Below are positions 1 through 64,000 of a stretch of DNA of 64,000 nucleotides, piece after piece. Origin of the DNA: Paenimyroides aestuarii (GTDB taxonomy: Bacteria > Bacteroidota > Bacteroidia > Flavobacteriales > Flavobacteriaceae); assembly GCF_024628805.1 (NCBI RefSeq), contig NZ_CP102382.1:620001-684000 (forward strand), in the 5' to 3' direction. The notes under the pieces were generated by a model, which was not told the DNA's origin, made no database searches, and was given only the letters and a program-made list of their open reading frames with translations. How positions within the stretch are numbered: the first letter of the stretch is position 1; every line of letters begins with the position of its first letter. The translations under genes were made by a program, and so were the position numbers.

Positions 1-621
1 GCCTTTCATGCCACCGGTTTCCATCACAATAGTGTTTTTTAAATGGAATTTTTGCATCTCAATAAGGTCTAACAACGCATAGGTAACACCTATCAACAAC
101 ACATTTTGTCCGCTCTGGTCTAATTCTACTAATTTCTTTGCAAGTTCCCTGTAATTATGAAGATAGAAGCCAGAATCGGGATGATTGGATCCTTCTATAA
201 AATCTTTTGCCATATAAATAAGCGAAGAACCTTCGCGCTCTAAGTAGGAAGGCAACAATGCCAAAACCGCATAATCTTCTATATTGCCGTAAAACTTTGA
301 AAAGGAAGTACGAAAACTGGCTTCATAGAACCTCAAGTCGGTCACATGATGTTTAGAAGTGATAATTCCTGTAGTTCCACTGCTTGTGAACGTGGTTTGC
401 ACGGCATTTGTTGTGCTTAACACATCTTTCGATTTAAAAAACTCGATAGGCAAAAAAGGAATCTCTGTAAGATGCTTCACATTATCCGGACTTTTCTTCA
501 ACAACAAACAGTATTTTTGATACACTTCGTTGTGCTGAAACTGATAGCGAAACACTTTCATCGCTGTTTTATGAAACTCTTTGGTGGTATGTATCGAAAT
601 AATATCTTCGGGTGTAAACAC
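1..621 (-). CDS. LuxE-family acyl-protein synthetase/acyltransferase, 3' part beyond window
   Basis: Translating the minus strand from a GTG at 621 gives 207 open codons that run off the left edge. The start reads FTPEDIISIHTTKEF; a TAA lies in frame just upstream, so the N-terminus is near here, with GTG 621 the best start. The region around residues 75-90 (TTFTSSGTTG) matches the serine/threonine/glycine-rich AMP-binding loop of the LuxE/PaaK-type adenylating enzymes. Such proteins activate a carboxylic acid or transfer an acyl group; in flavobacteria LuxE-like proteins usually occur without luciferase genes, so a bioluminescence role is not implied. The next gene upstream (705-1565) is also on the minus strand but is separated by a terminator, so this gene probably has its own promoter. 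Substrate unknown. Confidence 0.75.
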   Translation of the reverse strand, partial: MFTPEDIISIHTTKEFHKTAMKVFRYQFQHNEVYQKYCLLLKKSPDNVKHLTEIPFLPIEFFKSKDVLSTTNAVQTTFTSSGTTGIITSKHHVTDLRFYEASFRTSFSKFYGNIEDYAVLALLPSYLEREGSSLIYMAKDFIEGSNHPDSGFYLHNYRELAKKLVELDQSGQNVLLIGVTYALLDLIEMQKFHLKNTIVMETGGMKG

Positions 622-660
622 AATTATTGCTTTTTAAAATACAAAATTACAAATAAAAAA

Positions 661-682
661 AGCATCTCGGTGAGGAGATGCT
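661..682 (-). terminator. Rho-independent terminator after the 705-1565 gene
   Basis: The 8-bp stem AGCATCTC/GAGATGCT has a 6-nt loop. It is flanked by an A run on the left (a T run for the minus strand) and a T run on the right, so it could act in both directions. Confidence 0.8.
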
Positions 683-704
683 TTTTGTTGTATGTTGCTG
701 TTGA

Positions 705-1565
705 TTATTTAATAATCACTTTGCGTGTAGCTGTTTTACCAGCTTCGTTGATTTTTGCTACATAAATTCCCGCTTTTAACGAAGAAACGTTTATTTGCGA
801 AACCGTAGTAACATCTAATACTTTTTTACCGGTTAAATCGAACAACTGTACGTTTTTCTCAGCAGTACTGTTTGATGTAATGTTTAAGATTTCATCTGCC
901 GGATTAGGAAAAATACTTAAACCTTCGATGTTGTTTTCTTTTGTTGAAGCAGCACAAATACTAATTGGACTTTTAGTATTTCTCGGAGCAGGTGCAGCTA
1001 CAATAAAATCTGATGCGTTATCGTCAGTGTCAACACATCCATCACCACTTCTAAAAGCTGCAGTAGTACTTGAAATAACAGCTGAAGCTCCAGTACCTTC
1101 AAAAGCATTTGCTGATCCCACACCAACAAAATCAATTACATTTGCATCTGTTGGAGATGTGATTGTAGTATCATCAGAAGTAAGGGCGATTTTAAGGTTA
1201 CTTCCACTCATTGATAATAATTCATTACCTGTTGGGGTAAAATCAGGGTCTAAATCAATTGTTCCTCCCGCACCTGTAGCTTGTTGGATAAGATAATACT
1301 GTCCTGGTTGAATAGTAACACTTGGAAGATGTGTTTTGTTTGGATTTGTTGCTGTACCTCCAAATACTCCTGAAGCAGATGCATATTGCAATGTATAACC
1401 TGTGATATCCACAGCTACAGCACCTCTGTTAAATAACTCAACAAAATCACTTTTGTAATCTGCCCCATTATTCCCACCGCCTCCATAGACTTGGCTAATA
1501 ACAATTTGCGCATTTGCTGCAAAAGAAGCTGCAACAATTGTAATTAAAGTGTAGATTTTTTTCAT
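705..1565 (-). CDS. Secreted lamin-tail-domain protein with T9SS type A sorting domain
   Basis: 286 aa. A Sec signal peptide (MKKIYTLITIVAASFAANAQ) is followed directly by a lamin tail domain (LTD, about residues 20-160: VISQVYGGGGN, then DFVELFNRG and the VDITGYTLQY strand), an Ig-like fold common in secreted bacterial nucleases and surface proteins. No nuclease or other enzymatic domain is visible. Residues about 215-286 are a T9SS type A C-terminal domain (LSIFPNPADEILNI, LFDLTGKKV, LKAGIYVAKI, ending KVIIK), so the protein should cross the outer membrane by the type IX system and be released or anchored on the surface. Hairpins lie on both sides (661-682 and 1659-1681), so it is probably monocistronic. 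A carbohydrate- or DNA-binding role is only a guess. Confidence 0.85.
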   Translation of the reverse strand: MKKIYTLITIVAASFAANAQIVISQVYGGGGNNGADYKSDFVELFNRGAVAVDITGYTLQYASASGVFGGTATNPNKTHLPSVTIQPGQYYLIQQATGAGGTIDLDPDFTPTGNELLSMSGSNLKIALTSDDTTITSPTDANVIDFVGVGSANAFEGTGASAVISSTTAAFRSGDGCVDTDDNASDFIVAAPAPRNTKSPISICAASTKENNIEGLSIFPNPADEILNITSNSTAEKNVQLFDLTGKKVLDVTTVSQINVSSLKAGIYVAKINEAGKTATRKVIIK

Positions 1566-1658
1566 ATCTAATTGATTTTAAATTTTATGGTACAAATTTA
1601 CGGTAAATTTTTGAAGTGTAAAAAAAGGAATATTAATAAATTGTTTTTTTTATAAAAA

Positions 1659-1681
1659 AGCCCGTAAACATGTTACGGGCT
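1659..1681 (-). terminator. Rho-independent terminator after the small T9SS cargo gene
   Basis: A perfect 9-bp stem AGCCCGTAA/TTACGGGCT closes a 5-nt loop. An A-rich tract at 1651-1659 becomes a U tract on the minus strand. It lies directly after the stop codon at 1687. Confidence 0.85.
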
Positions 1682-1686
1682 CTTCT

Positions 1687-2037
1687 TTATTTTATGATGA
1701 TTTTTCGGGTAATGCTGTTGTTTTTGTCAGTGAGTTTTAAAATATAAACACCTGCTTTTAAATTGCTCACGTTTAGTTCTTTCTGGTATCCGTTCATTTC
1801 TGCTATTAAAATGCGTTTACCCAGCATATCGTATAATTCTATAACCTTTGCCGAGTTGTTCTCGGCATTGATATAAATTTTGCCGCCGGTAACCGGATTG
1901 GGATATATCTGCACCTTTTCTAAGGTGTTTTCGGTCTTGGTTTGCTCTGCTATTCCACTGTTTTTGGCTGTTTGCGCGGTTGCTGAAAAGCCGGTTATTA
2001 GTAACAGTAAGAATATATATAGGTATTTTTTCTTCAT
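1687..2037 (-). CDS. Tiny T9SS cargo: signal peptide plus C-terminal sorting domain only
   Basis: 116 aa from the ATG at 2037 (MKKKYLYIFLLLLITGFSAT is the signal peptide). Reading the same frame upstream to 2103 would run into a hairpin at 2092-2123, so the shorter start is chosen. After the signal peptide only about 15 residues precede a T9SS type A sorting domain (VQIYPNPVTGGKIYINA, LYDMLGKRI, LKAGVYILKL, ending RKIIIK). It thus has almost no passenger. It could be the remnant of a larger cargo protein or a genuine small secreted protein; nothing in the sequence decides. It is flanked by terminators on both sides. Confidence 0.75.
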   Translation of the reverse strand: MKKKYLYIFLLLLITGFSATAQTAKNSGIAEQTKTENTLEKVQIYPNPVTGGKIYINAENNSAKVIELYDMLGKRILIAEMNGYQKELNVSNLKAGVYILKLTDKNNSITRKIIIK

Positions 2038-2091
2038 AGTTTTTATTTGAATACGTAAATATATAAAAATAATATCAAATAAAATACCAAA

Positions 2092-2123
2092 AAATAACCA
2101 CAAAAATAAATTTGTGGTTATTT
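2092..2123 (-). terminator. Long hairpin, likely terminator of the lipoprotein operon
   Basis: A perfect 13-bp inverted repeat AAATAACCACAAA/TTTGTGGTTATTT closes a 6-nt loop. It lies about 110 nt after the stop of the 2233-3432 gene. It is AT-rich with no long T run, so it may be an RNA 3'-end stabilizer rather than a terminator. Confidence 0.5.
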
Positions 2124-2232
2124 AGGAAGATTTTAACTGATTTACTGCCGTTATTGTCTTTGCTTTACTTGTTTTTCTTTAACAAAATATGACAAACTGA
2201 CTTCACTTGGTGGCAGTACTTTTTGAAATGTA

Positions 2233-3432
2233 TTACAAACCTACTGTCCAGCCGGTTGCCCAAGTTGGGGTTGCTGTTCCGTTACCTGCTCCTGTAGCGG
2301 TTGCATCTTCGGTGAAGATTGCGTTTACATCTGCTGCAGAACCATCGGTTTTCTTACCTTTTGCTTTGGTTGTGATATTGTCGAATTTCACGCGGGTAGC
2401 TTTTAATTCGCCACTTGCCACATAGCTGATGCCTTCATCGTGCTCTACATCGAAACCTGTTCCAAAGTTGCTCAAAACCACATTGTCGAAATTTGCTTTA
2501 GTACCTACTCTTAGTTTCATTGCGTGGTTTTCTCCACCGCCATTGTTACCAATCAATGTAAGGTTTTTGATTGTTGGGTTTGCAATTGGCGCTGCCATGT
2601 GGTTGTTTGAGTTGTTGTCTGCTTCAATTCCACGGTTACCGTCGTTGGTTCTTTTTCCGTACCAATTTTCGTTCATACCGTTCCAACCTTCTGTCCAGTC
2701 AAACAAATCATCGCCCACTTCGCTTGCAAAGTTTGTTACTACTAAATATTTGGTATCAACAGTTCCTCCGAAAAACTCAAAACCATCGTCTGAACCATCG
2801 TGTACTTGTACATATTCAACAGTTGTTCCTTTACCCACACCAAACATTGAAAGTCCGTTGAACTCTTTATCTGCATTGTATGCGTAACCTGAATATTCAA
2901 TTCTTAGATATTTGATTGCTCCTGAATTGTCGTTTGTTTCTGTACCACCATAGGTTAATTCTGAAACTTCTGCAGTAGCTGTTGTTCCTTTGTTGATTGG
3001 TGCTTTACCACAAATTACTAAACCACCCCAAGATCCTGGTTTTTTAACTTCGGCAGTCATGATTACCGGGTTTGCTGCTGTTCCTTCTACAAAAATTTGT
3101 CCGCCTTGCGCTACTGCAATGTATCGAACTGCATCAAACTGACCCGAAGCTAATTGTGTTGCTTCAATTCGAACACCTGGTTTAATGGTTAATTTTGCAC
3201 CTGCTCCTACGATTAATTTTCCGGTTAATTTATAAGTTCCTTCGGTTAAAATTACATGTCCTTTTGTGATTTCACCTGTTAATGCATTGCGATCTACTTT
3301 AAAATCGGTTTCACCCGGCGTTGGTTCTTCTGTAACTGGTGTGCTATCATCGCTAGAGCAAGAAACTGCTGTTGCTGCTAATGTTAATGATAATAATGTG
3401 AAGCTAAATAGTTTTGAAATTGGCTTTTTCAT
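2233..3432 (-). CDS. Surface lipoprotein with right-handed beta-helix-like repeats
   Basis: 399 aa. Signal peptide with lipobox (AATAVSCSSDDS, lipidated Cys about residue 25), followed by an acidic linker typical of flavobacterial exported lipoproteins. The body has regularly spaced short strands (LTEGTYKLTGKLIVGAGAKL, then IKPGVRIEA, GLSMFGVGKGTTVEYVQV, GFEFFGGTVDTKYLVV), which suggests a parallel beta helix. It lies 87 nt downstream of the TonB-dependent receptor gene on the same strand and is most likely co-transcribed. Such pairing resembles SusC/SusD-type uptake pairs, but this is not a SusD fold. The divergent neighbour is a PhoB/PhoR-like pair, so a role in uptake of a phosphorus compound or other scarce nutrient is possible but not shown. 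Confidence 0.7.
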   Translation of the reverse strand: MKKPISKLFSFTLLSLTLAATAVSCSSDDSTPVTEEPTPGETDFKVDRNALTGEITKGHVILTEGTYKLTGKLIVGAGAKLTIKPGVRIEATQLASGQFDAVRYIAVAQGGQIFVEGTAANPVIMTAEVKKPGSWGGLVICGKAPINKGTTATAEVSELTYGGTETNDNSGAIKYLRIEYSGYAYNADKEFNGLSMFGVGKGTTVEYVQVHDGSDDGFEFFGGTVDTKYLVVTNFASEVGDDLFDWTEGWNGMNENWYGKRTNDGNRGIEADNNSNNHMAAPIANPTIKNLTLIGNNGGGENHAMKLRVGTKANFDNVVLSNFGTGFDVEHDEGISYVASGELKATRVKFDNITTKAKGKKTDGSAADVNAIFTEDATATGAGNGTATPTWATGWTVGL

Positions 3433-3519
3433 TTTCTTTAAAAATTTATTATTTTTATTTGATACAAAGTTGAGTATTAATACGTTAATGTATGTTAAGC
3501 GTATGTGATGAATATGTTG

Positions 3520-6255
3520 TTAAAATGTATATTTTGCACCCAAGCTGAAAAATGCTCCACGCTTGTAGGTAATAGCATCAATAGCACCTGAAGCATTGTC
3601 TTGTATTCTGCGGAATTCTGGATTTAAGATATTGCGTGCTGCAAAATCGATTGCGAAATTCTTGTGAACTCTGGTTTTTAATACAAAATCTAAAGTTCCC
3701 ATGCCTTTGTCAATTAAATTTCCTTTGCTTTCCACACCCAATGCATACAAACGGTCTGAATAATGCATATAGGAAACAGTAGCTGTCATTCCTTTGCCAT
3801 CGTTCCAATCTCTCACATACGACACGTCTGCGTTCAGCAATAAGTCTGATGCGCCGGTGAACGATGAACGCTCAAAATCGAAATTGGTATTGATTAATCC
3901 GTTGGTTTCCTTTTGAATTTTTTCACGGTCGATTTCTTGGTCGGTTTTCATATAAGATACATTCAATCCTGCAAAAAGGTTGTTGGTATTTGCTCCGCCA
4001 AAATCAATGATTCTTTTCTTGATTTCAAACTCTGCACCATATACATATCCTTTTTCGCCAATGTTCACCCAAGTGATATCATTCGTAGATGATGCCATCG
4101 TGATTTCGTTGATTGGATCTAAAATATATTTACCAAATGCTGCTACCGATACCACTTCATCGTTGTTTGGAAACAATTCCCATTTTAAATCTAAGTTGTA
4201 GTTTTGTGAGGGATATAAGTATGGGTTACCTACTTTGATTTCGGTTACATCTTCATAAATAAAGCGTGCACGCTCTTTGAACTGTGGCAATGTGTAAGTT
4301 TTGCTGGCAGCCAAACGCAAGTTTTGAATGGTGCTTAATTCGTATTTTAACGATAAGTTGGGCAAGAATTCGTTGCGTTTAAATTCGTTTTCTCTTTCCA
4401 CCGCATCTAGCTGCGTTCTCCAAATTACGCTTTGATCAATTTTTTCGTAGCGCAAACCTAAAACAGCACTCAATTTATCGGTTAAGCGGTATTCTACATT
4501 TGCAAAACCTGCATGAATATTTTGCTCTCCACTATAAGTTTGAGGGGTGTCACCAGCAAAAGCTTCAATTCCGAACAAGCCATCGGTATAATTCTGTTGA
4601 TTGAAAAATGCATCTAAATTATTTGGATTCACTGGTGTGCTTAATTGCTCACCTGCAATTCGGAAGTTAAATTGAATGGCTTCAAAATCTCTTTTCTTTA
4701 CACGACCGTTGTATCCAATGGTTATTTTTCCTTTTTCGTTACCGTTTTCATCGGCACCCAATTTATAGTTCAACGCTAAATTTGTTGCCAACTCATCTTC
4801 TTTCAAGTTTTGAAAATAGCGGTGGTTATCGGTAATGGTTCGCTGAGCCAACGTGTAACTGTCGGTATCGTTCCAATAAAACAATTTATTTTGGGTTCTA
4901 TCGGGCATATCGCTTTTAATGGTGTTGTATGAAACCGCCCAATCAAATCCTAATTTATCATTAAATGTATGATTTCCCAACAATTGATTGATCAATACCG
5001 TATTTTGAATAAAAGTACCGCGTTGCACCAACAAAGCATCGTGATCGCCTTCAAAGTCGCGGTCTAAACCGGTGAATGTATCTCTAAATAAATCCGATGA
5101 ATTAATGTACAAAAAGTTATAAGCCACACGGTTTTTGTCGTTTACGTGATAATTAGCGTTAAACATACCCGTGGTGTTGGTGGTGTGCGAAAAATTTTCC
5201 TGATAGAACGATTTTAGCTTTGCACCTTGCGCACTTGCACTTTGGTTGATTCCTTCTCTAAACGTAAATCCGTTGTTGAAACTTGCATTTGCAAATAGAT
5301 TCAACTTACCCGTTTCGCCCATTAAAAATGATTTTCCGGCACGCACTGCAAAATTTCCTCCAACAGGTCCTGCGTTTTCAGGTTGTAAACTGTTTTGAAA
5401 ATTGTAACCACTTAACGCATTATTAGGCACACCATAGTTTGCATAGCCCATTTTGCTTGGCCCTTGTGGCAATAGAAAATCGCTTCCTTTTTTAGTGGCA
5501 TTGGTGTTTATTTGTGCACCTAATTCTATTTCGAACAAAGCGCTGTCTTTAAAATCTTTTGATAAAATATCAACATTTCCTCCACCAAAATCACCCGTGT
5601 TTCGCGAACTAAAGGTTTTGTCAATCGAAATATACTCTACCAGATCGGTAGAAAATAATTGTAAATTGATGTTCTTTTTCTCTGGATCGTTTGACGGAAC
5701 CGGCAAACCGTTCAAAGTAGTAGAATTGTATCGATCGCCCAAACCACGAACATATACATTGTTGCTTCCTTCTTGCTTTGAAATGCCCGATGTTTTTGCA
5801 ACCGCTGCTGCCACATCACCCACACCTTTTCGCGAAAGTTCCTGAGCACCAATTTGCTGTTTAATCTCCAATGATTTTCTTTGATCGTTCAACAAAGCTG
5901 TTTCCGACGATTTTCTGTTATTAACTGTAATAACCAACTCGTCTAAATCGCCCACTTCGGGAACTAGGTTGATATTTAACTCTTCAGGATTTTCAGTTTC
6001 GTAAGGAATGGTATAGGTTTGGTAACCCATATAAGATGCTTCTAACAAATAAGAACCTTCCGTACATTCAATTTCAAAATATCCGTTTTCATCAGCTTCT
6101 GCACCAAGCTCGGTGTTTTTCAACATAATGGTTGCATAAGCCAACGGTTCGTTGTTATTTGCTGAATCATAAATGTGGCCTTTGATCGTTTTTGTGTCTT
6201 GCGCATAAGTAACTACTCCAAATAATAACGCTGCTGCCAAAAAATTTAATTTCAT
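3520..6255 (-). CDS. TonB-dependent outer-membrane receptor with N-terminal CarboxypepD_reg-like domain
   Basis: 911 aa. Signal peptide (MKLNFLAAALLFGVVTYAQ), then a carboxypeptidase-regulatory-like beta sandwich (about 22-100, IKGHIYDSANNNEPLAYATI), a plug domain (about 115-245, with GVGDVAAAVAKTSGI, NNVYVRGLGDRYNSTTLNGL and the DFGGGNVDI end) and a 22-strand-type barrel ending in an aromatic residue (SLGAKYTF). It imports a substrate across the outer membrane using TonB/ExbBD energy. The substrate cannot be read from sequence. It forms an apparent operon with the beta-helix lipoprotein downstream and is divergent from a two-component system, which may regulate it. Confidence 0.85.
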   Translation of the reverse strand: MKLNFLAAALLFGVVTYAQDTKTIKGHIYDSANNNEPLAYATIMLKNTELGAEADENGYFEIECTEGSYLLEASYMGYQTYTIPYETENPEELNINLVPEVGDLDELVITVNNRKSSETALLNDQRKSLEIKQQIGAQELSRKGVGDVAAAVAKTSGISKQEGSNNVYVRGLGDRYNSTTLNGLPVPSNDPEKKNINLQLFSTDLVEYISIDKTFSSRNTGDFGGGNVDILSKDFKDSALFEIELGAQINTNATKKGSDFLLPQGPSKMGYANYGVPNNALSGYNFQNSLQPENAGPVGGNFAVRAGKSFLMGETGKLNLFANASFNNGFTFREGINQSASAQGAKLKSFYQENFSHTTNTTGMFNANYHVNDKNRVAYNFLYINSSDLFRDTFTGLDRDFEGDHDALLVQRGTFIQNTVLINQLLGNHTFNDKLGFDWAVSYNTIKSDMPDRTQNKLFYWNDTDSYTLAQRTITDNHRYFQNLKEDELATNLALNYKLGADENGNEKGKITIGYNGRVKKRDFEAIQFNFRIAGEQLSTPVNPNNLDAFFNQQNYTDGLFGIEAFAGDTPQTYSGEQNIHAGFANVEYRLTDKLSAVLGLRYEKIDQSVIWRTQLDAVERENEFKRNEFLPNLSLKYELSTIQNLRLAASKTYTLPQFKERARFIYEDVTEIKVGNPYLYPSQNYNLDLKWELFPNNDEVVSVAAFGKYILDPINEITMASSTNDITWVNIGEKGYVYGAEFEIKKRIIDFGGANTNNLFAGLNVSYMKTDQEIDREKIQKETNGLINTNFDFERSSFTGASDLLLNADVSYVRDWNDGKGMTATVSYMHYSDRLYALGVESKGNLIDKGMGTLDFVLKTRVHKNFAIDFAARNILNPEFRRIQDNASGAIDAITYKRGAFFSLGAKYTF

Positions 6256-6436
6256 TATTTTTGTGTTATAAATTTTCAGTGCAAAGGAATTACCTAAAAG
6301 TTATTGTAAAGTTATAAGGGCTTTACCAATAGGTTGGTTTTTTGTAAACAAAACGTTACCACATTAAATAATTGTTAAGCGGTGGTTTGCTTTTTATTTA
6401 TAGTTAATTTTACAGCATAAACAACATAGAAGACAA

Positions 6437-7120
6437 ATGAAAAATAAGGACATAAAAATCTTATTGGTTGATGACGATGCAGACATTTTAGAAATTGTAG
6501 GTTTTAATTTAGAAGCAGAAAACTATCAGGTTTTTACGGCAAAAAACGGAAGAGAAGCTTTGGCCATTGCCAAGAAAGAAGTTCCTAACTTGGTTATTCT
6601 TGATGTGATGATGCCCGAAATGGACGGAATTGAAACATGCGAAAACATGCGAAAGCTGCCAGAATTGAACAATACCATTATCACCTTTTTAACGGCGCGC
6701 GGAGAAGATTACTCGCAAGTTGCCGGTTTTGATGTGGGCGCAGACGATTATATCACCAAACCCATTAAACCAAAATTGTTGGTTACCAAGGTAAAAGCAT
6801 TGCTTCGCAGGGTAAAAGAAGAAGCTTTGGCAGACGATGTGTTGCGCATTGGAACCATTGAAATAAACCGCGAAGAATACAAAATCATAAAAGACAATAC
6901 CGAAATTATTTTGCCGCGAAAAGAATTTGAATTGTTTTATTTGTTAGCATCAAAACCCGGAAAAGTGTTTAAACGCGAAGAAATTTTAGACAAAGTTTGG
7001 GGCAACGAAGTGATTGTGGGTGGCAGAACCATAGATGTTCACATAAGAAAATTGCGCGAAAAAATTGGCGACGATTTGTTTAAAACCATAAAAGGTGTGG
7101 GCTACAAAATAGAGATTTAA
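6437..7120 (+). CDS. OmpR/PhoB-family response regulator
   Basis: 227 aa. Receiver domain (about 1-125) with the acidic pocket LLVDDDAD, the phospho-acceptor Asp about residue 57 in VILDVMMPEMDG, and the conserved Lys in YITKPIKP. A C-terminal winged-helix DNA-binding domain follows (about 130-227, FELFYLLASKPGKVFKREE, then VDVHIRKLREKIG and IKGVGYKI). The stop overlaps the kinase start by one base (TAATG), so the pair is translationally coupled. Closest in type to PhoB/RprY regulators; the inducing signal is unknown. The divergent TonB receptor operon is a natural target candidate. Confidence 0.9.
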   Translation: MKNKDIKILLVDDDADILEIVGFNLEAENYQVFTAKNGREALAIAKKEVPNLVILDVMMPEMDGIETCENMRKLPELNNTIITFLTARGEDYSQVAGFDVGADDYITKPIKPKLLVTKVKALLRRVKEEALADDVLRIGTIEINREEYKIIKDNTEIILPRKEFELFYLLASKPGKVFKREEILDKVWGNEVIVGGRTIDVHIRKLREKIGDDLFKTIKGVGYKIEI

Positions 7121-8169
7121 TGGGTGTAAAATATCGTAAATCATATAAATTTGCAGCAAAATCAGCAGCAGTAATCAGTCTATTCAGTATGCTGCTTTTG
7201 TTTCTGTTGCACTATTTTTTTCATCAAATAGACATCTTTTTCACAGTAACTTTTTCGTTACTGTTTTTTGGTTTTTGCTTTTTTGTGTTGCAATACCGCG
7301 TGGAACGCTTTATTTACCGCCGCATTCAAAAAATTTATAAAGAAGTAAGCATTTTAGATGAATCGGTGTTGCGAAACCAGCCCATAACCACCGATATGCA
7401 AACCTTAATGTATGAAGTAAACAAGTTTGCAAGCGAAAAAAAAGTAGAAATAGAATCTTTAAAAGTGCAAGAAGAATACCGCCGAGAGTTTATTGGCAAT
7501 GTGGCGCATGAACTTAAAACACCGCTTTTTACCGTGCAAGGTTATATTTCTACATTAATAGAAGGCGACGTAAAAGATAAAGAAATCCGCAAAAAATACT
7601 TAGAACGTGCCGATAAAGGTATTGAACGGTTAATTGACATTGTGAACGATTTGGATATGATTACCAAGTTAGAAACCAATGAATTAAAACTGAATATACA
7701 ATCTTTTGATATCATTGAACTTTTTCAAAGTGTTTTTGATCTTTTGGAAATGAAAGCCGATAAAAAAGACATTACTTTGATGTTTGATAAAGACCATTAC
7801 CGCACTATTTTGGTGAAAGGCGATCGCGAAAAAATCAATCAAGTACTTCTTAATTTAATTGATAATTCCATAAAATACGGAAAAGAAAACGGCACCACCG
7901 AAGTATCTATAGAAAATCTTACCGAAAAAAAATTACTGGTTCGCATTACAGACAATGGCTTCGGAATAGAAAAAAAACACATCGGTCGTTTGTTTGAACG
8001 CTTCTACCGAACCGATAGCAGCCGCTCCCGCGATATTGGTGGCTCTGGTTTAGGGCTTTCAATCGTAAAACACATTATAGAAGCCCATAACGAACATATT
8101 TACGTGGAAAGCAAAGTGGGCGTTGGCTCTGAATTTTCGTTTACCATTGAAAAAGCTGTTAAAAAATAA
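7120..8169 (+). CDS. PhoR-like sensor histidine kinase
   Basis: 349 aa. Two transmembrane helices near the N-terminus (about 13-32 and 36-60) are separated by only a few residues, so there is almost no periplasmic sensor domain. Then come a HisKA dimerization domain (FIGNVAHELKTPLFTVQGYI, phospho-His about 130) and a HATPase_c domain with N box (NLIDNSIKYG), G1 (DNGFGI), F (LFERFYR) and G2 (GSGLGLSIVKHI) motifs. The absence of an extracytoplasmic sensor suggests it detects a membrane partner, a membrane state or a cytoplasmic signal, as PhoR does. Coupled to the response regulator immediately upstream. Confidence 0.9.
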   Translation: MGVKYRKSYKFAAKSAAVISLFSMLLLFLLHYFFHQIDIFFTVTFSLLFFGFCFFVLQYRVERFIYRRIQKIYKEVSILDESVLRNQPITTDMQTLMYEVNKFASEKKVEIESLKVQEEYRREFIGNVAHELKTPLFTVQGYISTLIEGDVKDKEIRKKYLERADKGIERLIDIVNDLDMITKLETNELKLNIQSFDIIELFQSVFDLLEMKADKKDITLMFDKDHYRTILVKGDREKINQVLLNLIDNSIKYGKENGTTEVSIENLTEKKLLVRITDNGFGIEKKHIGRLFERFYRTDSSRSRDIGGSGLGLSIVKHIIEAHNEHIYVESKVGVGSEFSFTIEKAVKK

Positions 8170-8237
8170 TAGCTTTTTTTGTTTTTGGAAATTTAAACTA
8201 CCGTTCAATTGTTGTATTTTTACCAAAATTTATAAAA

Positions 8238-8912
8238 GTGGGAAGTAAAAATAAATTGAAACGCTTCAGAGAAAACGAAACGTTTTCAAATGTATATCAG
8301 CCAACCAGAGAAGCACTTACAACAAACATTTTTTCTTTTAAAGGCAAATGGAACAAAGAGGTTTTTAAAAACAACAACCCAATTGTTTTAGAATTAGGCT
8401 GCGGAAAAGGCGAATATTCGGTGGAATTGGCACGCCGATATCCAGAAAAAAACTTTATTGGTATTGATATAAAAGGATCTCGTTTTTGGCGTGGTGCAAA
8501 AACCGCCATCGAAGAAAATTTGCCAAATGTAGCTTTTTTACGCACGCAAATCGAACTGATTGAAATGTGTTTTGCAGCAAATGAAGTAGATGAAATTTGG
8601 ATTACTTTTCCCGATCCGCAGATTAAATACAAACGCACCAAACACCGCTTGACCAACGCCGAATTTTTGGCTCGATACAAAAACATTTTGAAATCCGAAG
8701 GAGTGGTTAACCTTAAAACCGATAGCGAATTTATGCATGGTTATACCTTAGGTTTGTTGCATGGTGCTGGGCATAAAGTTTTGTATGCCAACCACAATGT
8801 GTATAGAAATGAAGGTGCACCCGATGTGGTAACAGCCATTCAAACATTTTACGAATCACAATATTTAGAGCAAAACAAGCCCATTACCTATATTAAATTT
8901 CAAATTAAATAA
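8238..8912 (+). CDS. trmB: tRNA (guanine-N7)-methyltransferase
   Basis: 224 aa from a GTG start at 8238. Rossmann-type SAM-binding motif LELGCGKGEYSVELA with the acidic ribose-binding residue in FIGIDIKGSRFW, and the TrmB signature around ITFPDPQIKYKRTKHRL. It methylates G46 of tRNA. The stop codon overlaps the start of the LysE-like gene (TAATG), and that gene overlaps the next one in the same way, giving a three-gene coupled unit of unrelated functions. Confidence 0.92.
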   Translation: MGSKNKLKRFRENETFSNVYQPTREALTTNIFSFKGKWNKEVFKNNNPIVLELGCGKGEYSVELARRYPEKNFIGIDIKGSRFWRGAKTAIEENLPNVAFLRTQIELIEMCFAANEVDEIWITFPDPQIKYKRTKHRLTNAEFLARYKNILKSEGVVNLKTDSEFMHGYTLGLLHGAGHKVLYANHNVYRNEGAPDVVTAIQTFYESQYLEQNKPITYIKFQIK

Positions 8913-9535
8913 TGAACTATTTCCTTCCTTTTTTCACTGGTCTTGGTGCATCGATACTTGGAACACTGCTTCCGGGTATTTTGAATGCCACAGTAGTGAA
9001 AATTTCTAAAAAGGAAGGAATGAAACACGCATATAGTTTTATTGCAGGCACATTGATTGTAATTGCATTGCAAACCTATTTGGCGGTATTTTTTGCTAAA
9101 ATAATCGACCGCAGTGCATTTATCACTAATATGCTCCGCGAAATTGGTTTTGTGGTATTTTTAATCTTAACCATCTATTTTTTTGCAACCAAACCCAAAA
9201 AAAAATTAAAAAGCGAAGTAACCATAAAAGGAAAAAGTAAACGCTTCAGTCAAGGAATGTTGCTTGCTTTGATTAATGTGTTTCCTATATTTTATTATGT
9301 TTTTATAACCATCACGGCGATTAATAATAACTTTTACAGCATAAACTATATCAGCAATATTTTGTTGACCATCGGCGTGTTGCTAGGAACGCTTCTTTCG
9401 TTTACTTTCTACATAAAACTATTTAAAAACACGGTAGTTGAAGAAAGTTTTGTGTTGAAAAATATCAATAAAATATTAGGATTCATCACCGGCATTATCA
9501 CTGTTATTAATCTGTGTAAACTGTTTTATAAATAA
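8912..9535 (+). CDS. LysE/RhtB-like membrane protein
   Basis: 207 aa, about six predicted transmembrane segments (about 5-25, 43-66, 73-93, 113-137, 147-170, 183-204). The N-terminal FTGLGASILGTLLPGILNAT resembles the conserved first helix of LysE-type amino-acid exporters, and the length (about 200 aa) fits. A positively charged loop lies after the third segment. Efflux of an amino acid or other small metabolite is plausible; the substrate is unknown. Coupled to trmB upstream and the alkyltransferase-like gene downstream by TAATG overlaps. Confidence 0.7.
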   Translation: MNYFLPFFTGLGASILGTLLPGILNATVVKISKKEGMKHAYSFIAGTLIVIALQTYLAVFFAKIIDRSAFITNMLREIGFVVFLILTIYFFATKPKKKLKSEVTIKGKSKRFSQGMLLALINVFPIFYYVFITITAINNNFYSINYISNILLTIGVLLGTLLSFTFYIKLFKNTVVEESFVLKNINKILGFITGIITVINLCKLFYK

Positions 9536-9846
9536 TGGAAAAAGATTTTTTTCAGCGGGTTTATGAGGTTGTAAAGCAGATTCCCTATGGGAAAATTACT
9601 ACTTACGGAGCGATTGCCAAAAAGATTGGCGCACCCAAATCGGCTCGAATGGTGGGGTATGCCCTAAATGTATCTGGCATGCAGGAAGATGTACCAGCAC
9701 ATCGAGTGGTAAACCGCAAAGGATTGCTAACAGGTAAACATCATTTTCAAGGAACTAATTTAATGCAGCAGTTGCTAGAAAATGAAGGTGTAAAAATTAA
9801 AGAAAACACGGTTCAAAATTTTAAGGAATATTTTTGGGAGCCTTAA
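9535..9846 (+). CDS. Alkyltransferase-like (ATL) DNA-binding protein, active-site Cys replaced by Ala
   Basis: 103 aa, the size of the C-terminal DNA-binding domain of O6-alkylguanine-DNA alkyltransferase. The helix-turn-helix and Arg finger region are present (ITTYGAIAKKIGAPKSARMV), but the family's PCHRV active site reads PAHRV (Ala55), so it cannot accept an alkyl group. ATL proteins bind O6-alkylguanine, flip the base and hand the lesion to nucleotide excision repair; that is the likely role. Coupled to the upstream LysE-like gene by a one-base overlap. Confidence 0.88.
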   Translation: MEKDFFQRVYEVVKQIPYGKITTYGAIAKKIGAPKSARMVGYALNVSGMQEDVPAHRVVNRKGLLTGKHHFQGTNLMQQLLENEGVKIKENTVQNFKEYFWEP

Positions 9847-9868
9847 AAGAAATATATTTCTAACAAAT

Positions 9869-9901
9869 AACTCCGTCAGAGTTTTGAACTCTGACGGAGT
9901 T
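9869..9901. terminator. 15-bp perfect hairpin between convergent genes
   Basis: The inverted repeat (arms 9869-9883 and 9887-9901, core CTCCGTCAGAG) has a 3-nt loop. It lies between the convergent ATL and tpx genes. It is GC-richer than its surroundings and probably terminates both transcripts, although T runs are weak. Confidence 0.75.
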
Positions 9902-9921
9902 ATCATTAAAAAAAATAATTA

Positions 9922-10422
9922 TTACTTCAACGCATTAATTGCATGGTTGTAATCCGGTTCTTGCGTAATTTCAGGAACTTGTTCGTTGTAAACCACTTTT
10001 CCTTCTGGGTTAATTACCACAACAGCTCTGCTCATCAAGCCGTTTAAAGGGCCATCGGTCATTTTAACGCCGTAAGCATTCATGAAATCATCGCTTTTAA
10101 AATCCGATAAAGTTTCTACATTGTTTAATCCTTCTGCTGCGCAAAAACGGTTCAATGCAAATGGTAAATCTTTCGAAATACACAAAACAACCGTATTGTC
10201 AACAGCCGAAACTTCTTTGTTGAACGTGCGAACCGATTGTGCACAAACACCTGTATCAACACTTGGAAAAATATTTAAAACCACATTTTTTCCTTTGTAA
10301 TCACTCAATGATTTTTCAGATAAATCTGTACTTGTTAATTTAAAATCGGGTGCGGTTGCCCCTACTTCAGGTAAATTTCCTGCGGTATGAATTTGGTTGC
10401 CTTTAAATGTTATCTGTGCCAT
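9922..10422 (-). CDS. tpx: Thiol peroxidase (Tpx-type peroxiredoxin)
   Basis: 166 aa, full length for the family. Peroxidatic Cys60 lies in PSVDTGVCAQSVRTF and resolving Cys94 in NRFCAAEG, the typical Tpx pair. It reduces hydrogen peroxide and alkyl hydroperoxides in the cytoplasm with thioredoxin as reductant. Monocistronic, convergent with the ATL gene. Confidence 0.93.
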   Translation of the reverse strand: MAQITFKGNQIHTAGNLPEVGATAPDFKLTSTDLSEKSLSDYKGKNVVLNIFPSVDTGVCAQSVRTFNKEVSAVDNTVVLCISKDLPFALNRFCAAEGLNNVETLSDFKSDDFMNAYGVKMTDGPLNGLMSRAVVVINPEGKVVYNEQVPEITQEPDYNHAINALK

Positions 10423-10576
10423 AATTTCAATTTTTGTTTCTATAAAATTACAGCTATTTTTAAATAAAGGCTATAGTGCTTGCAAAACTTTTTGTTTAAT
10501 TAACATCCTTCACCCAGCATCAAACTTCAAACATAATTTATTAAATCATTAACTTTAAAGTATCATAAATTCGTGT

Positions 10577-10584
10577 TATCTTTG
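10577..10584 (+). promoter_or_regulatory. -7 element TATCTTTG upstream of mrp
   Basis: Exact match to the Bacteroidota -7 consensus TAnnTTTG, 67 nt before the mrp ATG. No clear TTTG -33 element is visible. Confidence 0.6.
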
Positions 10585-10651
10585 TAATTTAAAACAATTC
10601 TATATAAGTTGTTTATTTGCAAGTAATTAAACAACCATTAAGATACAAACA

Positions 10652-11779
10652 ATGAAGTTAGACAGAAAAGAAATATTAGCTGCTTTAGAAACTATTTCTG
10701 TTGCAGGCGAAGGTAAAAATATGGTAGAAAGCGGCGCGGTACAAAACGTAATGACTTTTGGCGACGAAGTGGTGGTTGATATAACCCTGCACACGCCGGC
10801 ATTGCATATTAAGAAACGTGCCGAAGTGGACATTATGAAAGTAATTCACGAAAAAATCTACGATAAAGCCAAAATTAAAGTAAATATTAAGGTTGAAACT
10901 CCGGAAAAACCTGAAATCAAAGGAAAATCAATACCGGGAATCAGCAATATCATCGCGGTGTCATCGGGTAAAGGTGGCGTAGGAAAATCAACCATTACAG
11001 CTAATTTAGCAGTTACTTTGGCTAATATGGGTTTTAAAGTTGGTGTTTTGGATGCCGATATTTACGGGCCATCAATGCCGATTATGTTTGATGTGGAGAA
11101 ATCGAAACCTATTTCGGTTGATGTAAACGGAAAATCGAAAATGAAACCTATTTTAAGTTATGGTGTGGAGTTGTTATCAATCGGCTTTTTCACAAGTCCT
11201 GACCAAGCAGTAATTTGGCGCGGACCAATGGCTTCTAAAGCATTAAACCAAATGATTTTTGATGCAGATTGGGGCGAATTAGATTTTCTTTTATTAGATT
11301 TACCACCAGGAACGGGCGATATTCACTTGTCACTAATGCAATCGTTGCCAATTACCGGTGCAGTTGTGGTAAGCACACCGCAAGCAGTTGCATTGGCAGA
11401 TGCAAAAAAAGGAGTATCTATGTTTATGGCGGAAAGCATCAATGTACCTGTTTTAGGTATTATTGAAAACATGGCCTATTTTACGCCAGAAGAATTACCT
11501 GAAAACAAATATTACATTTTTGGGCAAGAAGGTGCAAAAAACTTAGCTTCTGATTTAGAAGTTCCGTTTTTGGGCGAAGTGCCTATTGTGCAAAGCATAC
11601 GCGAAGCAGGTGACTACGGTCGTCCGGCGGCATTGCAGAACCAATCAATCGTTGCTGATGCTTTTGTAGAAATTGCACGCAATGTGGTATCGCAAACCGT
11701 TTTAAGAAATGAATCGCTTCCACCAACCGAAGCAATTAAAATTACAACAATGGCAGGTTGTTCTGCTGTAAAAAATTAA
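10652..11779 (+). CDS. mrp: Mrp/ApbC-family Fe-S cluster carrier ATPase
   Basis: 375 aa. N-terminal MIP18/DUF59 domain (about 1-90), then a P-loop ATPase with the deviant Walker A SSGKGGVGKSTITANLA, and the LDADIYGPSMP and LLLDLPPGTGD motifs. It binds and transfers Fe-S clusters. The CxxC pair seen after the ENM motif in E. coli Mrp is absent here (ENMAYFTPEELPENKYYIFG), so cluster binding must use other residues. The NifU-like scaffold gene follows 36 nt downstream, consistent with shared Fe-S assembly. Confidence 0.9.
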   Translation: MKLDRKEILAALETISVAGEGKNMVESGAVQNVMTFGDEVVVDITLHTPALHIKKRAEVDIMKVIHEKIYDKAKIKVNIKVETPEKPEIKGKSIPGISNIIAVSSGKGGVGKSTITANLAVTLANMGFKVGVLDADIYGPSMPIMFDVEKSKPISVDVNGKSKMKPILSYGVELLSIGFFTSPDQAVIWRGPMASKALNQMIFDADWGELDFLLLDLPPGTGDIHLSLMQSLPITGAVVVSTPQAVALADAKKGVSMFMAESINVPVLGIIENMAYFTPEELPENKYYIFGQEGAKNLASDLEVPFLGEVPIVQSIREAGDYGRPAALQNQSIVADAFVEIARNVVSQTVLRNESLPPTEAIKITTMAGCSAVKN

Positions 11780-11815
11780 ATTAACCATCGATTGTTCGAT
11801 ATCAATCTAAAAAAT

Positions 11816-12064
11816 ATGGCTTCAGAAACTATAAAACAGAATGTAGAAAAAGCGTTAGAAGAAATCCGTCCGTTTTTAAAATCAGATGGTGGCGATATAA
11901 CCTTGGTTTCTATTGAAGACGATAAATATGTAAAGGTGCGTTTAGAAGGTGCTTGTACTTCTTGCAAAATCAATCAAATGACTTTGAAAGCGGGCGTGGA
12001 AACGACCATTAAAAAATATGCACCCGAAATTGAAACGGTAGAAAATATTCCCGCCGTTGTTTAA
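11816..12064 (+). CDS. NifU C-terminal-domain Fe-S scaffold protein
   Basis: 82 aa from the ATG at 11816 (MASETIKQNVEKALEEIRPF). An in-frame ATG at 11792 lies only 12 nt after the mrp stop and adds eight residues that do not fit the family. The family Cys pair is present in GACTSCKINQMTLK, where two subunits share a cluster. It works downstream of or together with Mrp in Fe-S delivery. Confidence 0.9.
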   Translation: MASETIKQNVEKALEEIRPFLKSDGGDITLVSIEDDKYVKVRLEGACTSCKINQMTLKAGVETTIKKYAPEIETVENIPAVV

Positions 12065-12153
12065 AAAAAACAAAGACAAAATAGTGGTAAGTAATGATAT
12101 TTATCACTTTTTTTGTGCTTTTAGTTTATTAATTTTATATAAATTTTACTTTT

Positions 12154-13212
12154 ATGATCGAAACAGATATACTGATAATTGGTGCCGGACCCACAGGGCT
12201 TTTTGCTGTGTTCGAAGCCGGATTATTAAAATTACGCTGTCATATTATAGACGGACTACCGCAACCAGGTGGTCAATTAACAGAATTATATCCTAAAAAA
12301 CCTATTTTTGATATTCCTGGTTATCCATCGGTTGGTGCTGCTGAATTAATTGATAATTTAATGGAACAAATTAAGCAGTTTGAACCTGGTTTTACCTTAA
12401 ACGAAGTTGCCGAAAATATCGAAAAACTAGAAGACGGCACTTTTATTGTTACCACCAACAAAGGAACACAACATCATGCCAAAGCAGTAGCAATTGCTGG
12501 CGGTTTGGGCAGTTTTGAACCACGAAAACCAGTTATTGAAGGATTGAATTTCTATGAAGATAAAGGTGTGGAGTATTTTGTGAAAAACCCGGAACAATTT
12601 AGAGGTAAAAACATTGTGATAAGCGGCGGCGGCGATTCTGCTTTGGATTGGAGTATTTTTTTAAGCGATGTAGCTAAAAGCGTGACATTGGTTCACAGAC
12701 GAAACGAATTTCGTGGTGCTTTAGATTCGGTTGAAAAAGTACAGGAATTAAAACATCAGGGAAAAATCAATTTGATAACACCAGCAGAAGTAACCGAAAT
12801 TCATGGCAATGAGCATGTAGAAGCGGTAACGCTGTCTTTCAATGGTGGATCATCTTCCCAAACCATTAAAACCGATTATTTTATTCCGTTGTTTGGTTTA
12901 ACGCCAAAATTGGGCCCTATTGCAAACTGGGGATTAGAAATCGAAAAAAATGCCATTAAAGTAAACAATGCCTTAGATTATCAAACCAATATAGAAGGTA
13001 TTTATGCCATTGGCGACATCAATACCTATCCGGGTAAATTAAAATTGATTTTATGCGGATTTCACGAAGCCACTTTAATGTGCCAAAGTGTGTATAACCG
13101 AATAAATCCCGGGAAAAAATATGTGTTGAAATACACTACGGTTTCCGGAATCGACGGTTTTGATGGAACACGAAAAGAAGCCGAAAAAGCAGTAGTAAAA
13201 GCGATTGATTAA
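12154..13212 (+). CDS. Ferredoxin--NADP reductase, thioredoxin-reductase-like type
   Basis: 352 aa. FAD-binding GxGxxG (IIGAGPTGLFAVFEAGLL), the GLPQPGGQL stretch typical of this FNR class, an NAD(P)H-binding motif (VISGGGDSALDWSIFL) and a C-terminal FAD contact (YAIGDINTYPGK). The CxxC of true thioredoxin reductases is missing, as expected for this FNR subfamily. It transfers electrons between NADPH and ferredoxin; the ferredoxin at 16464-16799 is a possible partner. Confidence 0.9.
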   Translation: MIETDILIIGAGPTGLFAVFEAGLLKLRCHIIDGLPQPGGQLTELYPKKPIFDIPGYPSVGAAELIDNLMEQIKQFEPGFTLNEVAENIEKLEDGTFIVTTNKGTQHHAKAVAIAGGLGSFEPRKPVIEGLNFYEDKGVEYFVKNPEQFRGKNIVISGGGDSALDWSIFLSDVAKSVTLVHRRNEFRGALDSVEKVQELKHQGKINLITPAEVTEIHGNEHVEAVTLSFNGGSSSQTIKTDYFIPLFGLTPKLGPIANWGLEIEKNAIKVNNALDYQTNIEGIYAIGDINTYPGKLKLILCGFHEATLMCQSVYNRINPGKKYVLKYTTVSGIDGFDGTRKEAEKAVVKAID

Positions 13213-13231
13213 TCCATCTAAATAAAAAGTA

Positions 13232-13265
13232 AAAGAGTATGTTCAAAAAGCATACTCTTTTTTTG
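13232..13265 (+). terminator. Terminator after the ferredoxin reductase gene
   Basis: The 10-bp stem AAAGAGTATG/CATACTCTTT with a 9-nt loop is followed by a T run. Confidence 0.88.
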
Positions 13266-13307
13266 TAACATTCCGTAAAAAACACTACTTACTAAATAAA
13301 AAGCAGT

Positions 13308-14771
13308 ATGACATTTAAACAACTTGCTGGCTTGGAATGGAAAGCCACGATTCGAAAAGGAGCGGTTACACAACGTGTTTTAATGGCATTGGGTAAAGGT
13401 TATTTCGGACTTTTCTATTTGGTAATTATGACAAGCATGGTTGCTGGATTGTTTAAACTAGCCGAAGAGGAAGGATTGGATCCGTTTCAAGGTTTTTTTA
13501 AATATGCCATTTATTTGTGGTTGGGCGATCTGGTAATTCGTTATTTCTTTCAAAAAATGCCAACCACTTTGGTAAAACCCTTGCTGATACAAAATATTCG
13601 CAAAAAAACGATTGTTAGTTATTGTTTAACCAAATCGGCTGTATCATTCTTTAACTTTGTGAATCTGTGTATGGGTATTGCGTTGTTTTTAATGTTGGCG
13701 TTTGATTATGAAATAGGTGTTACAAATAGCATTTTATTTGCATTATCGTTCACGGTTTTCTTTTGGGCAAACAACTTTTTGGTGCAACTTTTAAACCATG
13801 TAAACAAATTCGCCTTGCCGTTTTTAGTGCTTTTTGCAGCTGTTTTAGCATTAGATTATTTTAAATATGTAGAAGTAACGGCATACACCAAATATTTCTT
13901 TGAAGCCATTTACAATTATCCATTTTTGTTGGCAGTGATGGTTGTTTATTTATTGGCTTTACTCGTTGCATGTTATCGTTTTTACTTCAAAAATTTATCG
14001 TTAGATAGCGCCGTTGTTGTTAAAAAAGAAACTTACACTTATTACGAATTAAATTTTTTAAACCGATTTGGCAAGTTGGCTCCGTTCTTAAAAACCGATA
14101 TAAAACTGCTCACCCGCAACAAACGCACCCGAACTGTATTGCTTATGAGTGGCGTGTTTTTATTATACGGATTATTGTTTTTCACCATGGACATGTATAA
14201 AGGCAGTAGCTTTTTCATCATATTGGCTTCCATCATGATTACGGGCGGTTTTATGATGCTTTTCGGGCAATCTGTACCAAGTTGGGACAGTAGCTATTTC
14301 CCGTTAATGATGACACAAAATGTTCCCTACCGTCAATATCTAGAATCAAAATGGTTAATTATGGTTTTGGGTACCTTAATTTCCACTATTTTGGCAAGTT
14401 TCTACTTATTTTTTGGGTTGCAAACCTATTTGATTATTGTGGCAGTGGGTTGCTATAACATTGGTTGGAACTGTTATATGTCGCTCATCACCGGCGCATT
14501 TGTACGTACTAAAATCGATTTATCAAGTAATAAAAATGCCTTTGGCGATTCAAAAGCCTTTAATGTTCAAACATTGCTTTTAAGTATTCCAACAATTGCA
14601 GTTCCTATGGTGTTGTATTTGCTACTAACCAGTTTACTATCGTTCAATATGGCAATTATTGCTTTTATAATCATTGGTTTAATTGGTGTATTGTTGAAAA
14701 AAACAATGTTTAATTTGATAGAAAATCTTTATAAATCACAAAAATACAAAACCATACAAGCATATAAATAG
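13308..14771 (+). CDS. DUF5687-family ABC transporter permease-like protein
   Basis: 487 aa integral membrane protein with about ten to twelve hydrophobic segments. It begins MTFKQLAGLEWKATIRKG, as is typical of this Bacteroidota family, and has a soluble stretch near residues 235-270 (LNRFGKLAPFLKTDIKLLTR) resembling the coupling region of ABC-2-type permeases. The ATP-binding gene starts 3 nt after its stop, so the two form an exporter. The substrate is unknown. Confidence 0.8.
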   Translation: MTFKQLAGLEWKATIRKGAVTQRVLMALGKGYFGLFYLVIMTSMVAGLFKLAEEEGLDPFQGFFKYAIYLWLGDLVIRYFFQKMPTTLVKPLLIQNIRKKTIVSYCLTKSAVSFFNFVNLCMGIALFLMLAFDYEIGVTNSILFALSFTVFFWANNFLVQLLNHVNKFALPFLVLFAAVLALDYFKYVEVTAYTKYFFEAIYNYPFLLAVMVVYLLALLVACYRFYFKNLSLDSAVVVKKETYTYYELNFLNRFGKLAPFLKTDIKLLTRNKRTRTVLLMSGVFLLYGLLFFTMDMYKGSSFFIILASIMITGGFMMLFGQSVPSWDSSYFPLMMTQNVPYRQYLESKWLIMVLGTLISTILASFYLFFGLQTYLIIVAVGCYNIGWNCYMSLITGAFVRTKIDLSSNKNAFGDSKAFNVQTLLLSIPTIAVPMVLYLLLTSLLSFNMAIIAFIIIGLIGVLLKKTMFNLIENLYKSQKYKTIQAYK

Positions 14772-14773
14772 TT

Positions 14774-15475
14774 ATGATACAAGTAGATAAATTACGAAAA
14801 ACCTACGGTGGTACTACCGTTTTAAATATAGAAGAATTACAGATTCCCATGGGGCAAAGTTTTGGTTTGGTAGGAAACAATGGCGCGGGAAAAACCACTT
14901 TTTTTAGTTTACTGCTCGATTTAATTGAACCATCGCAAGGTTTTATTAAGAACAACGAAGTAATTGTGAACAAAAACGAAAATTGGAAAGCTTTTACCAC
15001 TGCGTTTTTAGACGACAGTTTTTTAATTGGATACCTTACCTGCGAAGAATATTTTTATTTTTTAGGAGAATTGCGCAACCAAACCAAAGAGCAAGTCGAT
15101 GCTTTCTTGGTTACATATGCCGATTTTTTTAACGATGAAATTTTGGGTAAAAACAAATACATCCGCGATCTTTCTAAAGGAAATCAAAAGAAAGTTGGAA
15201 TCATTGGAACATTAATTGGCAATCCTAAAGTGATTATTTTAGATGAACCGTTCGCTAATTTGGATCCCACTACACAAATTCGTTTAAAAAAGATTTTACG
15301 AAATATTGCCGATACCCAACAAACAACTTTATTGGTTTCAAGCCACGATTTGAATCATACTTTTGAAATTTCAGACAGAATTGTTTGTTTTGAACGCGGA
15401 AACATCATTAAAGATATTCACACAAAAGAGTATTCGTATGAAGAATTAACAGCGTTTTTTGATGTGGTTGTTTAA
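14774..15475 (+). CDS. ABC transporter ATP-binding protein
   Basis: 233 aa with Walker A (GLVGNNGAGKTTFF), ABC signature (LSKGNQKKVGI), Walker B (KVIILDEPFANLDP) and switch His (VSSHDLNHTFE). It energises the DUF5687 permease encoded 3 nt upstream. Confidence 0.92.
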   Translation: MIQVDKLRKTYGGTTVLNIEELQIPMGQSFGLVGNNGAGKTTFFSLLLDLIEPSQGFIKNNEVIVNKNENWKAFTTAFLDDSFLIGYLTCEEYFYFLGELRNQTKEQVDAFLVTYADFFNDEILGKNKYIRDLSKGNQKKVGIIGTLIGNPKVIILDEPFANLDPTTQIRLKKILRNIADTQQTTLLVSSHDLNHTFEISDRIVCFERGNIIKDIHTKEYSYEELTAFFDVVV

Positions 15476-15534
15476 TTTACTTTAAATGTAGATTCATACT
15501 GCAAATTTTCAAGAACCTTATAGGTATCAATATA

Positions 15535-15565
15535 AAAAACGAGCTCTATAAAAGCTCGTTTTTCT
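15535..15565. terminator. Bidirectional terminator between convergent genes
   Basis: The stem AACGAGCT/AGCTCGTT (15538-15545 and 15553-15560) with a 7-nt loop is flanked by an A run on the left and a T run on the right. It serves the ABC operon (+) and the AIM24-like gene (-). Confidence 0.85.
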
Positions 15566-15566
15566 A

Positions 15567-16361
15567 TTAATTATCGCCGTCTAGCAATCTACCTAAACCA
15601 CCTAAAATACTTCCTTCTCCCTGCGATTTACCACCAGCGCTTGGAGCATGGGCAATGATTCTATCGGCTAACCTGCTAAAAGGCAACGACTGCACATACA
15701 CAGTACCTGGTCCTTGAAGGGTTGCAAAGAACAATCCTTCTCCGCCAAAAATACTGTTTTTAATACCGCCCACAAATTGTATATCGTAAGTAACACTGCT
15801 GGTAAAACCAACAATACAACCTGTATCTACTTTTAAAACTTCGCCCGGTTGTAATATTTTTTTATGCAATGTACCGCCAGCGTGTATAAAAGCTAAACCA
15901 TCTCCCTCTAATTTCTGCATGATAAATCCTTCACCACCAAAAAGTCCTGTTCCAATTTTACGGTTGAATTCAATTCCTACCGAAACACCCTTTGCAGCAC
16001 ACAAGAATGCATCTTTTTGACAGATAAACTTTCCATTGGTGGTGCGCAAATCCAAAGCAATGATCTTACCGGGATAAGGCGATGCAAATGACACCTTTTT
16101 TTTACCGTAATTGACATTTGTAAAAGTTGTCATAAACAAACCTTCACCCGTAACCCAACGCTTACCTGCATTTAACACTTTTCCAAACAAACCACCTTGT
16201 TGCTGGCTGCCATCACCAAAAATGGTTTCCATTTTAATACCGTCATCCATCATCATAAAACTGCCTGCTTCAGCAACAACGGTTTCTTGTGGGTCTAACT
16301 CAATCTCTACAAATTGCATTTCTTCCCCAAAAATCTCATAATCTATTTCGTGTGCATTCAT
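15567..16361 (-). CDS. TIGR00266/AIM24-family protein
   Basis: 264 aa, mainly beta strands with many Gly-rich turns ([51 protein letters not shown]), the repeated pseudo-symmetric beta-barrel pattern of the AIM24/TIGR00266 family. No signal peptide. Function in bacteria is not well defined. It ends in a low-complexity Gly/Ser tail ([17 protein letters not shown]). Divergent from the ferredoxin gene. Confidence 0.85.
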
Positions 16362-16442
16362 TTTTTAATTGTTTTTATAATTAGTATTGGTTTGTACATT
16401 AATGTTACATTACATACTGAATAGCTGTGGTTTTTTATTAGT

Positions 16443-16450
16443 ATCTTTGC
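16443..16450 (+). promoter_or_regulatory. -7 element TATCTTTG of the ferredoxin gene
   Basis: Exact TAnnTTTG match. Transcription should start about 5-7 nt downstream, right at the first possible ATG (16455), which favours the ATG at 16464 as the start of translation. Confidence 0.7.
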
Positions 16451-16463
16451 AAAAATGCAGATT

Positions 16464-16799
16464 ATGAACGATATTAAAATAACAATAATAGACAGAACAG
16501 GCAACGAGCATATTGTAGACGCACCTACCGATATGAATATGAACATAATGGAACTGGTGCGTGCTTACGAATTAGCCGAAGAAGGAACCATTGGTATTTG
16601 TGGCGGTATGGCAATGTGTGCCTCGTGTCAATGCTACGTTTTAAACGAAGAAGAGGTAAATTTACCCGAAAAAAATCCAGACGAAGAAGCCATGTTGTGG
16701 GAAGCTTTTAATGTGAAAGAAAACAGCCGGCTAGGTTGCCAAATTGGTATTTCACCTGAAATTGAAGGCTTACGAATTGAATTGGCACCAGAAAGTTAA
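16464..16799 (+). CDS. 2Fe-2S ferredoxin, adrenodoxin/Isc type
   Basis: 111 aa from the ATG at 16464 (another ATG three codons upstream sits on the expected transcription start). Cluster ligands are visible: Cys in GICGGMAMCASCQCYV and the distal Cys in RLGCQIGI, with the C-x5-C-x2-C spacing of the vertebrate-type/ISC ferredoxins. An electron carrier for Fe-S assembly or a P450/oxidoreductase; the FNR at 12154 could reduce it. Confidence 0.9.
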   Translation: MNDIKITIIDRTGNEHIVDAPTDMNMNIMELVRAYELAEEGTIGICGGMAMCASCQCYVLNEEEVNLPEKNPDEEAMLWEAFNVKENSRLGCQIGISPEIEGLRIELAPES

Positions 16800-16907
16800 T
16801 AAATGTTTAAAGAAAAACGAATCACTTTTCATAAATAATTTGTACCTTTAAGCAAATTTGAATGAATTTATTGAATGCATAGATTTATTTTATTGGATTA
16901 TTTTAGT

Positions 16908-16940
16908 GAAAAACGAGGTGTATGCTTCGTTTTTCCTTTT
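16908..16940 (+). terminator. Terminator-like hairpin in the 16.8-17.0 kb gap
   Basis: The 9-bp stem GAAAAACGA/TCGTTTTTC (16908-16916 and 16927-16935) is followed by CTTTT. It is about 110 nt after the ferredoxin stop; nothing else is seen in the gap 16800-16985. Confidence 0.65.
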
Positions 16941-16985
16941 ATAAAACTATTTGCAATGCTGCGTAATTTCAAACAAATATTTATT

Positions 16986-16993
16986 TAATTTTG
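16986..16993 (+). promoter_or_regulatory. -7 element TAATTTTG
   Basis: TAnnTTTG match 20 nt before the ATG of the small membrane protein at 17014. Confidence 0.6.
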
Positions 16994-17013
16994 CTTGTTC
17001 TTAATCATTTTTT

Positions 17014-17337
17014 ATGAAAGCTTTATTAAATGTTATAAAGTGGTTATTGCTGGCACTAACCGTATTGTTGTTGGCATATATTTGTGGAATTACTTTTTTT
17101 CACGACATCGTTTTTTACATGAACGAAAAGTATAAAATTTACCTAATTATTCAGTTAGTACATTTAGCCGCATCATTGTCTGCACTATTTGTAATTTGGA
17201 GCAGCGAACTGTTCGACCGTTGGAAAAAGATCGACCAAACATTATTAGTGGTGTTTTTATCCATTTTTGGATTGTGGATTTGGTATGCAAAATACCGCAA
17301 AGTTTATCTTCAGCAGGAGGAAGATAAGCTGTTTTAA
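17014..17337 (+). CDS. Small membrane protein of unknown function
   Basis: 107 aa with three hydrophobic helices (about 8-29, 44-65, 76-95) and a charged C-terminal tail (KYRKVYLQQEEDKLF). No recognised family. It has its own promoter element and a terminator directly after it (17355-17379), so it is a single-gene unit. Confidence 0.7.
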   Translation: MKALLNVIKWLLLALTVLLLAYICGITFFHDIVFYMNEKYKIYLIIQLVHLAASLSALFVIWSSELFDRWKKIDQTLLVVFLSIFGLWIWYAKYRKVYLQQEEDKLF

Positions 17338-17354
17338 ATTATACTAAAAACAAT

Positions 17355-17379
17355 AAATCCCGAACTATATTCGGGATTT
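17355..17379. terminator. Bidirectional terminator between convergent genes
   Basis: The 10-bp stem AAATCCCGAA/TTCGGGATTT has a 5-nt loop. It lies between the small membrane protein gene (+) and the acyl-CoA dehydrogenase gene (-). Confidence 0.85.
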
Positions 17380-17399
17380 CTCATCTATAAAATCTAATC

Positions 17400-18578
17400 T
17401 TATTTAAACGCTGGGAAACCAGTCACATCCATACCTGTGATTAACAAGTGAATGTCGTGTGTACCTTCATACGTTACCACCGATTCTAAATTCATCATGT
17501 GACGCATAATGGAATATTCACCGGTAATCCCCATTCCGCCTAACATTTGGCGAGCATCACGGGCAATGGTTAATGCCATATCCACATTATTGCGTTTTGC
17601 CATTGATATTTGTGCCGATGTTGCTTTACCTTCGTTACGCAAAACACCTAAACGCCAAGTTAATAATTGTGCTTTGGTGATTTCTGTAATCATTTCAGCT
17701 AATTTCTTTTGCTGTAATTGAAAAGCTCCGATTGGTTTATCAAACTGAATGCGTTCTTTAGAATATCTTAAAGCCGTATCATAACAGTCCATTGCAGCAC
17801 CAATTGCACCCCACGCAATACCGTATCGAGCTGAATCTAAACAACCAAGTGGCGCGCCCAAGCCCGATTTGTTTGGTAATAAATTTTCTTTAGGAACTTT
17901 CACATTGTCAAAAATCAATTCTCCAGTTGCCGATGCTCTTAACGACCATTTATTGTGCGTTTCAGGAGTTGAAAAACCTTCCATTCCTCTTTCCACGATT
18001 AATCCATGAATTCTACCTTCTTCATTCTTTGCCCAAACCACGGCTATATCTGCAAATGGAGCGTTTGAAATCCACATTTTGGCACCGTTTAATAAGTAAT
18101 GATCACCTTTGTCTTTAAAGTTGGTAACCATTCCGCCTGGATTGGAACCGTAATCTGGTTCTGTTAAACCAAAACATCCAATCATTTCGCCGGTTGCTAA
18201 TTTTGGAAGATATTTCATGTGTTGTTCTTCGTTTCCGTATTTCCAAATAGGATACATTACCAACGATGATTGCACGGATGAAGTGGAACGTACACCTGAA
18301 TCGCCACGTTCAATTTCCTGCATAATCAATCCATAGGAAATTTGATCTAATCCTGCACCGCCGTATTCCACAGGAATGTATGGTCCAAAACCACCAATTT
18401 CGCCTAAACCTTTTACAATTTGTGTAGGGAATTCCGCACGTTGCGCATACTCTTCAATAATGGGCGAAACTTCTTTCTTAACCCATGCACGCGCCGCATC
18501 GCGTACTAATTTATGCTCTTCTGTAAGTAAATCGTCTAATAAATAATAATCTGGTGCCTGAAATAAATCCGGTTTCAT
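17400..18578 (-). CDS. Acyl-CoA dehydrogenase, glutaryl-CoA dehydrogenase type
   Basis: 392 aa, full length. FAD-binding region GCFGLTEPDYGSNPGGM and catalytic Glu about 370 in VTYEGTHDIHLLITG, the GCDH-type C-terminus. It most likely oxidises and decarboxylates glutaryl-CoA to crotonyl-CoA in lysine/tryptophan breakdown, but other short-chain acyl-CoA substrates cannot be excluded. Monocistronic with a promoter element at 18601-18608. Confidence 0.85.
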   Translation of the reverse strand: MKPDLFQAPDYYLLDDLLTEEHKLVRDAARAWVKKEVSPIIEEYAQRAEFPTQIVKGLGEIGGFGPYIPVEYGGAGLDQISYGLIMQEIERGDSGVRSTSSVQSSLVMYPIWKYGNEEQHMKYLPKLATGEMIGCFGLTEPDYGSNPGGMVTNFKDKGDHYLLNGAKMWISNAPFADIAVVWAKNEEGRIHGLIVERGMEGFSTPETHNKWSLRASATGELIFDNVKVPKENLLPNKSGLGAPLGCLDSARYGIAWGAIGAAMDCYDTALRYSKERIQFDKPIGAFQLQQKKLAEMITEITKAQLLTWRLGVLRNEGKATSAQISMAKRNNVDMALTIARDARQMLGGMGITGEYSIMRHMMNLESVVTYEGTHDIHLLITGMDVTGFPAFK

Positions 18579-18600
18579 ATCTACAATTGTTTAGTTCTCA

Positions 18601-18608
18601 CAAAAATA
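18601..18608 (-). promoter_or_regulatory. -7 element TATTTTTG of the acyl-CoA dehydrogenase gene
   Basis: The minus-strand TAnnTTTG match ends 22 nt before the ATG at 18578. Confidence 0.6.
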
Positions 18609-18714
18609 CTTATTTTTTAAGAAGAAAGACAAAATATTTTATGATTGAATTTTTTGAATAAAAAGTAGTAACTTGCTGTAAGTTATTGGCAAATGAAGAT
18701 AAAGCGGTTGTGAT

Positions 18715-19188
18715 ATGATAAATAATGAAGTAAATAATCAGATAAAAGTTAATAGACTATTTAGTCTTTGCAGATACATTGCTATTGTTTTCGGAGTGAT
18801 TTTGCTTTCTACTTGGACTGTAAAATCCGCATCTTTAGAAAATCTAAGTCGATATAAGTTTCAGCAAGATGCTTTTCTAGAGATTACAGGCATTGATAAA
18901 ACTGAACAAGGAGATCCAATTCCGGGAGCTGTTGTTTTAAAAGTGGGGACTAATCAAGGAACAGATACTGATGTTGAAGGTAAATATAGCTTAAATGTAA
19001 ATGAAGGCGATAAAATTCAATTTGTTTATGAAGGATTTAAAACAAGTATGGCGACTGTTCGTAGGAGTAATATTTTGAATGTTAAGATGATAAAAAATGA
19101 TACTGACTTACCTGATGTTATTATCTCTATCAATTATCATTTAGCAACAGGATGTACTATTGATTCAGTTCGTGTTAAAAAAACTTAA
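18715..19188 (+). CDS. CarboxypepD_reg-like domain protein, receptor N-terminus without a barrel
   Basis: 157 aa. A hydrophobic N-terminal segment (about 20-40, YIAIVFGVILLSTWTVKSAS) follows a 15-residue polar lead, then a single carboxypeptidase-regulatory-like beta sandwich (about 55-130, GDPIPGAVVLKVGTNQGTDT, then GKYSLNVNEGDKIQFVYEGF), which is normally the first domain of SusC-like TonB receptors. The protein stops at the point where a plug domain should start. A second short reading frame with plug-like sequence follows in another frame (19245-19499). Either a decayed receptor or a small two-gene unit. Confidence 0.55.
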   Translation: MINNEVNNQIKVNRLFSLCRYIAIVFGVILLSTWTVKSASLENLSRYKFQQDAFLEITGIDKTEQGDPIPGAVVLKVGTNQGTDTDVEGKYSLNVNEGDKIQFVYEGFKTSMATVRRSNILNVKMIKNDTDLPDVIISINYHLATGCTIDSVRVKKT

Positions 19189-19244
19189 CTTAATAAAAAT
19201 TATATTGTAGATGTTGTATTCCTATTAGTTTTTAATATCGATAT

Positions 19245-19499
19245 GTGACCGTCAAAAATTTAAGAAAACCCGAAACCATTTTAAAAAATACAGAGGCTTT
19301 AACACGAAATGGCAATTATTCTTATATTATAGATGGCGTGCGTGTTAGCGAAGAAACGTTTCAATCGTTAAATCAGAATTATATTAAAAGCTTTGATATT
19401 CAAAAACATACCGATGTTTATAATGACCGATTTGAAAATAAAGAAAACCAAAGTAAGATAAATTTGATACTACCTAAAAAAAAACAGTTCAATAATTGA
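19245..19499 (+). CDS. Small plug-domain-like protein, possible receptor remnant
   Basis: 84 aa from a GTG at 19245. The segment SYIIDGVRVSEETFQSLNQN resembles the short plug-like tail of TonB receptors and M56/BlaR-type proteins (VDGKEV...LNPxxIES). No barrel follows. The frame differs from the gene 56 nt upstream, whose product resembles the domain that normally precedes a plug. The stop lies inside a terminator hairpin. Could be a pseudogene fragment. Confidence 0.4.
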   Translation: MTVKNLRKPETILKNTEALTRNGNYSYIIDGVRVSEETFQSLNQNYIKSFDIQKHTDVYNDRFENKENQSKINLILPKKKQFNN

Positions 19500-19503
19500 A
19501 CTG
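19485..19503. terminator. Terminator hairpin overlapping the end of the plug-like gene
   Basis: The 8-bp stem CAGTTCAA/TTGAACTG with a 3-nt loop is preceded by A9 and followed by CCCTTTT. It is convergent with the DUF805 gene. Confidence 0.7.
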
Positions 19504-19526
19504 CCCTTTTCCATGTAAACTTTGTA

Positions 19527-19853
19527 TTACATATTTGCTTTTGGATCTTCACCGTATTCGTTTGGTCCTTTATCACCTTCTGTAAAAGCCAAGATCAAGT
19601 TATAAATGGGTATTAAAATAAACCAACCACTTTTACCCACATCATGCATTCTTCTCACTCCTACGGCAATACCAGGAAGCAAAACTGCTAATGTATAAAT
19701 ATTTGCCAAATTAGGAACATCTAATAATCCACAAATAAAACCAAATGCAAATGCAAAAATAACATTAAATAAAAAAAACATCCAATATTCTTTTCTTCTT
19801 GCTCTACCGTTAAACACGGCGTAATTCTGTAATACTTTTAAGTAATAATTCAT
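19527..19853 (-). CDS. DUF805 membrane protein
   Basis: 108 aa. NYYLKVLQNYAVFNGRARRKEYWMF is the standard DUF805 start, followed by three hydrophobic segments and the GVRRMHDVGKSGWFILIPIYN core motif. Inner-membrane protein of undefined role. Confidence 0.9.
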   Translation of the reverse strand: MNYYLKVLQNYAVFNGRARRKEYWMFFLFNVIFAFAFGFICGLLDVPNLANIYTLAVLLPGIAVGVRRMHDVGKSGWFILIPIYNLILAFTEGDKGPNEYGEDPKANM

Positions 19854-19936
19854 AATATTTTTCTAATTTTTATCAAACATAGTTATATTAACACTATTTA
19901 ACAAAAATATTTTTAATTTATACTAAAAATAGCATA

Positions 19937-22750
19937 TTAATGTGCATCCAACCAATTGGATCCTTCACCTATTTCTACTTCTAACGGAACAGCAAACACA
20001 AAAGCATTTTCCATTTCTTCTTTAATTATTGGTTTTATCGTCTCTAATTCGGTTTTGGGAACATCGAAAACCAATTCATCGTGTACTTGCAGCAACATTC
20101 TGGTTTGCAAATTTTCTTTTAGCAATCGGTTATGAATGTTGATCATCGCAATTTTAATGATGTCGGCTGCCGATCCTTGTATTGGCGCATTTACCGCATT
20201 GCGTTCTGCCCCGCCACGAACCACTGCGTTTTGCGAGTTGATGTCTTTTAAATATCTGCGACGACCTAAAACCGTTTGTACATAACCATTTTCTCTTGCA
20301 AAAGCGATTTGATTATCAATATAATCGCGCAATTTGGGATAAGTTTGGTAATAAGCATCTATCAACTCTTTACTTTCGGCACGACTTAAACTGGTTTGCT
20401 GACTCAGTCCAAAAGCCGAAACACCGTAGATAATTCCAAAGTTCACCGTTTTGGCATTGCTTCGTTGCTCACGTGTAACCTCATCTAAAGCTACATTAAA
20501 AACTTTTGCAGCGGTTGCCTTATGAATATCTTCTTGCTTTTTGAACGATTCAATCATGTTTGGTTCTTCACTCAAAGCAGCAATGATGCGCAATTCAATT
20601 TGCGAATAATCGGCAGATACCAACACGTGATTTTCATCTCGTGCTACAAATGCCTTTCGAACATTTTGCCCGCGCTGGGTGCGAATTGGGATATTTTGCA
20701 AATTGGGATTGTTTGAACTTAAACGCCCAGTAGCTGCAACCGCCTGCATATAATCGGTATGCACACGACCTGTTTTTGGATTGATCTGATGGGGCAAGGC
20801 ATCAACATATGTGTTTTGTAATTTAACAATTTGTCGCCATTCTAAAATATCCCGAACCACTTCGTTGTCTTTTGCTAATTCACTCAAAACCTCTTCTCCT
20901 GTGGCATATTGTCCCGTTTTGGTTTTCTTTATCTTGCCATTGCTTATTTTTAATTTTTCAAATAAAACAACACCTAACTGTTTGGGCGATGCCAGATTGA
21001 ATTCCTCGCCGGCAGTTTCAAATATTTTGGTTTGAAGTGATGCGGCTTCTGCAGATAAATCAACCGACAACTTTTTTAGATAATCCACATCCAATCGAAT
21101 ACCTTCGGATTCCATTTCAGCTAAAACAGAAACCAACGGACTTTCGATTTTATCAAACAATTCACGGGTTTTGGATTGATCCAATCTAGGAGCAAAAACC
21201 TCTTTTAATTGATAGGTGATATCAGCGTCTTCGGCGGCATATTCTTTAATATCTTCTAAAGCTACATCGCGCATTGATTGCTGTCCTTTACCTTTTTTAC
21301 CGATTAATTCTTCGATCGATTTAGGTTGATACTGCAGATAGGTTTCAGCCAAAACATCCATATTATGACGCATATCTGGATTTATCAAATAATGCGCAAT
21401 CATGGTATCAAACAAAAATCCTTTTACTTCAACATTATAATTTTTAAGTACTTTAATATCGTATTTTAAATTTTGACCAATTTTTACAATTTGTTCGTTT
21501 TCAAAAAACGGTCGCAGTATTTCGATTAACTCTTGTGCTTCGGCTTGATTTTCAGGAAACGGAAGATAGTAAGCCGATCCTTTGGTGTATGCAAACGACA
21601 TGCCGACCAATTCGGCTAAATTTGCATCTAAATTGGTTGTTTCGGTATCAAAACACACTTCGGTCTGTTCCAACAAGGTTTTTGTGAAGAGTTGCAAAGC
21701 GAATTTACCTTGTATTATTTGGTAATGATGATCGGTTGTTGCTAAATTTTTGTAATATCCTTCTTGATCAATTTTAATTTCGCTGTCGCCTGTTTCAAAT
21801 AAAGAAAATTGATCGGATGTTTTTTCGGGTTGCTTGCCAATTGGGGTGGGCTGAACCATTGTTGCATCATCTGCAAAGATTTTATCGAACTGTTCTTTCA
21901 TTCTTCGGAACTCTAATTCCTGAAAAATTGCATCGGTTTTCTCTACGTCAGGTTTATCTAGCTTAAAAAATGTTTCATCAAATTCTACCGGACAATCTAA
22001 AAAAATACGGGCTAACTTCTTAGAAAGCAAGCCGAGCTCTTTATTTGCTTCGATCTTTTCGCGCATTTTACCCTTTAATTTGTCGGTATTTTCCAACAAA
22101 TTTTCCATGGAACCAAATTCAGCCAACAATTTCTTAGCTGTTTTTTCGCCAACGCCTGGCAATCCGGGAATATTATCAACCGCATCGCCCATCATTCCCA
22201 AAAAATCGATTACTTGCAAAGGGTGTTCCACTTCAAACTTCTCTTGAACTTCCTTCACGCCCCAAATTTCAATTCCATTGCCCATGCGTGCCGGGCGGTA
22301 CATAAAAATATTTTCCGAAACCAGCTGCGCATAGTCTTTATCGGGCGTTACCATAAAAACCTGAAAACCTTCTTTCTCGGCTTTTTTAGATAAGGTTCCT
22401 ATTAAATCGTCGGCTTCAATTCCGGGCACTTCGATAATGGGAATGTGCATTGCTTTTAAAATTTCTTGGATGTAAGGCACTGCAATTTTAATGGCTTCGG
22501 GGGTTTCATCACGGTTTGCTTTGTATTCCGGAAAAATCTCGCAACGAGCTTGGCTTCCATCCTTATCAAAAGCAACTGCCAAATAATTGGGGCGTTCGCG
22601 CTTTATAACGTCCATCAATGAATTCATAAAACCCATAACTGCCGAGGTATCTAACCCTTTGGAATTGATACGTGGATTTTTTATAAAGGCATAATACCCA
22701 CGAAATATCAATGCGTAGGCATCTAAAAGAAATAATCGTTTTTCACTCAT
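19937..22750 (-). CDS. polA: DNA polymerase I
   Basis: 937 aa with all three domains: 5'-3' exonuclease (about 1-300, MSEKRLFLLDAYALIFRGYY and GVGEKTAKKLL), 3'-5' exonuclease (about 330-530, acidic DTETTNLD motif intact, so proofreading is likely), and polymerase family A (motif A VSADYSQIELRI, motif B RSNAKTVNFGIIYG, motif C LLQVHDELVFD). Okazaki fragment processing and repair. Monocistronic with a promoter element at 22773-22780. Confidence 0.97.
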   Translation of the reverse strand: MSEKRLFLLDAYALIFRGYYAFIKNPRINSKGLDTSAVMGFMNSLMDVIKRERPNYLAVAFDKDGSQARCEIFPEYKANRDETPEAIKIAVPYIQEILKAMHIPIIEVPGIEADDLIGTLSKKAEKEGFQVFMVTPDKDYAQLVSENIFMYRPARMGNGIEIWGVKEVQEKFEVEHPLQVIDFLGMMGDAVDNIPGLPGVGEKTAKKLLAEFGSMENLLENTDKLKGKMREKIEANKELGLLSKKLARIFLDCPVEFDETFFKLDKPDVEKTDAIFQELEFRRMKEQFDKIFADDATMVQPTPIGKQPEKTSDQFSLFETGDSEIKIDQEGYYKNLATTDHHYQIIQGKFALQLFTKTLLEQTEVCFDTETTNLDANLAELVGMSFAYTKGSAYYLPFPENQAEAQELIEILRPFFENEQIVKIGQNLKYDIKVLKNYNVEVKGFLFDTMIAHYLINPDMRHNMDVLAETYLQYQPKSIEELIGKKGKGQQSMRDVALEDIKEYAAEDADITYQLKEVFAPRLDQSKTRELFDKIESPLVSVLAEMESEGIRLDVDYLKKLSVDLSAEAASLQTKIFETAGEEFNLASPKQLGVVLFEKLKISNGKIKKTKTGQYATGEEVLSELAKDNEVVRDILEWRQIVKLQNTYVDALPHQINPKTGRVHTDYMQAVAATGRLSSNNPNLQNIPIRTQRGQNVRKAFVARDENHVLVSADYSQIELRIIAALSEEPNMIESFKKQEDIHKATAAKVFNVALDEVTREQRSNAKTVNFGIIYGVSAFGLSQQTSLSRAESKELIDAYYQTYPKLRDYIDNQIAFARENGYVQTVLGRRRYLKDINSQNAVVRGGAERNAVNAPIQGSAADIIKIAMINIHNRLLKENLQTRMLLQVHDELVFDVPKTELETIKPIIKEEMENAFVFAVPLEVEIGEGSNWLDAH

Positions 22751-22772
22751 ACTATTTGTTTCAACAAAGTCA

Positions 22773-22780
22773 AAAGTACA
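22773..22780 (-). promoter_or_regulatory. -7 element TACTTTTG of polA
   Basis: The minus-strand TAnnTTTG match ends 22 nt upstream of the polA ATG. Confidence 0.65.
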
Positions 22781-23132
22781 AAAAAGAAATAAGTTGATTA
22801 AATAATGTATGTTTTTGATAAAAACCTAAAATAGACTTCTAAATAAGTCCCTTGAAATAGAGTTTAATAAAATTACCAATAAAAAATGAGAACTGTCCCA
22901 ATTCCGAAAAAATAAAAATTAAATAAATTCGTTAAACTTTGTTTCAATTGATAAATTATTTTGTTTTTATATATTTTTTTTAATTACATTTATCGCATAT
23001 TTAGAAAAGTAAAAAATAGTGATTGTTGTTGAATTTTATGCTAAGCTTAAGACTTTATTTGTCTTACAGCTTGTGTATTATCGCGATTAATTAGATTTTT
23101 TACAGAATTTATAAATTTTAATTAATTAAAAT
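22781..23132. other. AT-rich divergent intergenic region between polA and the adhesin gene
   Basis: About 350 nt with long A/T runs and no convincing reading frame. It must hold the adhesin promoter, but no exact TAnnTTTG element was found near its start; TTTATTTG at about 23055 is the closest variant. Confidence 0.5.
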
Positions 23133-26100
23133 ATGAAAAAAATTATTTTTCTATTAGTTCTCGCTTTAAGTTTATTTGAGCTAAATGCTCAAATATCCTA
23201 CACACAAGGTTGGGAAACTACCGGATTAAATTCATGGACAACTTCTACTTCCTATGCGTTTAGCCGCAATACCACCACACCGTGTGTTGGAACTGCTTCG
23301 GTAAGGGCTAATAATTACAGTGGCGCAACTTCGCTTTTAACTTCACCTGCATTAACAGGCACAAATGGTGGAGATTTAACAGTAAGTTTTAGTTACAAAG
23401 TCACACAGTACAGTTCAAATACTACTGGACAAACTTTAACAGATTTGGGTATCATCAAATTGCAATGGGCTACCTCTACTTCAGGTCCATGGACAGATGT
23501 TTTTCAAGTTGATAACACCAACCACACAGTTTCGGCTTCTTGTGCGGTAAAAACTACAACTTTTTCGGGCTTACCTGGATCAGGAAATGTTTACATTAGA
23601 TTCCATGTAACACCTGGAACTCCTTTAGCTGACAATTACGTTTATATTGATGACGTTGTTATTTCGCAAGGGGCAGCTCCCTCTTGTGTACCTCCTTCAG
23701 GTGTAACTACTACCAATATAACACAAACAGGAGCAACTGTTTCTTGGTTGGCTTCTCCTAGTAATCCGTCTGCTAATTATGATATTTACTGGAGCACAAA
23801 CAATACGGCTCCTACAAGTACTACTGCTGCATCATACACAAATCAAACATCACCTTATAACGCAACAGGTTTAGCACCTAATACTACTTATTTTTGGTGG
23901 GTACGTTCAAATTGTGGCGGAAGCGGTAACAGTTCTTGGGTAAGTGGCGGAAGTTTTAAAACTTTGTGTAATCCTTACACAATACCTTACTTTGAAGGTT
24001 TTGAATCAAGTTATACAGATGCTGCAACAATTAGTGGATGTTTATATCAAGAATCTATTAATGGAACACAAGTGTGGACTGCCAATTCTAGTGCAACTGA
24101 TTACAATAGATCTCCAAGAACAGGTAACTGGAATGCATTCTTAAGATATAGTAACGATGATTGGATTTACATTCCCATAAATTTAACTGGAGGAGTGAGT
24201 TATACAGTTGAATTATATGCAAGACAAGATGGTAGCACTTCAACAAACTCTAATATTACTGTTAGCTATGGAACATCAGCCGTTGCTACTGCAATGACAA
24301 ATACAATTGTTCCAGCTACAGGTATTATTAACGGGAACTACCAATTAATTACAGGTAGTTTTACACCCGCAACAACTGGAACTTACTATGTAGGAATCAA
24401 GGGATTCATGAATAGTTCTCCATGGTATATTTCTTTAGATGACATATCAATAGATGCTACACCAACTTGTATAAGCCCTACAGCTCTTGTTTCTTCAAAT
24501 CCTACTGCTACAGGAGTAACTATGACATGGACTGCCTCAACAAGTAATCCGTCAGGAAATTATGATATTTATTGGAGTACATCAAACACAGCTCCTACAA
24601 ATGCAACAACCCCGTTAGCAACCAATCAAACAACACCATACAATGCAACAGGATTATCGCCTGACACTACATATTTTTGGTGGGTACGTGCTAACTGTGG
24701 CGCTGGTGACACTAGTAAATGGGCAAGTGGCGGTAGCTTTAAAACATTATGTAATCCATACACAACACCATATTTCGAAGGATTTGAAACAGGTTATACA
24801 AATGCAGCATCTGTGGAAGGATGTTTAGTACAACAATCTATGAACGGTTCACAAGTATGGACTGCCAATTCTACTGAAACAACTTACAACAGATCTCCTA
24901 GGACAGGTAGCTGGAATGCATTTTTAAGATATAGTAACGACGATTGGATTTATATTCCTATTAATTTAATAGGGGGAACAGGGTACACTGTTGAACTATA
25001 TGCACGCCAAGATGGGTCAACTGCTACTAATTCTGATATTGCAATTAGTTACGGAACATCTGCATCTGATACGGCAATGACAAATGCAATAGTGCCTCCA
25101 ACTGGAATTATTGATGGTAATTACCAATTAATTACAGGAAAGTTTACACCAGCTACAACAGGCACTTATTATGTTGGAATTAAAGGATACATGAATGGTT
25201 CTCCATGGTATATTTCTTTGGATGATATTCGAATAGATGTTACCCCACCACCAACTGCTACCACAACAGTTGTTAACAACACATGCTATGGCGGTACAAC
25301 TGGAACAGCTGAGGTTTTAACTGTTGATGGCACACCACCTTATACTTATTCTTGGGCTCCATCAGGAGGAACAGGCTTCAAAGCAACTGGGTTAGCAGCA
25401 GGAACATACACTGTAACAGTAACTGATGCAAACAACGTTACAGCTACCGCTACAGCAGTAGTTACTGAGCCTGATGCTTTACTTTCAAACGCAGTTGTAA
25501 ACAACATTAGTTGTAATGGTTCAAACAATGGAACAATTGATATCACGCCAACAGGCGGAACGGCTCCTTACACCTATCTGTGGACTACAGGAGACACTGG
25601 TACTTCTGTAAGCAATTTAGCGCCGGGTACTTATTCCTTAACCATTACAGATGCCAACAATTGTACTGCAACAGAAGATTTTGTTATTACAGAACCTACT
25701 GTTTTGGTAGCAACAAACGCTGCACAAACCAATGTTACCCTTTTTGGAGGTAATGACGGTTCAGCAACTGTGGCGGCAAGTGGCGGAACAGCACCATATG
25801 CATATATGTGGAGCAATGGAGCAACCACCGCAGCAATCGCAAACTTAACTGCAGGAACATACACTGCAACAGTAACCGATGCAAATGGTTGTACCGCAAC
25901 AGAAGATTTTGTAATCACACAACCTATCCCATTGATGGTTCAGTCTGTCTCTCAAACCAACGTAAGTTGTAATGGCGGATCAGACGCAATCGCAAGCATC
26001 GTAGCAATAGGTGGAAATGCACCTTACACGTACCAATGGTCACCAAGTGGAGGAACTGCTGCTACCGCAACAGGACTTTCGGCAGGTATGTATAGTGTGT

Positions 26101-27998
26101 TAGTAACCGACCACACAGGAAATACCATCACCGAGAACTTTACCATCACCGAGCCTGCTCCGATAGTTGGAACTGTTTCAAAAACCGACATTACATGTAA
26201 CGGGGCAAACAACGGAACAGCTACAGTAAGCGTAGCCGGGGGAACCGCACCATATACGTACTTATGGTCAAACGGAATGATGAGCAATATGGCAACCAAC
26301 TTAAACGTGGGTAATTATACGGTAAGCATCACCGATGCCAACGGATGTAAAGCAACCGCAAGTGTTTCTATCGCACAACCAACGGCATTGGCAATCACTG
26401 GAACAGCAACAAACATCAGTTGTTTCGGACAAAACGATGGAGCGATTACCGTTTCAGCAACTGGCGGAACAGCACCTTACACCTATTTATGGTCAAATGG
26501 TCAAAGCGGCACCAGCTTAAGTAGTTTAGCTAAAGGAACTTACATTGTAACTGTTACCGATGCGAACGGATGTTCTAAAACAGAATCATATACTATCGTA
26601 GAGCCAGCGTTTGTAACTGCTCCTGTAGCATTTAACCAAAGCTTCTGTATTGGTCAAAATGCAACATTGGCAGATGTTGTAATCACCGGAAGTACTATCA
26701 AATGGTACAGTGCTTCAACAGGAGGTATGTTGTTGCCTGCAACAACCGTATTAACAAATGGTACTACTTACTATGCTTCACAAACCGTAGGAACATGCGA
26801 AAGCAGTACACGTACGGCAGTTCAAATCACTTTGAACCAAGGAACCCCGTTAACCACCACACAGTTAAATGTGTGTAGCAACACCCGTGTACAAAACATG
26901 ACCATAGACGGGTTCAATTACACCCAATTAAAATGGTACAGCAGCCCAACAAGTGCGATACAATTACCGGCAAGCCAATTATTGGCAACGGGAACATATT
27001 ACATTAGCTCGTTAACAGGAACGTGTGAATCACCACGCCAAGCAGTACAAGTAACGGTAGCGGCAGCAGTACCTGCACCAACGGCAACCGCCCAAACAGT
27101 ATGTGGCAACAGTACATTAAATGATTTAGTAGTAGGAAAAGATCCTTCTGCAAGTTTAAACTGGTACAGTTCATTACAATCAATGATTCCATTGTCAGGA
27201 ACTACGCAAGTATCAAACGGTACTTACTATGTACAGCAAGTTATTGGAAATTGTGAATCGGTACGCGTAGCTGTTCCTATTCAAGTAGTAAATGTTACCG
27301 CACCAACGATGACCTCTATCACTGCTTGTAATGGCACGCAGATTGGCGATTTGAACACACCAACCACAACTTATGTATGGTATGTAAGCAATACAGCTAC
27401 CACACCATTACCAAATAGTTTTGTGTTAACCTCAGGATCATATTACATTGCACAAGAAAATGCAGGATGTATATCAACAAGAACCAATGTAGCTGTGAAT
27501 GTGAGCCCGGTGCCAAACAGCCCAACAGGTCAAACAACACAAACGTTTCCTTACCCGGCCAAAGTATCTGATCTGGTAATGAACCAACCGAATGTGAAAT
27601 GGTACGCATCTGCAAATGATGCCATGGAAATGATTAACGAGCTTGCTCCAAGCACCTTTTTGATGAGCAATACTACCTATTATGGAATTATTGTAAACCC
27701 TAACAATTGTGGAAGTGCGCCTACAGCAGTTACAGTTATACTTTCTGTAAGCACGCAAGAGTTAGACTTAACCCATTTGAAATACTATCCAAACCCGGTT
27801 GATAGCGCGTTGCATATTAGCTACAACGAAGCTATTACCAAGGTAGAAGTGTTTACCCTAACTGGGCAAAAAGTGATGAGCAATGAGTTCAATGCTATTG
27901 AAGTAACCACCGATTTATCGCGCCTAAGTTCAGGAACGTATTTAGTGAAGGTTGAAACTGCAAAAGCATCACAATTCATTAAAGTGGTAAAACGATAA
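23133..27998 (+). CDS. Giant SprB-repeat surface adhesin with T9SS type A sorting domain
   Basis: 1621 aa. Signal peptide (MKKIIFLLVLALSLFELNAQ). A jelly-roll/choice-of-anchor-J-like domain (about 20-180), then a twice-repeated pair of FnIII-like domain (about 183-280 and 444-540) plus jelly-roll domain (about 281-440 and 543-700). Six SprB repeats of about 75 aa follow (about 706-1160, each with the TGGTAPYTYLW-type motif), then five Ig-like repeats with a WYSS core and TCES turn (about 1163-1540), and a T9SS type A sorting domain (about 1541-1621, LKYYPNPVDSALHI, ending IKVVKR). Exported through the type IX system and probably cell-surface displayed. SprB repeats occur in the gliding adhesin SprB; this protein is far shorter, so adhesion is more likely than motility. 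The in-frame repeats invite copy-number change. Confidence 0.9.
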   Translation: MKKIIFLLVLALSLFELNAQISYTQGWETTGLNSWTTSTSYAFSRNTTTPCVGTASVRANNYSGATSLLTSPALTGTNGGDLTVSFSYKVTQYSSNTTGQTLTDLGIIKLQWATSTSGPWTDVFQVDNTNHTVSASCAVKTTTFSGLPGSGNVYIRFHVTPGTPLADNYVYIDDVVISQGAAPSCVPPSGVTTTNITQTGATVSWLASPSNPSANYDIYWSTNNTAPTSTTAASYTNQTSPYNATGLAPNTTYFWWVRSNCGGSGNSSWVSGGSFKTLCNPYTIPYFEGFESSYTDAATISGCLYQESINGTQVWTANSSATDYNRSPRTGNWNAFLRYSNDDWIYIPINLTGGVSYTVELYARQDGSTSTNSNITVSYGTSAVATAMTNTIVPATGIINGNYQLITGSFTPATTGTYYVGIKGFMNSSPWYISLDDISIDATPTCISPTALVSSNPTATGVTMTWTASTSNPSGNYDIYWSTSNTAPTNATTPLATNQTTPYNATGLSPDTTYFWWVRANCGAGDTSKWASGGSFKTLCNPYTTPYFEGFETGYTNAASVEGCLVQQSMNGSQVWTANSTETTYNRSPRTGSWNAFLRYSNDDWIYIPINLIGGTGYTVELYARQDGSTATNSDIAISYGTSASDTAMTNAIVPPTGIIDGNYQLITGKFTPATTGTYYVGIKGYMNGSPWYISLDDIRIDVTPPPTATTTVVNNTCYGGTTGTAEVLTVDGTPPYTYSWAPSGGTGFKATGLAAGTYTVTVTDANNVTATATAVVTEPDALLSNAVVNNISCNGSNNGTIDITPTGGTAPYTYLWTTGDTGTSVSNLAPGTYSLTITDANNCTATEDFVITEPTVLVATNAAQTNVTLFGGNDGSATVAASGGTAPYAYMWSNGATTAAIANLTAGTYTATVTDANGCTATEDFVITQPIPLMVQSVSQTNVSCNGGSDAIASIVAIGGNAPYTYQWSPSGGTAATATGLSAGMYSVLVTDHTGNTITENFTITEPAPIVGTVSKTDITCNGANNGTATVSVAGGTAPYTYLWSNGMMSNMATNLNVGNYTVSITDANGCKATASVSIAQPTALAITGTATNISCFGQNDGAITVSATGGTAPYTYLWSNGQSGTSLSSLAKGTYIVTVTDANGCSKTESYTIVEPAFVTAPVAFNQSFCIGQNATLADVVITGSTIKWYSASTGGMLLPATTVLTNGTTYYASQTVGTCESSTRTAVQITLNQGTPLTTTQLNVCSNTRVQNMTIDGFNYTQLKWYSSPTSAIQLPASQLLATGTYYISSLTGTCESPRQAVQVTVAAAVPAPTATAQTVCGNSTLNDLVVGKDPSASLNWYSSLQSMIPLSGTTQVSNGTYYVQQVIGNCESVRVAVPIQVVNVTAPTMTSITACNGTQIGDLNTPTTTYVWYVSNTATTPLPNSFVLTSGSYYIAQENAGCISTRTNVAVNVSPVPNSPTGQTTQTFPYPAKVSDLVMNQPNVKWYASANDAMEMINELAPSTFLMSNTTYYGIIVNPNNCGSAPTAVTVILSVSTQELDLTHLKYYPNPVDSALHISYNEAITKVEVFTLTGQKVMSNEFNAIEVTTDLSRLSSGTYLVKVETAKASQFIKVVKR
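23680..25245 (+). repeat. Tandem FnIII plus jelly-roll repeat pair in the adhesin gene
   Basis: Two units of about 780 bp (about 23680-24462 and 24463-25245) encode near-parallel protein segments. Both contain SNPSxNYDIYWST, TYFWWVRxNCG, GSFKTLCNPYT and WNAFLRYSNDDWIYIPINL. DNA identity is clearly lower than protein identity, so the duplication is old. Confidence 0.8.
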
Positions 27999-28020
27999 GT
28001 TTATCTAAAACCCAAATAAA

Positions 28021-28056
28021 AAGCCGTCTCTAGTATTTTGAGACGGCTTTTTTTTG
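28021..28056 (+). terminator. Terminator of the adhesin gene
   Basis: The 10-bp stem AAGCCGTCTC/GAGACGGCTT with a 9-nt loop is followed by seven Ts. Confidence 0.93.
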
Positions 28057-28153
28057 CAAATTTCGTAATGAAACTATATTTTAAATTTCAACTGAATAAA
28101 CACGAATATGTTAAAGTATTAAAAACGAAAAGCCTATCAAAAAATAAGTTATG

Positions 28154-28161
28154 TACTTTTG
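28154..28161 (+). promoter_or_regulatory. -7 element TACTTTTG of the metallophosphoesterase gene
   Basis: TAnnTTTG match ending 21 nt before the ATG at 28183. Confidence 0.6.
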
Positions 28162-28182
28162 ACAAAAAACTAAATCACTCTA

Positions 28183-29403
28183 ATGATTAAAACCATAATT
28201 TATCTGCTGCTTATCTTGGTGGTTTTGGGAGAAGTGTACACTTGCATACTCATTTACCGATTCACTGAAAAAAAAATAGCCGTATATGCTTATTTACTTT
28301 TACTAGCTGTAATAATAGTGAGCATAATTTCATATTTTAAAAGCTTTGACCGAAGTGCCGGACAAACAGCAGAAAGCATGCATGTTACTGCTTTGCTCTT
28401 ACTATTTATACTTCCAAAATTATTAATAAGTGTTCCGTTGTTTTTTGAGGATATCATTCGTTTTTTTTATTGGGGCTACACCAAACTTTTCCTTGCCAAA
28501 AGCGTAACTCTTTTAAGAAGCGGAACATTGCTAAAGATTATTTTACCTGCATCTCTTTTACTAATGGCTTCTATCATTTATGGAATTGTAGTGGGTAAAT
28601 ACAATTTTCAGGTGCGGAAAGAAACAATTGTTTTTAAAGATTTACCTGAAAGTTTTGATGGATTAAAAGTATTGCAAATTTCCGATTTACATGTGGGCAG
28701 TTGGGATAATAAAGACGCTATTGAAAAGGGCATTAAAATGATTAATCAACAAGATTACGATGTGCTGCTTTTCACGGGCGACTTTGTAAACACTTTGGCA
28801 AGTGAAGCCGATCCATGGATTCGTATCTTACAAAAAATTAAAACCCCCAAATATGGTAAATTTGCGGTTTTAGGAAATCATGATTATGGCGAATATGTTA
28901 AGTGGAATTCCGCGGCAGAAAAAGAAGCCAACTTTGTGCAAATAAAAAACAATATCACAACGAGTGGATTTCAATTGCTGCTCAATGAAAATGTGGTTTT
29001 AAAAACCGAAACCGATTCTATTTACCTTTTAGGAGTTGAAAACTGGGGATTAAACTTTAAAAAAGCAGGCGATTTAAAAAAGACATCCTTAAATGTTCCT
29101 ACCGATGCTTTTAAAATTGTAATGACACACGACCCTTCACATTGGAATGCCGAAATTGTGAATCATCCGCAAAAATACCAACTCACTTTATCAGGTCATA
29201 CACACGGAATGCAATTTGGTTTTAAAATCCCGAAGGTTATGGAATGGAGTCCGGCAACGTATGTGTACCCAGAATGGGGCGGTTTGTACAACAAAGGACA
29301 TCAATATATATATGTGAACCGTGGATTTGGTTTTCATGCCTATTCCGGACGTGTGGGAATTTGGCCAGAAATTACACTATTAGAATTAAAAAAAAGTAAA
29401 TAA
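28183..29403 (+). CDS. Membrane-anchored calcineurin-like metallophosphoesterase
   Basis: 406 aa. Four N-terminal hydrophobic helices (about 2-22, 33-50, 65-90, 121-145) precede a metallophosphoesterase domain (about 160-400) with the metal-ligand motifs ISDLHVG, FTGDFVN, LGNHDYGEY and SGHTHGMQFG. The closest characterised relatives are YkuE/YaeI-type phosphodiesterases. The substrate may be a lipid-linked phosphodiester, but this is not shown. Confidence 0.88.
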   Translation: MIKTIIYLLLILVVLGEVYTCILIYRFTEKKIAVYAYLLLLAVIIVSIISYFKSFDRSAGQTAESMHVTALLLLFILPKLLISVPLFFEDIIRFFYWGYTKLFLAKSVTLLRSGTLLKIILPASLLLMASIIYGIVVGKYNFQVRKETIVFKDLPESFDGLKVLQISDLHVGSWDNKDAIEKGIKMINQQDYDVLLFTGDFVNTLASEADPWIRILQKIKTPKYGKFAVLGNHDYGEYVKWNSAAEKEANFVQIKNNITTSGFQLLLNENVVLKTETDSIYLLGVENWGLNFKKAGDLKKTSLNVPTDAFKIVMTHDPSHWNAEIVNHPQKYQLTLSGHTHGMQFGFKIPKVMEWSPATYVYPEWGGLYNKGHQYIYVNRGFGFHAYSGRVGIWPEITLLELKKSK

Positions 29404-29428
29404 TAAGGCGATAATATCCGAAAAATTA

Positions 29429-29436
29429 TAATTTTG
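29429..29436 (+). promoter_or_regulatory. -7 element TAATTTTG of the thioredoxin-like gene
   Basis: TAnnTTTG match ending 23 nt before the ATG at 29460. Confidence 0.6.
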
Positions 29437-29459
29437 TAGAGATAGAAAAAAAGGTATGT

Positions 29460-29756
29460 ATGTCGAAATTTGGCGATTTAATCAACTCAACTATTCCGGT
29501 TTTAATTCAGTTTACAGCCGAACACAACCCCGAATGCGAGCAAATGCAGCAAATTATTGAAGAAGTGGCTTTAGAAATGAGCGATAAACTTACTATTATT
29601 AATATAGACACTTTAAAAAATCCAGAATTGGTAGAAGCGCTTCGGATTAAATCGGCACCTACGTTAATGGTTTATAAAAATGGAGTAATGGTTTGGCGAC
29701 AATCAGGTATCACAGATAAAGATTCATTGGTAATGATTGCCAAAGCGTTTAATTAA
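29460..29756 (+). CDS. Thioredoxin-fold protein with one active-site Cys lost
   Basis: 98 aa with thioredoxin-fold landmarks (VLIQFTAEHNPECEQM, the cis-Pro region KSAPTLMVYKNG). The WCGPC motif reads HNPEC: the nucleophilic first Cys is Asn23 and only Cys26 remains, so dithiol reduction is impossible; a monothiol, chaperone or binding role is more likely. No signal peptide. Monocistronic with promoter and terminator. Confidence 0.8.
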   Translation: MSKFGDLINSTIPVLIQFTAEHNPECEQMQQIIEEVALEMSDKLTIINIDTLKNPELVEALRIKSAPTLMVYKNGVMVWRQSGITDKDSLVMIAKAFN

Positions 29757-29771
29757 TAACATTATAAGTAA

Positions 29772-29800
29772 AAAAAGGTTTCCGCTTTGGAAACCTTTTT
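29772..29800. terminator. Bidirectional terminator between convergent genes
   Basis: The 12-bp stem AAAAAGGTTTCC/GGAAACCTTTTT has a 5-nt loop. It lies between the thioredoxin-like gene and engB. Confidence 0.9.
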
Positions 29801-29808
29801 GCTTGCTT

Positions 29809-30429
29809 TTATACAAAACTGTTGTTTTTAAATATATCTTGATTTATCTGATCAATGTAGTTTAAAACTTCTTCTTTGCCCAATTCACTTTCAGACGATG
29901 TTACAAAATACGGCGGTATTTCCTCCCATCCATTTGCGTGTAGTGCTTTTTTGTACGCTGCCGTGTGCTTTTGAATGCTTCCTTTGCTTATCTTGTCGGC
30001 TTTTGTAAAGATAATTCCAAACGGAACACCGCTTTCACCTAAATAATTAATAAATTCTAAATCGATTTTTTGAGCTTCGTGACGAATATCCACCAAAACA
30101 AACGCACTTACCAGTTGTTCGCGTTTTTCAAAATATTGAGTAATGAATTTCTGAAAGATTGCTTTGGTTGATTTAGAAACTTTCGCGTAACCGTATCCAG
30201 GCAAATCCACCAAAAACCAATTGCTATTGATTTTAAAGTGATTGATTAATTGTGTTTTCCCAGGTCGGCTTGATGTTTTTGCCAAATTTTTATTATTGGT
30301 AAGCATATTAATCAGCGAAGATTTCCCAACATTCGATCTTCCTATAAAAGCATATTCTGGAAGAGGCTCTGAAGGGCATTTCTTTACATCCGAATTACTT
30401 ATGATAAATTCAGCAGTATTAATTTTCAT
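29809..30429 (-). CDS. engB: Ribosome biogenesis GTP-binding protein EngB/YsxC
   Basis: 206 aa, a single GTPase domain: G1 [13 protein letters not shown]3 [12 protein letters not shown]4 TKADK. Needed for large-subunit assembly. It lies 2 nt downstream of the alpha/beta hydrolase gene and is co-transcribed with it. Confidence 0.95.
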
Positions 30430-30431
30430 AA

Positions 30432-31199
30432 TTACTTAATATTTCGTTTTTCAAACCACTGGTCTAAAATTTCATTAAAAGCATCGGGTTTTTCCATCAT
30501 GGCAGCGTGTCCGCATTGATCAATCCAGTACAAATCAGAATCGGGAAGTAATTCATGAAACTCTTCGGCCACATCGGGAGGCGTCACAATATCGTTTCTC
30601 CCCCAGATAATACAAGTGGGCGTGTGCATTTTTGGCAAATCTTTCGCCATATTATGCCGAATGGCACTTTTTGCAATGGTAAGGGTTTTTATCAACTTCA
30701 TACGATCGTTCACAGTGTTAAAAACATCATCAACAATCTCTTTGGTTGCTACTGCCGGATCATAAAAAACATCTTCTGCTTTCTTTTTAATAAACTCGTA
30801 ATCGCCTCGTCGCGGGTACGAATCACCCATTGCGCTTTCGTACAAGCCCGAGCTTCCTGTAATCACCAATGCTTCTACAAACTCTGGATACATTTTAGTG
30901 TAATACAACGCTATATGCCCGCCAAGTGAGTTTCCAAGCAAAATGATCTTTTCGTATTTTTTATGCTTCACAAAATCGTGTACAAACTTTGCAAAAGCTT
31001 TTATGTTGGTTTTTAGTATATTTAATGTATAAATAGGCAATTCTGGCAGCACTACTTTATAGCCTTTTTTAGGAAAGTAATCCGATACGCCATCAAAATT
31101 ACTTAAACCGCCCATTAAACCGTGTAAAATAACAATTGGTGTACCTTCACCAATCTCTATGTATCTAAATTTTCCTTCTTCTTTTATGTTTCGCTCCAT
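30432..31199 (-). CDS. Alpha/beta hydrolase
   Basis: 255 aa. Oxyanion region [10 protein letters not shown], nucleophile elbow GNSLGGH, acid Asp in GRNDIVTPP and catalytic His in [11 protein letters not shown], so the triad is complete. Cytoplasmic esterase or related activity; substrate unknown. First gene of a two-gene operon with engB. Confidence 0.9.
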
Positions 31200-31218
31200 A
31201 TATGCGATTTCAATTTCA

Positions 31219-31226
31219 CAAATATA
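31219..31226 (-). promoter_or_regulatory. -7 element TATATTTG of the hydrolase-engB operon
   Basis: The minus-strand TAnnTTTG match ends 19 nt before the ATG at 31199. Confidence 0.65.
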
Positions 31227-31467
31227 CGATATTAATAAAAAAATACTGTAAAGTTAAAGTAGTTTAATTAACAAATGCTCCTTGATACCATTTTGCTGTT
31301 AATGCACCTTCGTTAAATCATTTACATTATTTTATACTAATTAGGTATTTCTTTTGAAAGATACTTATATATTTTGGATGCTTCAATAAAAAATCTTTAA
31401 AAAAAACTTTACATCTTATAATCAATAAGTTACCATTTCGTGCATGCTTCAGAAAAACTTATCAACA

Positions 31468-31495
31468 AAGTGGTAAAAAGTGGTAGAAAGTGGTA
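31468..31495 (+). promoter_or_regulatory. MraZ operator: three AAAGTGGT boxes at exact 10-bp spacing
   Basis: AAAGTGGT occurs at 31468-31475, 31478-31485 and 31488-31495, one box per helical turn and therefore on the same face of the DNA. MraZ proteins bind short direct repeats of this kind (TGGGN in E. coli, AAAGTG[T/G] in mycoplasmas) in front of their own operon. The boxes end 10 nt before the -7 element, where the -33 region should be, so bound MraZ would block RNA polymerase. The rest of the gap 31227-31467 is AT-rich without recognised features. Confidence 0.88.
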
Positions 31496-31505
31496 AAATT
31501 TTACT

Positions 31506-31513
31506 TACTTTTG
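31506..31513 (+). promoter_or_regulatory. dcw operon promoter, -7 element TACTTTTG
   Basis: Exact TAnnTTTG match 29 nt upstream of the mraZ ATG. No TTTG -33 element is present at the right distance because the MraZ boxes occupy it, suggesting a weak core promoter controlled by MraZ. Confidence 0.8.
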
Positions 31514-31542
31514 TTTTGTATTTAATCATTTATAAAAATTTC

Positions 31543-32004
31543 ATGCAACCAATAGTAGGTACATACGAATGTAAAATCGACACCAAAGGAAGGGTGTTGA
31601 TACCTGCTGCGTTAAAAAAACAATTGGCTGCAATTGGCGAAGGTTTTGTTCTAAAGCGTTCTGTTTATGAGAAATGCGTAGAACTTTGGCCCATGACCGA
31701 ATGGAATGTGATGATGGAAAAATTAAACGAATTGAATCGTTTTGACCGCAAAGCAGATATGTTTGTTCGCAAATTTATGGCTGGTGTAAAAATAGTAGAT
31801 ATCGATGACGCCGGCCGCTTGCAAATGAATAAAGATTTGTTAGAATTTGCAAACATTTCCAAAGAAGTGGTTTTTTCATCGAAAATAAACATCATTGAAA
31901 TTTGGGATAAAGATTTATACGAAAAAATTGTAAACGACGAAGATTTAGACTTTGGCGATTTGGCAGAAGAGGTAATGGGAACAAGAACAAATTATGGAGC
32001 ATAA
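31543..32004 (+). CDS. mraZ: Transcriptional regulator MraZ
   Basis: 153 aa from the ATG at 31543 (MQPIVGTYECKIDTKGRVLI). An in-frame upstream ATG is not credible because the promoter lies inside that extension. Two SpoVT/AbrB-type half-domains (about 1-70 and 75-145, DTKGRVLIPAALKK and VDIDDAGRLQMNKDLLEFA). It forms a ring-shaped DNA-binding oligomer and controls the dcw operon through the three boxes just upstream. Overlaps the rsmH start by 11 nt. Confidence 0.95.
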   Translation: MQPIVGTYECKIDTKGRVLIPAALKKQLAAIGEGFVLKRSVYEKCVELWPMTEWNVMMEKLNELNRFDRKADMFVRKFMAGVKIVDIDDAGRLQMNKDLLEFANISKEVVFSSKINIIEIWDKDLYEKIVNDEDLDFGDLAEEVMGTRTNYGA

Positions 32005-32905
32005 CGAATACGAATACCACAATCCGGTACTGTTAAAAGAAACAGTAGATGGTTTAAACATTAAACCCGATGGTATCTACGTGGATGTAACTTTTGGCGG
32101 CGGTGGTCATTCAAAAGAAATTATGCGCCATTTGGGTCCCAACGGAAAGCTTTTTGCTTTTGACCAAGACACAGATGCTTTGGCAAATACACTAAATGAC
32201 GACCGTTTTGTGTTAATCAACGAAAATTTTCGTTTTATAAAACGCTTTTTGCGTGTGTATGGCATTAAGCAAGTTGATGGAATTTTGGGCGATTTTGGTG
32301 TATCATCTCATCAATTTGATGTAGCAGAACGCGGATTCTCTACCCGATTCGATGCCGATTTAGACATGCGCATGAACCAAAAAAACAGTCTTTCTGCTTT
32401 TGAAGTAATCAACAATTACGAAGAAGTTGCATTGAGCAAAATGTTTTTTGATTACGGCGAATTGAGCACTGCTCGTGGGCTGGCAGCTGCAATCGTATCC
32501 GCACGAAAAACCGAGCCAATTAAAAATTCGGAACAATTAAAAAAAGTGTTGTCGCGGTTTTTACCGGCTCATAAAAGCAATAAAATCTTGGCACAAATCT
32601 ATCAAGCAATACGCATTGAAGTAAACCAAGAAATGGACGTTTTAAAAGAATTTTTAGAACAAGCATTAGAATTGCTAAAACCAGGTGGACGGTTAAGCGT
32701 GATATCCTATCATTCATTAGAAGATCGCTTGGTAAAACGCTTCATAAAAAACGGAATGTTTGAAGGCGAACCCGAACGCGATTTTTTTGGCAGATATGAA
32801 GTGCCCTTAAAAGCGATAGGCAAACTAATTGTTCCATCAGAAGAAGAAATTAAACAAAACAATAGAGCACGAAGTGCCAAATTAAGAATAGCAGAAAAAA
32901 ATTAA
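31994..32905 (+). CDS. rsmH: 16S rRNA (cytosine-1402-N4)-methyltransferase
   Basis: 303 aa. SAM-binding VDVTFGGGGHSKEIMRHL, then DFGVSSHQFD and GFSTRFDADLDMRMNQ, and the C-terminal ISYHSLEDRLVKRF and RARSAKLRIAEK signatures. Second gene of the dcw operon. Confidence 0.96.
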   Translation: MEHNEYEYHNPVLLKETVDGLNIKPDGIYVDVTFGGGGHSKEIMRHLGPNGKLFAFDQDTDALANTLNDDRFVLINENFRFIKRFLRVYGIKQVDGILGDFGVSSHQFDVAERGFSTRFDADLDMRMNQKNSLSAFEVINNYEEVALSKMFFDYGELSTARGLAAAIVSARKTEPIKNSEQLKKVLSRFLPAHKSNKILAQIYQAIRIEVNQEMDVLKEFLEQALELLKPGGRLSVISYHSLEDRLVKRFIKNGMFEGEPERDFFGRYEVPLKAIGKLIVPSEEEIKQNNRARSAKLRIAEKN

Positions 32906-32906
32906 A

Positions 32907-33245
32907 ATGGGTTTAAACAGTATAATAAAAGCAAAATTTTTGGTTGAAGGGCAATCGTTAAAAAATTGGCTTTTTATAATTTATATTGTTTTCTGGACAT
33001 TGGTACTTATTGCAAACAATCATTTTTACGAACAAAAAATGATGAAAGCGAAAGACCTAACCGAGCAAGTAAAAGAATTGCGTTCGGAATTTGTTGACAA
33101 AAGATCCGAATTGATGCAATTGCGAATGGAATCGAACATTTCAAAACAAATGGAAGTGTATCAAATTTTACCTTCATCGGTTCCACCCAAAAAGATAAAG
33201 GTTGTGATGGAGAAAGAAAAAAAATGGTATGAAATATGGGACTAG
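32907..33245 (+). CDS. ftsL: FtsL-like cell-division membrane protein
   Basis: 112 aa: short cytoplasmic N-terminus, one transmembrane helix (about 20-40, NWLFIIYIVFWTLVLIANNH) and a periplasmic coiled-coil stretch (about 45-85). Sequence is poorly conserved; the call rests on topology and position between rsmH and ftsI. Overlaps ftsI by 10 nt. Confidence 0.85.
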   Translation: MGLNSIIKAKFLVEGQSLKNWLFIIYIVFWTLVLIANNHFYEQKMMKAKDLTEQVKELRSEFVDKRSELMQLRMESNISKQMEVYQILPSSVPPKKIKVVMEKEKKWYEIWD

Positions 33246-35227
33246 CAAAAAACGAAAATAACAGAATTTTCTTTGTTTTCTTTGGAATGCTTGCCATTGG
33301 TATTGCCATTTTTGCAAAAATGAGCATCATTCAGTTCAAAGAAGGCGAACAATGGCGCAGCAAAGCAGATAGCTTAACAATTAAAGACGAAATCATTCCG
33401 GCAAATCGCGGAAATATTTATTCGGCAGACGGTAGTTTATTGGCTACCTCTATTCCAAAATACACGATTTATTTTGACCCAATGGCACCTTCGTCTGAAA
33501 ATTTTGAAAAATACATCGAGCCATTTTCTGATTCTTTGGCAAAAATGATCCCACGAAAATCGGCAAGCGAGTACAAATCTTATTTTAGAAAGGCGCGTTC
33601 CAACAAAAAAAGATACATTCATATAGCTACCAAATTAAGCTACACGCAATACATGAAAATGAAATCGTTTCCACTGTTTAATTTGGGAAAATTCAAAGGC
33701 GGAATGATTGTGAACCAAGTACATGTACGCGAATATCCAATGGGAATGATTGCTAACAGAACCATTGGCTATGAACGTGTAAATGATGACAAAACCATTA
33801 CTCGAAAAGGGATTGAAGCTGCTTTTACTGACTATTTAACAGGTAAAGAAGGCAAACGAAAGGTTCAAAAAATGTCGAAAAGTTTGTGGAAACCCATTCA
33901 CGATGAAAACGAAATCGATCCAAAAGATGGATACGACATCACCACCACAATCGATGTGTATATTCAAGACATTGCCCATCATGCCCTATTAAGTTCTTTG
34001 GAATATTACGAAGCCGATCACGGAACAGTGGTGGTTATGGAAACCAATACCGGACAAATAAAAGCTATATCAAATCTGGGGAAAATTGGCGATGGATCGT
34101 ATCGGGAAACTGTGAATTATGCTGTTTTAGAACGCCATGACCCGGGTTCTACATTTAAATTGGCATCATATTTAGCATTGCTTGATGACGGAAAAGCCGA
34201 TACAGCAACGATTTATGATACACATAATGGTATTGTAACTTTCTCGGGCAGACAAGTACGCGATTCCAATCGCAGAGGTTACGGAAAAATTTCCTTAGGT
34301 AGAGCCTTTGAGGTATCGTCAAACACTGTTGTAACACAAGCGGTTTACAAAGCCTATAAAGACAATCCGAAGGATTTCACCGATAAAATGAAAGATTTTG
34401 GTTTCAACGCCACATTGGGAATGGATCTTAAAGGCGAACCAAAATCTTATATTCCTGTGCCGGGCGACCGAAATTGGAGTAAAATTGCCTTACCATGGAT
34501 GGCTTATGGTTACGGAATTTTGGTTACACCTATGCAAACACTCACTCTTTATAATGCTATTGCAAACAATGGCGAAATGGTAAAGCCACAGTTTGTAAAA
34601 GAAATTCGTGATGTGAACCAAGTAATTAGAACTTTTGATAAAGAAGTGATTAATCCGCAAATCGTGAAACCAAAAGTGGTAAAAGAAATGCAGGCGATTA
34701 TGAAAAATGTGGTTTTAAGAGGAACTGGTAAAGGACTTCGCTCAGACGATTTTTCAATGGCAGGAAAAACAGGTACTGCACAAATGAATTATGGAAACCG
34801 TGGTGGTATGTATTATGCCTCGTCGTTCGTTGGATATTTCCCAGCCGAAAACCCAAAATATTCGTGTATCGTAGTCATTCACCGACCAACAAAACACAGT
34901 TATTACGGAGGGGATGTTGCCGGACCGGTTTTTAAACGAATTGCACAAAAGATTTTTACCGATGTGCCTTCGTTAAAAGAAATTAAAAATATAGAAACAC
35001 CATCGCAAAAAGCAGTAAAAAGCTATAAAAACTATTACGCAAACGTGAAACAATCGGGCAATGTTATGCCAAATGTGGTTGGTTTACCAGCGATGGATGC
35101 TGTAGCAATTCTTGAAAATTTAGGTTTAAAAGTACAAACCATTGGCTTTGGAAAAGTAACCAAACAATCAGTTGCAAACGGCGAAAAAGTAACAAAAAAA
35201 CAAACAATTACATTAGAATTAAGTTGA
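33236..35227 (+). CDS. ftsI: Division-specific peptidoglycan transpeptidase (PBP3) with one PASTA domain
   Basis: 663 aa. N-terminal transmembrane anchor (about 9-26), PBP dimerization domain (about 50-210), transpeptidase domain with SxxK (DPGSTFKLA), SxN (EVSSNTVV) and KTG (AGKTGTAQ), and a C-terminal PASTA domain (about 605-663, VMPNVVGLPAMDAVAILENL). It crosslinks septal peptidoglycan together with FtsW. Confidence 0.94.
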   Translation: MGLAKNENNRIFFVFFGMLAIGIAIFAKMSIIQFKEGEQWRSKADSLTIKDEIIPANRGNIYSADGSLLATSIPKYTIYFDPMAPSSENFEKYIEPFSDSLAKMIPRKSASEYKSYFRKARSNKKRYIHIATKLSYTQYMKMKSFPLFNLGKFKGGMIVNQVHVREYPMGMIANRTIGYERVNDDKTITRKGIEAAFTDYLTGKEGKRKVQKMSKSLWKPIHDENEIDPKDGYDITTTIDVYIQDIAHHALLSSLEYYEADHGTVVVMETNTGQIKAISNLGKIGDGSYRETVNYAVLERHDPGSTFKLASYLALLDDGKADTATIYDTHNGIVTFSGRQVRDSNRRGYGKISLGRAFEVSSNTVVTQAVYKAYKDNPKDFTDKMKDFGFNATLGMDLKGEPKSYIPVPGDRNWSKIALPWMAYGYGILVTPMQTLTLYNAIANNGEMVKPQFVKEIRDVNQVIRTFDKEVINPQIVKPKVVKEMQAIMKNVVLRGTGKGLRSDDFSMAGKTGTAQMNYGNRGGMYYASSFVGYFPAENPKYSCIVVIHRPTKHSYYGGDVAGPVFKRIAQKIFTDVPSLKEIKNIETPSQKAVKSYKNYYANVKQSGNVMPNVVGLPAMDAVAILENLGLKVQTIGFGKVTKQSVANGEKVTKKQTITLELS

Positions 35228-36687
35228 AACAATTAAAAGACATATTATACAAAGTATCGATAGATGCTGTTAGAGGTTCTACAAATGTGGCAATCACTGC
35301 TATTGTCTTTGATTCGAGAAAAGTGGTTCCAAACTGTTTGTTTATCGCCCAAAAAGGAACATTAGTAAACGGACACGATTATATCGAAAAAGCTATTGAA
35401 AATGGTGCTTCTGCCGTAATTTATGAAGATGACCCTAAAGTTTTTGCAGAAAATATAACCTATATTAAAGTAAGCGATGCTAACAAAGCATTGGCGCAAG
35501 TAGCTGCTCATTTTTACGATAATCCATCAGAAAAAATGTCATTGGTTGGTGTAACTGGCACAAACGGCAAAACCACGATTGCCACTTTACTGCATCAATT
35601 ATTTACAAAAGCAGGATATAAAGTTGGGTTGTTATCAACCGTAAAAATTTTGGTAGGCAACGAGGAATTCCCTGCTACGCATACCACACCCGATTCCATC
35701 ACTATAAACCGCTACTTAAATCAAATGGTTCAAGCAGGTTGCAGCTATTGTTTTATGGAAGTAAGTTCGCACGGAATTGCACAAGAACGTACACATGCAT
35801 TGGCTTTTAAAGGCGGAATTTTCACTAATTTATCACACGATCATTTAGATTATCACAAAACATTTGCAGAGTATCGTAATGTAAAAAAATCATTTTTCGA
35901 TTCACTCGCTAACACATCTTTTGCCATCAGTAATGCCGATGACAAAAATGGTGCTTATATGTTGCAAAACTGCTCTGCAAAAAAAATTACATACAGCATT
36001 CAAAACGTTGCCGATGTGCATGGCAAAATCATAGAAAGCCAGTTCAACGGTATGTTACTCAACATCAACCAACAAGAAGTTTGGGTGCAGCTAATTGGTA
36101 AGTTCAACGCATCAAACCTTTTAGCAATTTTCGCAGCAGCAACCGAATTGGGCTTAACCAAAGAAGAAGTTTTGTTGCATTTAAGTACCTTAAAAAGTGT
36201 GTCGGGCAGGTTTCAATTTATTGTTTCAAAAACAAAAATCACAGCCATTGTAGATTACGCACACACTCCGGATGCGTTGGAAAACGTATTAAAAACCATT
36301 GCCGAAATCCGCACGTTCAACGAACAATTAATCACAGTAGTTGGTTGTGGCGGAAATCGCGACAGCGCCAAACGACCGGAAATGGGCAGAATTGCAACAG
36401 AAAACAGCGATACAGTCATTTTCACGTCAGACAATCCGCGAAATGAAGATCCTTTTGAGATTTTAAAACAAATAGAAGCCGGCGTGGAACCCCAAAACAG
36501 CAATCGTTTTCTCACTATTGAAGACCGCCAACAAGCCATAAAAACAGCTTGCAAAATGGCAAAAGAAGGCGATATCATTTTAATTGCTGGCAAAGGTCAC
36601 GAAGATTATCAAGAAATAAAAGGGGTGAAACACCACTTTAACGATTTAGAGGAAGTTATCAATTTTTTAAACGAATTCAATAAGTAA
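35224..36687 (+). CDS. murE: UDP-MurNAc-tripeptide synthetase (meso-diaminopimelate-adding)
   Basis: 487 aa from a TTG start overlapping the ftsI stop by 4 nt. ATP-binding [17 protein letters not shown], and the substrate-selecting DNPR motif in [14 protein letters not shown], which marks meso-diaminopimelate specificity. Confidence 0.95.
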
Positions 36688-36688
36688 C

Positions 36689-37897
36689 ATGCTATACTAC
36701 TTATTAAAATATTTAGACACCATGTTCGATTTTCCGGGATCGGCATTGTACCAATTCATCACCTTTCGCTCGGGTGTTGCGTTCATTATTTCCTTATTGG
36801 TATCCACCTTGTTCGGAAAAAGAATTATCAATTATTTACGCAGACAGCAAATAGGCGAAACCGTACGCGAATTAGGTTTAGAAGGTCAGAACGAAAAAGC
36901 AGGAACGCCAACAATGGGTGGTGTCATTATCATTATGGCAACGTTAATTCCGGTTTTATTGCTGGCAAAACTAGACAATATTTATGTGCTTGTTTTAATC
37001 CTTACAACCGTATGGATGGGTGTTATTGGCTTTTTAGACGATTACATAAAGGTTTTTAAGAAAGATAAAGAAGGTTTAAAAGGAAAATTTAAAGTAGTTG
37101 GACAAATTGGTTTAGGAATCATCGTTGGTGCAATTTTCTATTTTCACCCAAATGTCACCGTTCGCGACACGCCAAGCATTTTATTGGAAACCGATGTGGT
37201 GAGCAAGTTCGACATTAAATCAACTACTACAACTATTCCTTTTTTTAAAGATAACGAGTTTAATTACGGACAATTGATTTCGTGGATGGGCGATGGTTAT
37301 GAAAACTACGTGTGGTTGATTTTTATTCCCATTGTAATTTTCATTGTAACGGCAGTTTCAAACGGCGCTAATTTAACCGATGGAATCGATGGTCTTGCAG
37401 CAGGAACATCAGCAATTACAGTAGTGGCTTTAGGAATTTTTGCCTTTGTTTCGGGAAATTTCATCTTTGCTAATTACCTCAACATTATGTATATACCCAA
37501 TTCGGGGGAAATGACGGTTTTCATTGCCGCCTTTGTGGGGGCACTCGTTGGTTTTCTCTGGTACAATGCGTTCCCCGCACAAGTTTTTATGGGCGATACC
37601 GGAAGTTTAACCATTGGCGGAATCATCGCTGTTTTGGCAATTGCAGTGCGCAAAGAAATGTTGATTCCCGTTTTGTGCGGTATTTTCTTGGCCGAAAACC
37701 TTTCGGTAGTGTTGCAAGTAAGTTATTTTAAATATACCAAAAAAAGATACGGCGAAGGCCGACGCATTTTATTAATGTCGCCCCTTCACCATCATTACCA
37801 GAAAAAAGGGTATCACGAAAGTAAAATTGTAACTCGTTTTTGGATTGTAGGAATCTTTTTAGCCATTTTCTGTGTGGTTTCATTAAAATTAAGATAG
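36689..37897 (+). CDS. mraY: Phospho-MurNAc-pentapeptide translocase
   Basis: 402 aa, about ten transmembrane helices. Family signatures [42 protein letters not shown] and [12 protein letters not shown] contain the catalytic Asp residues. It makes lipid I on undecaprenyl phosphate. Confidence 0.96.
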
Positions 37898-37898
37898 T

Positions 37899-39230
37899 AT
37901 GCGGTTGGTGATTTTAGGTGCAGGAGAAAGCGGTGTTGGAACAGCATTGTTAGGCAAACAAAAGGGATATGAAGTTTTTGTTTCTGATTTTGGATCAATC
38001 AGTGAAAAATACCAGCAAATATTGAACAATGAAAAGATTGAATGGGAACAGCAACAGCATACAGAAAGCAAAATTTTAAATGCAGATGTGGTTGTGAAAA
38101 GCCCGGGCATTCCGGACAAGGCACCCATCGTAAAAAAATTGCATGAAAAAGGCATTAAGGTCATTTCCGAAATAGAATTTGTATATCCTTTTGCAAAAAA
38201 CACATCCATAGCAATCACGGGTAGCAATGGCAAAACCACCACCACTCTACTTGCTTATCATTTGTTAAAACAAGAAGGATTGAATGTGGGTTTGGCAGGA
38301 AACATCGGCGAAAGTTATGCAAAACAAGTGGCTTTGCATCCCGAGAAAATGTTTGTGTTGGAATTGAGCAGTTTTCAGTTAGACGGAAATATCGATTACA
38401 ACCCGCACATTGCAGTGATTACAAATATCAGCCCGGATCATTTAGATCGATACGACTATAAATACGAAAATTATATTGCATCAAAATTTCGTATCACAAT
38501 GAATCAAACCGAAAAAGATTATTTGATTTATGATGCAGACGACGAAGCCATCGATAATTGGTTAAAAAATAATAAAACAAAAGCACAATTGGTTCCTTTT
38601 TCGCTTACCAAAAAATTTGAAATAGGTGCCTATTTAGAAGATAACAACATTACAGCAATGATAAACAACGAACAAATAACTGTACCTGCAAACGAAATTG
38701 CAATAGAAGGTAAACACAACTTAAAAAATGCTATGGCTGCCACTTTAGTTGCGCAAATGATGCGTGTACGCAAACAAACAATTCGCGAAAGTTTATCTAA
38801 TTTTCAAAATGCAGAGCATCGTTTAGAAAAAGTTGCAAAAATTAATAAAGTACAATACATCAACGATTCAAAAGCAACCAATGTAAACGCCACATATTTT
38901 GCTTTAGAAAGCATGACTGCACCAACCGTTTGGATTGTGGGCGGAGTGGACAAAGGAAATGACTATGACGAGTTAATGACTTTTGTAAACGAAAAAGTGA
39001 AAGCTATTATTTGCTTAGGTATCGACAATTCTAAAATTATTGATGCTTTTTCACCGATTGTTGACGTGATTTACGAAGCCGCATCTATGAACGAAGCGGT
39101 GCGATTAGCCGCAAATGTTTCTGAAGAAGGCGATACGGTTTTATTATCACCAGCTTGTGCAAGTTTTGATTTATTTACAAGCTACGAAGACCGTGGCACA
39201 CAATTTAAGAACGAAGTAAAAAAATTATAA
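37899..39230 (+). CDS. murD: UDP-MurNAc-alanine--D-glutamate ligase
   Basis: 443 aa. N-terminal UMAG-binding LGAGESGVGTALL, ATP-binding ITGSNGKTTTTLLAYHLL, and the C-terminal motif YINDSKATNVNAT typical of MurD. Confidence 0.95.
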   Translation: MRLVILGAGESGVGTALLGKQKGYEVFVSDFGSISEKYQQILNNEKIEWEQQQHTESKILNADVVVKSPGIPDKAPIVKKLHEKGIKVISEIEFVYPFAKNTSIAITGSNGKTTTTLLAYHLLKQEGLNVGLAGNIGESYAKQVALHPEKMFVLELSSFQLDGNIDYNPHIAVITNISPDHLDRYDYKYENYIASKFRITMNQTEKDYLIYDADDEAIDNWLKNNKTKAQLVPFSLTKKFEIGAYLEDNNITAMINNEQITVPANEIAIEGKHNLKNAMAATLVAQMMRVRKQTIRESLSNFQNAEHRLEKVAKINKVQYINDSKATNVNATYFALESMTAPTVWIVGGVDKGNDYDELMTFVNEKVKAIICLGIDNSKIIDAFSPIVDVIYEAASMNEAVRLAANVSEEGDTVLLSPACASFDLFTSYEDRGTQFKNEVKKL

Positions 39231-39235
39231 TTAAA

Positions 39236-40507
39236 ATGAGAAAGTTATTATCCCAATTTCAAGGCGATAAAGCTATATGGGCGTACGTTGTACTACTTGC
39301 CCTGTTCTCGTTTATGCCGGTTTTTAGCGCAAGTACCAACTTGGTGCACGTTGTTGGAACAGGTTCTATCGTGGGATTGTTGTTTAAACACTTCGGTCAC
39401 ATATTCGTGGGGATTGTAATCATCTTTTTTGTGCATCGCATTCCTTTTGATCGATTAAAATATATTGCACCCGTAGCATGGATTCCCGTTTCGGGCTTGC
39501 TATTAATTACCGCAGCACAAGGAATGATGATTGGCGGAGCAAATGCCAGCCGTTGGTTAAAAATTCCGTTGTTAAACATTTCGTTTCAACCTTCCTCATT
39601 AGGCTGGATTGCGCTAATAGCATATGTTGCTTGGTTTTTATGGCGATTTGCCGATGAAAAATACACGTTTGCTTGGTCGCTTCTTTGGTTGGGCGCTCCG
39701 GCATTGTGCATCATTGGTCCCATATTGCCCTCGAATTTATCAACCGCTGCTATTATCTTATTCACCATAGCATTGTTGTTGTTTGTAGGAAAATATCCTA
39801 TGAAATACATGACCAAAATCATTACTGCAGGTGCCATTGCATTGGTTCTTGCAATTGGAATGTTCAAGGCATTTCCAGATATGGCGCCATCGCGCTACAA
39901 AACTTGGGAAGCACGTTTTAGTCGTTTTGGTTCGGAAGATAAAGACGAAGACCGTTATCAAATCGAAAATGCAAAAATTGCCATTGCTCAAGGGCAAATG
40001 TTTGGTGTTGGTCCTGGTAAAAGTGTTCAGAAAAACTTTTTGCCGCAATCGTCGTCCGATTTTATTTATGCCATTATTGTAGAAGAATTTGGTTTTTTGG
40101 GCGGAATTTCTATATTAATTGTTTATATATTATTGCTGTTCCGCTTTTTAGTAGTGAGCAACAAAGCACCCAATTTGTTTGGAAAATACTTAGCCTTTGG
40201 ATTAGGGTTTTCGATCATTTTCCAAGCGTTTATCAACATGGGCGTTGCGGTTGAAATTTTCCCGACAACAGGTCAGCCTTTGCCATTGGTTAGCTCTGGA
40301 GGAACATCAATTTGGATGACGTGTGTATCGTTAGGAATTATTTTAAGTATCTCCAGAAAAGAAGAACAAGTAAAGCAACAATTGGCAGATCAACAACGAA
40401 AGCAAGACGAATTTAAACGCATTTTAGAAGAACAACAGGCAGAAGACGAGTTAAAGAATGAAAACGATTCGGACAGCAATCCGATTTATGCAGTTTTAAA
40501 CAAATAA
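39236..40507 (+). CDS. ftsW: Division-type SEDS glycosyltransferase
   Basis: 423 aa, about ten transmembrane segments. SEDS hallmarks GANASRWLKIP and the C-terminal GQPLPLVSSGGTSIW. A charged coiled-coil tail (about 365-423, rich in Q/E/K) extends into the cytoplasm. It polymerises septal glycan with FtsI. Confidence 0.94.
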   Translation: MRKLLSQFQGDKAIWAYVVLLALFSFMPVFSASTNLVHVVGTGSIVGLLFKHFGHIFVGIVIIFFVHRIPFDRLKYIAPVAWIPVSGLLLITAAQGMMIGGANASRWLKIPLLNISFQPSSLGWIALIAYVAWFLWRFADEKYTFAWSLLWLGAPALCIIGPILPSNLSTAAIILFTIALLLFVGKYPMKYMTKIITAGAIALVLAIGMFKAFPDMAPSRYKTWEARFSRFGSEDKDEDRYQIENAKIAIAQGQMFGVGPGKSVQKNFLPQSSSDFIYAIIVEEFGFLGGISILIVYILLLFRFLVVSNKAPNLFGKYLAFGLGFSIIFQAFINMGVAVEIFPTTGQPLPLVSSGGTSIWMTCVSLGIILSISRKEEQVKQQLADQQRKQDEFKRILEEQQAEDELKNENDSDSNPIYAVLNK

Positions 40508-40510
40508 AGT

Positions 40511-41605
40511 ATGAAACCAAATCCAAGATTCATTATCAGCGGCGGCGGCACAGGCGGACACATTTATCCGGCAATTGCTATTGCAAACGAAATTAAGGCA
40601 CAGATTCCTGCTGCCGAAATTTTATTTGTGGGCGCACAAGACAAAATGGAAATGCAGAAAGTGCCTGCGGCGGGTTATGCTATCAAAGGATTATGGATTT
40701 CAGGCATTCAAAGAAAAATAACGATTGACAACGCCCTGTTTCCAGTTAAGTTTTTATCTAGCTTACTAAAATCGCGCAAAATCATCAAAGAATTTAAACC
40801 CGATGCGGTGATTGGAACCGGCGGTTTTGCAAGTGGTGCGGTTGTAAAAGTGGCGCAACAAATGAATATTCCAACAGTTATTCAGGAACAAAATTCGTAT
40901 CCGGGAATCACCAATAAAATGTTGGCATCAAAAGCAAACGCTATTTGTGTGGCTTATGATGGATTATCGACTTATTTTAAATCGAACAAAATCATTAAAA
41001 CAGGAAATCCCGTTCGTCAGGATCTATTAACGATTGATACCAAACGCAGCGAAGCACAAGAATTTTACGGATTAAATCCTGATAAAAAAACAGTTGTTAT
41101 TTTAGGCGGAAGTTTAGGTGCTCGCAGAATAAACCAATTGGTAGAAAAAGAATTAGCATTTTTCAAAGAGCAAAACGTTCAGGTAATCTGGCAGTGTGGT
41201 AAATTTTACATCAACGATTACAAAAAACACCACAACAACGAAGATGTTTTTGTGTACGATTTTATAGAGCGAATGGATTTACTGTTCGCAGCAGCCGATG
41301 TGATTGTTTCGCGCGCCGGAGCTTCATCTGTTTCAGAATTGGCAATTGTTGGCAAACCGGTTATTTTTATTCCGTCGCCAAACGTTGCTGAGGATCATCA
41401 AACAAAAAATGCCAAAAGCATAACCGATAAAAACGCAGCCGTTTTGTTGAAAGAAACCGATTTAGATCAACATTTTCAAGAACAAATGCTCCGCTTGCTA
41501 ACAAACGATCAGGTTGCCGAAGCATTGTCAAAAAATATTAAAATGTTGGCATTACCAAATGCTACAAAAGATATAGTAAACGAAATTTTTAAGTTGGTTA
41601 AGTAA
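40511..41605 (+). CDS. murG: UDP-GlcNAc:lipid I N-acetylglucosaminyltransferase
   Basis: 364 aa. GT28 family: [18 protein letters not shown] at the N-terminus, GTGGFASG, and the C-terminal donor-binding segment [20 protein letters not shown]. Makes lipid II. Its last 18 codons plus stop (41549-41605) are duplicated exactly downstream of the inserted RhuM gene, so which copy is ancestral cannot be told from position alone. Confidence 0.95.
41549..41605 (+). repeat. 57-bp direct repeat, copy 1 (murG 3' end)
   Basis: Identical at all 57 positions to 42598-42654. It starts at a codon boundary (GCA) of murG and ends with its TAA stop. Matching breaks immediately on both sides (position 41548 G versus 42597 A, and 41606 A versus 42655 T). 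Confidence 0.97.
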
Positions 41606-41608
41606 ATT

Positions 41609-42598
41609 ATGAAACCAAAAGATATTTTATTGTTTAATAGCATCGATCAAAAAGTCAATATTTCTGTTCATTTTCAGAACGGAACCTTTTGGCTTACACA
41701 AAAAACAATGGCAGAATTGTTCGATGTTGAACGTTCGGTAATTACCAAACATTTAAAAAATATCTTTCAAACTGCTGAATTAGAAGAAAATTCAGTATGT
41801 GCAAAAATTGCACATACTGCTGAAGATGGTAAAAGTTATAATACAAAATTCTACCGTTTAGAAGCGGTTTTAGCAGTTGGCTACCGAGTAAATTCTGCTC
41901 AAGCAACTGAATTTAGAAAATGGGCAACGCAAACATTGAATGAATTTATCATCAAAGGTTTTGTAATGGACGATGAACGAATGAAGCAAGGTAAAGATTT
42001 CGGACAAGACTATTTTGATGAGCTTTTAGAGCGAATTCGTGAAATTCGTTCAAGTGAGCGTAGATTTTATCAAAAAATAACCGATTTATATGCATTAAGT
42101 AGCGATTATGATAAAAATAGCACTCAAACTAAAAGCTTTTTTGCTATGGTTCAAAATAAATTGCATTGGGCAATTACAGGAAAAACAGCTGCCGAAATTA
42201 TTTATACCGAAGCCGATGCCACCAAATTGTATATGGGGTTAAAAACGTGGAAAGATGCTCCCGACGGGAAAATTTTGAAGAGTGATGTTTCGGTTGCTAA
42301 GAATTATCTATCGCATGAACACATTACTGAATTGAATAGAATTGTTTCTGCATATTTAGATTTGGCAGAAAATAATGCTCAAAGAGGAATTGCTTTTAAC
42401 ATGCAACAATGGACAAAATTTTTGGACAGCTTTTTAGAACTTTCCAATTATCCGATTCTAAAAGACAAAGGAAAGGTAACAATGCTGGAAGCTAAATTAA
42501 AAGCAGAAAGCGAATATGATAAATTTCGAGTAGTACAAGATAAATCTTATCAAAGTGATTTTGATAAATTGATTAAGGAAATAAAAAAGAATAATTAG
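41609..42598 (+). CDS. RhuM-family protein inserted between murG and murC
   Basis: 329 aa. Strong RhuM signatures: FQNGTFWLTQKTMAELFDVE with an HTH-like SVITKHLKNIF, then FYRLEAVLAVGYRVNSAQAT, FRKWATQTLNEFIIKGF, and a C-terminal ADATKLYMGLKTW and KNYLSHEHITELNRIV. RhuM proteins are widespread accessory proteins, often near Fic/DOC genes or in mobile regions; their biochemical function is not established, and DNA binding is suggested by the N-terminus. It is not a dcw gene. It starts 3 nt after the murG stop and ends on the first base of a second copy of the murG 3' end. Without a promoter of its own it would be expressed with the dcw operon. Confidence 0.92.
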   Translation: MKPKDILLFNSIDQKVNISVHFQNGTFWLTQKTMAELFDVERSVITKHLKNIFQTAELEENSVCAKIAHTAEDGKSYNTKFYRLEAVLAVGYRVNSAQATEFRKWATQTLNEFIIKGFVMDDERMKQGKDFGQDYFDELLERIREIRSSERRFYQKITDLYALSSDYDKNSTQTKSFFAMVQNKLHWAITGKTAAEIIYTEADATKLYMGLKTWKDAPDGKILKSDVSVAKNYLSHEHITELNRIVSAYLDLAENNAQRGIAFNMQQWTKFLDSFLELSNYPILKDKGKVTMLEAKLKAESEYDKFRVVQDKSYQSDFDKLIKEIKKNN

Positions 42599-42654
42599 CA
42601 TTACCAAATGCTACAAAAGATATAGTAAACGAAATTTTTAAGTTGGTTAAGTAA
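42598..42654 (+). repeat. 57-bp direct repeat, copy 2 (murG tail carrying the murC start)
   Basis: Identical to 41549-41605. Its first base is the last base of the RhuM TAG stop. Its last base is the A of the murC ATG, so the TAATG overlap restores the presumed original murG/murC coupling sequence just upstream of murC. Confidence 0.97.
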
Positions 42655-44009
42655 TGAATTTAAAAGACATACATAATGTATTCTTTATAGGAATCGGCGG
42701 TATTGGCATGAGTGCCATTGCCCGATACTTTAAGCGTATTGGTAAAAATGTTGCCGGTTACGACAAAACCCCTACGCAGTTAACACACGAGTTAGAAGCC
42801 GAAGGTATTGCTATTCATTACACCGATGATTTAGAAAACATTACAGCAGATTATCAAAATACCGAAGATACATTGGTGGTTTACACACCGGCTGTTCCAA
42901 AACATCATTCCGAATTGAATTATTTTCAAAATAATGGTTTTGCTGTAAAAAAACGTGCCGAAGTGTTGGGTATTATCACGCAGAACAGTTTTTCGTTGGC
43001 AGTTGCGGGTACGCATGGAAAAACAACCACATCGAGTATTTTGGCGCACATTTTGGTTGCTGCAAATGCCCCTGTTACTGGCTTTTTAGGCGGAGTTGTA
43101 GAAGGATACGATACGAATTTAATTGGTAACGGAACCGAAGCTACAGTTGTGGAAGCCGATGAGTTTGATCGTTCTTTTTTGCACCTGCATCCAAATATTG
43201 GTTGTGTAATTTCAGACGATGCCGATCATTTGGATATTTACGGAACCAATGATGCCATTAAATCATCGTTTGTAGAATTTGCATCAAAAATCAGCGATAA
43301 AGACAAACTGTTTATCGCACAAGGAATTGAAAACATCAACGGTACAGAAGTTTCGGTAAACGGAACAGCTGTTATCAATGCCTATAATTTACGATTCGAA
43401 AACGGAAAACGTGTTTTTGATTTAGATTTTAAGGGCGAAAAAATTACCGATATAAAATTGTTAATGCCCGGCGAACACAATGTTTTGAACGCTTCATTGG
43501 CATTTGCAATGGCGAAAACTTATGGTTTAAGCAACGAAGAAATTAAATCGGGCTTAGACAGTTTTAAAGGAATCCGTCGTCGTTTTTCTTTTAAAATCAA
43601 TACCGAAAAATTAGTGATGATTGACGATTATGCGCATCATCCAACAGAAATAAAAGCTGTAAGCCAAGCCGTTCACGAAATGTATCCAAATAAGAAGATT
43701 ACAGCCGTGTTTCAGCCCCATTTATTCTCTAGAACAAGAGATTTTATGGATGGTTTTGCAGAAAGTTTATCAACATTCAACAATATAGTTTTGCTTGAAA
43801 TCTACCCAGCACGCGAGTTGCCGATTGAAAACATCAATTCTGAAGTGTTGATAAATAAGATAAATTCGCCTAATAAAATTTTGTTGCCTAAAGAAGATTT
43901 AGTACCTTTTTTAACCGAAAATACACCAGAAGTTCTTTTAATTATCGGTGCTGGCGACATAGGCGAAATGGTAGAAGAAATTAAAAAAGAATTAGAAAAA
44001 AATAATTGA
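42654..44009 (+). CDS. murC: UDP-MurNAc--L-alanine ligase
   Basis: 451 aa. N-terminal GIGGIGMSAIARYF, ATP-binding AGTHGKTTTSSILAHI, DEFDRSFLHL, HNVLNASLA and DDYAHHPTEIKA motifs. The 5' context is a duplicated murG tail, so murC has lost physical coupling to full-length murG but keeps the same upstream 57 nt. Confidence 0.95.
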   Translation: MNLKDIHNVFFIGIGGIGMSAIARYFKRIGKNVAGYDKTPTQLTHELEAEGIAIHYTDDLENITADYQNTEDTLVVYTPAVPKHHSELNYFQNNGFAVKKRAEVLGIITQNSFSLAVAGTHGKTTTSSILAHILVAANAPVTGFLGGVVEGYDTNLIGNGTEATVVEADEFDRSFLHLHPNIGCVISDDADHLDIYGTNDAIKSSFVEFASKISDKDKLFIAQGIENINGTEVSVNGTAVINAYNLRFENGKRVFDLDFKGEKITDIKLLMPGEHNVLNASLAFAMAKTYGLSNEEIKSGLDSFKGIRRRFSFKINTEKLVMIDDYAHHPTEIKAVSQAVHEMYPNKKITAVFQPHLFSRTRDFMDGFAESLSTFNNIVLLEIYPARELPIENINSEVLINKINSPNKILLPKEDLVPFLTENTPEVLLIIGAGDIGEMVEEIKKELEKNN

Positions 44010-44013
44010 AAAA

Positions 44014-44739
44014 ATGATTAAAAAAATCAATTGGTTCGATGTATTTTTGGCGTTTGTAATTGCCGCCTTGTTTGCTTTGGTAGCCTTTGCTAACAACAGA
44101 AACAACGCACGCTACATTGAACAGATTGATGTGAAACTGTTAAGTTCTAACAATCACTTTATTACGCAAGAAATGGTGAAAAACGCAATAGTTCAAACCT
44201 TTCCTCGCGATTCAAAAATAATAAACAGTGAATTGAACTTAAACAGCATAGAAAACAAGCTGAACAAACACCCAATGATTGCAAAATCGGAAGTTTTTGT
44301 TGATGTAGATGGCAAATTACATGCACAAGTAACCCAAAAAACAGCCATGGCAAGGGTTATAAACGGCACTCAATCATACTATATTGATGAAAATGGAGAT
44401 AAAATGCCCTTGTCGCAGCAATTCAGCGCACATGTACCGGTGGTATATGGAACGCTGAACCCAAAAAACAAAGCTGCCTTTGCCAAAATGCTGAATCAAA
44501 TAAATGAGGATGCATTTCTAAAAACAGCCATCACAGGCATTAAAATAAATAACGACCAATCGCTTATTTTTACGGTACGCGATTACAATTATTTGATAGA
44601 ATTTGGGCATTTAAAAGAAATTGAAAAAAAGTTTGACAATTACAAAGCTTTTGTACATTACTCAAAAAACGACACCCTTATTGGGCATTACAAAAACGTT
44701 AATTTACGATTTACAGAGCAAGTAGTTTGCACGAAATAA
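44014..44739 (+). CDS. ftsQ: Cell-division protein FtsQ
   Basis: 241 aa. Short cytoplasmic part, one transmembrane helix (about 8-28, VFLAFVIAALFALVAFANN), then a POTRA-like and beta domain (about 35-235). Divergent sequence, supported by position between murC and ftsA. Confidence 0.88.
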   Translation: MIKKINWFDVFLAFVIAALFALVAFANNRNNARYIEQIDVKLLSSNNHFITQEMVKNAIVQTFPRDSKIINSELNLNSIENKLNKHPMIAKSEVFVDVDGKLHAQVTQKTAMARVINGTQSYYIDENGDKMPLSQQFSAHVPVVYGTLNPKNKAAFAKMLNQINEDAFLKTAITGIKINNDQSLIFTVRDYNYLIEFGHLKEIEKKFDNYKAFVHYSKNDTLIGHYKNVNLRFTEQVVCTK

Positions 44740-44745
44740 AAGGAT

Positions 44746-46164
44746 ATGAATAAAGAAAACATTGCAGTAGGATTAGATATTGGAACAACAAAAATTGTTG
44801 CAATGGTAGGTAAAAGAAACGAGTACGGAAAACTCGAAATTCTTGGTATTGGTAACGCAAAAAGTTTAGGTGTAAAACGTGGTGTGGTTAACAATATAAC
44901 GCAAACCATACAATCAATTCAACATGCGGTGGCACAAGCATCAGCAGAATCGGGGTGCAAAATAAACGATGTGGTTTTAGGAATTGCTGGGCAACACATT
45001 CGCAGTATTCACCACCAAGAATACATCACGCGTGACAAACCCGATACAGTGATTTCAGAATTAGACATCGACAAACTTATTGCACAAGTTCAAAAATTAA
45101 ACATGCTACCCGGTGAAGAAATCATTCATGTACTTCCACAAGAATTCAAAGTAGATGAAGAAGGCGGCATAAAAGAACCCATTGGTATGTATGGCCGCCG
45201 ATTAGAAGCAAGTTTCCATGTGGTGGTTGGTCAATCTGCATCGATCCGAAATGCGGGCAGATGCGTGAAAGACTCTGGATTAGAACTCTCGGGTTTAACG
45301 TTAGAACCTTTGGCTTCATCAGACGCCGTTTTAAGCCAAGAAGAAAAAGAAGCAGGTGTGGCATTGATTGATATTGGTGGCGGAACAACCGATTTAGCCA
45401 TTTTTAAAGATGGAATCATTCGCCATACAGCGGTAATTCCTTTTGGTGGAAATGTCATCACTGAAGATATTAAAGAAGGTTGTTCGATCATTGAAAAACA
45501 AGCCGAACAATTAAAAATACGTTTTGGATCAGCTTGGCCCGGAGAAAACAAAGAAAACGAAATTGTTTCAATACCCGGATTAAGAGGTCAGGAAGCAAAA
45601 GAAATTTCATTAAAAAACCTGTCTAAAATCATTCACGCCCGTGTGGTAGAAATCATTGACATGGTTTTCTCTGAAATAAAAGCCTATGGATACGACAATC
45701 CACGCAAAAAATTAATTGCAGGAATTGTATTAACAGGTGGCGGATCAGAACTAAAACATATTAAACAATTAGTAGAATACATCACTGGAATAGACACGCG
45801 AATTGGCTATCCAAACGAACATATTTCAGGCGAATCGGCTAAATTGGTTTCGCGCCCATTATTTGCAACAGCAGTTGGATTGATGATGGAAAGCGACATT
45901 AACAATTCCCGAAGCCGTTTGTATGTGCAAGAGCATCCAGGTGTGAAAATTCAGCCAAAAGCCGAACCTTTCAACAACGCAAACGAAGCAAAAAACACTG
46001 GCATACAAATGAATACCATAACCGATAAACCACAGCATTCAGAACAAGAAACAAATTCTGAAGAACAAAATGATGTGGAACAAGGAACATCGGCCTATAT
46101 TGAAAATCGTTTCCTTGGAAAATTTATAAAGAAGTTTAAAGATTTTATTGATAAAGCAGAATAA
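44746..46164 (+). CDS. ftsA: Cell-division ATPase FtsA
   Basis: 472 aa. Actin-fold motifs VGLDIGTTKIVAMVG, ALIDIGGGTTDLAIF and GIVLTGGGSELKHI. A long acidic linker (about 405-455) precedes a C-terminal amphipathic helix (FLGKFIKKFKDFIDKAE), the membrane-targeting sequence that tethers FtsZ. Confidence 0.95.
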   Translation: MNKENIAVGLDIGTTKIVAMVGKRNEYGKLEILGIGNAKSLGVKRGVVNNITQTIQSIQHAVAQASAESGCKINDVVLGIAGQHIRSIHHQEYITRDKPDTVISELDIDKLIAQVQKLNMLPGEEIIHVLPQEFKVDEEGGIKEPIGMYGRRLEASFHVVVGQSASIRNAGRCVKDSGLELSGLTLEPLASSDAVLSQEEKEAGVALIDIGGGTTDLAIFKDGIIRHTAVIPFGGNVITEDIKEGCSIIEKQAEQLKIRFGSAWPGENKENEIVSIPGLRGQEAKEISLKNLSKIIHARVVEIIDMVFSEIKAYGYDNPRKKLIAGIVLTGGGSELKHIKQLVEYITGIDTRIGYPNEHISGESAKLVSRPLFATAVGLMMESDINNSRSRLYVQEHPGVKIQPKAEPFNNANEAKNTGIQMNTITDKPQHSEQETNSEEQNDVEQGTSAYIENRFLGKFIKKFKDFIDKAE

Positions 46165-46183
46165 AAAGAAAGCACCAAAGTAT

Positions 46184-48175
46184 ATGGATCAAGTTTTTGA
46201 AAATTTAGCATTCTCTCCAGATTTGCCAAAAAACAAATCGAATGTAATCAAAGTAATTGGAGTTGGTGGTGGTGGTAGCAACGCCATAAACCACATGTAT
46301 AATCAAGGTATTAACGGAGTTGACTTTGTAGTGTGCAATACCGATGCGCAAGCATTGAACAACAGTCCCGTGCCAATTAAAATTCAGTTAGGTTTAACCT
46401 TAACAGAAGGTTTAGGTGCAGGTGCAAATCCTGAAGTGGGTCAGCAGTCAGCCTTGGAAAGTATCGAAGAGATTGAGCAAATTTTAGATACCAATACCAA
46501 GATGGTATTTATCACAGCCGGAATGGGCGGTGGTACCGGAACAGGAGCAGCACCCGTTATTGCACAATTGGCAAAAGACCGCGACATTTTAACTGTTGGT
46601 ATTGTAACAATCCCTTTTCAATTTGAAGGAAAAGTACGCCAAGAACAAGCCCTACGAGGAGTGGAGAACCTACGCAAGAACGTAGATTCGTTGATCGTAA
46701 TTAACAATAACAAATTACGCGAAGTTTACGGAAACCTTGGCTTTAAGGCTGGTTTCTCTAAAGCAGATGAAGTTTTAGCAACTGCTTCGCGCGGAATTGC
46801 AGAAGTAATTACACACCATTACACACAAAATATCGACTTAAAAGATGCAAAAACCGTATTGTCTAATTCGGGTACAGCAATCATGGGGTCGGCAGAAGCA
46901 AGTGGAGAAAACCGTGCAAAGGAAGCAATTGTTAGTGCTTTAGATTCTCCGTTATTAAACGATAATAAAATTACTGGAGCTAAAAATGTATTGTTGTTGA
47001 TTGTCTCTGGTGAAAATGAAATCACGATTGATGAAATTGGAGAAATCAATGACCACATTCAAATGGAAGCTGGTCACAACGCAAATATTATTATGGGTGT
47101 TGGTGAAGATCCAAATTTAGGTGATGCCATTTCGGTAACAATCATTGCTACGGGGTTTAATGTAGAACAACAAAAATTGATTGTTAACGCAAACGACGAA
47201 AACAAGAATAAAATCATTCACCATTTGGGCGAAGAACAAAAAGCTACGGCAGATTTGTTGGGAAACCAAGCGCCTGTGTTTAGCAACACGCCATCGCCAG
47301 AGCAACCGTTGCAAAGCAATCCCACATTTTCATCGGCTCCTAAAATCGTTTACAATTTAGACGATGACATGGGAAACCAACAAAATGATATTGAAAAAAA
47401 AACAATAGTTCAAACTCAAACCTCTAATTCAGTTGAAAATCACGCTGCGGTTGCCTCACCGAGCAATCAAATTACTGCACAGCAACCACAGCCAGTTCAA
47501 CCAGAAGCAGAGGCAGCTCAAAATGTTGTAAAAACAGTAGATATTCGTAATATTGTTGTAAACGAACCAACGTTTGTAATTGTGAAACCAAAACAAGTTG
47601 CTACTGAAACGCAAGCAATTACAAATGAGCAATTTAGTTTCGATTTACAGCAACAGCAAGATGCATTTGAATCGAACCAACAAGAATTTTCGTTTGAAAT
47701 ACAAAAACCTGTTGAATCTGCCCCTCAAAATAAGAGCGATGAAAACGAAATCATTCGTTATGATTTAAGTGATTATATGGAAGTGGAAGACCAACTTTTA
47801 GGTTCAAAACAAACCGAAGAACCAGTGAGAGAAGAGGATGCATTCTCATTTACTGTTCGCACGGAAGAGCCATCTGTAACACCAACGAGAGTGATTGTTG
47901 ATGAAAATGCATCGCCAATGGAAACCTCTATTAACGATATTTTGCGCGAGCGTGCAGAAGAACGTAAACGCAAAATGAAAGAGTTTAACCATAAATTTAA
48001 TACAGCGAGCAACCAAATAAACGATTTGGAAAAAGAGCCGGCATACAAAAGAATGGGAGTAGATTTAACTCAAAACCCTGCAAACAATGTTTCTAGAACT
48101 TCGGTTTCATCAGACAGAAACAATGATGTGCAATTGCGCTCAAACAACTCGTTTTTGCACGATAATGTTGACTAA
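46184..48175 (+). CDS. ftsZ: Cell-division tubulin FtsZ with an extended C-terminal linker
   Basis: 663 aa from the ATG at 46184 ([10 protein letters not shown]); the in-frame upstream start at 46148 would overlap ftsA and adds 12 lysine-rich residues. GTP-binding [13 protein letters not shown] (about 26-38) and tubulin signature [10 protein letters not shown] at 115-124. After the core (about 335) comes a Gln/Glu-rich disordered linker of about 300 residues; core FtsZ proteins are often near 380 aa, but long forms occur in flavobacteria. Last gene of the dcw operon. Confidence 0.96.
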
Positions 48176-48199
48176 TTAAATTAGGATTATATTTACCTC

Positions 48200-48236
48200 A
48201 ACCTCAAAAAGAGTCGTTCTTTTTGAGGTTTTTTTT
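48200..48236 (+). terminator. Terminator of the dcw operon
   Basis: The 11-bp stem AACCTCAAAAA/TTTTTGAGGTT with a 9-nt loop is followed by six Ts. Confidence 0.92.
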
Positions 48237-48239
48237 CAT

Positions 48240-48247
48240 TATATTTG
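48240..48247 (+). promoter_or_regulatory. -7 element TATATTTG of yqeY
   Basis: Exact TAnnTTTG match 21 nt before the ATG at 48269, directly after the dcw terminator; a TTTTTG at 48220-48225 overlaps the hairpin. Confidence 0.65.
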
Positions 48248-48268
48248 CAGCTATTAAATACAATCAAG

Positions 48269-48718
48269 ATGAGCTTACAAACAAATATAACTGCCGCTTT
48301 AAAAGAAGCAATGAAAGCAAAAGACCAAGTAGCTTTAGAATCATTGCGCGCTATAAAATCAGAACTTTTATTAGCCCAAACATCCGGATCCGATACAGCA
48401 TTTACAGAAGCCGACGAAATAAAACTACTTCAAAAATTAGTGAAACAACGCAAAGATGCTGCGGCAATTTTTATCGAACAAAACCGCACCGATTTAGCTG
48501 AACCCGAATTGGCACAAGCTGCTATTATAGAGCAATTTTTACCTGCACAGCTATCAGAAAGCGAAGTAGAAGCAGTGGTAAAAAGTATTATAGCAGAAGG
48601 CAACTTTAGTGGAATGGCAGCAATGGGACAAGTAATGGGCTTGGCAAATGCTAAATTAGCAGGATCAGCCGATGGAAAAACCATATCAACGATCGTTAAA
48701 AAGCTATTAACAGCTTAG
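48269..48718 (+). CDS. GatB/YqeY-domain protein
   Basis: 149 aa from the ATG at 48269 (MSLQTNITAALKEAMKAKD); an upstream in-frame ATG lies inside the promoter. LRAIKSELL and the C-terminal GMAAMGQVMGLANAKLAG motif match YqeY. Related to the tail domain of the GatB amidotransferase subunit; may bind tRNA. Confidence 0.9.
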   Translation: MSLQTNITAALKEAMKAKDQVALESLRAIKSELLLAQTSGSDTAFTEADEIKLLQKLVKQRKDAAAIFIEQNRTDLAEPELAQAAIIEQFLPAQLSESEVEAVVKSIIAEGNFSGMAAMGQVMGLANAKLAGSADGKTISTIVKKLLTA

Positions 48719-48730
48719 TTTTGATCACAA

Positions 48731-48802
48731 GTCTTCGTAGTTCAAAGGATAGAATGTCAGATTCCGGTTCTGATGATGTGGGTTCGAATCCCGCCGAGGA
48801 CA
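48731..48802 (+). tRNA. tRNA-Arg (anticodon CCG)
   Basis: Cloverleaf folds by hand: acceptor GTCTTCG (48731-48737) pairs with CGAGGAC (48795-48801) with one G-U; D stem GTTC/GAAT; anticodon stem TCAGA/TCTGA with loop TTCCGGT (anticodon 48764-48766); T arm GTGGG-TTCGAAT-CCCGC; discriminator A. CCA is not encoded. Reads CGG. Confidence 0.95.
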
Positions 48803-48831
48803 CTTTTTTTCAAAGAAATTCACAAAAAACA

Positions 48832-48857
48832 AAAAACTTAATCTAGATTAAGTTTTT
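48832..48857. repeat. 26-bp perfect palindrome downstream of tRNA-Arg
   Basis: Two 13-nt half-sites (AAAAACTTAATCT and its complement) meet without a loop around TCTAGA. It could be the tRNA terminator (A run in, T run out) or a dimeric protein binding site. Confidence 0.7.
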
Positions 48858-48873
48858 AAATGCCAACACTGCC

Positions 48874-48950
48874 TATCTTTGTGGCTCATAAGTGTTTTTT
48901 TTGGTTAATAAGAGAGGGCAAACTAGATTATCTATCTATTGCCCTCTTTT
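48874..48950 (+). ncRNA. Candidate small RNA: promoter plus terminator without reading frame
   Basis: TATCTTTG (48874-48881, exact TAnnTTTG) is followed about 30 nt later by a 9-bp stem AGAGGGCAA/TTGCCCTCT (48913-48921 and 48939-48947) and T-rich sequence. No start codon gives a frame of useful length. A transcript of about 60-65 nt, starting near 48887, is predicted. No known family recognised. Confidence 0.4.
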
Positions 48951-49059
48951 TCTTTTTTAATACTTGTTGATTTTTCATAAATAGGAATACAAACTAAATG
49001 GTTTGTGCTTTATATACTTTCCACCCTGAAACTCATTCCTATAATCAATTAAAAACAGC

Positions 49060-50151
49060 TTACTCCGCATCCAACGCTTGCAACGCAAAGCTTCCTAACC
49101 AATGGCTTCCCATATAATCATCGTTTGATATATTTGGAAAAGCAGCATTAAAATGCTTTTCGGCTATTGGTCTTAAATGATTTAGTTCCGGTAACACTTT
49201 TGCGATTTGAAACAAACAGGTTGCTCTGCTAAAGTTCAAACCGTCTAAATGCACCAAATGCCCGTCGGTTCTATCAGAAACTTTTCCGACTTCTAAATCA
49301 AAGTTCTTATCAAATAATTGTGGTAAGAATTTCTGTAACCACGTTTTATAATCAGTTTGTGGTAATACTTTGCTCATTAACCAAGCTTCTTGCAAACAAG
49401 GCGATAAAAAATCGTGACCGCTTGGTTCATACGCAATTGGGCAGTTTGTGTCGTTCGAGTATAATTCTTTCGCTTTTGCGGTAATCGCGTCTTTTAATTT
49501 GGTGTTACCAACCGTTTGTGCATATTCTAAGCTCAACGCCATTCCAAACGCGGTGTTGTCGTGTGTTCCAGTTCTGATTGGGTAATTCAATTTTGGCAGG
49601 TAGTCCAAATATCTTTCAACAAAAACATTTTCTAACGGTTGCAGTGTTTGATACCATTGTTGTGCTTTCGGGTTGTCTTTCCATGTATATAATTCTTCCT
49701 GCAATTTAAAAAACCATGCCCAACCATAGGTTCTTTCGAAATTTTTATTGTGCGGTTGATCAAAGAATGCTTTTTCTATCGCTACATTTTCATTGGTAAA
49801 TACCTTTGTTAGCAAGTGGTCGATTGTTTTGTCTTGATCTAATTCCGGGAATTGCTTGACCAATTTCACTACCGACCAATATCCGTGTGCCGATGAATGC
49901 CAATCGAAACAACCATAAAAAATGGGACGCAACTGTTTGGGAGATTTCAATTCTTCTGATGAATTTAAAACCTGTCCCAATTTATTTGGATATTCCACTT
50001 CTAAACAATGCAACGGAAGCGCAATGATTTTTTGTGCTTCGGCTAGTTCTAATTTTAATTTAGAATTTTTGTTTATTTCTTCTTTATAAGATGACTTTTT
50101 ACAAGAAAATAAAAGAAAAATAACGATGTAAGTTAAATATTGTATTTTCAT
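49060..50151 (-). CDS. DUF2891 lipoprotein
   Basis: 363 aa. Lipobox IFLLFSCKKSS near residue 17, then a DUF2891 domain with the PIFYGCFDWHSSAHGYWSVV core and many aromatic residues, probably an alpha/alpha-barrel-like fold. Function not established. It begins 2 nt after the stop of the IS-interrupted gene, so it was the second gene of that operon and may now lack its original promoter. Confidence 0.88.
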   Translation of the reverse strand: MKIQYLTYIVIFLLFSCKKSSYKEEINKNSKLKLELAEAQKIIALPLHCLEVEYPNKLGQVLNSSEELKSPKQLRPIFYGCFDWHSSAHGYWSVVKLVKQFPELDQDKTIDHLLTKVFTNENVAIEKAFFDQPHNKNFERTYGWAWFFKLQEELYTWKDNPKAQQWYQTLQPLENVFVERYLDYLPKLNYPIRTGTHDNTAFGMALSLEYAQTVGNTKLKDAITAKAKELYSNDTNCPIAYEPSGHDFLSPCLQEAWLMSKVLPQTDYKTWLQKFLPQLFDKNFDLEVGKVSDRTDGHLVHLDGLNFSRATCLFQIAKVLPELNHLRPIAEKHFNAAFPNISNDDYMGSHWLGSFALQALDAE

Positions 50152-50153
50152 AT

Positions 50154-50583
50154 TTAGTTTAATTTAGATAGATACCACATGGCGCTTTTTATCATTGTTT
50201 CACTATTAAAGTATGCTTTTAATGATTTGTTTGATTTTTTTCCAAACTGCATTTCATTGTTGTATATAAGATAAAAAATCAAATATTTGTGAAACTCATC
50301 AGGCTTGGGAATACCACCTAGATTACTCTCAAAACTTAGTTCATTAGATTTTGTTCGTAAATGAAATGTAAAAGGTGCACCGTCAATTACTGCACTTAAT
50401 ATCTCCGTGAAATTCATTTTAATAGAATCCTTCTCATTAAAATCAATACTTAATATATTTGAGTTAATAATTTGTTGGTATTTGTTTTGAGATATTCCAA
50501 AACTATTTTTAGAAATGTATAAATCCTTGATAACATTAATTTCTTCTTCTGTTAAAGGTAATTCAAATGTTTTTTGAATCGTG
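50154..50583 (-). pseudogene. 3' part of a secreted-protein gene split by the IS30 element
   Basis: 143 codons (from about STIQKTFELPLTEEEINVIK to the YLSKLN end) stay open. The reading frame continues upstream only into the IS terminal repeat (a TTG at 50603 would add seven IS-encoded residues). The 5' part with signal peptide lies beyond the element at 51688-51865. Together they would give a protein of about 200 aa of unknown family. Confidence 0.8.
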
Positions 50584-50586
50584 GAT

Positions 50587-51561
50587 TCAAGTTTTAAATG
50601 CAACTCGTCTATTTTCGTTCATTTTTAGAGCAAAAACTTCGTTAGGCGTTTTGAAACCAAATCTTTTTCGTGGTCTGTTGTTTAAAATATTAATAACTCT
50701 ATTAATTTGATCTTGGGTTATCGATTCAAAGTTAGAACTTTTAGGAAAATATTGTCTTACTAAACCATTTAAATTTTCATTAGCACCTCTTTCCCAACTA
50801 TGATAGGGCTTTGCAAAAAAGTAATCAATTGCGAGCTTTTCTGAGAGTTGCTCGTGGTTGGCAAATTCCTTTCCATTGTCTGATGTAATGGTGTGTAATA
50901 AAGGTTTCCAGTCTTTTAAAAGTTCTATGGTTTGGTTTCTACGGCTTTTGCTTCTTTGCTGTCAATTTTTCCCATAAAAAGTAATCCTGTGGCTCGGTCG
51001 TTAATCGTTAATAGTGCACCTTTATGATCTTTACCAAAACTAAATCTATTTGTCTCCAAATCGTTCTTTTTTCTCCACAATTTGCGGTCGTTTGCTGATA
51101 TCTACCCTATTGGCTATCAAGCCTCTATTGTCTTTTGAACTACCTCTTTTGCGGTATTTTTTACCTTTGGTTCTCAAATGTTTGTATAGGTTGCCACCGG
51201 CTCGCTTATCTTTCCAGATATACTGATAAATACGTTCGTGAGAAACCATTTTTTTTCCTTCTAAAACGGCTCTTCCCACCATTTGCTCTGGACTGAAATC
51301 TTGTGCTAAATACTGTTTTACATTGCTTATAACCTCTGGAGTGAATGTAAGTTTTTTAGGCTTGATTTGATGCCTTTTTTGGGCTTTTCGATGTGCTAAA
51401 CTGGCTTTATAGATGCCGTTTCTGCCATCAGAATTTCTCTTGATTTCTCTGGAAACAACCGATTTGTCTTTCCCGATATAGTCGGCAATTTCAATAATTC
51501 GTTTACCTAAGCTGTGGTAAGTTTCAATTTTGTATCTTTGTTCAAGCGTTAAATGTCCCAT
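50587..51561 (-). pseudogene. IS30-family transposase with several frameshifts
   Basis: The start (MGHLTLEQRYKIETYHSLGK at 51561) carries the family helix-turn-helix. The frame breaks after ERFGD near 51046; the DDE part continues in other frames: GKDHKGALLTINDRATGLLF, then after a second break near 50935 LLHTITSDNGKEFANHEQL and PYHSWERGANENLNGLVRQY, ending VAFKT at 50587. Breaks sit at short homopolymers (AAA, GG). Inactive unless frameshifting rescues it. Confidence 0.85.
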
Positions 51562-51607
51562 CTTTATTTTGTAGTGTCGGAACCACAAAGTAAGGTATTT
51601 TTTCGCC

Positions 51608-51655
51608 AACAGGGGGAACATTTTAGCCCCGCGGGGCTAAAATGTTCCCCCTGTT
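51608..51655. repeat. 48-bp perfect palindrome inside the IS30 element
   Basis: Two 24-nt arms (left arm starts AACAGGGGGAACATTTTAG, centre CCCCGCGGGG) meet with no spacer and no mismatch. It lies between the IS right end and the transposase start. Eight Ts follow on the plus strand, so the RNA would be a strong terminator in the direction antisense to the transposase; in the sense direction it would put a stable hairpin in the leader. Confidence 0.93.
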
Positions 51656-51687
51656 TTTTTTATGATGTTGCATTTATTAGTTGAATC

Positions 51688-51865
51688 TAAGAATAATTAG
51701 TTTATCTATTTTTTCTACTTTATTTTTGGGGATTTTATTGATTTTATGTTCATATCTAAATGGTGATGGTAGATAAACAATGCGTGACTCTAGTACATTT
51801 GCTTTTTGAGAAAATGAAGAAAATGTTTGAAGCAAAAATAAAATTATAATAATAAAACGTTTCAT
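51688..51865 (-). pseudogene. 5' part of the secreted-protein gene split by the IS30 element
   Basis: 59 codons from the ATG at 51865: a signal peptide (MKRFIIIILFLLQTFSSFSQ) followed by NVLESRIVYLPSPFRYEHKI and then the IS end, where four residues and a stop are encoded by the element. The 3' part is at 50154-50583. The IS1182 element ends 19 nt upstream of this ATG and has displaced its promoter. Confidence 0.8.
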
Positions 51866-51884
51866 ATAAACTGTCTATTAAAAA

Positions 51885-53677
51885 AAAGAGGCTGTCCAAA
51901 AAGGGCAGTCTTTTTTTTATGCGGCTAATTTTTGATAGTGAAAATTTTGATGATTATTTTTAGTTGAAGAAAATTCTTGATGCTTAAAAATGAAAATTTC
52001 AATTTCAAAAATCATTTTTGAACCTCGTTTTGCGGTTTTTACAACAATTTTCTTAGAAGTCGCTCCTTTAGCCACCATTTTTCTAAAATTATGTCCAAGA
52101 GCCATCAGTAGAAATTCTAATTCTACTTTTTCTAATCCTTTGAATGTAAATCTGTTAAATTTATTATTGCTTTTGAGTTGACCAAAGACAGCTTCTACTT
52201 CTATCGGGCGTTTGCTTCGGTGTTTTAAACCTTCTTCGCTAGTTAATAATGTTTTAGCCTTGTGTTTTAATTCATTTAATCGGTGGTTGACTTCTATTTT
52301 TCGGTTGCCTTTTGCATTGAAACATTCCCCTCGAAGCGGACAATTGTTGCAGTTTTTAGCTTGATAATAAGACACTTGCGATTCGTATCCGTTGCTCGAA
52401 ATTCGTTTGCCTTTGCCTATATTTTCCATTCGTTGACCCATCGGACAAACGTAAAAATCTTGTTCTTGGTTATAGAATAAATTCTGAACCAAAAACGGAT
52501 TGTTTTCCATCTTCTTTTTCTGTTCTGCATGAAAATAATTATACTTCACATACGCTGTAACGCTCTTATTTTCAAGCATTTCGTAATTCTCCTCACTTCC
52601 GTATCCTGCATCGGCAACCACTTCTTGCTTTGTTTTTTGTAAGCATTTTCAAAACCTTCCAAATGAGATTCTAAAGTGGTGGTGTCACCAGGTTTTTGAT
52701 GGATAGAGATGTGTGTAATAAACTGGTTTTCAGTTGAAATCTGCGTATTATAAGCCGGTTTAAGCTGTCCGTTTTTCATGTGATCTTCCTTCATCCGCAT
52801 AAAAGTAGCGTCGGGGTCGGTTTTGCTGTAAGAATTCCTATCGCCTAAAGTTTCTAGGTCTTTTTCGTATTTTTCTAATTTTGGAAGATGCTCATCCTGA
52901 AGTTTTTGTAGCTCTTTTGCCTGTTTTTTGGTAGGTCTTTTTAGTTTTTTGTTCAATTCAGATAACTTCTCTTTTAGTTCTTCGGAATTGATTTTTTTGG
53001 GCAGTTCTTCCTTGTTAAGTTCTTGATTATCTGATTGAATACTGTTTTCAATATCTGAAAGAATCGTATTGATTTTAACTTCTAATTTTTCTTTGTACTT
53101 TTCCACAGAACCCCGCCAAACGAAGGTGTATTATTGGATTTTGCCTCTATTTTTGTGCCGTCAATATACTGAATATCAAGGCTGATGTAGCCCAATTCTA
53201 CCAGCATTTTCACCCACTTCGGCAAACAAATCTTTGATTTTCTCCTTCAAAATTTTCCCTCTAAATTCGTTGATGGTTCTAAAATTTGGCGTAGAATTTC
53301 CCGAAATGTACATAAAATGAATGTTTTCGGTAAGGGCTTTGGCGATTTTTCTACACGAATAAATGTTGGACAAATAGCTGTAAAACAACACTTTAATCAT
53401 CATTCTCGGATGATATGCAGAGCAACCTCCGCCTAAGTAAAGATTTGTAATATCGCTGATATCCAATTGATTAACCACCGAATCCACCAACCGAACGGGG
53501 TGGTCTTCTGGAATCAAATCAAAAATATTGATAGGGAAAAGTTCTGGAGAGTTGCCTGTTTGATTTTTAAATGTTACCTTAGCCATAGTTGGGTTTTTTG
53601 TTCAACTCTAAAATACGAATTTTTTAGAGAAAACACAACAAAAAAAGGGCTGCCCAAACTTTTTGGACAGCCTCTTT
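51885..53677 (-). mobile_element. IS1182-family insertion sequence, 1793 bp, decayed
   Basis: Perfect 19-bp terminal inverted repeats at 51885-51903 (AAAGAGGCTGTCCAAAAAG) and 53659-53677. A transposase on the minus strand is broken into three frames. The element lies between the GNAT gene and the signal-peptide part of the split gene. No target duplication could be recognised. Confidence 0.92.
51917..53586 (-). pseudogene. IS1182-family transposase broken by three frameshifts
   Basis: N-terminal piece 53586-53176 (DUF772-type: LFPINIFDLIPEDHPVRLVD, AYHPRMMIKVLFYSYLSNIY), middle piece to 52546 (coiled coil, then [20 protein letters not shown]), C-terminal piece 52621-51917 ([43 protein letters not shown]). 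The breaks are one extra G near 53206 and single lost A residues near 53130 and 52620, all in homopolymers. Correcting these restores one protein of about 555 aa. Confidence 0.9.
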
Positions 53678-53682
53678 GTATG

Positions 53683-53964
53683 TTAAACCAAAACGTCTTG
53701 GATGTCTTTGTTTTTATCAAACATTGCTTTCGCAAACGGACATAAAGGCAAAATTTTAATTCCGTTTTCGCGGGCGTAATCAACTGCTGCCAAAACCATT
53801 TCTTTACCAACTCCTTTTCCTTTGAATTCCGGATTTACCTCGGTATGGTCTATAATAAATTTATCATCCCCAGCCTTACTATAAGTCATCTCACCGGCTT
53901 TTAAGCTGTTTTCTGTTGCAATAAAAACACCTTTACTTTCTTCTTTTCTGTGATTGATTTCCAT
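53683..53964 (-). CDS. Small GNAT-family N-acetyltransferase (YjdJ type)
   Basis: 93 aa. Acetyl-CoA binding loop EFKGKGVGKEMV preceded by FIIDHTEVNP, and LPLCPFAKAMF near the C-terminus, as in the minimal NAT_SF proteins. The target is unknown. The IS1182 element lies 6 nt after its stop, so its terminator may have been displaced. Confidence 0.9.
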   Translation of the reverse strand: MEINHRKEESKGVFIATENSLKAGEMTYSKAGDDKFIIDHTEVNPEFKGKGVGKEMVLAAVDYARENGIKILPLCPFAKAMFDKNKDIQDVLV

Positions 53965-54032
53965 AACTAATTTTGTTTTTAAATTTGTTTCTTAAAGTTA
54001 CAAAAAACACTGCAACTAATTGTTAAGCTATA

Positions 54033-55454
54033 TTAAGATTGATTTTTATTCTTTTGAACAAGCTGATATGTTATAAATAGAATAAGCAACCAAACCGGAA
54101 TTAAAATTACCGAAACATGCATACCGGTCATACTCATTATCACTAAAATCCCTAACAAAAACGCCATACATATATAATTGGAAACCGGATATAAAAACGA
54201 TGGGAATTTGGTTTTTATCAAAACGCTGTCTTTAAACTTACGGAATTTTAAATGTGTAAACGAAATCATGATCCAGTTAATGATTAAACATGAAACCACC
54301 AAGGACATAAGTATTTTAAAGGCTTCATCTGGCATTAACTTATTAATAATGATACACAAACCTGCAAAACAACTCGAAACAATAATAGCGCGGGTGGGAA
54401 CCGAACTTTTATTTAAGTGCATTACGAATTTTGGTGCATTTCCTTGTTCTGCCAAGCCATATAACATGCGGCTGTTGCTGTAAACCGATGAATTGTAAAC
54501 CGATAATGCAGCTGTTAATACAATTAAATTAAGTACATTGGCAATTAAATTTGTACCCGAAATATCGGTTCCGAATAGATTGAAATGTAAACCTTTTAAA
54601 TTATCAAAAACGGTAACAAATGGGCTTGTTTCTGTGGTGATGGTTGCCCACGGAGAAAGCGAAAACAAAATGATTAAAGCACCTACATAGAAAATTAAAA
54701 TACGATAAATTACTTGATTGGTTGCTTTTGGAATGTTTTTCTCGGGATTTGCGGCTTCGGCAGCTGTAATTCCAATTAGTTCCAATCCGCCGAAAGAAAA
54801 CATGATGATCGCCATCACCGAGAGCAAACCTTGGTATCCGTCACTGGTTTTTTCGAGCCAACCTTTTGGAAAAAATCCTCCGTTGTTTGTAAGATTGGAA
54901 ATACTTGCTTGTTCGCCACCTGTTCCCGAAATCAATAAGTACGATCCAAAAGCAATCATGGCTAAAATAGCCACTACTTTAATAATAGAAAACCAAAACT
55001 CGGCTTCGCCAAACATTTTAACCGAGCCTAAATTCAAGGCGGTTATCGTTACAAAGAAAAATAAACTAGAAACCCACAAAGGAATATCGGGCCACCAAAA
55101 TTGTACATATTTGCCAATGGCTGTTAATTCTGCCATGGAAACCAGAATATACAAAATCCAATAGTTCCAACCGGAAGAATAACCTGCAAACGATCCCCAA
55201 TATTTATAAGCAAAATGCGAAAAAGAGCCCGAAACAGGTTCTTCTACCACCATTTCCCCCAACTGACGCATGATAAAAAAAGCGATGATTCCTGCAAAGG
55301 CATATCCTAAAATAACCGAGGGGCCGGCCAAAACGGCAGCGGGTCCAATTCCTAAAAATAAGCCCGTTCCAATGGCTCCACCCAAGGCAATTAACTGAAT
55401 ATGGCGGTTAGACAATCCTCTTTTCAAAGAATTGCTTGTAGTTGTTTGTTCCAA
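54033..55454 (-). CDS. Amino-acid permease (APC/AAT family)
   Basis: 473 aa with twelve transmembrane segments. The first helix carries IALGGAIGTGLFLGIGPA, the substrate/Na+ site motif of the family, followed by EEPVSGSFSHFAYKYWGS and the GSVKMFGEAEFWFSIIKV segment of proton-coupled AAT permeases. Specificity cannot be read. Confidence 0.9.
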   Translation of the reverse strand: MEQTTTSNSLKRGLSNRHIQLIALGGAIGTGLFLGIGPAAVLAGPSVILGYAFAGIIAFFIMRQLGEMVVEEPVSGSFSHFAYKYWGSFAGYSSGWNYWILYILVSMAELTAIGKYVQFWWPDIPLWVSSLFFFVTITALNLGSVKMFGEAEFWFSIIKVVAILAMIAFGSYLLISGTGGEQASISNLTNNGGFFPKGWLEKTSDGYQGLLSVMAIIMFSFGGLELIGITAAEAANPEKNIPKATNQVIYRILIFYVGALIILFSLSPWATITTETSPFVTVFDNLKGLHFNLFGTDISGTNLIANVLNLIVLTAALSVYNSSVYSNSRMLYGLAEQGNAPKFVMHLNKSSVPTRAIIVSSCFAGLCIIINKLMPDEAFKILMSLVVSCLIINWIMISFTHLKFRKFKDSVLIKTKFPSFLYPVSNYICMAFLLGILVIMSMTGMHVSVILIPVWLLILFITYQLVQKNKNQS

Positions 55455-55536
55455 AGTTGAAAGTTTTAGTTTGTTTTAACTGCTAAAATAAACGTTTATT
55501 TTAAAAAATCAATAAAAAAGGCTGCACTTGGCAACC

Positions 55537-56106
55537 TTAATTTTTTACGATAAAAACCCATTTGGCATTTTCTACAAAACCTCCGGTGTCTGTGATGTGT
55601 TTAAAATAGTGTATAGAACCTTTGTTTTGTTGCAACGCATTGCGAACCACTTCTAAATTTTGAATTTGTGTCCATTTTTCTTCGGCTTTTCCTTCGGGCG
55701 ATGGTGCGTTTGTCAGTTCAATTGCATCATTTGGCAAAGCAAAGAAATCTTCGGTCAACACGCGCTGAAAATCTTGTGGCGGTTTTAATGGGTTTGGAAC
55801 AATTATTTCACCAATGCCCATGAAAACTTGGGTGGCGTGATAAATCAACTGATTTGCTTCCACATAATGCACTTTAATATATCCAACATCAGCCGGGGGA
55901 ACATTTTCAACCGTTAAATTATATGTTGAAAATTCCTGATTATAATGATAAATCTTTCCGCCCTCAAAATTATTGGTTATGTCATCAACAATTAATACGG
56001 CAACATACGGGCCTCGCGGTTCAGGAGTTGGAAGATCATCATTCAACCCTGTGCAACAAGCGCTGAACGAAAATGCTGCAACCAACAACAATACTATTTT
56101 TTTCAC
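55537..56106 (-). CDS. Lipoprotein of unknown function
   Basis: 189 aa. Lipobox FSFSACCTG about residue 17, then a soluble domain with VAVLIVDDITNNFEGGKIYH and IHYFKHITDTGGFVENAKWV. No family recognised. Its start overlaps the stop of the small gene 56103-56291, so the two are one operon. A weak hairpin with U run (about 55517-55540) follows. Confidence 0.65.
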   Translation of the reverse strand: MKKIVLLLVAAFSFSACCTGLNDDLPTPEPRGPYVAVLIVDDITNNFEGGKIYHYNQEFSTYNLTVENVPPADVGYIKVHYVEANQLIYHATQVFMGIGEIIVPNPLKPPQDFQRVLTEDFFALPNDAIELTNAPSPEGKAEEKWTQIQNLEVVRNALQQNKGSIHYFKHITDTGGFVENAKWVFIVKN

Positions 56107-56291
56107 TTTCCATATTTTTTTAAAATCCCATAAAACAACATACTTAAACCAACGCCAACCGCTGCACCCAATGTTTTAGAATGTCCTGTAATTTTTGTTA
56201 CGGCAATTCCTGCCGCTGCACCTGTGGTTACCAAAGCAGCTGCATCTTCATAATTGAGCTGCTGCATTTCTTGTTTCATTACATTTTTCAT
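56103..56291 (-). CDS. Small Ala/Gly-rich membrane protein
   Basis: 62 aa. Charged N-terminus (MKNVMKQEMQQLNYEDAAAL) and a weakly hydrophobic Gly/Ala-rich segment with a GxxxG-like pattern (about 22-55), ending KKYGK. No recognised family. Overlaps the lipoprotein gene downstream by 4 nt. Confidence 0.6.
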   Translation of the reverse strand: MKNVMKQEMQQLNYEDAAALVTTGAAAGIAVTKITGHSKTLGAAVGVGLSMLFYGILKKYGK

Positions 56292-56389
56292 AGTTTCTCT
56301 TTTTTATATTAAATGTACAAAATTTAATGATATGGCATTTTTTTTTAACAAATTGATTCCTTTTGAACAATTACTCTGATTTTAGGTTT

Positions 56390-56397
56390 TATCTTTG
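56390..56397 (+). promoter_or_regulatory. -7 element TATCTTTG of the HAD-CAT operon
   Basis: TAnnTTTG match ending 17 nt before the ATG at 56415; TTTG at 56362-56365 is a possible -33 element, with a slightly long spacer. Confidence 0.65.
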
Positions 56398-56414
56398 AAG
56401 AAACTTTGAATAAA

Positions 56415-57110
56415 ATGATACAAAACATACAAGTAATTGCCTTTGACGCCGACGATACTCTATTTATAAATGAACCTTATTTTGACGAAGCCGAAGAAAA
56501 ATTTTGTGCTTTAATGAGTGATTATCTCTCAAAACAAAGTTTAGCACAGGCGCTGTTCAAAACGCAAATCGGCAATTTACCATTGTATGGTTATGGTATC
56601 AAAGGATATGTTTTATCGATGGTACAAACGGCTTACGAGGTTTCAAACCACACGGTATCGACCAAAGTAATGCAAAAAATCATTGAAATTGGAAAAGAAT
56701 TATTGGCAAAACCGGTTGTTCTGTTAGAAGGCATTGAAGAAACCTTGCAACAATTACACGGAAAATACAAATTGGTGGTGGCAACGAAAGGCGATTTAAA
56801 AGACCAACACCGCAAATTGCATTTATCGGGTTTGGGGGCATATTTTCATCATATCGAAGTGATGGTTGAAAAAGAAGAATTAGATTATGAAAAACTTTTG
56901 AAACGCTTAGAAATTGAACCCGAAAACTTTTTAATGATTGGAAACTCGTTAAAATCAGACGTATTGCCTGTGTTAAACATTGGCGGAACTGCCGTGCACG
57001 TACCTTTCCACACCACTTGGGCACACGAACGCATTGACCACGAAATTGTGCATAATCATTTTTTTACGGTTGAAAAAGCAAGCGAAATTATTACCTTATT
57101 GAACATATGA
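56415..57110 (+). CDS. HAD-family hydrolase (phosphatase)
   Basis: 231 aa from the ATG at 56415 (MIQNIQVIAFDADDTLFINE); a TTG three codons upstream is less likely. Motif I DADDTLF with the nucleophilic Asp, motif II VVATKGD, motif IV MIGNSLKSDVLP. Cap domain about residues 20-95. Substrate unknown. Overlaps the next gene by 4 nt. Confidence 0.9.
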   Translation: MIQNIQVIAFDADDTLFINEPYFDEAEEKFCALMSDYLSKQSLAQALFKTQIGNLPLYGYGIKGYVLSMVQTAYEVSNHTVSTKVMQKIIEIGKELLAKPVVLLEGIEETLQQLHGKYKLVVATKGDLKDQHRKLHLSGLGAYFHHIEVMVEKEELDYEKLLKRLEIEPENFLMIGNSLKSDVLPVLNIGGTAVHVPFHTTWAHERIDHEIVHNHFFTVEKASEIITLLNI

Positions 57111-57733
57111 AAACAGAAATTAATTTAGATAGTTGGAAACGAAAAAGTCATTTTGAATTTTTCTCGGCAATGGATGAACCCTTTTACGGACTTACTGTTG
57201 AAATCGATGTTACCAAAGCCTACGAAAAAGCGAAAGCATTAAACATATCGTTTTTTATTTATTATTTGTATGCTACATTGAAAACCATGAATCAATTGCC
57301 GGCTTTTAAACTGCGGATTGACAATGGAAAGGTTTTTCAGCATGATCGGATTGATGCTTCGTCAACGGTATTAAAAGAAGACGAAACCTTTGGCTTTTCG
57401 CATATTATTTATCAAGAAGATTTAGAGCTTTTTCAAAAATCGGTGCAAAAGGAAATGGCACGCGTTCAACAAACCACCACATTGCTTACGAAAGACGATT
57501 ACGGCGACAATATTATTCATTTTTCTGCAATCCCTTGGGTGAATTTCACCTCGTTAACACATGCCCGGGGCTTTCAATACCCTGATAGTGCACCAAAAGT
57601 TTCTATTGGCAAAATGATGGACAAAAATGGTAGAAAATTTTTCAATGTTGCTTTATTTGCACATCACGGTTTGGTTGACGGTATTGATATGGGGCGCTTT
57701 TTTGATTTGTTTCAGGATATTTTGAATGAATAG
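57107..57733 (+). CDS. Type A chloramphenicol acetyltransferase-like protein
   Basis: 208 aa, the usual CAT subunit size. Start LDSWKRKSHFEFFSAMDEPF, ISFFIYYLYATLKTMNQLPAFKLR split over about 45-70, the IPWVNFTSL stretch and the catalytic His in FAHHGLVDGIDMGRFF. Forms trimers that acetylate chloramphenicol or related alcohols; whether it gives resistance is not known. Translationally coupled to the HAD gene. Confidence 0.9.
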   Translation: MKTEINLDSWKRKSHFEFFSAMDEPFYGLTVEIDVTKAYEKAKALNISFFIYYLYATLKTMNQLPAFKLRIDNGKVFQHDRIDASSTVLKEDETFGFSHIIYQEDLELFQKSVQKEMARVQQTTTLLTKDDYGDNIIHFSAIPWVNFTSLTHARGFQYPDSAPKVSIGKMMDKNGRKFFNVALFAHHGLVDGIDMGRFFDLFQDILNE

Positions 57734-57798
57734 ATTAATTGTTTTTTACCACAGATGCACAGATTTCTTTTATAATTAGCCACTAAAAATTTGTGAAT

Positions 57799-58467
57799 CT
57801 ATTTAATCTCAAATTTAGTTTTCATACTGACTTTTATGAGAATGGGCTTTAAACCAATTTCATTACCCTTTTCTTGAAATGAAGGTGCTGCAACATTTGA
57901 TCGCGCATTTACAAGGTTGTAATCTGAAACCTCTACAATTTCTAAAGCATTACCAACAGTTTGATCAATACTTTCCAACAGATATTTTGCTTTGTCTTTT
58001 GCAGCTTTAAGAGCCAATATTTTTACTTCTTTTCTAAAATCTTCGATAAGGGTATGCGTCATTTCTTGTATATAAAACACTTTAATCTTGGCAGAATCAA
58101 AAGCATCTATAGCGCTGTTTACCTCTTCGATTGAAGCTAATTTTAATTGGTATTGCTTTTGGTTGATTAACTCATTTGTTTTTTTACGAACCCTTAATTC
58201 ATACGCATTTGCATTTTCAAGAGTCAGTTGTTCCAAAGGAATACCTTTCTTTTTTAATTCACTTAATAATGATGCTTCTTGCTCTTCAATTGAAATTTTG
58301 TTTTTAGAATCAGTATGCTCTTTTAAGGTAATAGCAATGATAATTTCATCGGGAACTATTTCTTTTTCGGCAGTTCCAACTACTTCAATAAACGGAGATG
58401 TTTGTAAATTTTGTGAAAAAACAATTTGCGATACAATGGCAAATAGAACAGTTATAAATGTTTTCAT
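57799..58467 (-). CDS. SIMPL/DUF541 periplasmic protein
   Basis: 222 aa. Signal peptide (MKTFITVLFAIVSQIVFSQN), then a SIMPL domain: FIEVVGTAEKEIVPDEIIIA and the internal AKDKAKYLLESIDQTVGNAL helix typical of DUF541. Periplasmic, function unclear, linked to stress in some bacteria. Divergent from the deacetylase gene. Confidence 0.88.
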   Translation of the reverse strand: MKTFITVLFAIVSQIVFSQNLQTSPFIEVVGTAEKEIVPDEIIIAITLKEHTDSKNKISIEEQEASLLSELKKKGIPLEQLTLENANAYELRVRKKTNELINQKQYQLKLASIEEVNSAIDAFDSAKIKVFYIQEMTHTLIEDFRKEVKILALKAAKDKAKYLLESIDQTVGNALEIVEVSDYNLVNARSNVAAPSFQEKGNEIGLKPILIKVSMKTKFEIK

Positions 58468-58510
58468 GTTTAAAAAAGGATTTATTGTAAATCTAGCAAA
58501 AAAATCATTT

Positions 58511-58518
58511 TATCTTTG
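58511..58518 (+). promoter_or_regulatory. -7 element TATCTTTG of the deacetylase-like gene
   Basis: TAnnTTTG match ending only 9 nt before the ATG at 58528, so the mRNA would be nearly leaderless. It also rules out the TTG at 58516 as a start, since that lies inside the element. Confidence 0.7.
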
Positions 58519-58527
58519 AAAAAAAAA

Positions 58528-59433
58528 ATGTTTCCCATAGCGTATCATCCTATTTACAAACATCCGGTTCCAGAAAACCATCGATTTCCAATGGAAAAAT
58601 ACGAGCTGCTCCCTCAACAACTGCTTTTTGAAGGAATTGTGAGCGAGGAACATTTTTTTCAACCCACTGAAATAGACACCAACACCGTTTGTTTGGTTCA
58701 TGATAGCGATTATGTGAACCGATATATGAATTTACAACTCACCGCAAAAGAAATTAGAAAAACGGGCTTTATACACAACGCCCAACTGGTGCAACGGGAA
58801 CGAATCATTGCACAAGGCACTTTAACCGGCGCTTTAAAAGCGATCGAAAACAGCGGTATTGCCTTTAATATTGCCGGAGGCACCCATCATGCTTTTTCTA
58901 ATTATGGCGAAGGTTTCTGTATGCTGAACGACCAAGCAATTGCAGCTGCCTATTTGCTAAAACACCATTTGGTATCTAAAGTACTTATTGTTGATTTAGA
59001 TGTGCATCAAGGCAATGGAACAGCGGAAATTTTCAGCAACAACCCAAACGTTTTCACATTTTCTATGCACGGAAAAACCAATTATCCGTTTAAAAAAGAA
59101 CAATCGAGTTTAGACATTGCATTAGAAAACAACACTACCGATGCGGAATATCTGCAGCTTTTAACACAGCATTTAGAGCCCATAATTGCTGCTGAAAAAC
59201 CCGACTTTATTTTTTACCAAGCAGGTGTGGATATTTTAACAACCGACAAATTGGGTAAATTGAACTGTAGCATTAATGGTTGCAAACAACGCGACATATT
59301 GGTGTTTTCGTTGGCTAAAAAATACCATATCCCCATTCAGTGCAGCATGGGTGGAGGTTATTCACCCGACCTGCGAACTATATTGCAAGCCCATGTAAAC
59401 ACCTTTAAAGCAGCCCGTGACTTGTTGATATAG
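58528..59433 (+). CDS. Histone-deacetylase-family amidohydrolase
   Basis: 301 aa from the ATG at 58528 (MFPIAYHPIYKHPVPENHRF). Catalytic His pair GGTHHAFSNYGEGFCMLND, zinc ligands in DLDVHQGNGT, distal Asp in YQAGVDILTTDKLG and the C-terminal MGGGYSPD loop. Bacterial members deacetylate small molecules, polyamines or proteins; substrate not known here. Confidence 0.92.
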   Translation: MFPIAYHPIYKHPVPENHRFPMEKYELLPQQLLFEGIVSEEHFFQPTEIDTNTVCLVHDSDYVNRYMNLQLTAKEIRKTGFIHNAQLVQRERIIAQGTLTGALKAIENSGIAFNIAGGTHHAFSNYGEGFCMLNDQAIAAAYLLKHHLVSKVLIVDLDVHQGNGTAEIFSNNPNVFTFSMHGKTNYPFKKEQSSLDIALENNTTDAEYLQLLTQHLEPIIAAEKPDFIFYQAGVDILTTDKLGKLNCSINGCKQRDILVFSLAKKYHIPIQCSMGGGYSPDLRTILQAHVNTFKAARDLLI

Positions 59434-59443
59434 AAGGAAACCA

Positions 59444-59466
59444 CAGATGCAAGATTACCATCTGTG
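59444..59466. repeat. Hairpin with CCACAGATGCA motif, also present near 57749
   Basis: CACAGATG/CATCTGTG (59442-59449 and 59459-59466) with a 9-nt loop follows the deacetylase stop. The core CCACAGATGCA also occurs at 57749-57759 after the CAT gene. It resembles a dispersed intergenic motif; possible 3'-end structure. Confidence 0.4.
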
Positions 59467-59505
59467 CACCTGTGAAAATGCTATAATACCCTACCGATTT
59501 TCGTT

Positions 59506-59829
59506 TCAGAAAAACAGCACTTCGCTGATTACAATTTCGGTAATGCTGCGCTTGATGCCCTCTTTATCCTCGTAGGTGCGATAAGTAAGTTTACCCTCCA
59601 CGGCAATTTCTTTACCTTTTTCAACATATTTTTGAATCAGTTCAGCGGTTTTGCCCCATGCAACGATGTTGTGCCATTGGGTGGTTTCCACTTTTTCTTT
59701 TTTATCGTTGTAATAATAATCGCTCGTTGCAAGCGATAAGGTTACTTTTGTACCATTGTCAAAAGTTTTGGTTTCTGGTGTGTTGCCTACTCTCCCGATT
59801 AAGCGAACGTTGTTGCGTAATGTACTCAT
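59506..59829 (-). CDS. ssb: Short single-stranded-DNA-binding protein without acidic tail
   Basis: 107 aa: a complete OB fold (MSTLRNNVRLIGRVGNTPET, TTQWHNIVAWGKTAELIQKY, KEIAVEGKLTYRTYEDKEG) ending ISEVLFF. The acidic C-terminal tip that recruits partner proteins is missing, so this is probably a second ssb paralogue rather than the main replication SSB. It lies next to the cassette array and is transcribed away from it. Confidence 0.88.
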   Translation of the reverse strand: MSTLRNNVRLIGRVGNTPETKTFDNGTKVTLSLATSDYYYNDKKEKVETTQWHNIVAWGKTAELIQKYVEKGKEIAVEGKLTYRTYEDKEGIKRSITEIVISEVLFF

Positions 59830-59982
59830 GGCGTATAAAATTTATGATTAAATAATGATTTGATACAAAGTTGCGACAGCTTGCAAATTTTATTCGGTTG
59901 TTAAACATTTGTAGTCGATTGTAAATGTTTGTTGTCGATTATATGGTTTATTAACAGATATTTATGACTTCGTGTTTTATTT

Positions 59983-60012
59983 TTTGTTAATTAAGGAACT
60001 TTCGTATATTTG
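59983..60012 (+). promoter_or_regulatory. Canonical promoter firing into the cassette array
   Basis: -33 TTTG (59983-59986, within TTTTTG) and -7 TATATTTG (60005-60012) with an 18-nt spacer, a complete Bacteroidota promoter. Expected transcription start is about 60017-60019, at the very boundary of the first cassette. All four cassette genes point away from it, the arrangement of an integron Pc promoter. The region 59830-59982 upstream shows nothing except two similar words, TGTAGTCGATTGTAAATG and TGTTGTCGATTATATG. Confidence 0.8.
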
Positions 60013-60027
60013 GGTGTTGGCAGCTAT

Positions 60028-60708
60028 ATGAAAAAACAGAACGCAATGGAATTTAATAAAGAAAAGTACAAAGTTTATACTTGGAAAAATTGGATGATGC
60101 TACATTGGATTTTGAATCCATGTTTAGCAATAAATGAATTGATTTTAGGACAAAGAGTTCCGAAAGTCAGTTTGGAAGATAAAACAATTGACAAGCCGAG
60201 GATTGAAAGAACACTTGTTCCTTGTCCTCATTGCGAGACACTTCACGATGGAAGAACTTGGTCGAAAGAAAACGGAACCGCATTTAAAAATTGGTTTGGA
60301 CTATATTGTAAAAACTGTGGGAATACCATACCTTGTCTGACTAATGGACTGAGTTTGATAATTCTCGCAATTACTTTTCCGATTTGGGGTTGGTTTAGAA
60401 AAAGTCTAAGAGAAAAATGGTTAGAAAAACAACCAAAACGATATGAAAATATTGACCTCGAACATATTCCCAATCCTTTTGACAAAAAGAGGTGGATTAA
60501 AACAGGATTAAGTTGGGGAGCATTTATGTTTTTGATTATGTCAATCGGATTTCCATACTTTGACGGACAAGAAATAACTTTGAAAACTTTATTCTTAGGA
60601 CTTGTAATTTGGACAATTGGCGGACTTGGATTTGGTTACACGATGAAATTATTTATGAACAAGACAATTAAGAAAAAAGAAGAAAATACAGCTGCCAACA
60701 ATGTATAA
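60028..60708 (+). CDS. Cassette 1: zinc-ribbon membrane protein of unknown function
   Basis: 226 aa from the ATG at 60028, 3 nt after the cassette start word (an ATG at 60046 is an alternative; a GTG at 60010 lies in the promoter). A soluble N-terminal part with two Cys pairs (VPCPHCETLHDGRTW and LYCKNCGNTIPC), which looks like a zinc ribbon, then hydrophobic segments at about 104-122, 157-174 and 187-208 and a Lys-rich tail. No known family recognised. The stop lies 10 nt after the start of the attC-like site end word. Confidence 0.75.
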   Translation: MKKQNAMEFNKEKYKVYTWKNWMMLHWILNPCLAINELILGQRVPKVSLEDKTIDKPRIERTLVPCPHCETLHDGRTWSKENGTAFKNWFGLYCKNCGNTIPCLTNGLSLIILAITFPIWGWFRKSLREKWLEKQPKRYENIDLEHIPNPFDKKRWIKTGLSWGAFMFLIMSIGFPYFDGQEITLKTLFLGLVIWTIGGLGFGYTMKLFMNKTIKKKEENTAANNV

Positions 60709-60827
60709 GCGTAATGCGGGCTAAAGTGCTAAATTTAAACGAATTGAATATTAACAAACATAGTGGTAAACCGAAAGTGAAGTGCTTTTAAATCCCGCAC
60801 TACGCTTATACGAAACCGTTAGCGGTT
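60690..60827 (+). repeat. attC-like site A (cassette 1 / cassette 2 junction)
   Basis: End word AGCTGCCAAC (60690-60699), an 18-nt arm 60703-60720 (GTATAAGCGTAATGCGGG) pairing at 17 of 18 positions with 60794-60811, then GAAACC and the start word GTTAGCGGTT (60818-60827). The end word does not match the adjacent start word but does match the start of its own cassette. Confidence 0.85.
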
Positions 60828-60834
60828 ATATAAA

Positions 60835-61521
60835 ATGAAACAGACAATTTTAATAATATTGATATTCATAGTTCTAATTTCTTGTCAAAATAAAAGTCAA
60901 GAAGGCAAGATATTTGATTCTATAAATTATTCTGATACGACAATTGTTGAACATCAAACTCCTGACGGCATAATTGAGTTTGAGCCTTACGACTACGACA
61001 CAATTTTGAGCGGTGGATACAATTTTAAATATAAAGTATATACGGACAAAACGGGTGAAAAACTTCAAAGCTTGACTTTGAGAAAAGGAGATGATGAAAT
61101 TAAAGTGCTGAATGAGACAAGTTTTCCTATGCTATTTAAAAACTTAGGTTATATCGGTGCGGACTTTGACAGCTCTTTTGTATTTGTTCAATCTTTTGGT
61201 TCAGGAAACCCGCATGAAATTCAGCTAATTGACAAAAAAACAGGAAAGGAATTACGTAAAGGAACTTGGGTGGATGTTGACGAGAAAGAACAAGTCATGC
61301 TCTACATAGAAAATGAACATGAACAGAATGAAAAATTGCTCATTTATGACATTAAGAATAGAAATGAAATCCTTTCAACAGGATTTGAGAAATCGAAATG
61401 TGTTGAACATGTAATTGGTGGACTGAGAAATTGTGTGGAGATTGACACAGTGACGACTGACGAAATAGTATTGAAAATTGACACGGACGAAGAAAAAATA
61501 ATAAAGAAATACAACCGCTAA
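60835..61521 (+). CDS. Cassette 2: lipoprotein of unknown function
   Basis: 228 aa. Lipobox IVLISCQNKS about residue 17, then a soluble domain with acidic stretches (EFEPYDYDTILSGGYNFKYK, FDSSFVFVQSFGSGNPHEIQ). No family recognised. The ATG lies 7 nt after the cassette start word; the TAA stop lies inside the end word AACCGCTAAC, so gene and cassette end coincide. The upstream untranslated region is almost absent, so it probably relies on read-through from the array promoter. Confidence 0.75.
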   Translation: MKQTILIILIFIVLISCQNKSQEGKIFDSINYSDTTIVEHQTPDGIIEFEPYDYDTILSGGYNFKYKVYTDKTGEKLQSLTLRKGDDEIKVLNETSFPMLFKNLGYIGADFDSSFVFVQSFGSGNPHEIQLIDKKTGKELRKGTWVDVDEKEQVMLYIENEHEQNEKLLIYDIKNRNEILSTGFEKSKCVEHVIGGLRNCVEIDTVTTDEIVLKIDTDEEKIIKKYNR

Positions 61522-61651
61522 CACGGGTTTGGCAAAAGTGGCGGGTTCAGTGCTCCGCAGACACATTTGTGGTTAATCAAAGTTTGGTTCTCCGCATCAA
61601 CATTTGTGGTGAAAATCGCCACCTTCGCCAAGCCCGAAACCGTTGTGCGAT
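61513..61651 (+). repeat. attC-like site B (cassette 2 / cassette 3 junction)
   Basis: End word AACCGCTAAC (61513-61522), arm 61524-61543 (CGGGTTTGGCAAAAGTGGCG) facing 61617-61636 with 17 of 20 Watson-Crick pairs plus one wobble, then AAACC and start word GTTGTGCGAT (61642-61651). The loop holds a near-perfect direct repeat (TCCGCAGACACATTTGTGGT and TCCGCATCAACATTTGTGGT). Confidence 0.85.
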
Positions 61652-61682
61652 ATGCTAAACCAACAACTTCCCCAAAAGAAAA

Positions 61683-62351
61683 ATGGCAAATAGAACTTAC
61701 TTATTTTATCAGAATAAAGAAAACGAATGGCGTGAATTTGAGTATGCTACAATTATTCCTTCTTTATGGCAGGAATTGTATAATATTGAACTTATCGAAG
61801 CTCAAAAAAATAAAATTATAGAAGCATTTACAAAGAATGAATACAATGGGGAAGATGAAGAACGAAAAGCAAACTTAAAAGTTACAAAAGAGAACGCAAT
61901 TAAAAACTTACAATCGAAAATAAACTTAAATGAAAGTAGTGATAAAAAGCAATTGCGGTTAGAATTTATCAAATTTATACAATCTGAAGTGCTGAACAAT
62001 TCAACTATTGAATTATCTATTGAGGAAATAAGTTGGTTTTGCAATCAACAAGAAGATATTTTCATAGAGCTTGAAAAATTTCATACCGACACACAAACTC
62101 AAAAAGAATTTCATACAGAAAAAGTTACATTTCAAACCATAGGCTTCAATAATGACTTTGAGCCATTTTCAAGCGTTTACAAAAAAATAAATCTTGAACA
62201 AAAAGCCATTAATAAAAAGAATGACGAAAAGCACCAAATAGTAATAGAACAAGCCCAGCGAAAAGAAAGAAAGTCTAAACTTTTTGATTTAATTACCATG
62301 TCGTTAATCGCATCAGTCTGCACTTTTTTCGGTTTTTTGGGATTTTTATAA
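61683..62351 (+). CDS. Cassette 3: membrane-anchored coiled-coil protein, probably frameshifted at its end
   Basis: 222 aa, very Lys/Glu/Asn-rich with predicted helices (about 40-85 and 180-205) and one C-terminal hydrophobic segment (LITMSLIASVCTFFGFLGFL). No family recognised. The reading frame stops at TTTTTATAAAAAA, but another frame continues without a break to 62437 (FIKNELKGGLVMFFFALICW, then VYLKHIRK), which would supply a second transmembrane helix. A one-base homopolymer loss near 62342 is the simplest explanation; the intact protein would be about 250 aa. Confidence 0.65.
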   Translation: MANRTYLFYQNKENEWREFEYATIIPSLWQELYNIELIEAQKNKIIEAFTKNEYNGEDEERKANLKVTKENAIKNLQSKINLNESSDKKQLRLEFIKFIQSEVLNNSTIELSIEEISWFCNQQEDIFIELEKFHTDTQTQKEFHTEKVTFQTIGFNNDFEPFSSVYKKINLEQKAINKKNDEKHQIVIEQAQRKERKSKLFDLITMSLIASVCTFFGFLGFL

Positions 62352-62377
62352 AAAATGAACTTAAAGGAGGATTAGTA

Positions 62378-62437
62378 ATGTTCTTTTTTGCATTAATATG
62401 TTGGCTTTATGTATATCTTAAACACATACGAAAATGA
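62378..62437 (+). other. Frameshifted C-terminal end of the cassette 3 protein, or a 19-aa membrane peptide
   Basis: An ATG at 62378 gives MFFFALICWLYVYLKHIRK, preceded 8 nt upstream by AAAGGAGG, a strong Shine-Dalgarno sequence that is unusual for this phylum. The same frame is open upstream to about 62343 and joins the previous gene if one base is added, so it is more likely the missing second helix of that protein. Confidence 0.45.
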
Positions 62438-62453
62438 CAGAAAGAAAAGCACA

Positions 62454-62591
62454 ATCGCACAACAAGGTATTGCCAAAAGCGGGGCTAAAGTGCACATTTA
62501 GAAATTTTTGCATATATTTGGCTTGAGGTATTTCTATTAGGCTTGGGAGCAAAAATCCCCGCCTTCGGCAATACCCGAACCGTTAGCTGAC
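62454..62591 (+). repeat. attC-like site C (cassette 3 / cassette 4 junction)
   Basis: End word ATCGCACAAC (62454-62463), arm 62466-62484 (GGTATTGCCAAAAGCGGGG) pairing at 17 of 19 positions with 62557-62575, then GAACC and start word GTTAGCTGAC (62582-62591). The two unpaired positions are the same A.C bulge positions as in site B. Confidence 0.85.
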
Positions 62592-62625
62592 ATATTTTCC
62601 GAAAAGAACGACCAAACAAGTTTTT

Positions 62626-63795
62626 ATGAATTTAAAGGAACTAAAAGAACAAATTTCAACAACAATTGAGAATTTAAAAGACCACGGAAAATTTCCAAAA
62701 GAAAATAATCTTTATGATTATAAAATGGAACTAAATTTTTATGGTTTAACAGAATGTATCGAAATTTTTATGAGGAATTTCGCAAAAGACATTTTATCTT
62801 TCTCAAACTCAAATGGTGGAATACTTTTACTCGGAATAAAAGAAGATAAAAAGACTGGAACTTTGGAAGACATTGGATTAGATGTGAAAAATATTGACCT
62901 TCTAAATCAAATAGATTTGAGTTTAGTTTGTCAGCAATTTAACAAAGTTGCTAAAGTCGGTGTAGATTTAGATTTGCAATCATTTCAAATAGGAACAAGA
63001 AATTTCTTTTATCTTCTAATTGAAAAACAAAATCAAATAATAATTCCAATTAATGATTTTAAAGAGTATAATTTAAAAAAAGGAGAAATAATTTACAGGG
63101 TTTCTGGGAAAAACGAAGTTGCTAACTCAACCACTCAAGATTTTAACAAATTTATACAAATCAAAGCAAACGAAAAGAACAAAGAGTTTATGGAAATATG
63201 GTCAAAACTTTTACCAGAAATGTTTGACATAAATCCAAGAGAAGTTTTAATTCTTAATCCGAAAAACAATACTGTTTACGGATATAACTCAAAAGAAAAC
63301 TTGCTTTCAAGTAGCGAAATTGACATTGACCAAACTGAAAACGGTATATTTAATATAATTCTTAATGCGATTTCTGCGGGAGATATTGGGAAGATTTCAA
63401 ACGATGAAGGTAAACCAATTTATAAAATCGTAGGAGAATTAAAGAGCAAAACTCCAAGAGATTTTATCTATTTTTCATCTTTATTTGACAAAATAAAAGC
63501 TCAATCAAATTATAATTTATCTTCCAATCAATTAAAATGTGTGTTTAAACATTTAAATTGGATTACAGACGAGAAACTTCCAATTGAAAATCCCGACGAA
63601 ACAAAAATAAACAATGAATTTAATCAGTTTATTTGGGTTGAAACACTTGATAAAACGCATAAAATTGTATTTTCTGAAAATGCTATTAACCCAATTGTCG
63701 AAGCAATAAATGATAACAAAAATCACAATTCCATTTTTGGAAAATCATTACAAAACAAAACAGTGAAATCAAAAACAAAAACAAAGACCAAATAA
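62626..63795 (+). CDS. Cassette 4: AlbA_2/Schlafen-like nucleic-acid-binding protein
   Basis: 389 aa. The N-terminal part (about 40-160) carries the AlbA_2 pattern: FAKDILSFSNSNGGILLLGI, then a GIxxD-type strand and IPINDF, as in Schlafen-like AlbA_2 proteins. The rest (about 170-389) is not recognised; it ends in a Lys/Thr-rich tail (KTVKSKTKTKTK). AlbA_2 proteins occur in transcription regulators and in several anti-phage loci, so a defence role is possible but not shown. The stop is 3 nt before the end word GTCAGCTAAC. Confidence 0.75.
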   Translation: MNLKELKEQISTTIENLKDHGKFPKENNLYDYKMELNFYGLTECIEIFMRNFAKDILSFSNSNGGILLLGIKEDKKTGTLEDIGLDVKNIDLLNQIDLSLVCQQFNKVAKVGVDLDLQSFQIGTRNFFYLLIEKQNQIIIPINDFKEYNLKKGEIIYRVSGKNEVANSTTQDFNKFIQIKANEKNKEFMEIWSKLLPEMFDINPREVLILNPKNNTVYGYNSKENLLSSSEIDIDQTENGIFNIILNAISAGDIGKISNDEGKPIYKIVGELKSKTPRDFIYFSSLFDKIKAQSNYNLSSNQLKCVFKHLNWITDEKLPIENPDETKINNEFNQFIWVETLDKTHKIVFSENAINPIVEAINDNKNHNSIFGKSLQNKTVKSKTKTKTK

Positions 63796-63798
63796 TAC

Positions 63799-63927
63799 GT
63801 CAGCTAACAAGGGTTTTGCGTCAGGCGGGCTGAAATGCAAAATTCAACGGCAGTTTTTCAATTAAACTTTAGTAATAATATCGGCTTTCGTGCTTCGATT
63901 GCCCCATCATCGCAAAGATTCTGTGTT
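63799..63927 (+). repeat. attC-like site D, right side degenerate (end of array)
   Basis: End word GTCAGCTAAC (63799-63808) and a normal left arm (GGGTTTTGCGTCAGGCGGGC, 63811-63830, followed by TGAAATGC as in the other sites). The right arm is only partly complementary (GCCC 63901-63904 and CGCAAA 63911-63916) before a GTT at 63925, so AAC-to-GTT spacing (116 nt) is kept but pairing is lost. No start word with the usual ATAT follows. Confidence 0.7.
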
Positions 63928-64000
63928 AAAAACCTAATGTTTTTTTATAATTTTGTAAAAATTAAAGCGACTACAAGTTAGCTTCTATAGGGTGGAAATC
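63928..64000. other. Right end of window, AT-rich, no gene seen
   Basis: No reading frame of useful length; TAATTTTG (about 63947-63954) fits the -7 consensus, so a gene may begin beyond the window. Confidence 0.4.

What the first reader, a model, noticed from the sequence alone, without database searches (positions are those of the whole stretch)
60016..63927. Integron-like array of four single-gene cassettes with self-complementary ends in a flavobacterium
Seen directly: each of four consecutive plus-strand genes is bracketed by a 10-nt word starting GTT and its exact reverse complement ending AAC. The word is different for each gene, and neighbouring words do not match each other. In three of the four units complementarity continues past one mismatch into ATAT at the start and ATAC at the end; unit 3 lacks this. 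Between AAC and the next GTT are 118, 119, 118 and 116 nt forming an 18-20 bp imperfect hairpin. Established for integrons: a cassette excised as a circle joins its two ends to form one folded attC site, so end complementarity belongs to the same cassette, as here. Departures: boxes do not fit GTTRRRY/RYYYAAC, complementarity is about 10 bp, and no integrase is present. It may be an orphan array (CALIN-like) or a distinct cassette system of Bacteroidota. I cannot tell whether it has been described.
Basis: partly seen in the sequence, partly recalled or inferred. Interest (0 to 1): 0.95.

Follow-up and report, generated by a model that had tools for sequence, protein, structure and literature searches.

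The report
Unrecognised integron lineage of Bacteroidota
This stretch is one of several arrays of swappable single-gene cassettes in this genome, part of an integron-like gene-capture system that is widespread in one bacterial phylum, appears to use a recombinase lacking the part thought essential for integrons, and carries antibiotic-resistance genes on some plasmids.

Summary
A covariance model of the hairpin sites (15 of 17 stem pairs covary) finds 46 matches (E<=1; 39 below 1e-4) in this genome, 45 in five clusters. The largest (21 matches, 24 kb) starts beside a divergent tyrosine recombinase gene. Sites occur in 260 of 299 genomes of the family sample and 144 of 296 of the phylum sample, against 2 of 149 in another phylum. 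Unit ends are complementary to each other (49 of 54, 57 of 62, 21 of 23 units), not to the word across the hairpin. A site lies within 1.5 kb of 16 of 30 such recombinase genes but of 0 of 30 XerD genes. The recombinase is related to IntI but lacks the I2 insertion that the literature calls necessary for cassette capture. A published transformation of Riemerella anatipestifer inserted aph(3')-IVb as 27+789+140 = 956 bp: exactly the cassette our boundary rule predicts. That paper noted an attC-like fold and named no recombinase. Best reading: a separate integron lineage with an I2-less integrase and its own site architecture. Recombinase activity is inferred, not shown.

The parts
59506..59829 (-). 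ssb paralogue (single-strand DNA-binding protein) upstream of the array leader; the block holding ssb and leader is repeated before two other arrays of this genome
   Evidence: Pfam SSB 3.7e-30; blastn 96.7% over 704 nt and 94.4% over 587 nt to the two other blocks
59983..60015 (+). leader / attI-like end of the platform; holds TTTG-N18-TATATTTG, which fits the Bacteroidota promoter consensus (consensus recalled)
   Evidence: three paralogous leaders diverge at the following GTT; exact TATATTTGsGTGTT at G000:680005, 1741228 and 2199343
60016..60699 (+). cassette 1 body, ends GTTGGCAGCT / AGCTGCCAAC; ORF to stop at 60708, no family match
60697..60820 (+). hairpin site A (cassette 1's attC-like site, AAC to GTT)
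   Evidence: R1 108 bits; one of the 16 sites used to build R1
60818..61522 (+). cassette 2 body, ends GTTAGCGGTT / AACCGCTAAC; ORF 60835-61521
61520..61644 (+). hairpin site B
   Evidence: R1 92 bits; used to build R1
61642..62463 (+). cassette 3 body, ends GTTGTGCGAT / ATCGCACAAC; ORF 61683-62351
62461..62584 (+). hairpin site C
   Evidence: R1 100.6 bits; used to build R1
62582..63808 (+). cassette 4 body, ends GTTAGCTGAC / GTCAGCTAAC; ORF 62626-63795, Schlafen AlbA_2 domain
   Evidence: Pfam SLFN_AlbA_2 9.3e-09
63806..63917 (+). hairpin site D, left arm and loop; right arm cut off by the insertion element
   Evidence: R1 44.7 bits; junction
63918..64000 (-). left end of an IS110-type element that continues to G000:685247 (transposase frames on the minus strand); two more copies sit at the same point of other hairpin sites
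   Evidence: family name recalled from the protein's look

Best explanation
The window shows one platform of an integron-like cassette system. Each cassette is a gene plus a hairpin site. Proposed cycle: the recombinase excises a cassette as a circle; joining its ends pairs its own 10-14 nt end words and completes one long imperfect hairpin (10 bp, a conserved A/C mismatch, 3 bp, an asymmetric unpaired patch, then a covarying 17-pair stem). The recombinase then exchanges the strand at G/TT with a leader (attI-like) or another hairpin, so cassettes stack behind a leader that contains a likely promoter. The catalyst is most likely the tyrosine recombinase encoded beside the largest array (G000:2199491-2200555) and its relatives beside arrays in other genomes. 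They are related to IntI but lack the I2 insertion. Shown: array anatomy, unit-specific complementarity, covariation, spread, recombinase linkage, one cassette in two contexts, and (published) precise homology-free insertion of one such cassette. Inferred: circles, single-strand substrate, the recombinase's role, the promoter, the exact cut.
For: Stem: 90.4% of cells paired, covariation 0.722 versus 0.183 shuffled and at most 0.114 when slid. Own ends complementary: run >=8 in 49 of 54 units versus 2 of 86 for the words flanking one hairpin and 3.4% in shuffled pairings; second set, >=8 of 10 in 57 of 62 versus 5 of 74 and 11.9%; third set, 21 of 23. Spread: 260 of 299 family genomes at E<=0.01, 144 of 296 phylum genomes at E<=1e-4, 2 of 149 in another phylum. 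Linkage: 16 of 30 recombinase loci versus 0 of 30 XerD loci have a site within 1.5 kb; seven of eight stretches fetched around such genes in other genomes hold co-directional sites next to the gene (stretches mostly chosen because one search showed a site). The same leader is followed by different cassettes from GTT onwards in three places. For three window sites the bottom strand of the circle form folds more stably than the linear form by 7.3, 7.9 and 10.4 kcal/mol. Published insertion length equals the predicted cassette to the base: 956.
Against: No excision, circle or enzyme activity was tested. Many genomes with sites lack a close recombinase: only 46 of 120 have a match at E<=1e-60, 14 of 30 recombinase loci show no site within 1.5 kb (some are cut by a contig end), one of eight fetched stretches (L116) has no site, and no such gene is listed on the Riemerella plasmid array (that gene table is incomplete). 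The cassette found in two arrays shares its left hairpin arm but not loop and right arm, which simple cassette transfer does not predict. 5 of 54, 5 of 62 and 2 of 23 units do not fit. The promoter in the leader rests on a recalled consensus.
Confidence: 0.86

Rival explanations
1. The sites are mobilised by the host's XerC/XerD (or another recombinase in trans), and the array-adjacent recombinase does something else, such as cutting only at its own leader.
For: Sites are more widespread (260 of 299) than close relatives of the recombinase (46 of 120 at E<=1e-60). Xer-exploiting elements that integrate as folded single strands are known (PMC7790495, section 21).
Against: Sites lie within 1.5 kb of this recombinase in 16 of 30 loci and of XerD in 0 of 30. 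The 1e-60 limit leaves out more divergent relatives.
Confidence: 0.08
2. These are ordinary integrons or CALINs whose canonical IntI was lost or lies elsewhere.
For: Same logic: AAC/GTT ends, unit-specific end pairing, hairpin, leader, co-directional cassettes, IS110-type and group II intron insertions in sites.
Against: The end box is GTTR with 10+3 bp pairing, not GTTRRRY/RYYYAAC. The adjacent recombinase lacks the I2 insert. No integron-integrase match at E<=1e-40 in 199 family genomes, although that search had no positive control and proves little alone.
Confidence: 0.03
3. Each unit is a small transposon with terminal inverted repeats, and the hairpin is a neighbouring terminator or repeat.
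For: Each unit is bounded by inverted words; a group II intron copy also sits after a 5S rRNA gene (L114:2727).
Against: The words differ from unit to unit while the hairpin stem is conserved and covaries. The four window units encode no recognisable transposase. The published mobile unit includes the hairpin.
Confidence: 0.02
4. The arrays are frozen relics rearranged only by homologous recombination between hairpins.
For: One shared cassette has a chimeric hairpin.
Against: Insertion without homology was observed in Riemerella. Cassette ends remain complementary, which relics would lose.
Confidence: 0.01

Closest known systems
Integron (IntI, attI, attC, cassettes; sedentary chromosomal integrons and CALINs)
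   Same: Co-directional single-gene cassettes; hairpin site at the 3' end; ends of one cassette complementary to each other and not to the neighbour; GTT/AAC junction; leader with a likely promoter; tyrosine recombinase gene beside arrays; plasmid forms with resistance genes
   Different: Recombinase lacks the I2 insertion and carries an extra N-terminal part of about 80-105 residues; boxes are GTTR with 10 bp + A/C mismatch + 3 bp; long 17-pair stem; two gene orders (divergent, or recombinase and cassettes in one direction)
attC-like 3' UTR of aph(3')-IVb in Riemerella anatipestifer (PMC13148043)
   Same: Same kind of cassette; our boundary rule gives the published 956-bp inserted unit exactly
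   Different: That paper describes one gene, calls the mechanism yet to be fully elucidated and names no recombinase; in what I read it describes no array of such sites and no wider system
Integron-like subgroup of simple tyrosine recombinases (PMC8138268)
   Different: The passages seen say the insertion is essential for integron function and link no insert-less member to cassette arrays
XerA/XerC/XerD
   Same: Core fold by family match; best NCBIfam score is recomb_XerA_Arch, 211.5 bits, below its cut-off 220
   Different: Tree places array recombinases with IntI rather than with XerA or host Xer (98/93), with long-branch caution

Membership tests
Integron | Tyrosine integrase with the IntI-specific I2 insertion | tested here: not met
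   Alignment A4 lacks about 43 residues present in three IntI1-type proteins; phmmer to IntI4 breaks from residue 263 to 282 against 185 to 247; TIGR02249 200.4 bits in two stretches, cut-off 265
Integron | attC sites with RYYYAAC...GTTRRRY boxes | tested here: not met
   All 49 matched units have GTTR, but positions 5-7 vary; pairing is 10+3. Box consensus recalled
Integron | Cassette circle rebuilds one folded site from its own two ends | tested here: met
   49 of 54, 57 of 62 and 21 of 23 units, with same-hairpin and shuffled controls in the first two sets; fold of circle versus linear form. Sequence only: circles themselves not seen
Integron | Integrase gene adjacent to the array | tested here: met
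   16 of 30 loci versus 0 of 30 XerD loci; arrays. Not beside the window's own array
Integron | attI platform site | tested here: inconclusive
   A leader ending at GTT is shared by three arrays; by eye, most co-oriented recombinase loci printed have a palindrome before the first GTT, but that GTT was found with up to 2 mismatches and not at all in L090
Integron | Cassettes driven by a platform promoter | not testable with these tools
   Sequence fits a recalled consensus only
Integron | Recombination of the folded single-stranded bottom strand with unpaired recognition bases | not testable with these tools
   Predicted fold shows a 3-4 nt bulge on one side in three sites
Xer | XerC/XerD equivalog score | tested here: not met
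   181.5 (XerD) and 176.2 (XerC) bits against cut-offs 329.6 and 335.15

The most novel reading that the evidence does not exclude
Bacteroidota possess their own ancient integron lineage: recombinases that are sister to IntI, capture genes through folded single-stranded sites without an I2 domain, and have gone unseen because integron finders look for I2-type IntI and proteobacterial attC boxes. It would be a phylum-wide gene-exchange network and the source of several Bacteroidota resistance cassettes (lnu(I), lnu(H), tet(X), aph(3')-IVb).
Probability: 0.7. Interest if true: 0.97.

Novelty: new variant of a known kind. Interest (0 to 1): 0.94.

Why it matters
Integron work holds that recombining single- with double-stranded sites is unique to I2-bearing integrases and that I2 is needed for cassette capture (PMC7790495 introduction). 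A linked, I2-less recombinase beside long arrays of hairpin-bounded cassettes makes that claim directly testable and offers a comparison for how integrons arose. The IntegronFinder 2.0 passages seen report, for Bacteroidetes, only In0 elements before and one complete Salinibacter integron now, so a large gene-capture network may be missing from current maps. The plasmid cases show it already carries resistance genes, and it gives a mechanism for a published homology-free insertion that had none.

Tried and rejected
A gapped motif scan for sites (AACANNGNNT...AACCGTT) was no better than its reversed control, 15 versus 18 hits, so I moved to a covariance model. The genome-contig scan with the recombinase found two irrelevant loci. 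The TIGR02249 genome search had no positive control and is given little weight. PADLOC found nothing in 10 cassette proteins and Pfam matched 3 of 10. I considered group II intron and IS110-type insertions as proof of attC nature and rejected that as proof: one of six intron copies seen follows a 5S rRNA gene, and the regions fetched were chosen for arrays. Literature: ten searches (open-licence papers only, no preprints; mostly listings and abstract starts seen) showed no description of the system; the nearest is PMC13148043. The lnu(H) and blaRATA papers it cites were not read. Papers seen: PMC13148043 section 11 whole plus passages; PMC7790495 outline with abstract, sections 3 and 21; passages of PMC9024848, PMC8618304, PMC9668308, PMC8138268 and PMC8352920.
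Full report
CHECK OF THE OBSERVATION. The four words, their reverse complements and three of the four hairpins are as described. The array is longer than the window: hairpin D is interrupted at 63918 by an IS110-type element, and behind it lie D's right arm and a fifth unit, G000:685257-685957.

ONE SYSTEM, FIVE CLUSTERS. From 16 sites of this genome I built a covariance model R1. Its stem pairs in 90.4% of cells, with changes on both sides in 15 of 17 pairs and a covariation score of 0.722 against 0.183 in shuffles and at most 0.114 when slid. The 16 sites were picked by stem and complementarity, so their matching R1 is by construction; the further ones are not. In the genome R1 gives 46 matches at E<=1, 39 of them below 1e-4, with 150 of 3738 first-look candidates scored: 8 near 680-696 kb, 7 near 1228-1238 kb, 5 near 1734-1740 kb, 4 near 2071-2078 kb, 21 near 2174-2198 kb and one single. 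Some of the weak ones may be false.

THE RECOMBINASE. The largest array starts about 145 bp from a divergent tyrosine recombinase gene at G000:2199491-2200555 (355 aa). It scores 211.5 bits for recomb_XerA_Arch (cut-off 220), 200.4 for integron integrase (265), 181.5 for XerD (329.6) and 176.2 for XerC (335.15). The expected catalytic residues (identified by recall) are invariant in its alignments and it shares IntI's C-terminal SP-D-L end, but it has no I2 insertion, and it has an extra N-terminal part that Pfam does not name. In 120 family genomes 46 have a match at E<=1e-60: in 8 genomes, its own included, a full-length relative (61-66% besides its own; one, L088, has two stops in frame), in the rest 35-47%. 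Of the 30 loci returned, 16 carry an R1 site within 1.5 kb, searched at E<=0.1; some others end at a contig edge. For the 30 XerD loci returned from a family sample of 120 the count is 0 of 30 (loci). Of eight stretches fetched around such genes in other genomes, seven (L115, L117-L122, chosen because a site was already seen near) hold 3 to 17 R1 matches at E<=0.05, all in one direction within a stretch; the eighth (L116, at a contig start) has none. The close relatives lie divergent from their array (L005, L115, L086, L090); the others printed are co-oriented (L117-L122, L098, L102, L103, L105, L109).

TREE. 45 rows, IQ-TREE: the array-type recombinases fall on one side of a branch (100/97), IntI on another (100/99), and both together apart from XerA and host Xer (98/93). 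The program warns that long branches meet, and sampling was drawn from relatives of our protein, so sisterhood with IntI is a lead, not a result.

UNIT ENDS. Set 1 (own arrays and loci of 29 other genomes): own ends complementary over a run of at least 8 nt in 49 of 54 units; words flanking the same hairpin in 2 of 86; shuffled pairings 3.4%. Of the 49, position 11 is A against C in 42, and positions 12, 13, 14 pair in 44, 43, 40. 99 of 107 R1 rows were used, and 11 of the 99 sites lacked a clear AAC or GTT. Two of the five misfits begin at the false GTT inside IS110-type copies. Set 2 (eight fetched regions; the own-genome region L114 overlaps set 1): at least 8 of 10 in 57 of 62 units against 5 of 74 and 11.9% shuffled; 80 of 86 rows used, 6 of the 80 sites without clear ends. 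Set 3 (loci with at least two sites from other families of the phylum sample, three loci of the family, and three named plasmids): 21 of 23, with 3 pairs not scorable. The model itself holds AAC and GTT, so 3 matches are given in every set; the controls share that.

MOBILITY. A cassette is 687 of 688 identical in two arrays with different neighbours; identity starts at the shared ACCGTT and ends 23 nt into the next hairpin, whose loop and right arm differ, so that hairpin was later recombined or replaced. Three copies of a block with ssb and leader are followed by three different cassettes from the same GTT. In other genera BLAST hits to the window array often cover little more than a hairpin site (for example 96% over query 1502-1629 in G263). 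All three IS110-type copies seen in the fetched stretches sit at the same point of the right arm, and five of six group II introns sit right behind a hairpin site.

PUBLISHED EXPERIMENT. In Riemerella anatipestifer, aph(3')-IVb was taken up by natural transformation and inserted without flanking homology, consistently with 27 bp before and 140 bp after the gene, into a locus with relE, an HTH gene and cdf; [quoted passage not shown] 'recombinase' and 'integrase' have no hit in its main text). On plasmid pRCAD0416RA-1 of strain RCAD0416, which that paper says carries the gene on a plasmid, the APH(3') CDS has 789 bp and our rule puts the cassette from the GTT at L176:7030 to the GTT at 7986, 956 bp; 27+789+140 is 956. 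By our rule the split around the gene is 28+139 if the cut is G/TT and 27+140 if it is GT/T; the shared GTT leaves this open. The donor in the experiment was another strain; the paper states that the 140-bp part is identical in all positive isolates analysed. The plasmid stretch has 8 co-directional R1 sites around lnu(I), relE/HTH, an OXA gene, tet(X), estT, a phosphotransferase and the aph gene, and 6 of its 7 units have complementary ends at 9-10 of 10. No tyrosine recombinase is named among its listed genes (the table is incomplete), so the recombinase would have to act from elsewhere; not tested. lnu(H) on Empedobacter brevis pSE1-3-20kb is also a cassette. A Chryseobacterium plasmid carries a related recombinase, four sites, an IS110 transposase and a group II intron gene.

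SPREAD. 

HOW IT MOST LIKELY WORKS. As in integrons: excision as a circle, a site rebuilt from a cassette's own two ends, exchange at G/TT, insertion behind a leader with a likely promoter. The predicted circle site is one long bottom-strand hairpin with a 3-4 nt one-sided bulge, more stable than the linear form by 7.3, 7.9 and 10.4 kcal/mol in the three window cases. What replaces I2 is open; the N-terminal part is a candidate by inference only.

VERDICT. It works like an integron but fails two defining membership tests (I2, attC boxes). I file it as a new variant of a known kind: a separate integron lineage. None of the ten literature searches showed it described as a system; the nearest hint is the single-gene report above.

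Noticed in passing
L176 (NZ_CP073240.1 9500-30000): A multidrug-resistance gene row of a Riemerella anatipestifer plasmid is built from these cassettes (8 R1 sites).
   Followed up: yes
L177:4052-4717 (NZ_CP041297.1): The short tyrosine recombinase beside tet(X3) on an Acinetobacter plasmid is 55% identical to residues 143-376 of an array recombinase, which hints that tet(X3) left a Bacteroidota platform together with a piece of it. No R1 site at E<=0.01 in the 8.7 kb read.
   Followed up: partly
L117-L122, just before the first cassette: Palindromes (such as ATAAACACA-TGTGTTTAT in L119) whose arms change together between genomes, seen by eye, stand a few bases before the first GTT downstream of most co-oriented recombinases; a candidate attI or operator.
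   Followed up: partly
L114:2727: One copy of the group II intron that sits behind hairpin sites elsewhere follows a 5S rRNA gene instead.
   Followed up: no
window 59506-59829; also G000 near 1227.7 kb and 1741.6 kb: A block with a paralogous ssb gene stands before three arrays; the protein may assist or limit folding of single-stranded sites. Whether all three genes are intact was not checked.
   Followed up: partly
window 51917-53586 (-): Transposase-like frames in pieces, probably a decayed insertion element (recalled look, no search).
   Followed up: no
L173: Two weak site matches on one contig of a genome in the other-phylum sample; transfer or a stray contig.
   Followed up: no
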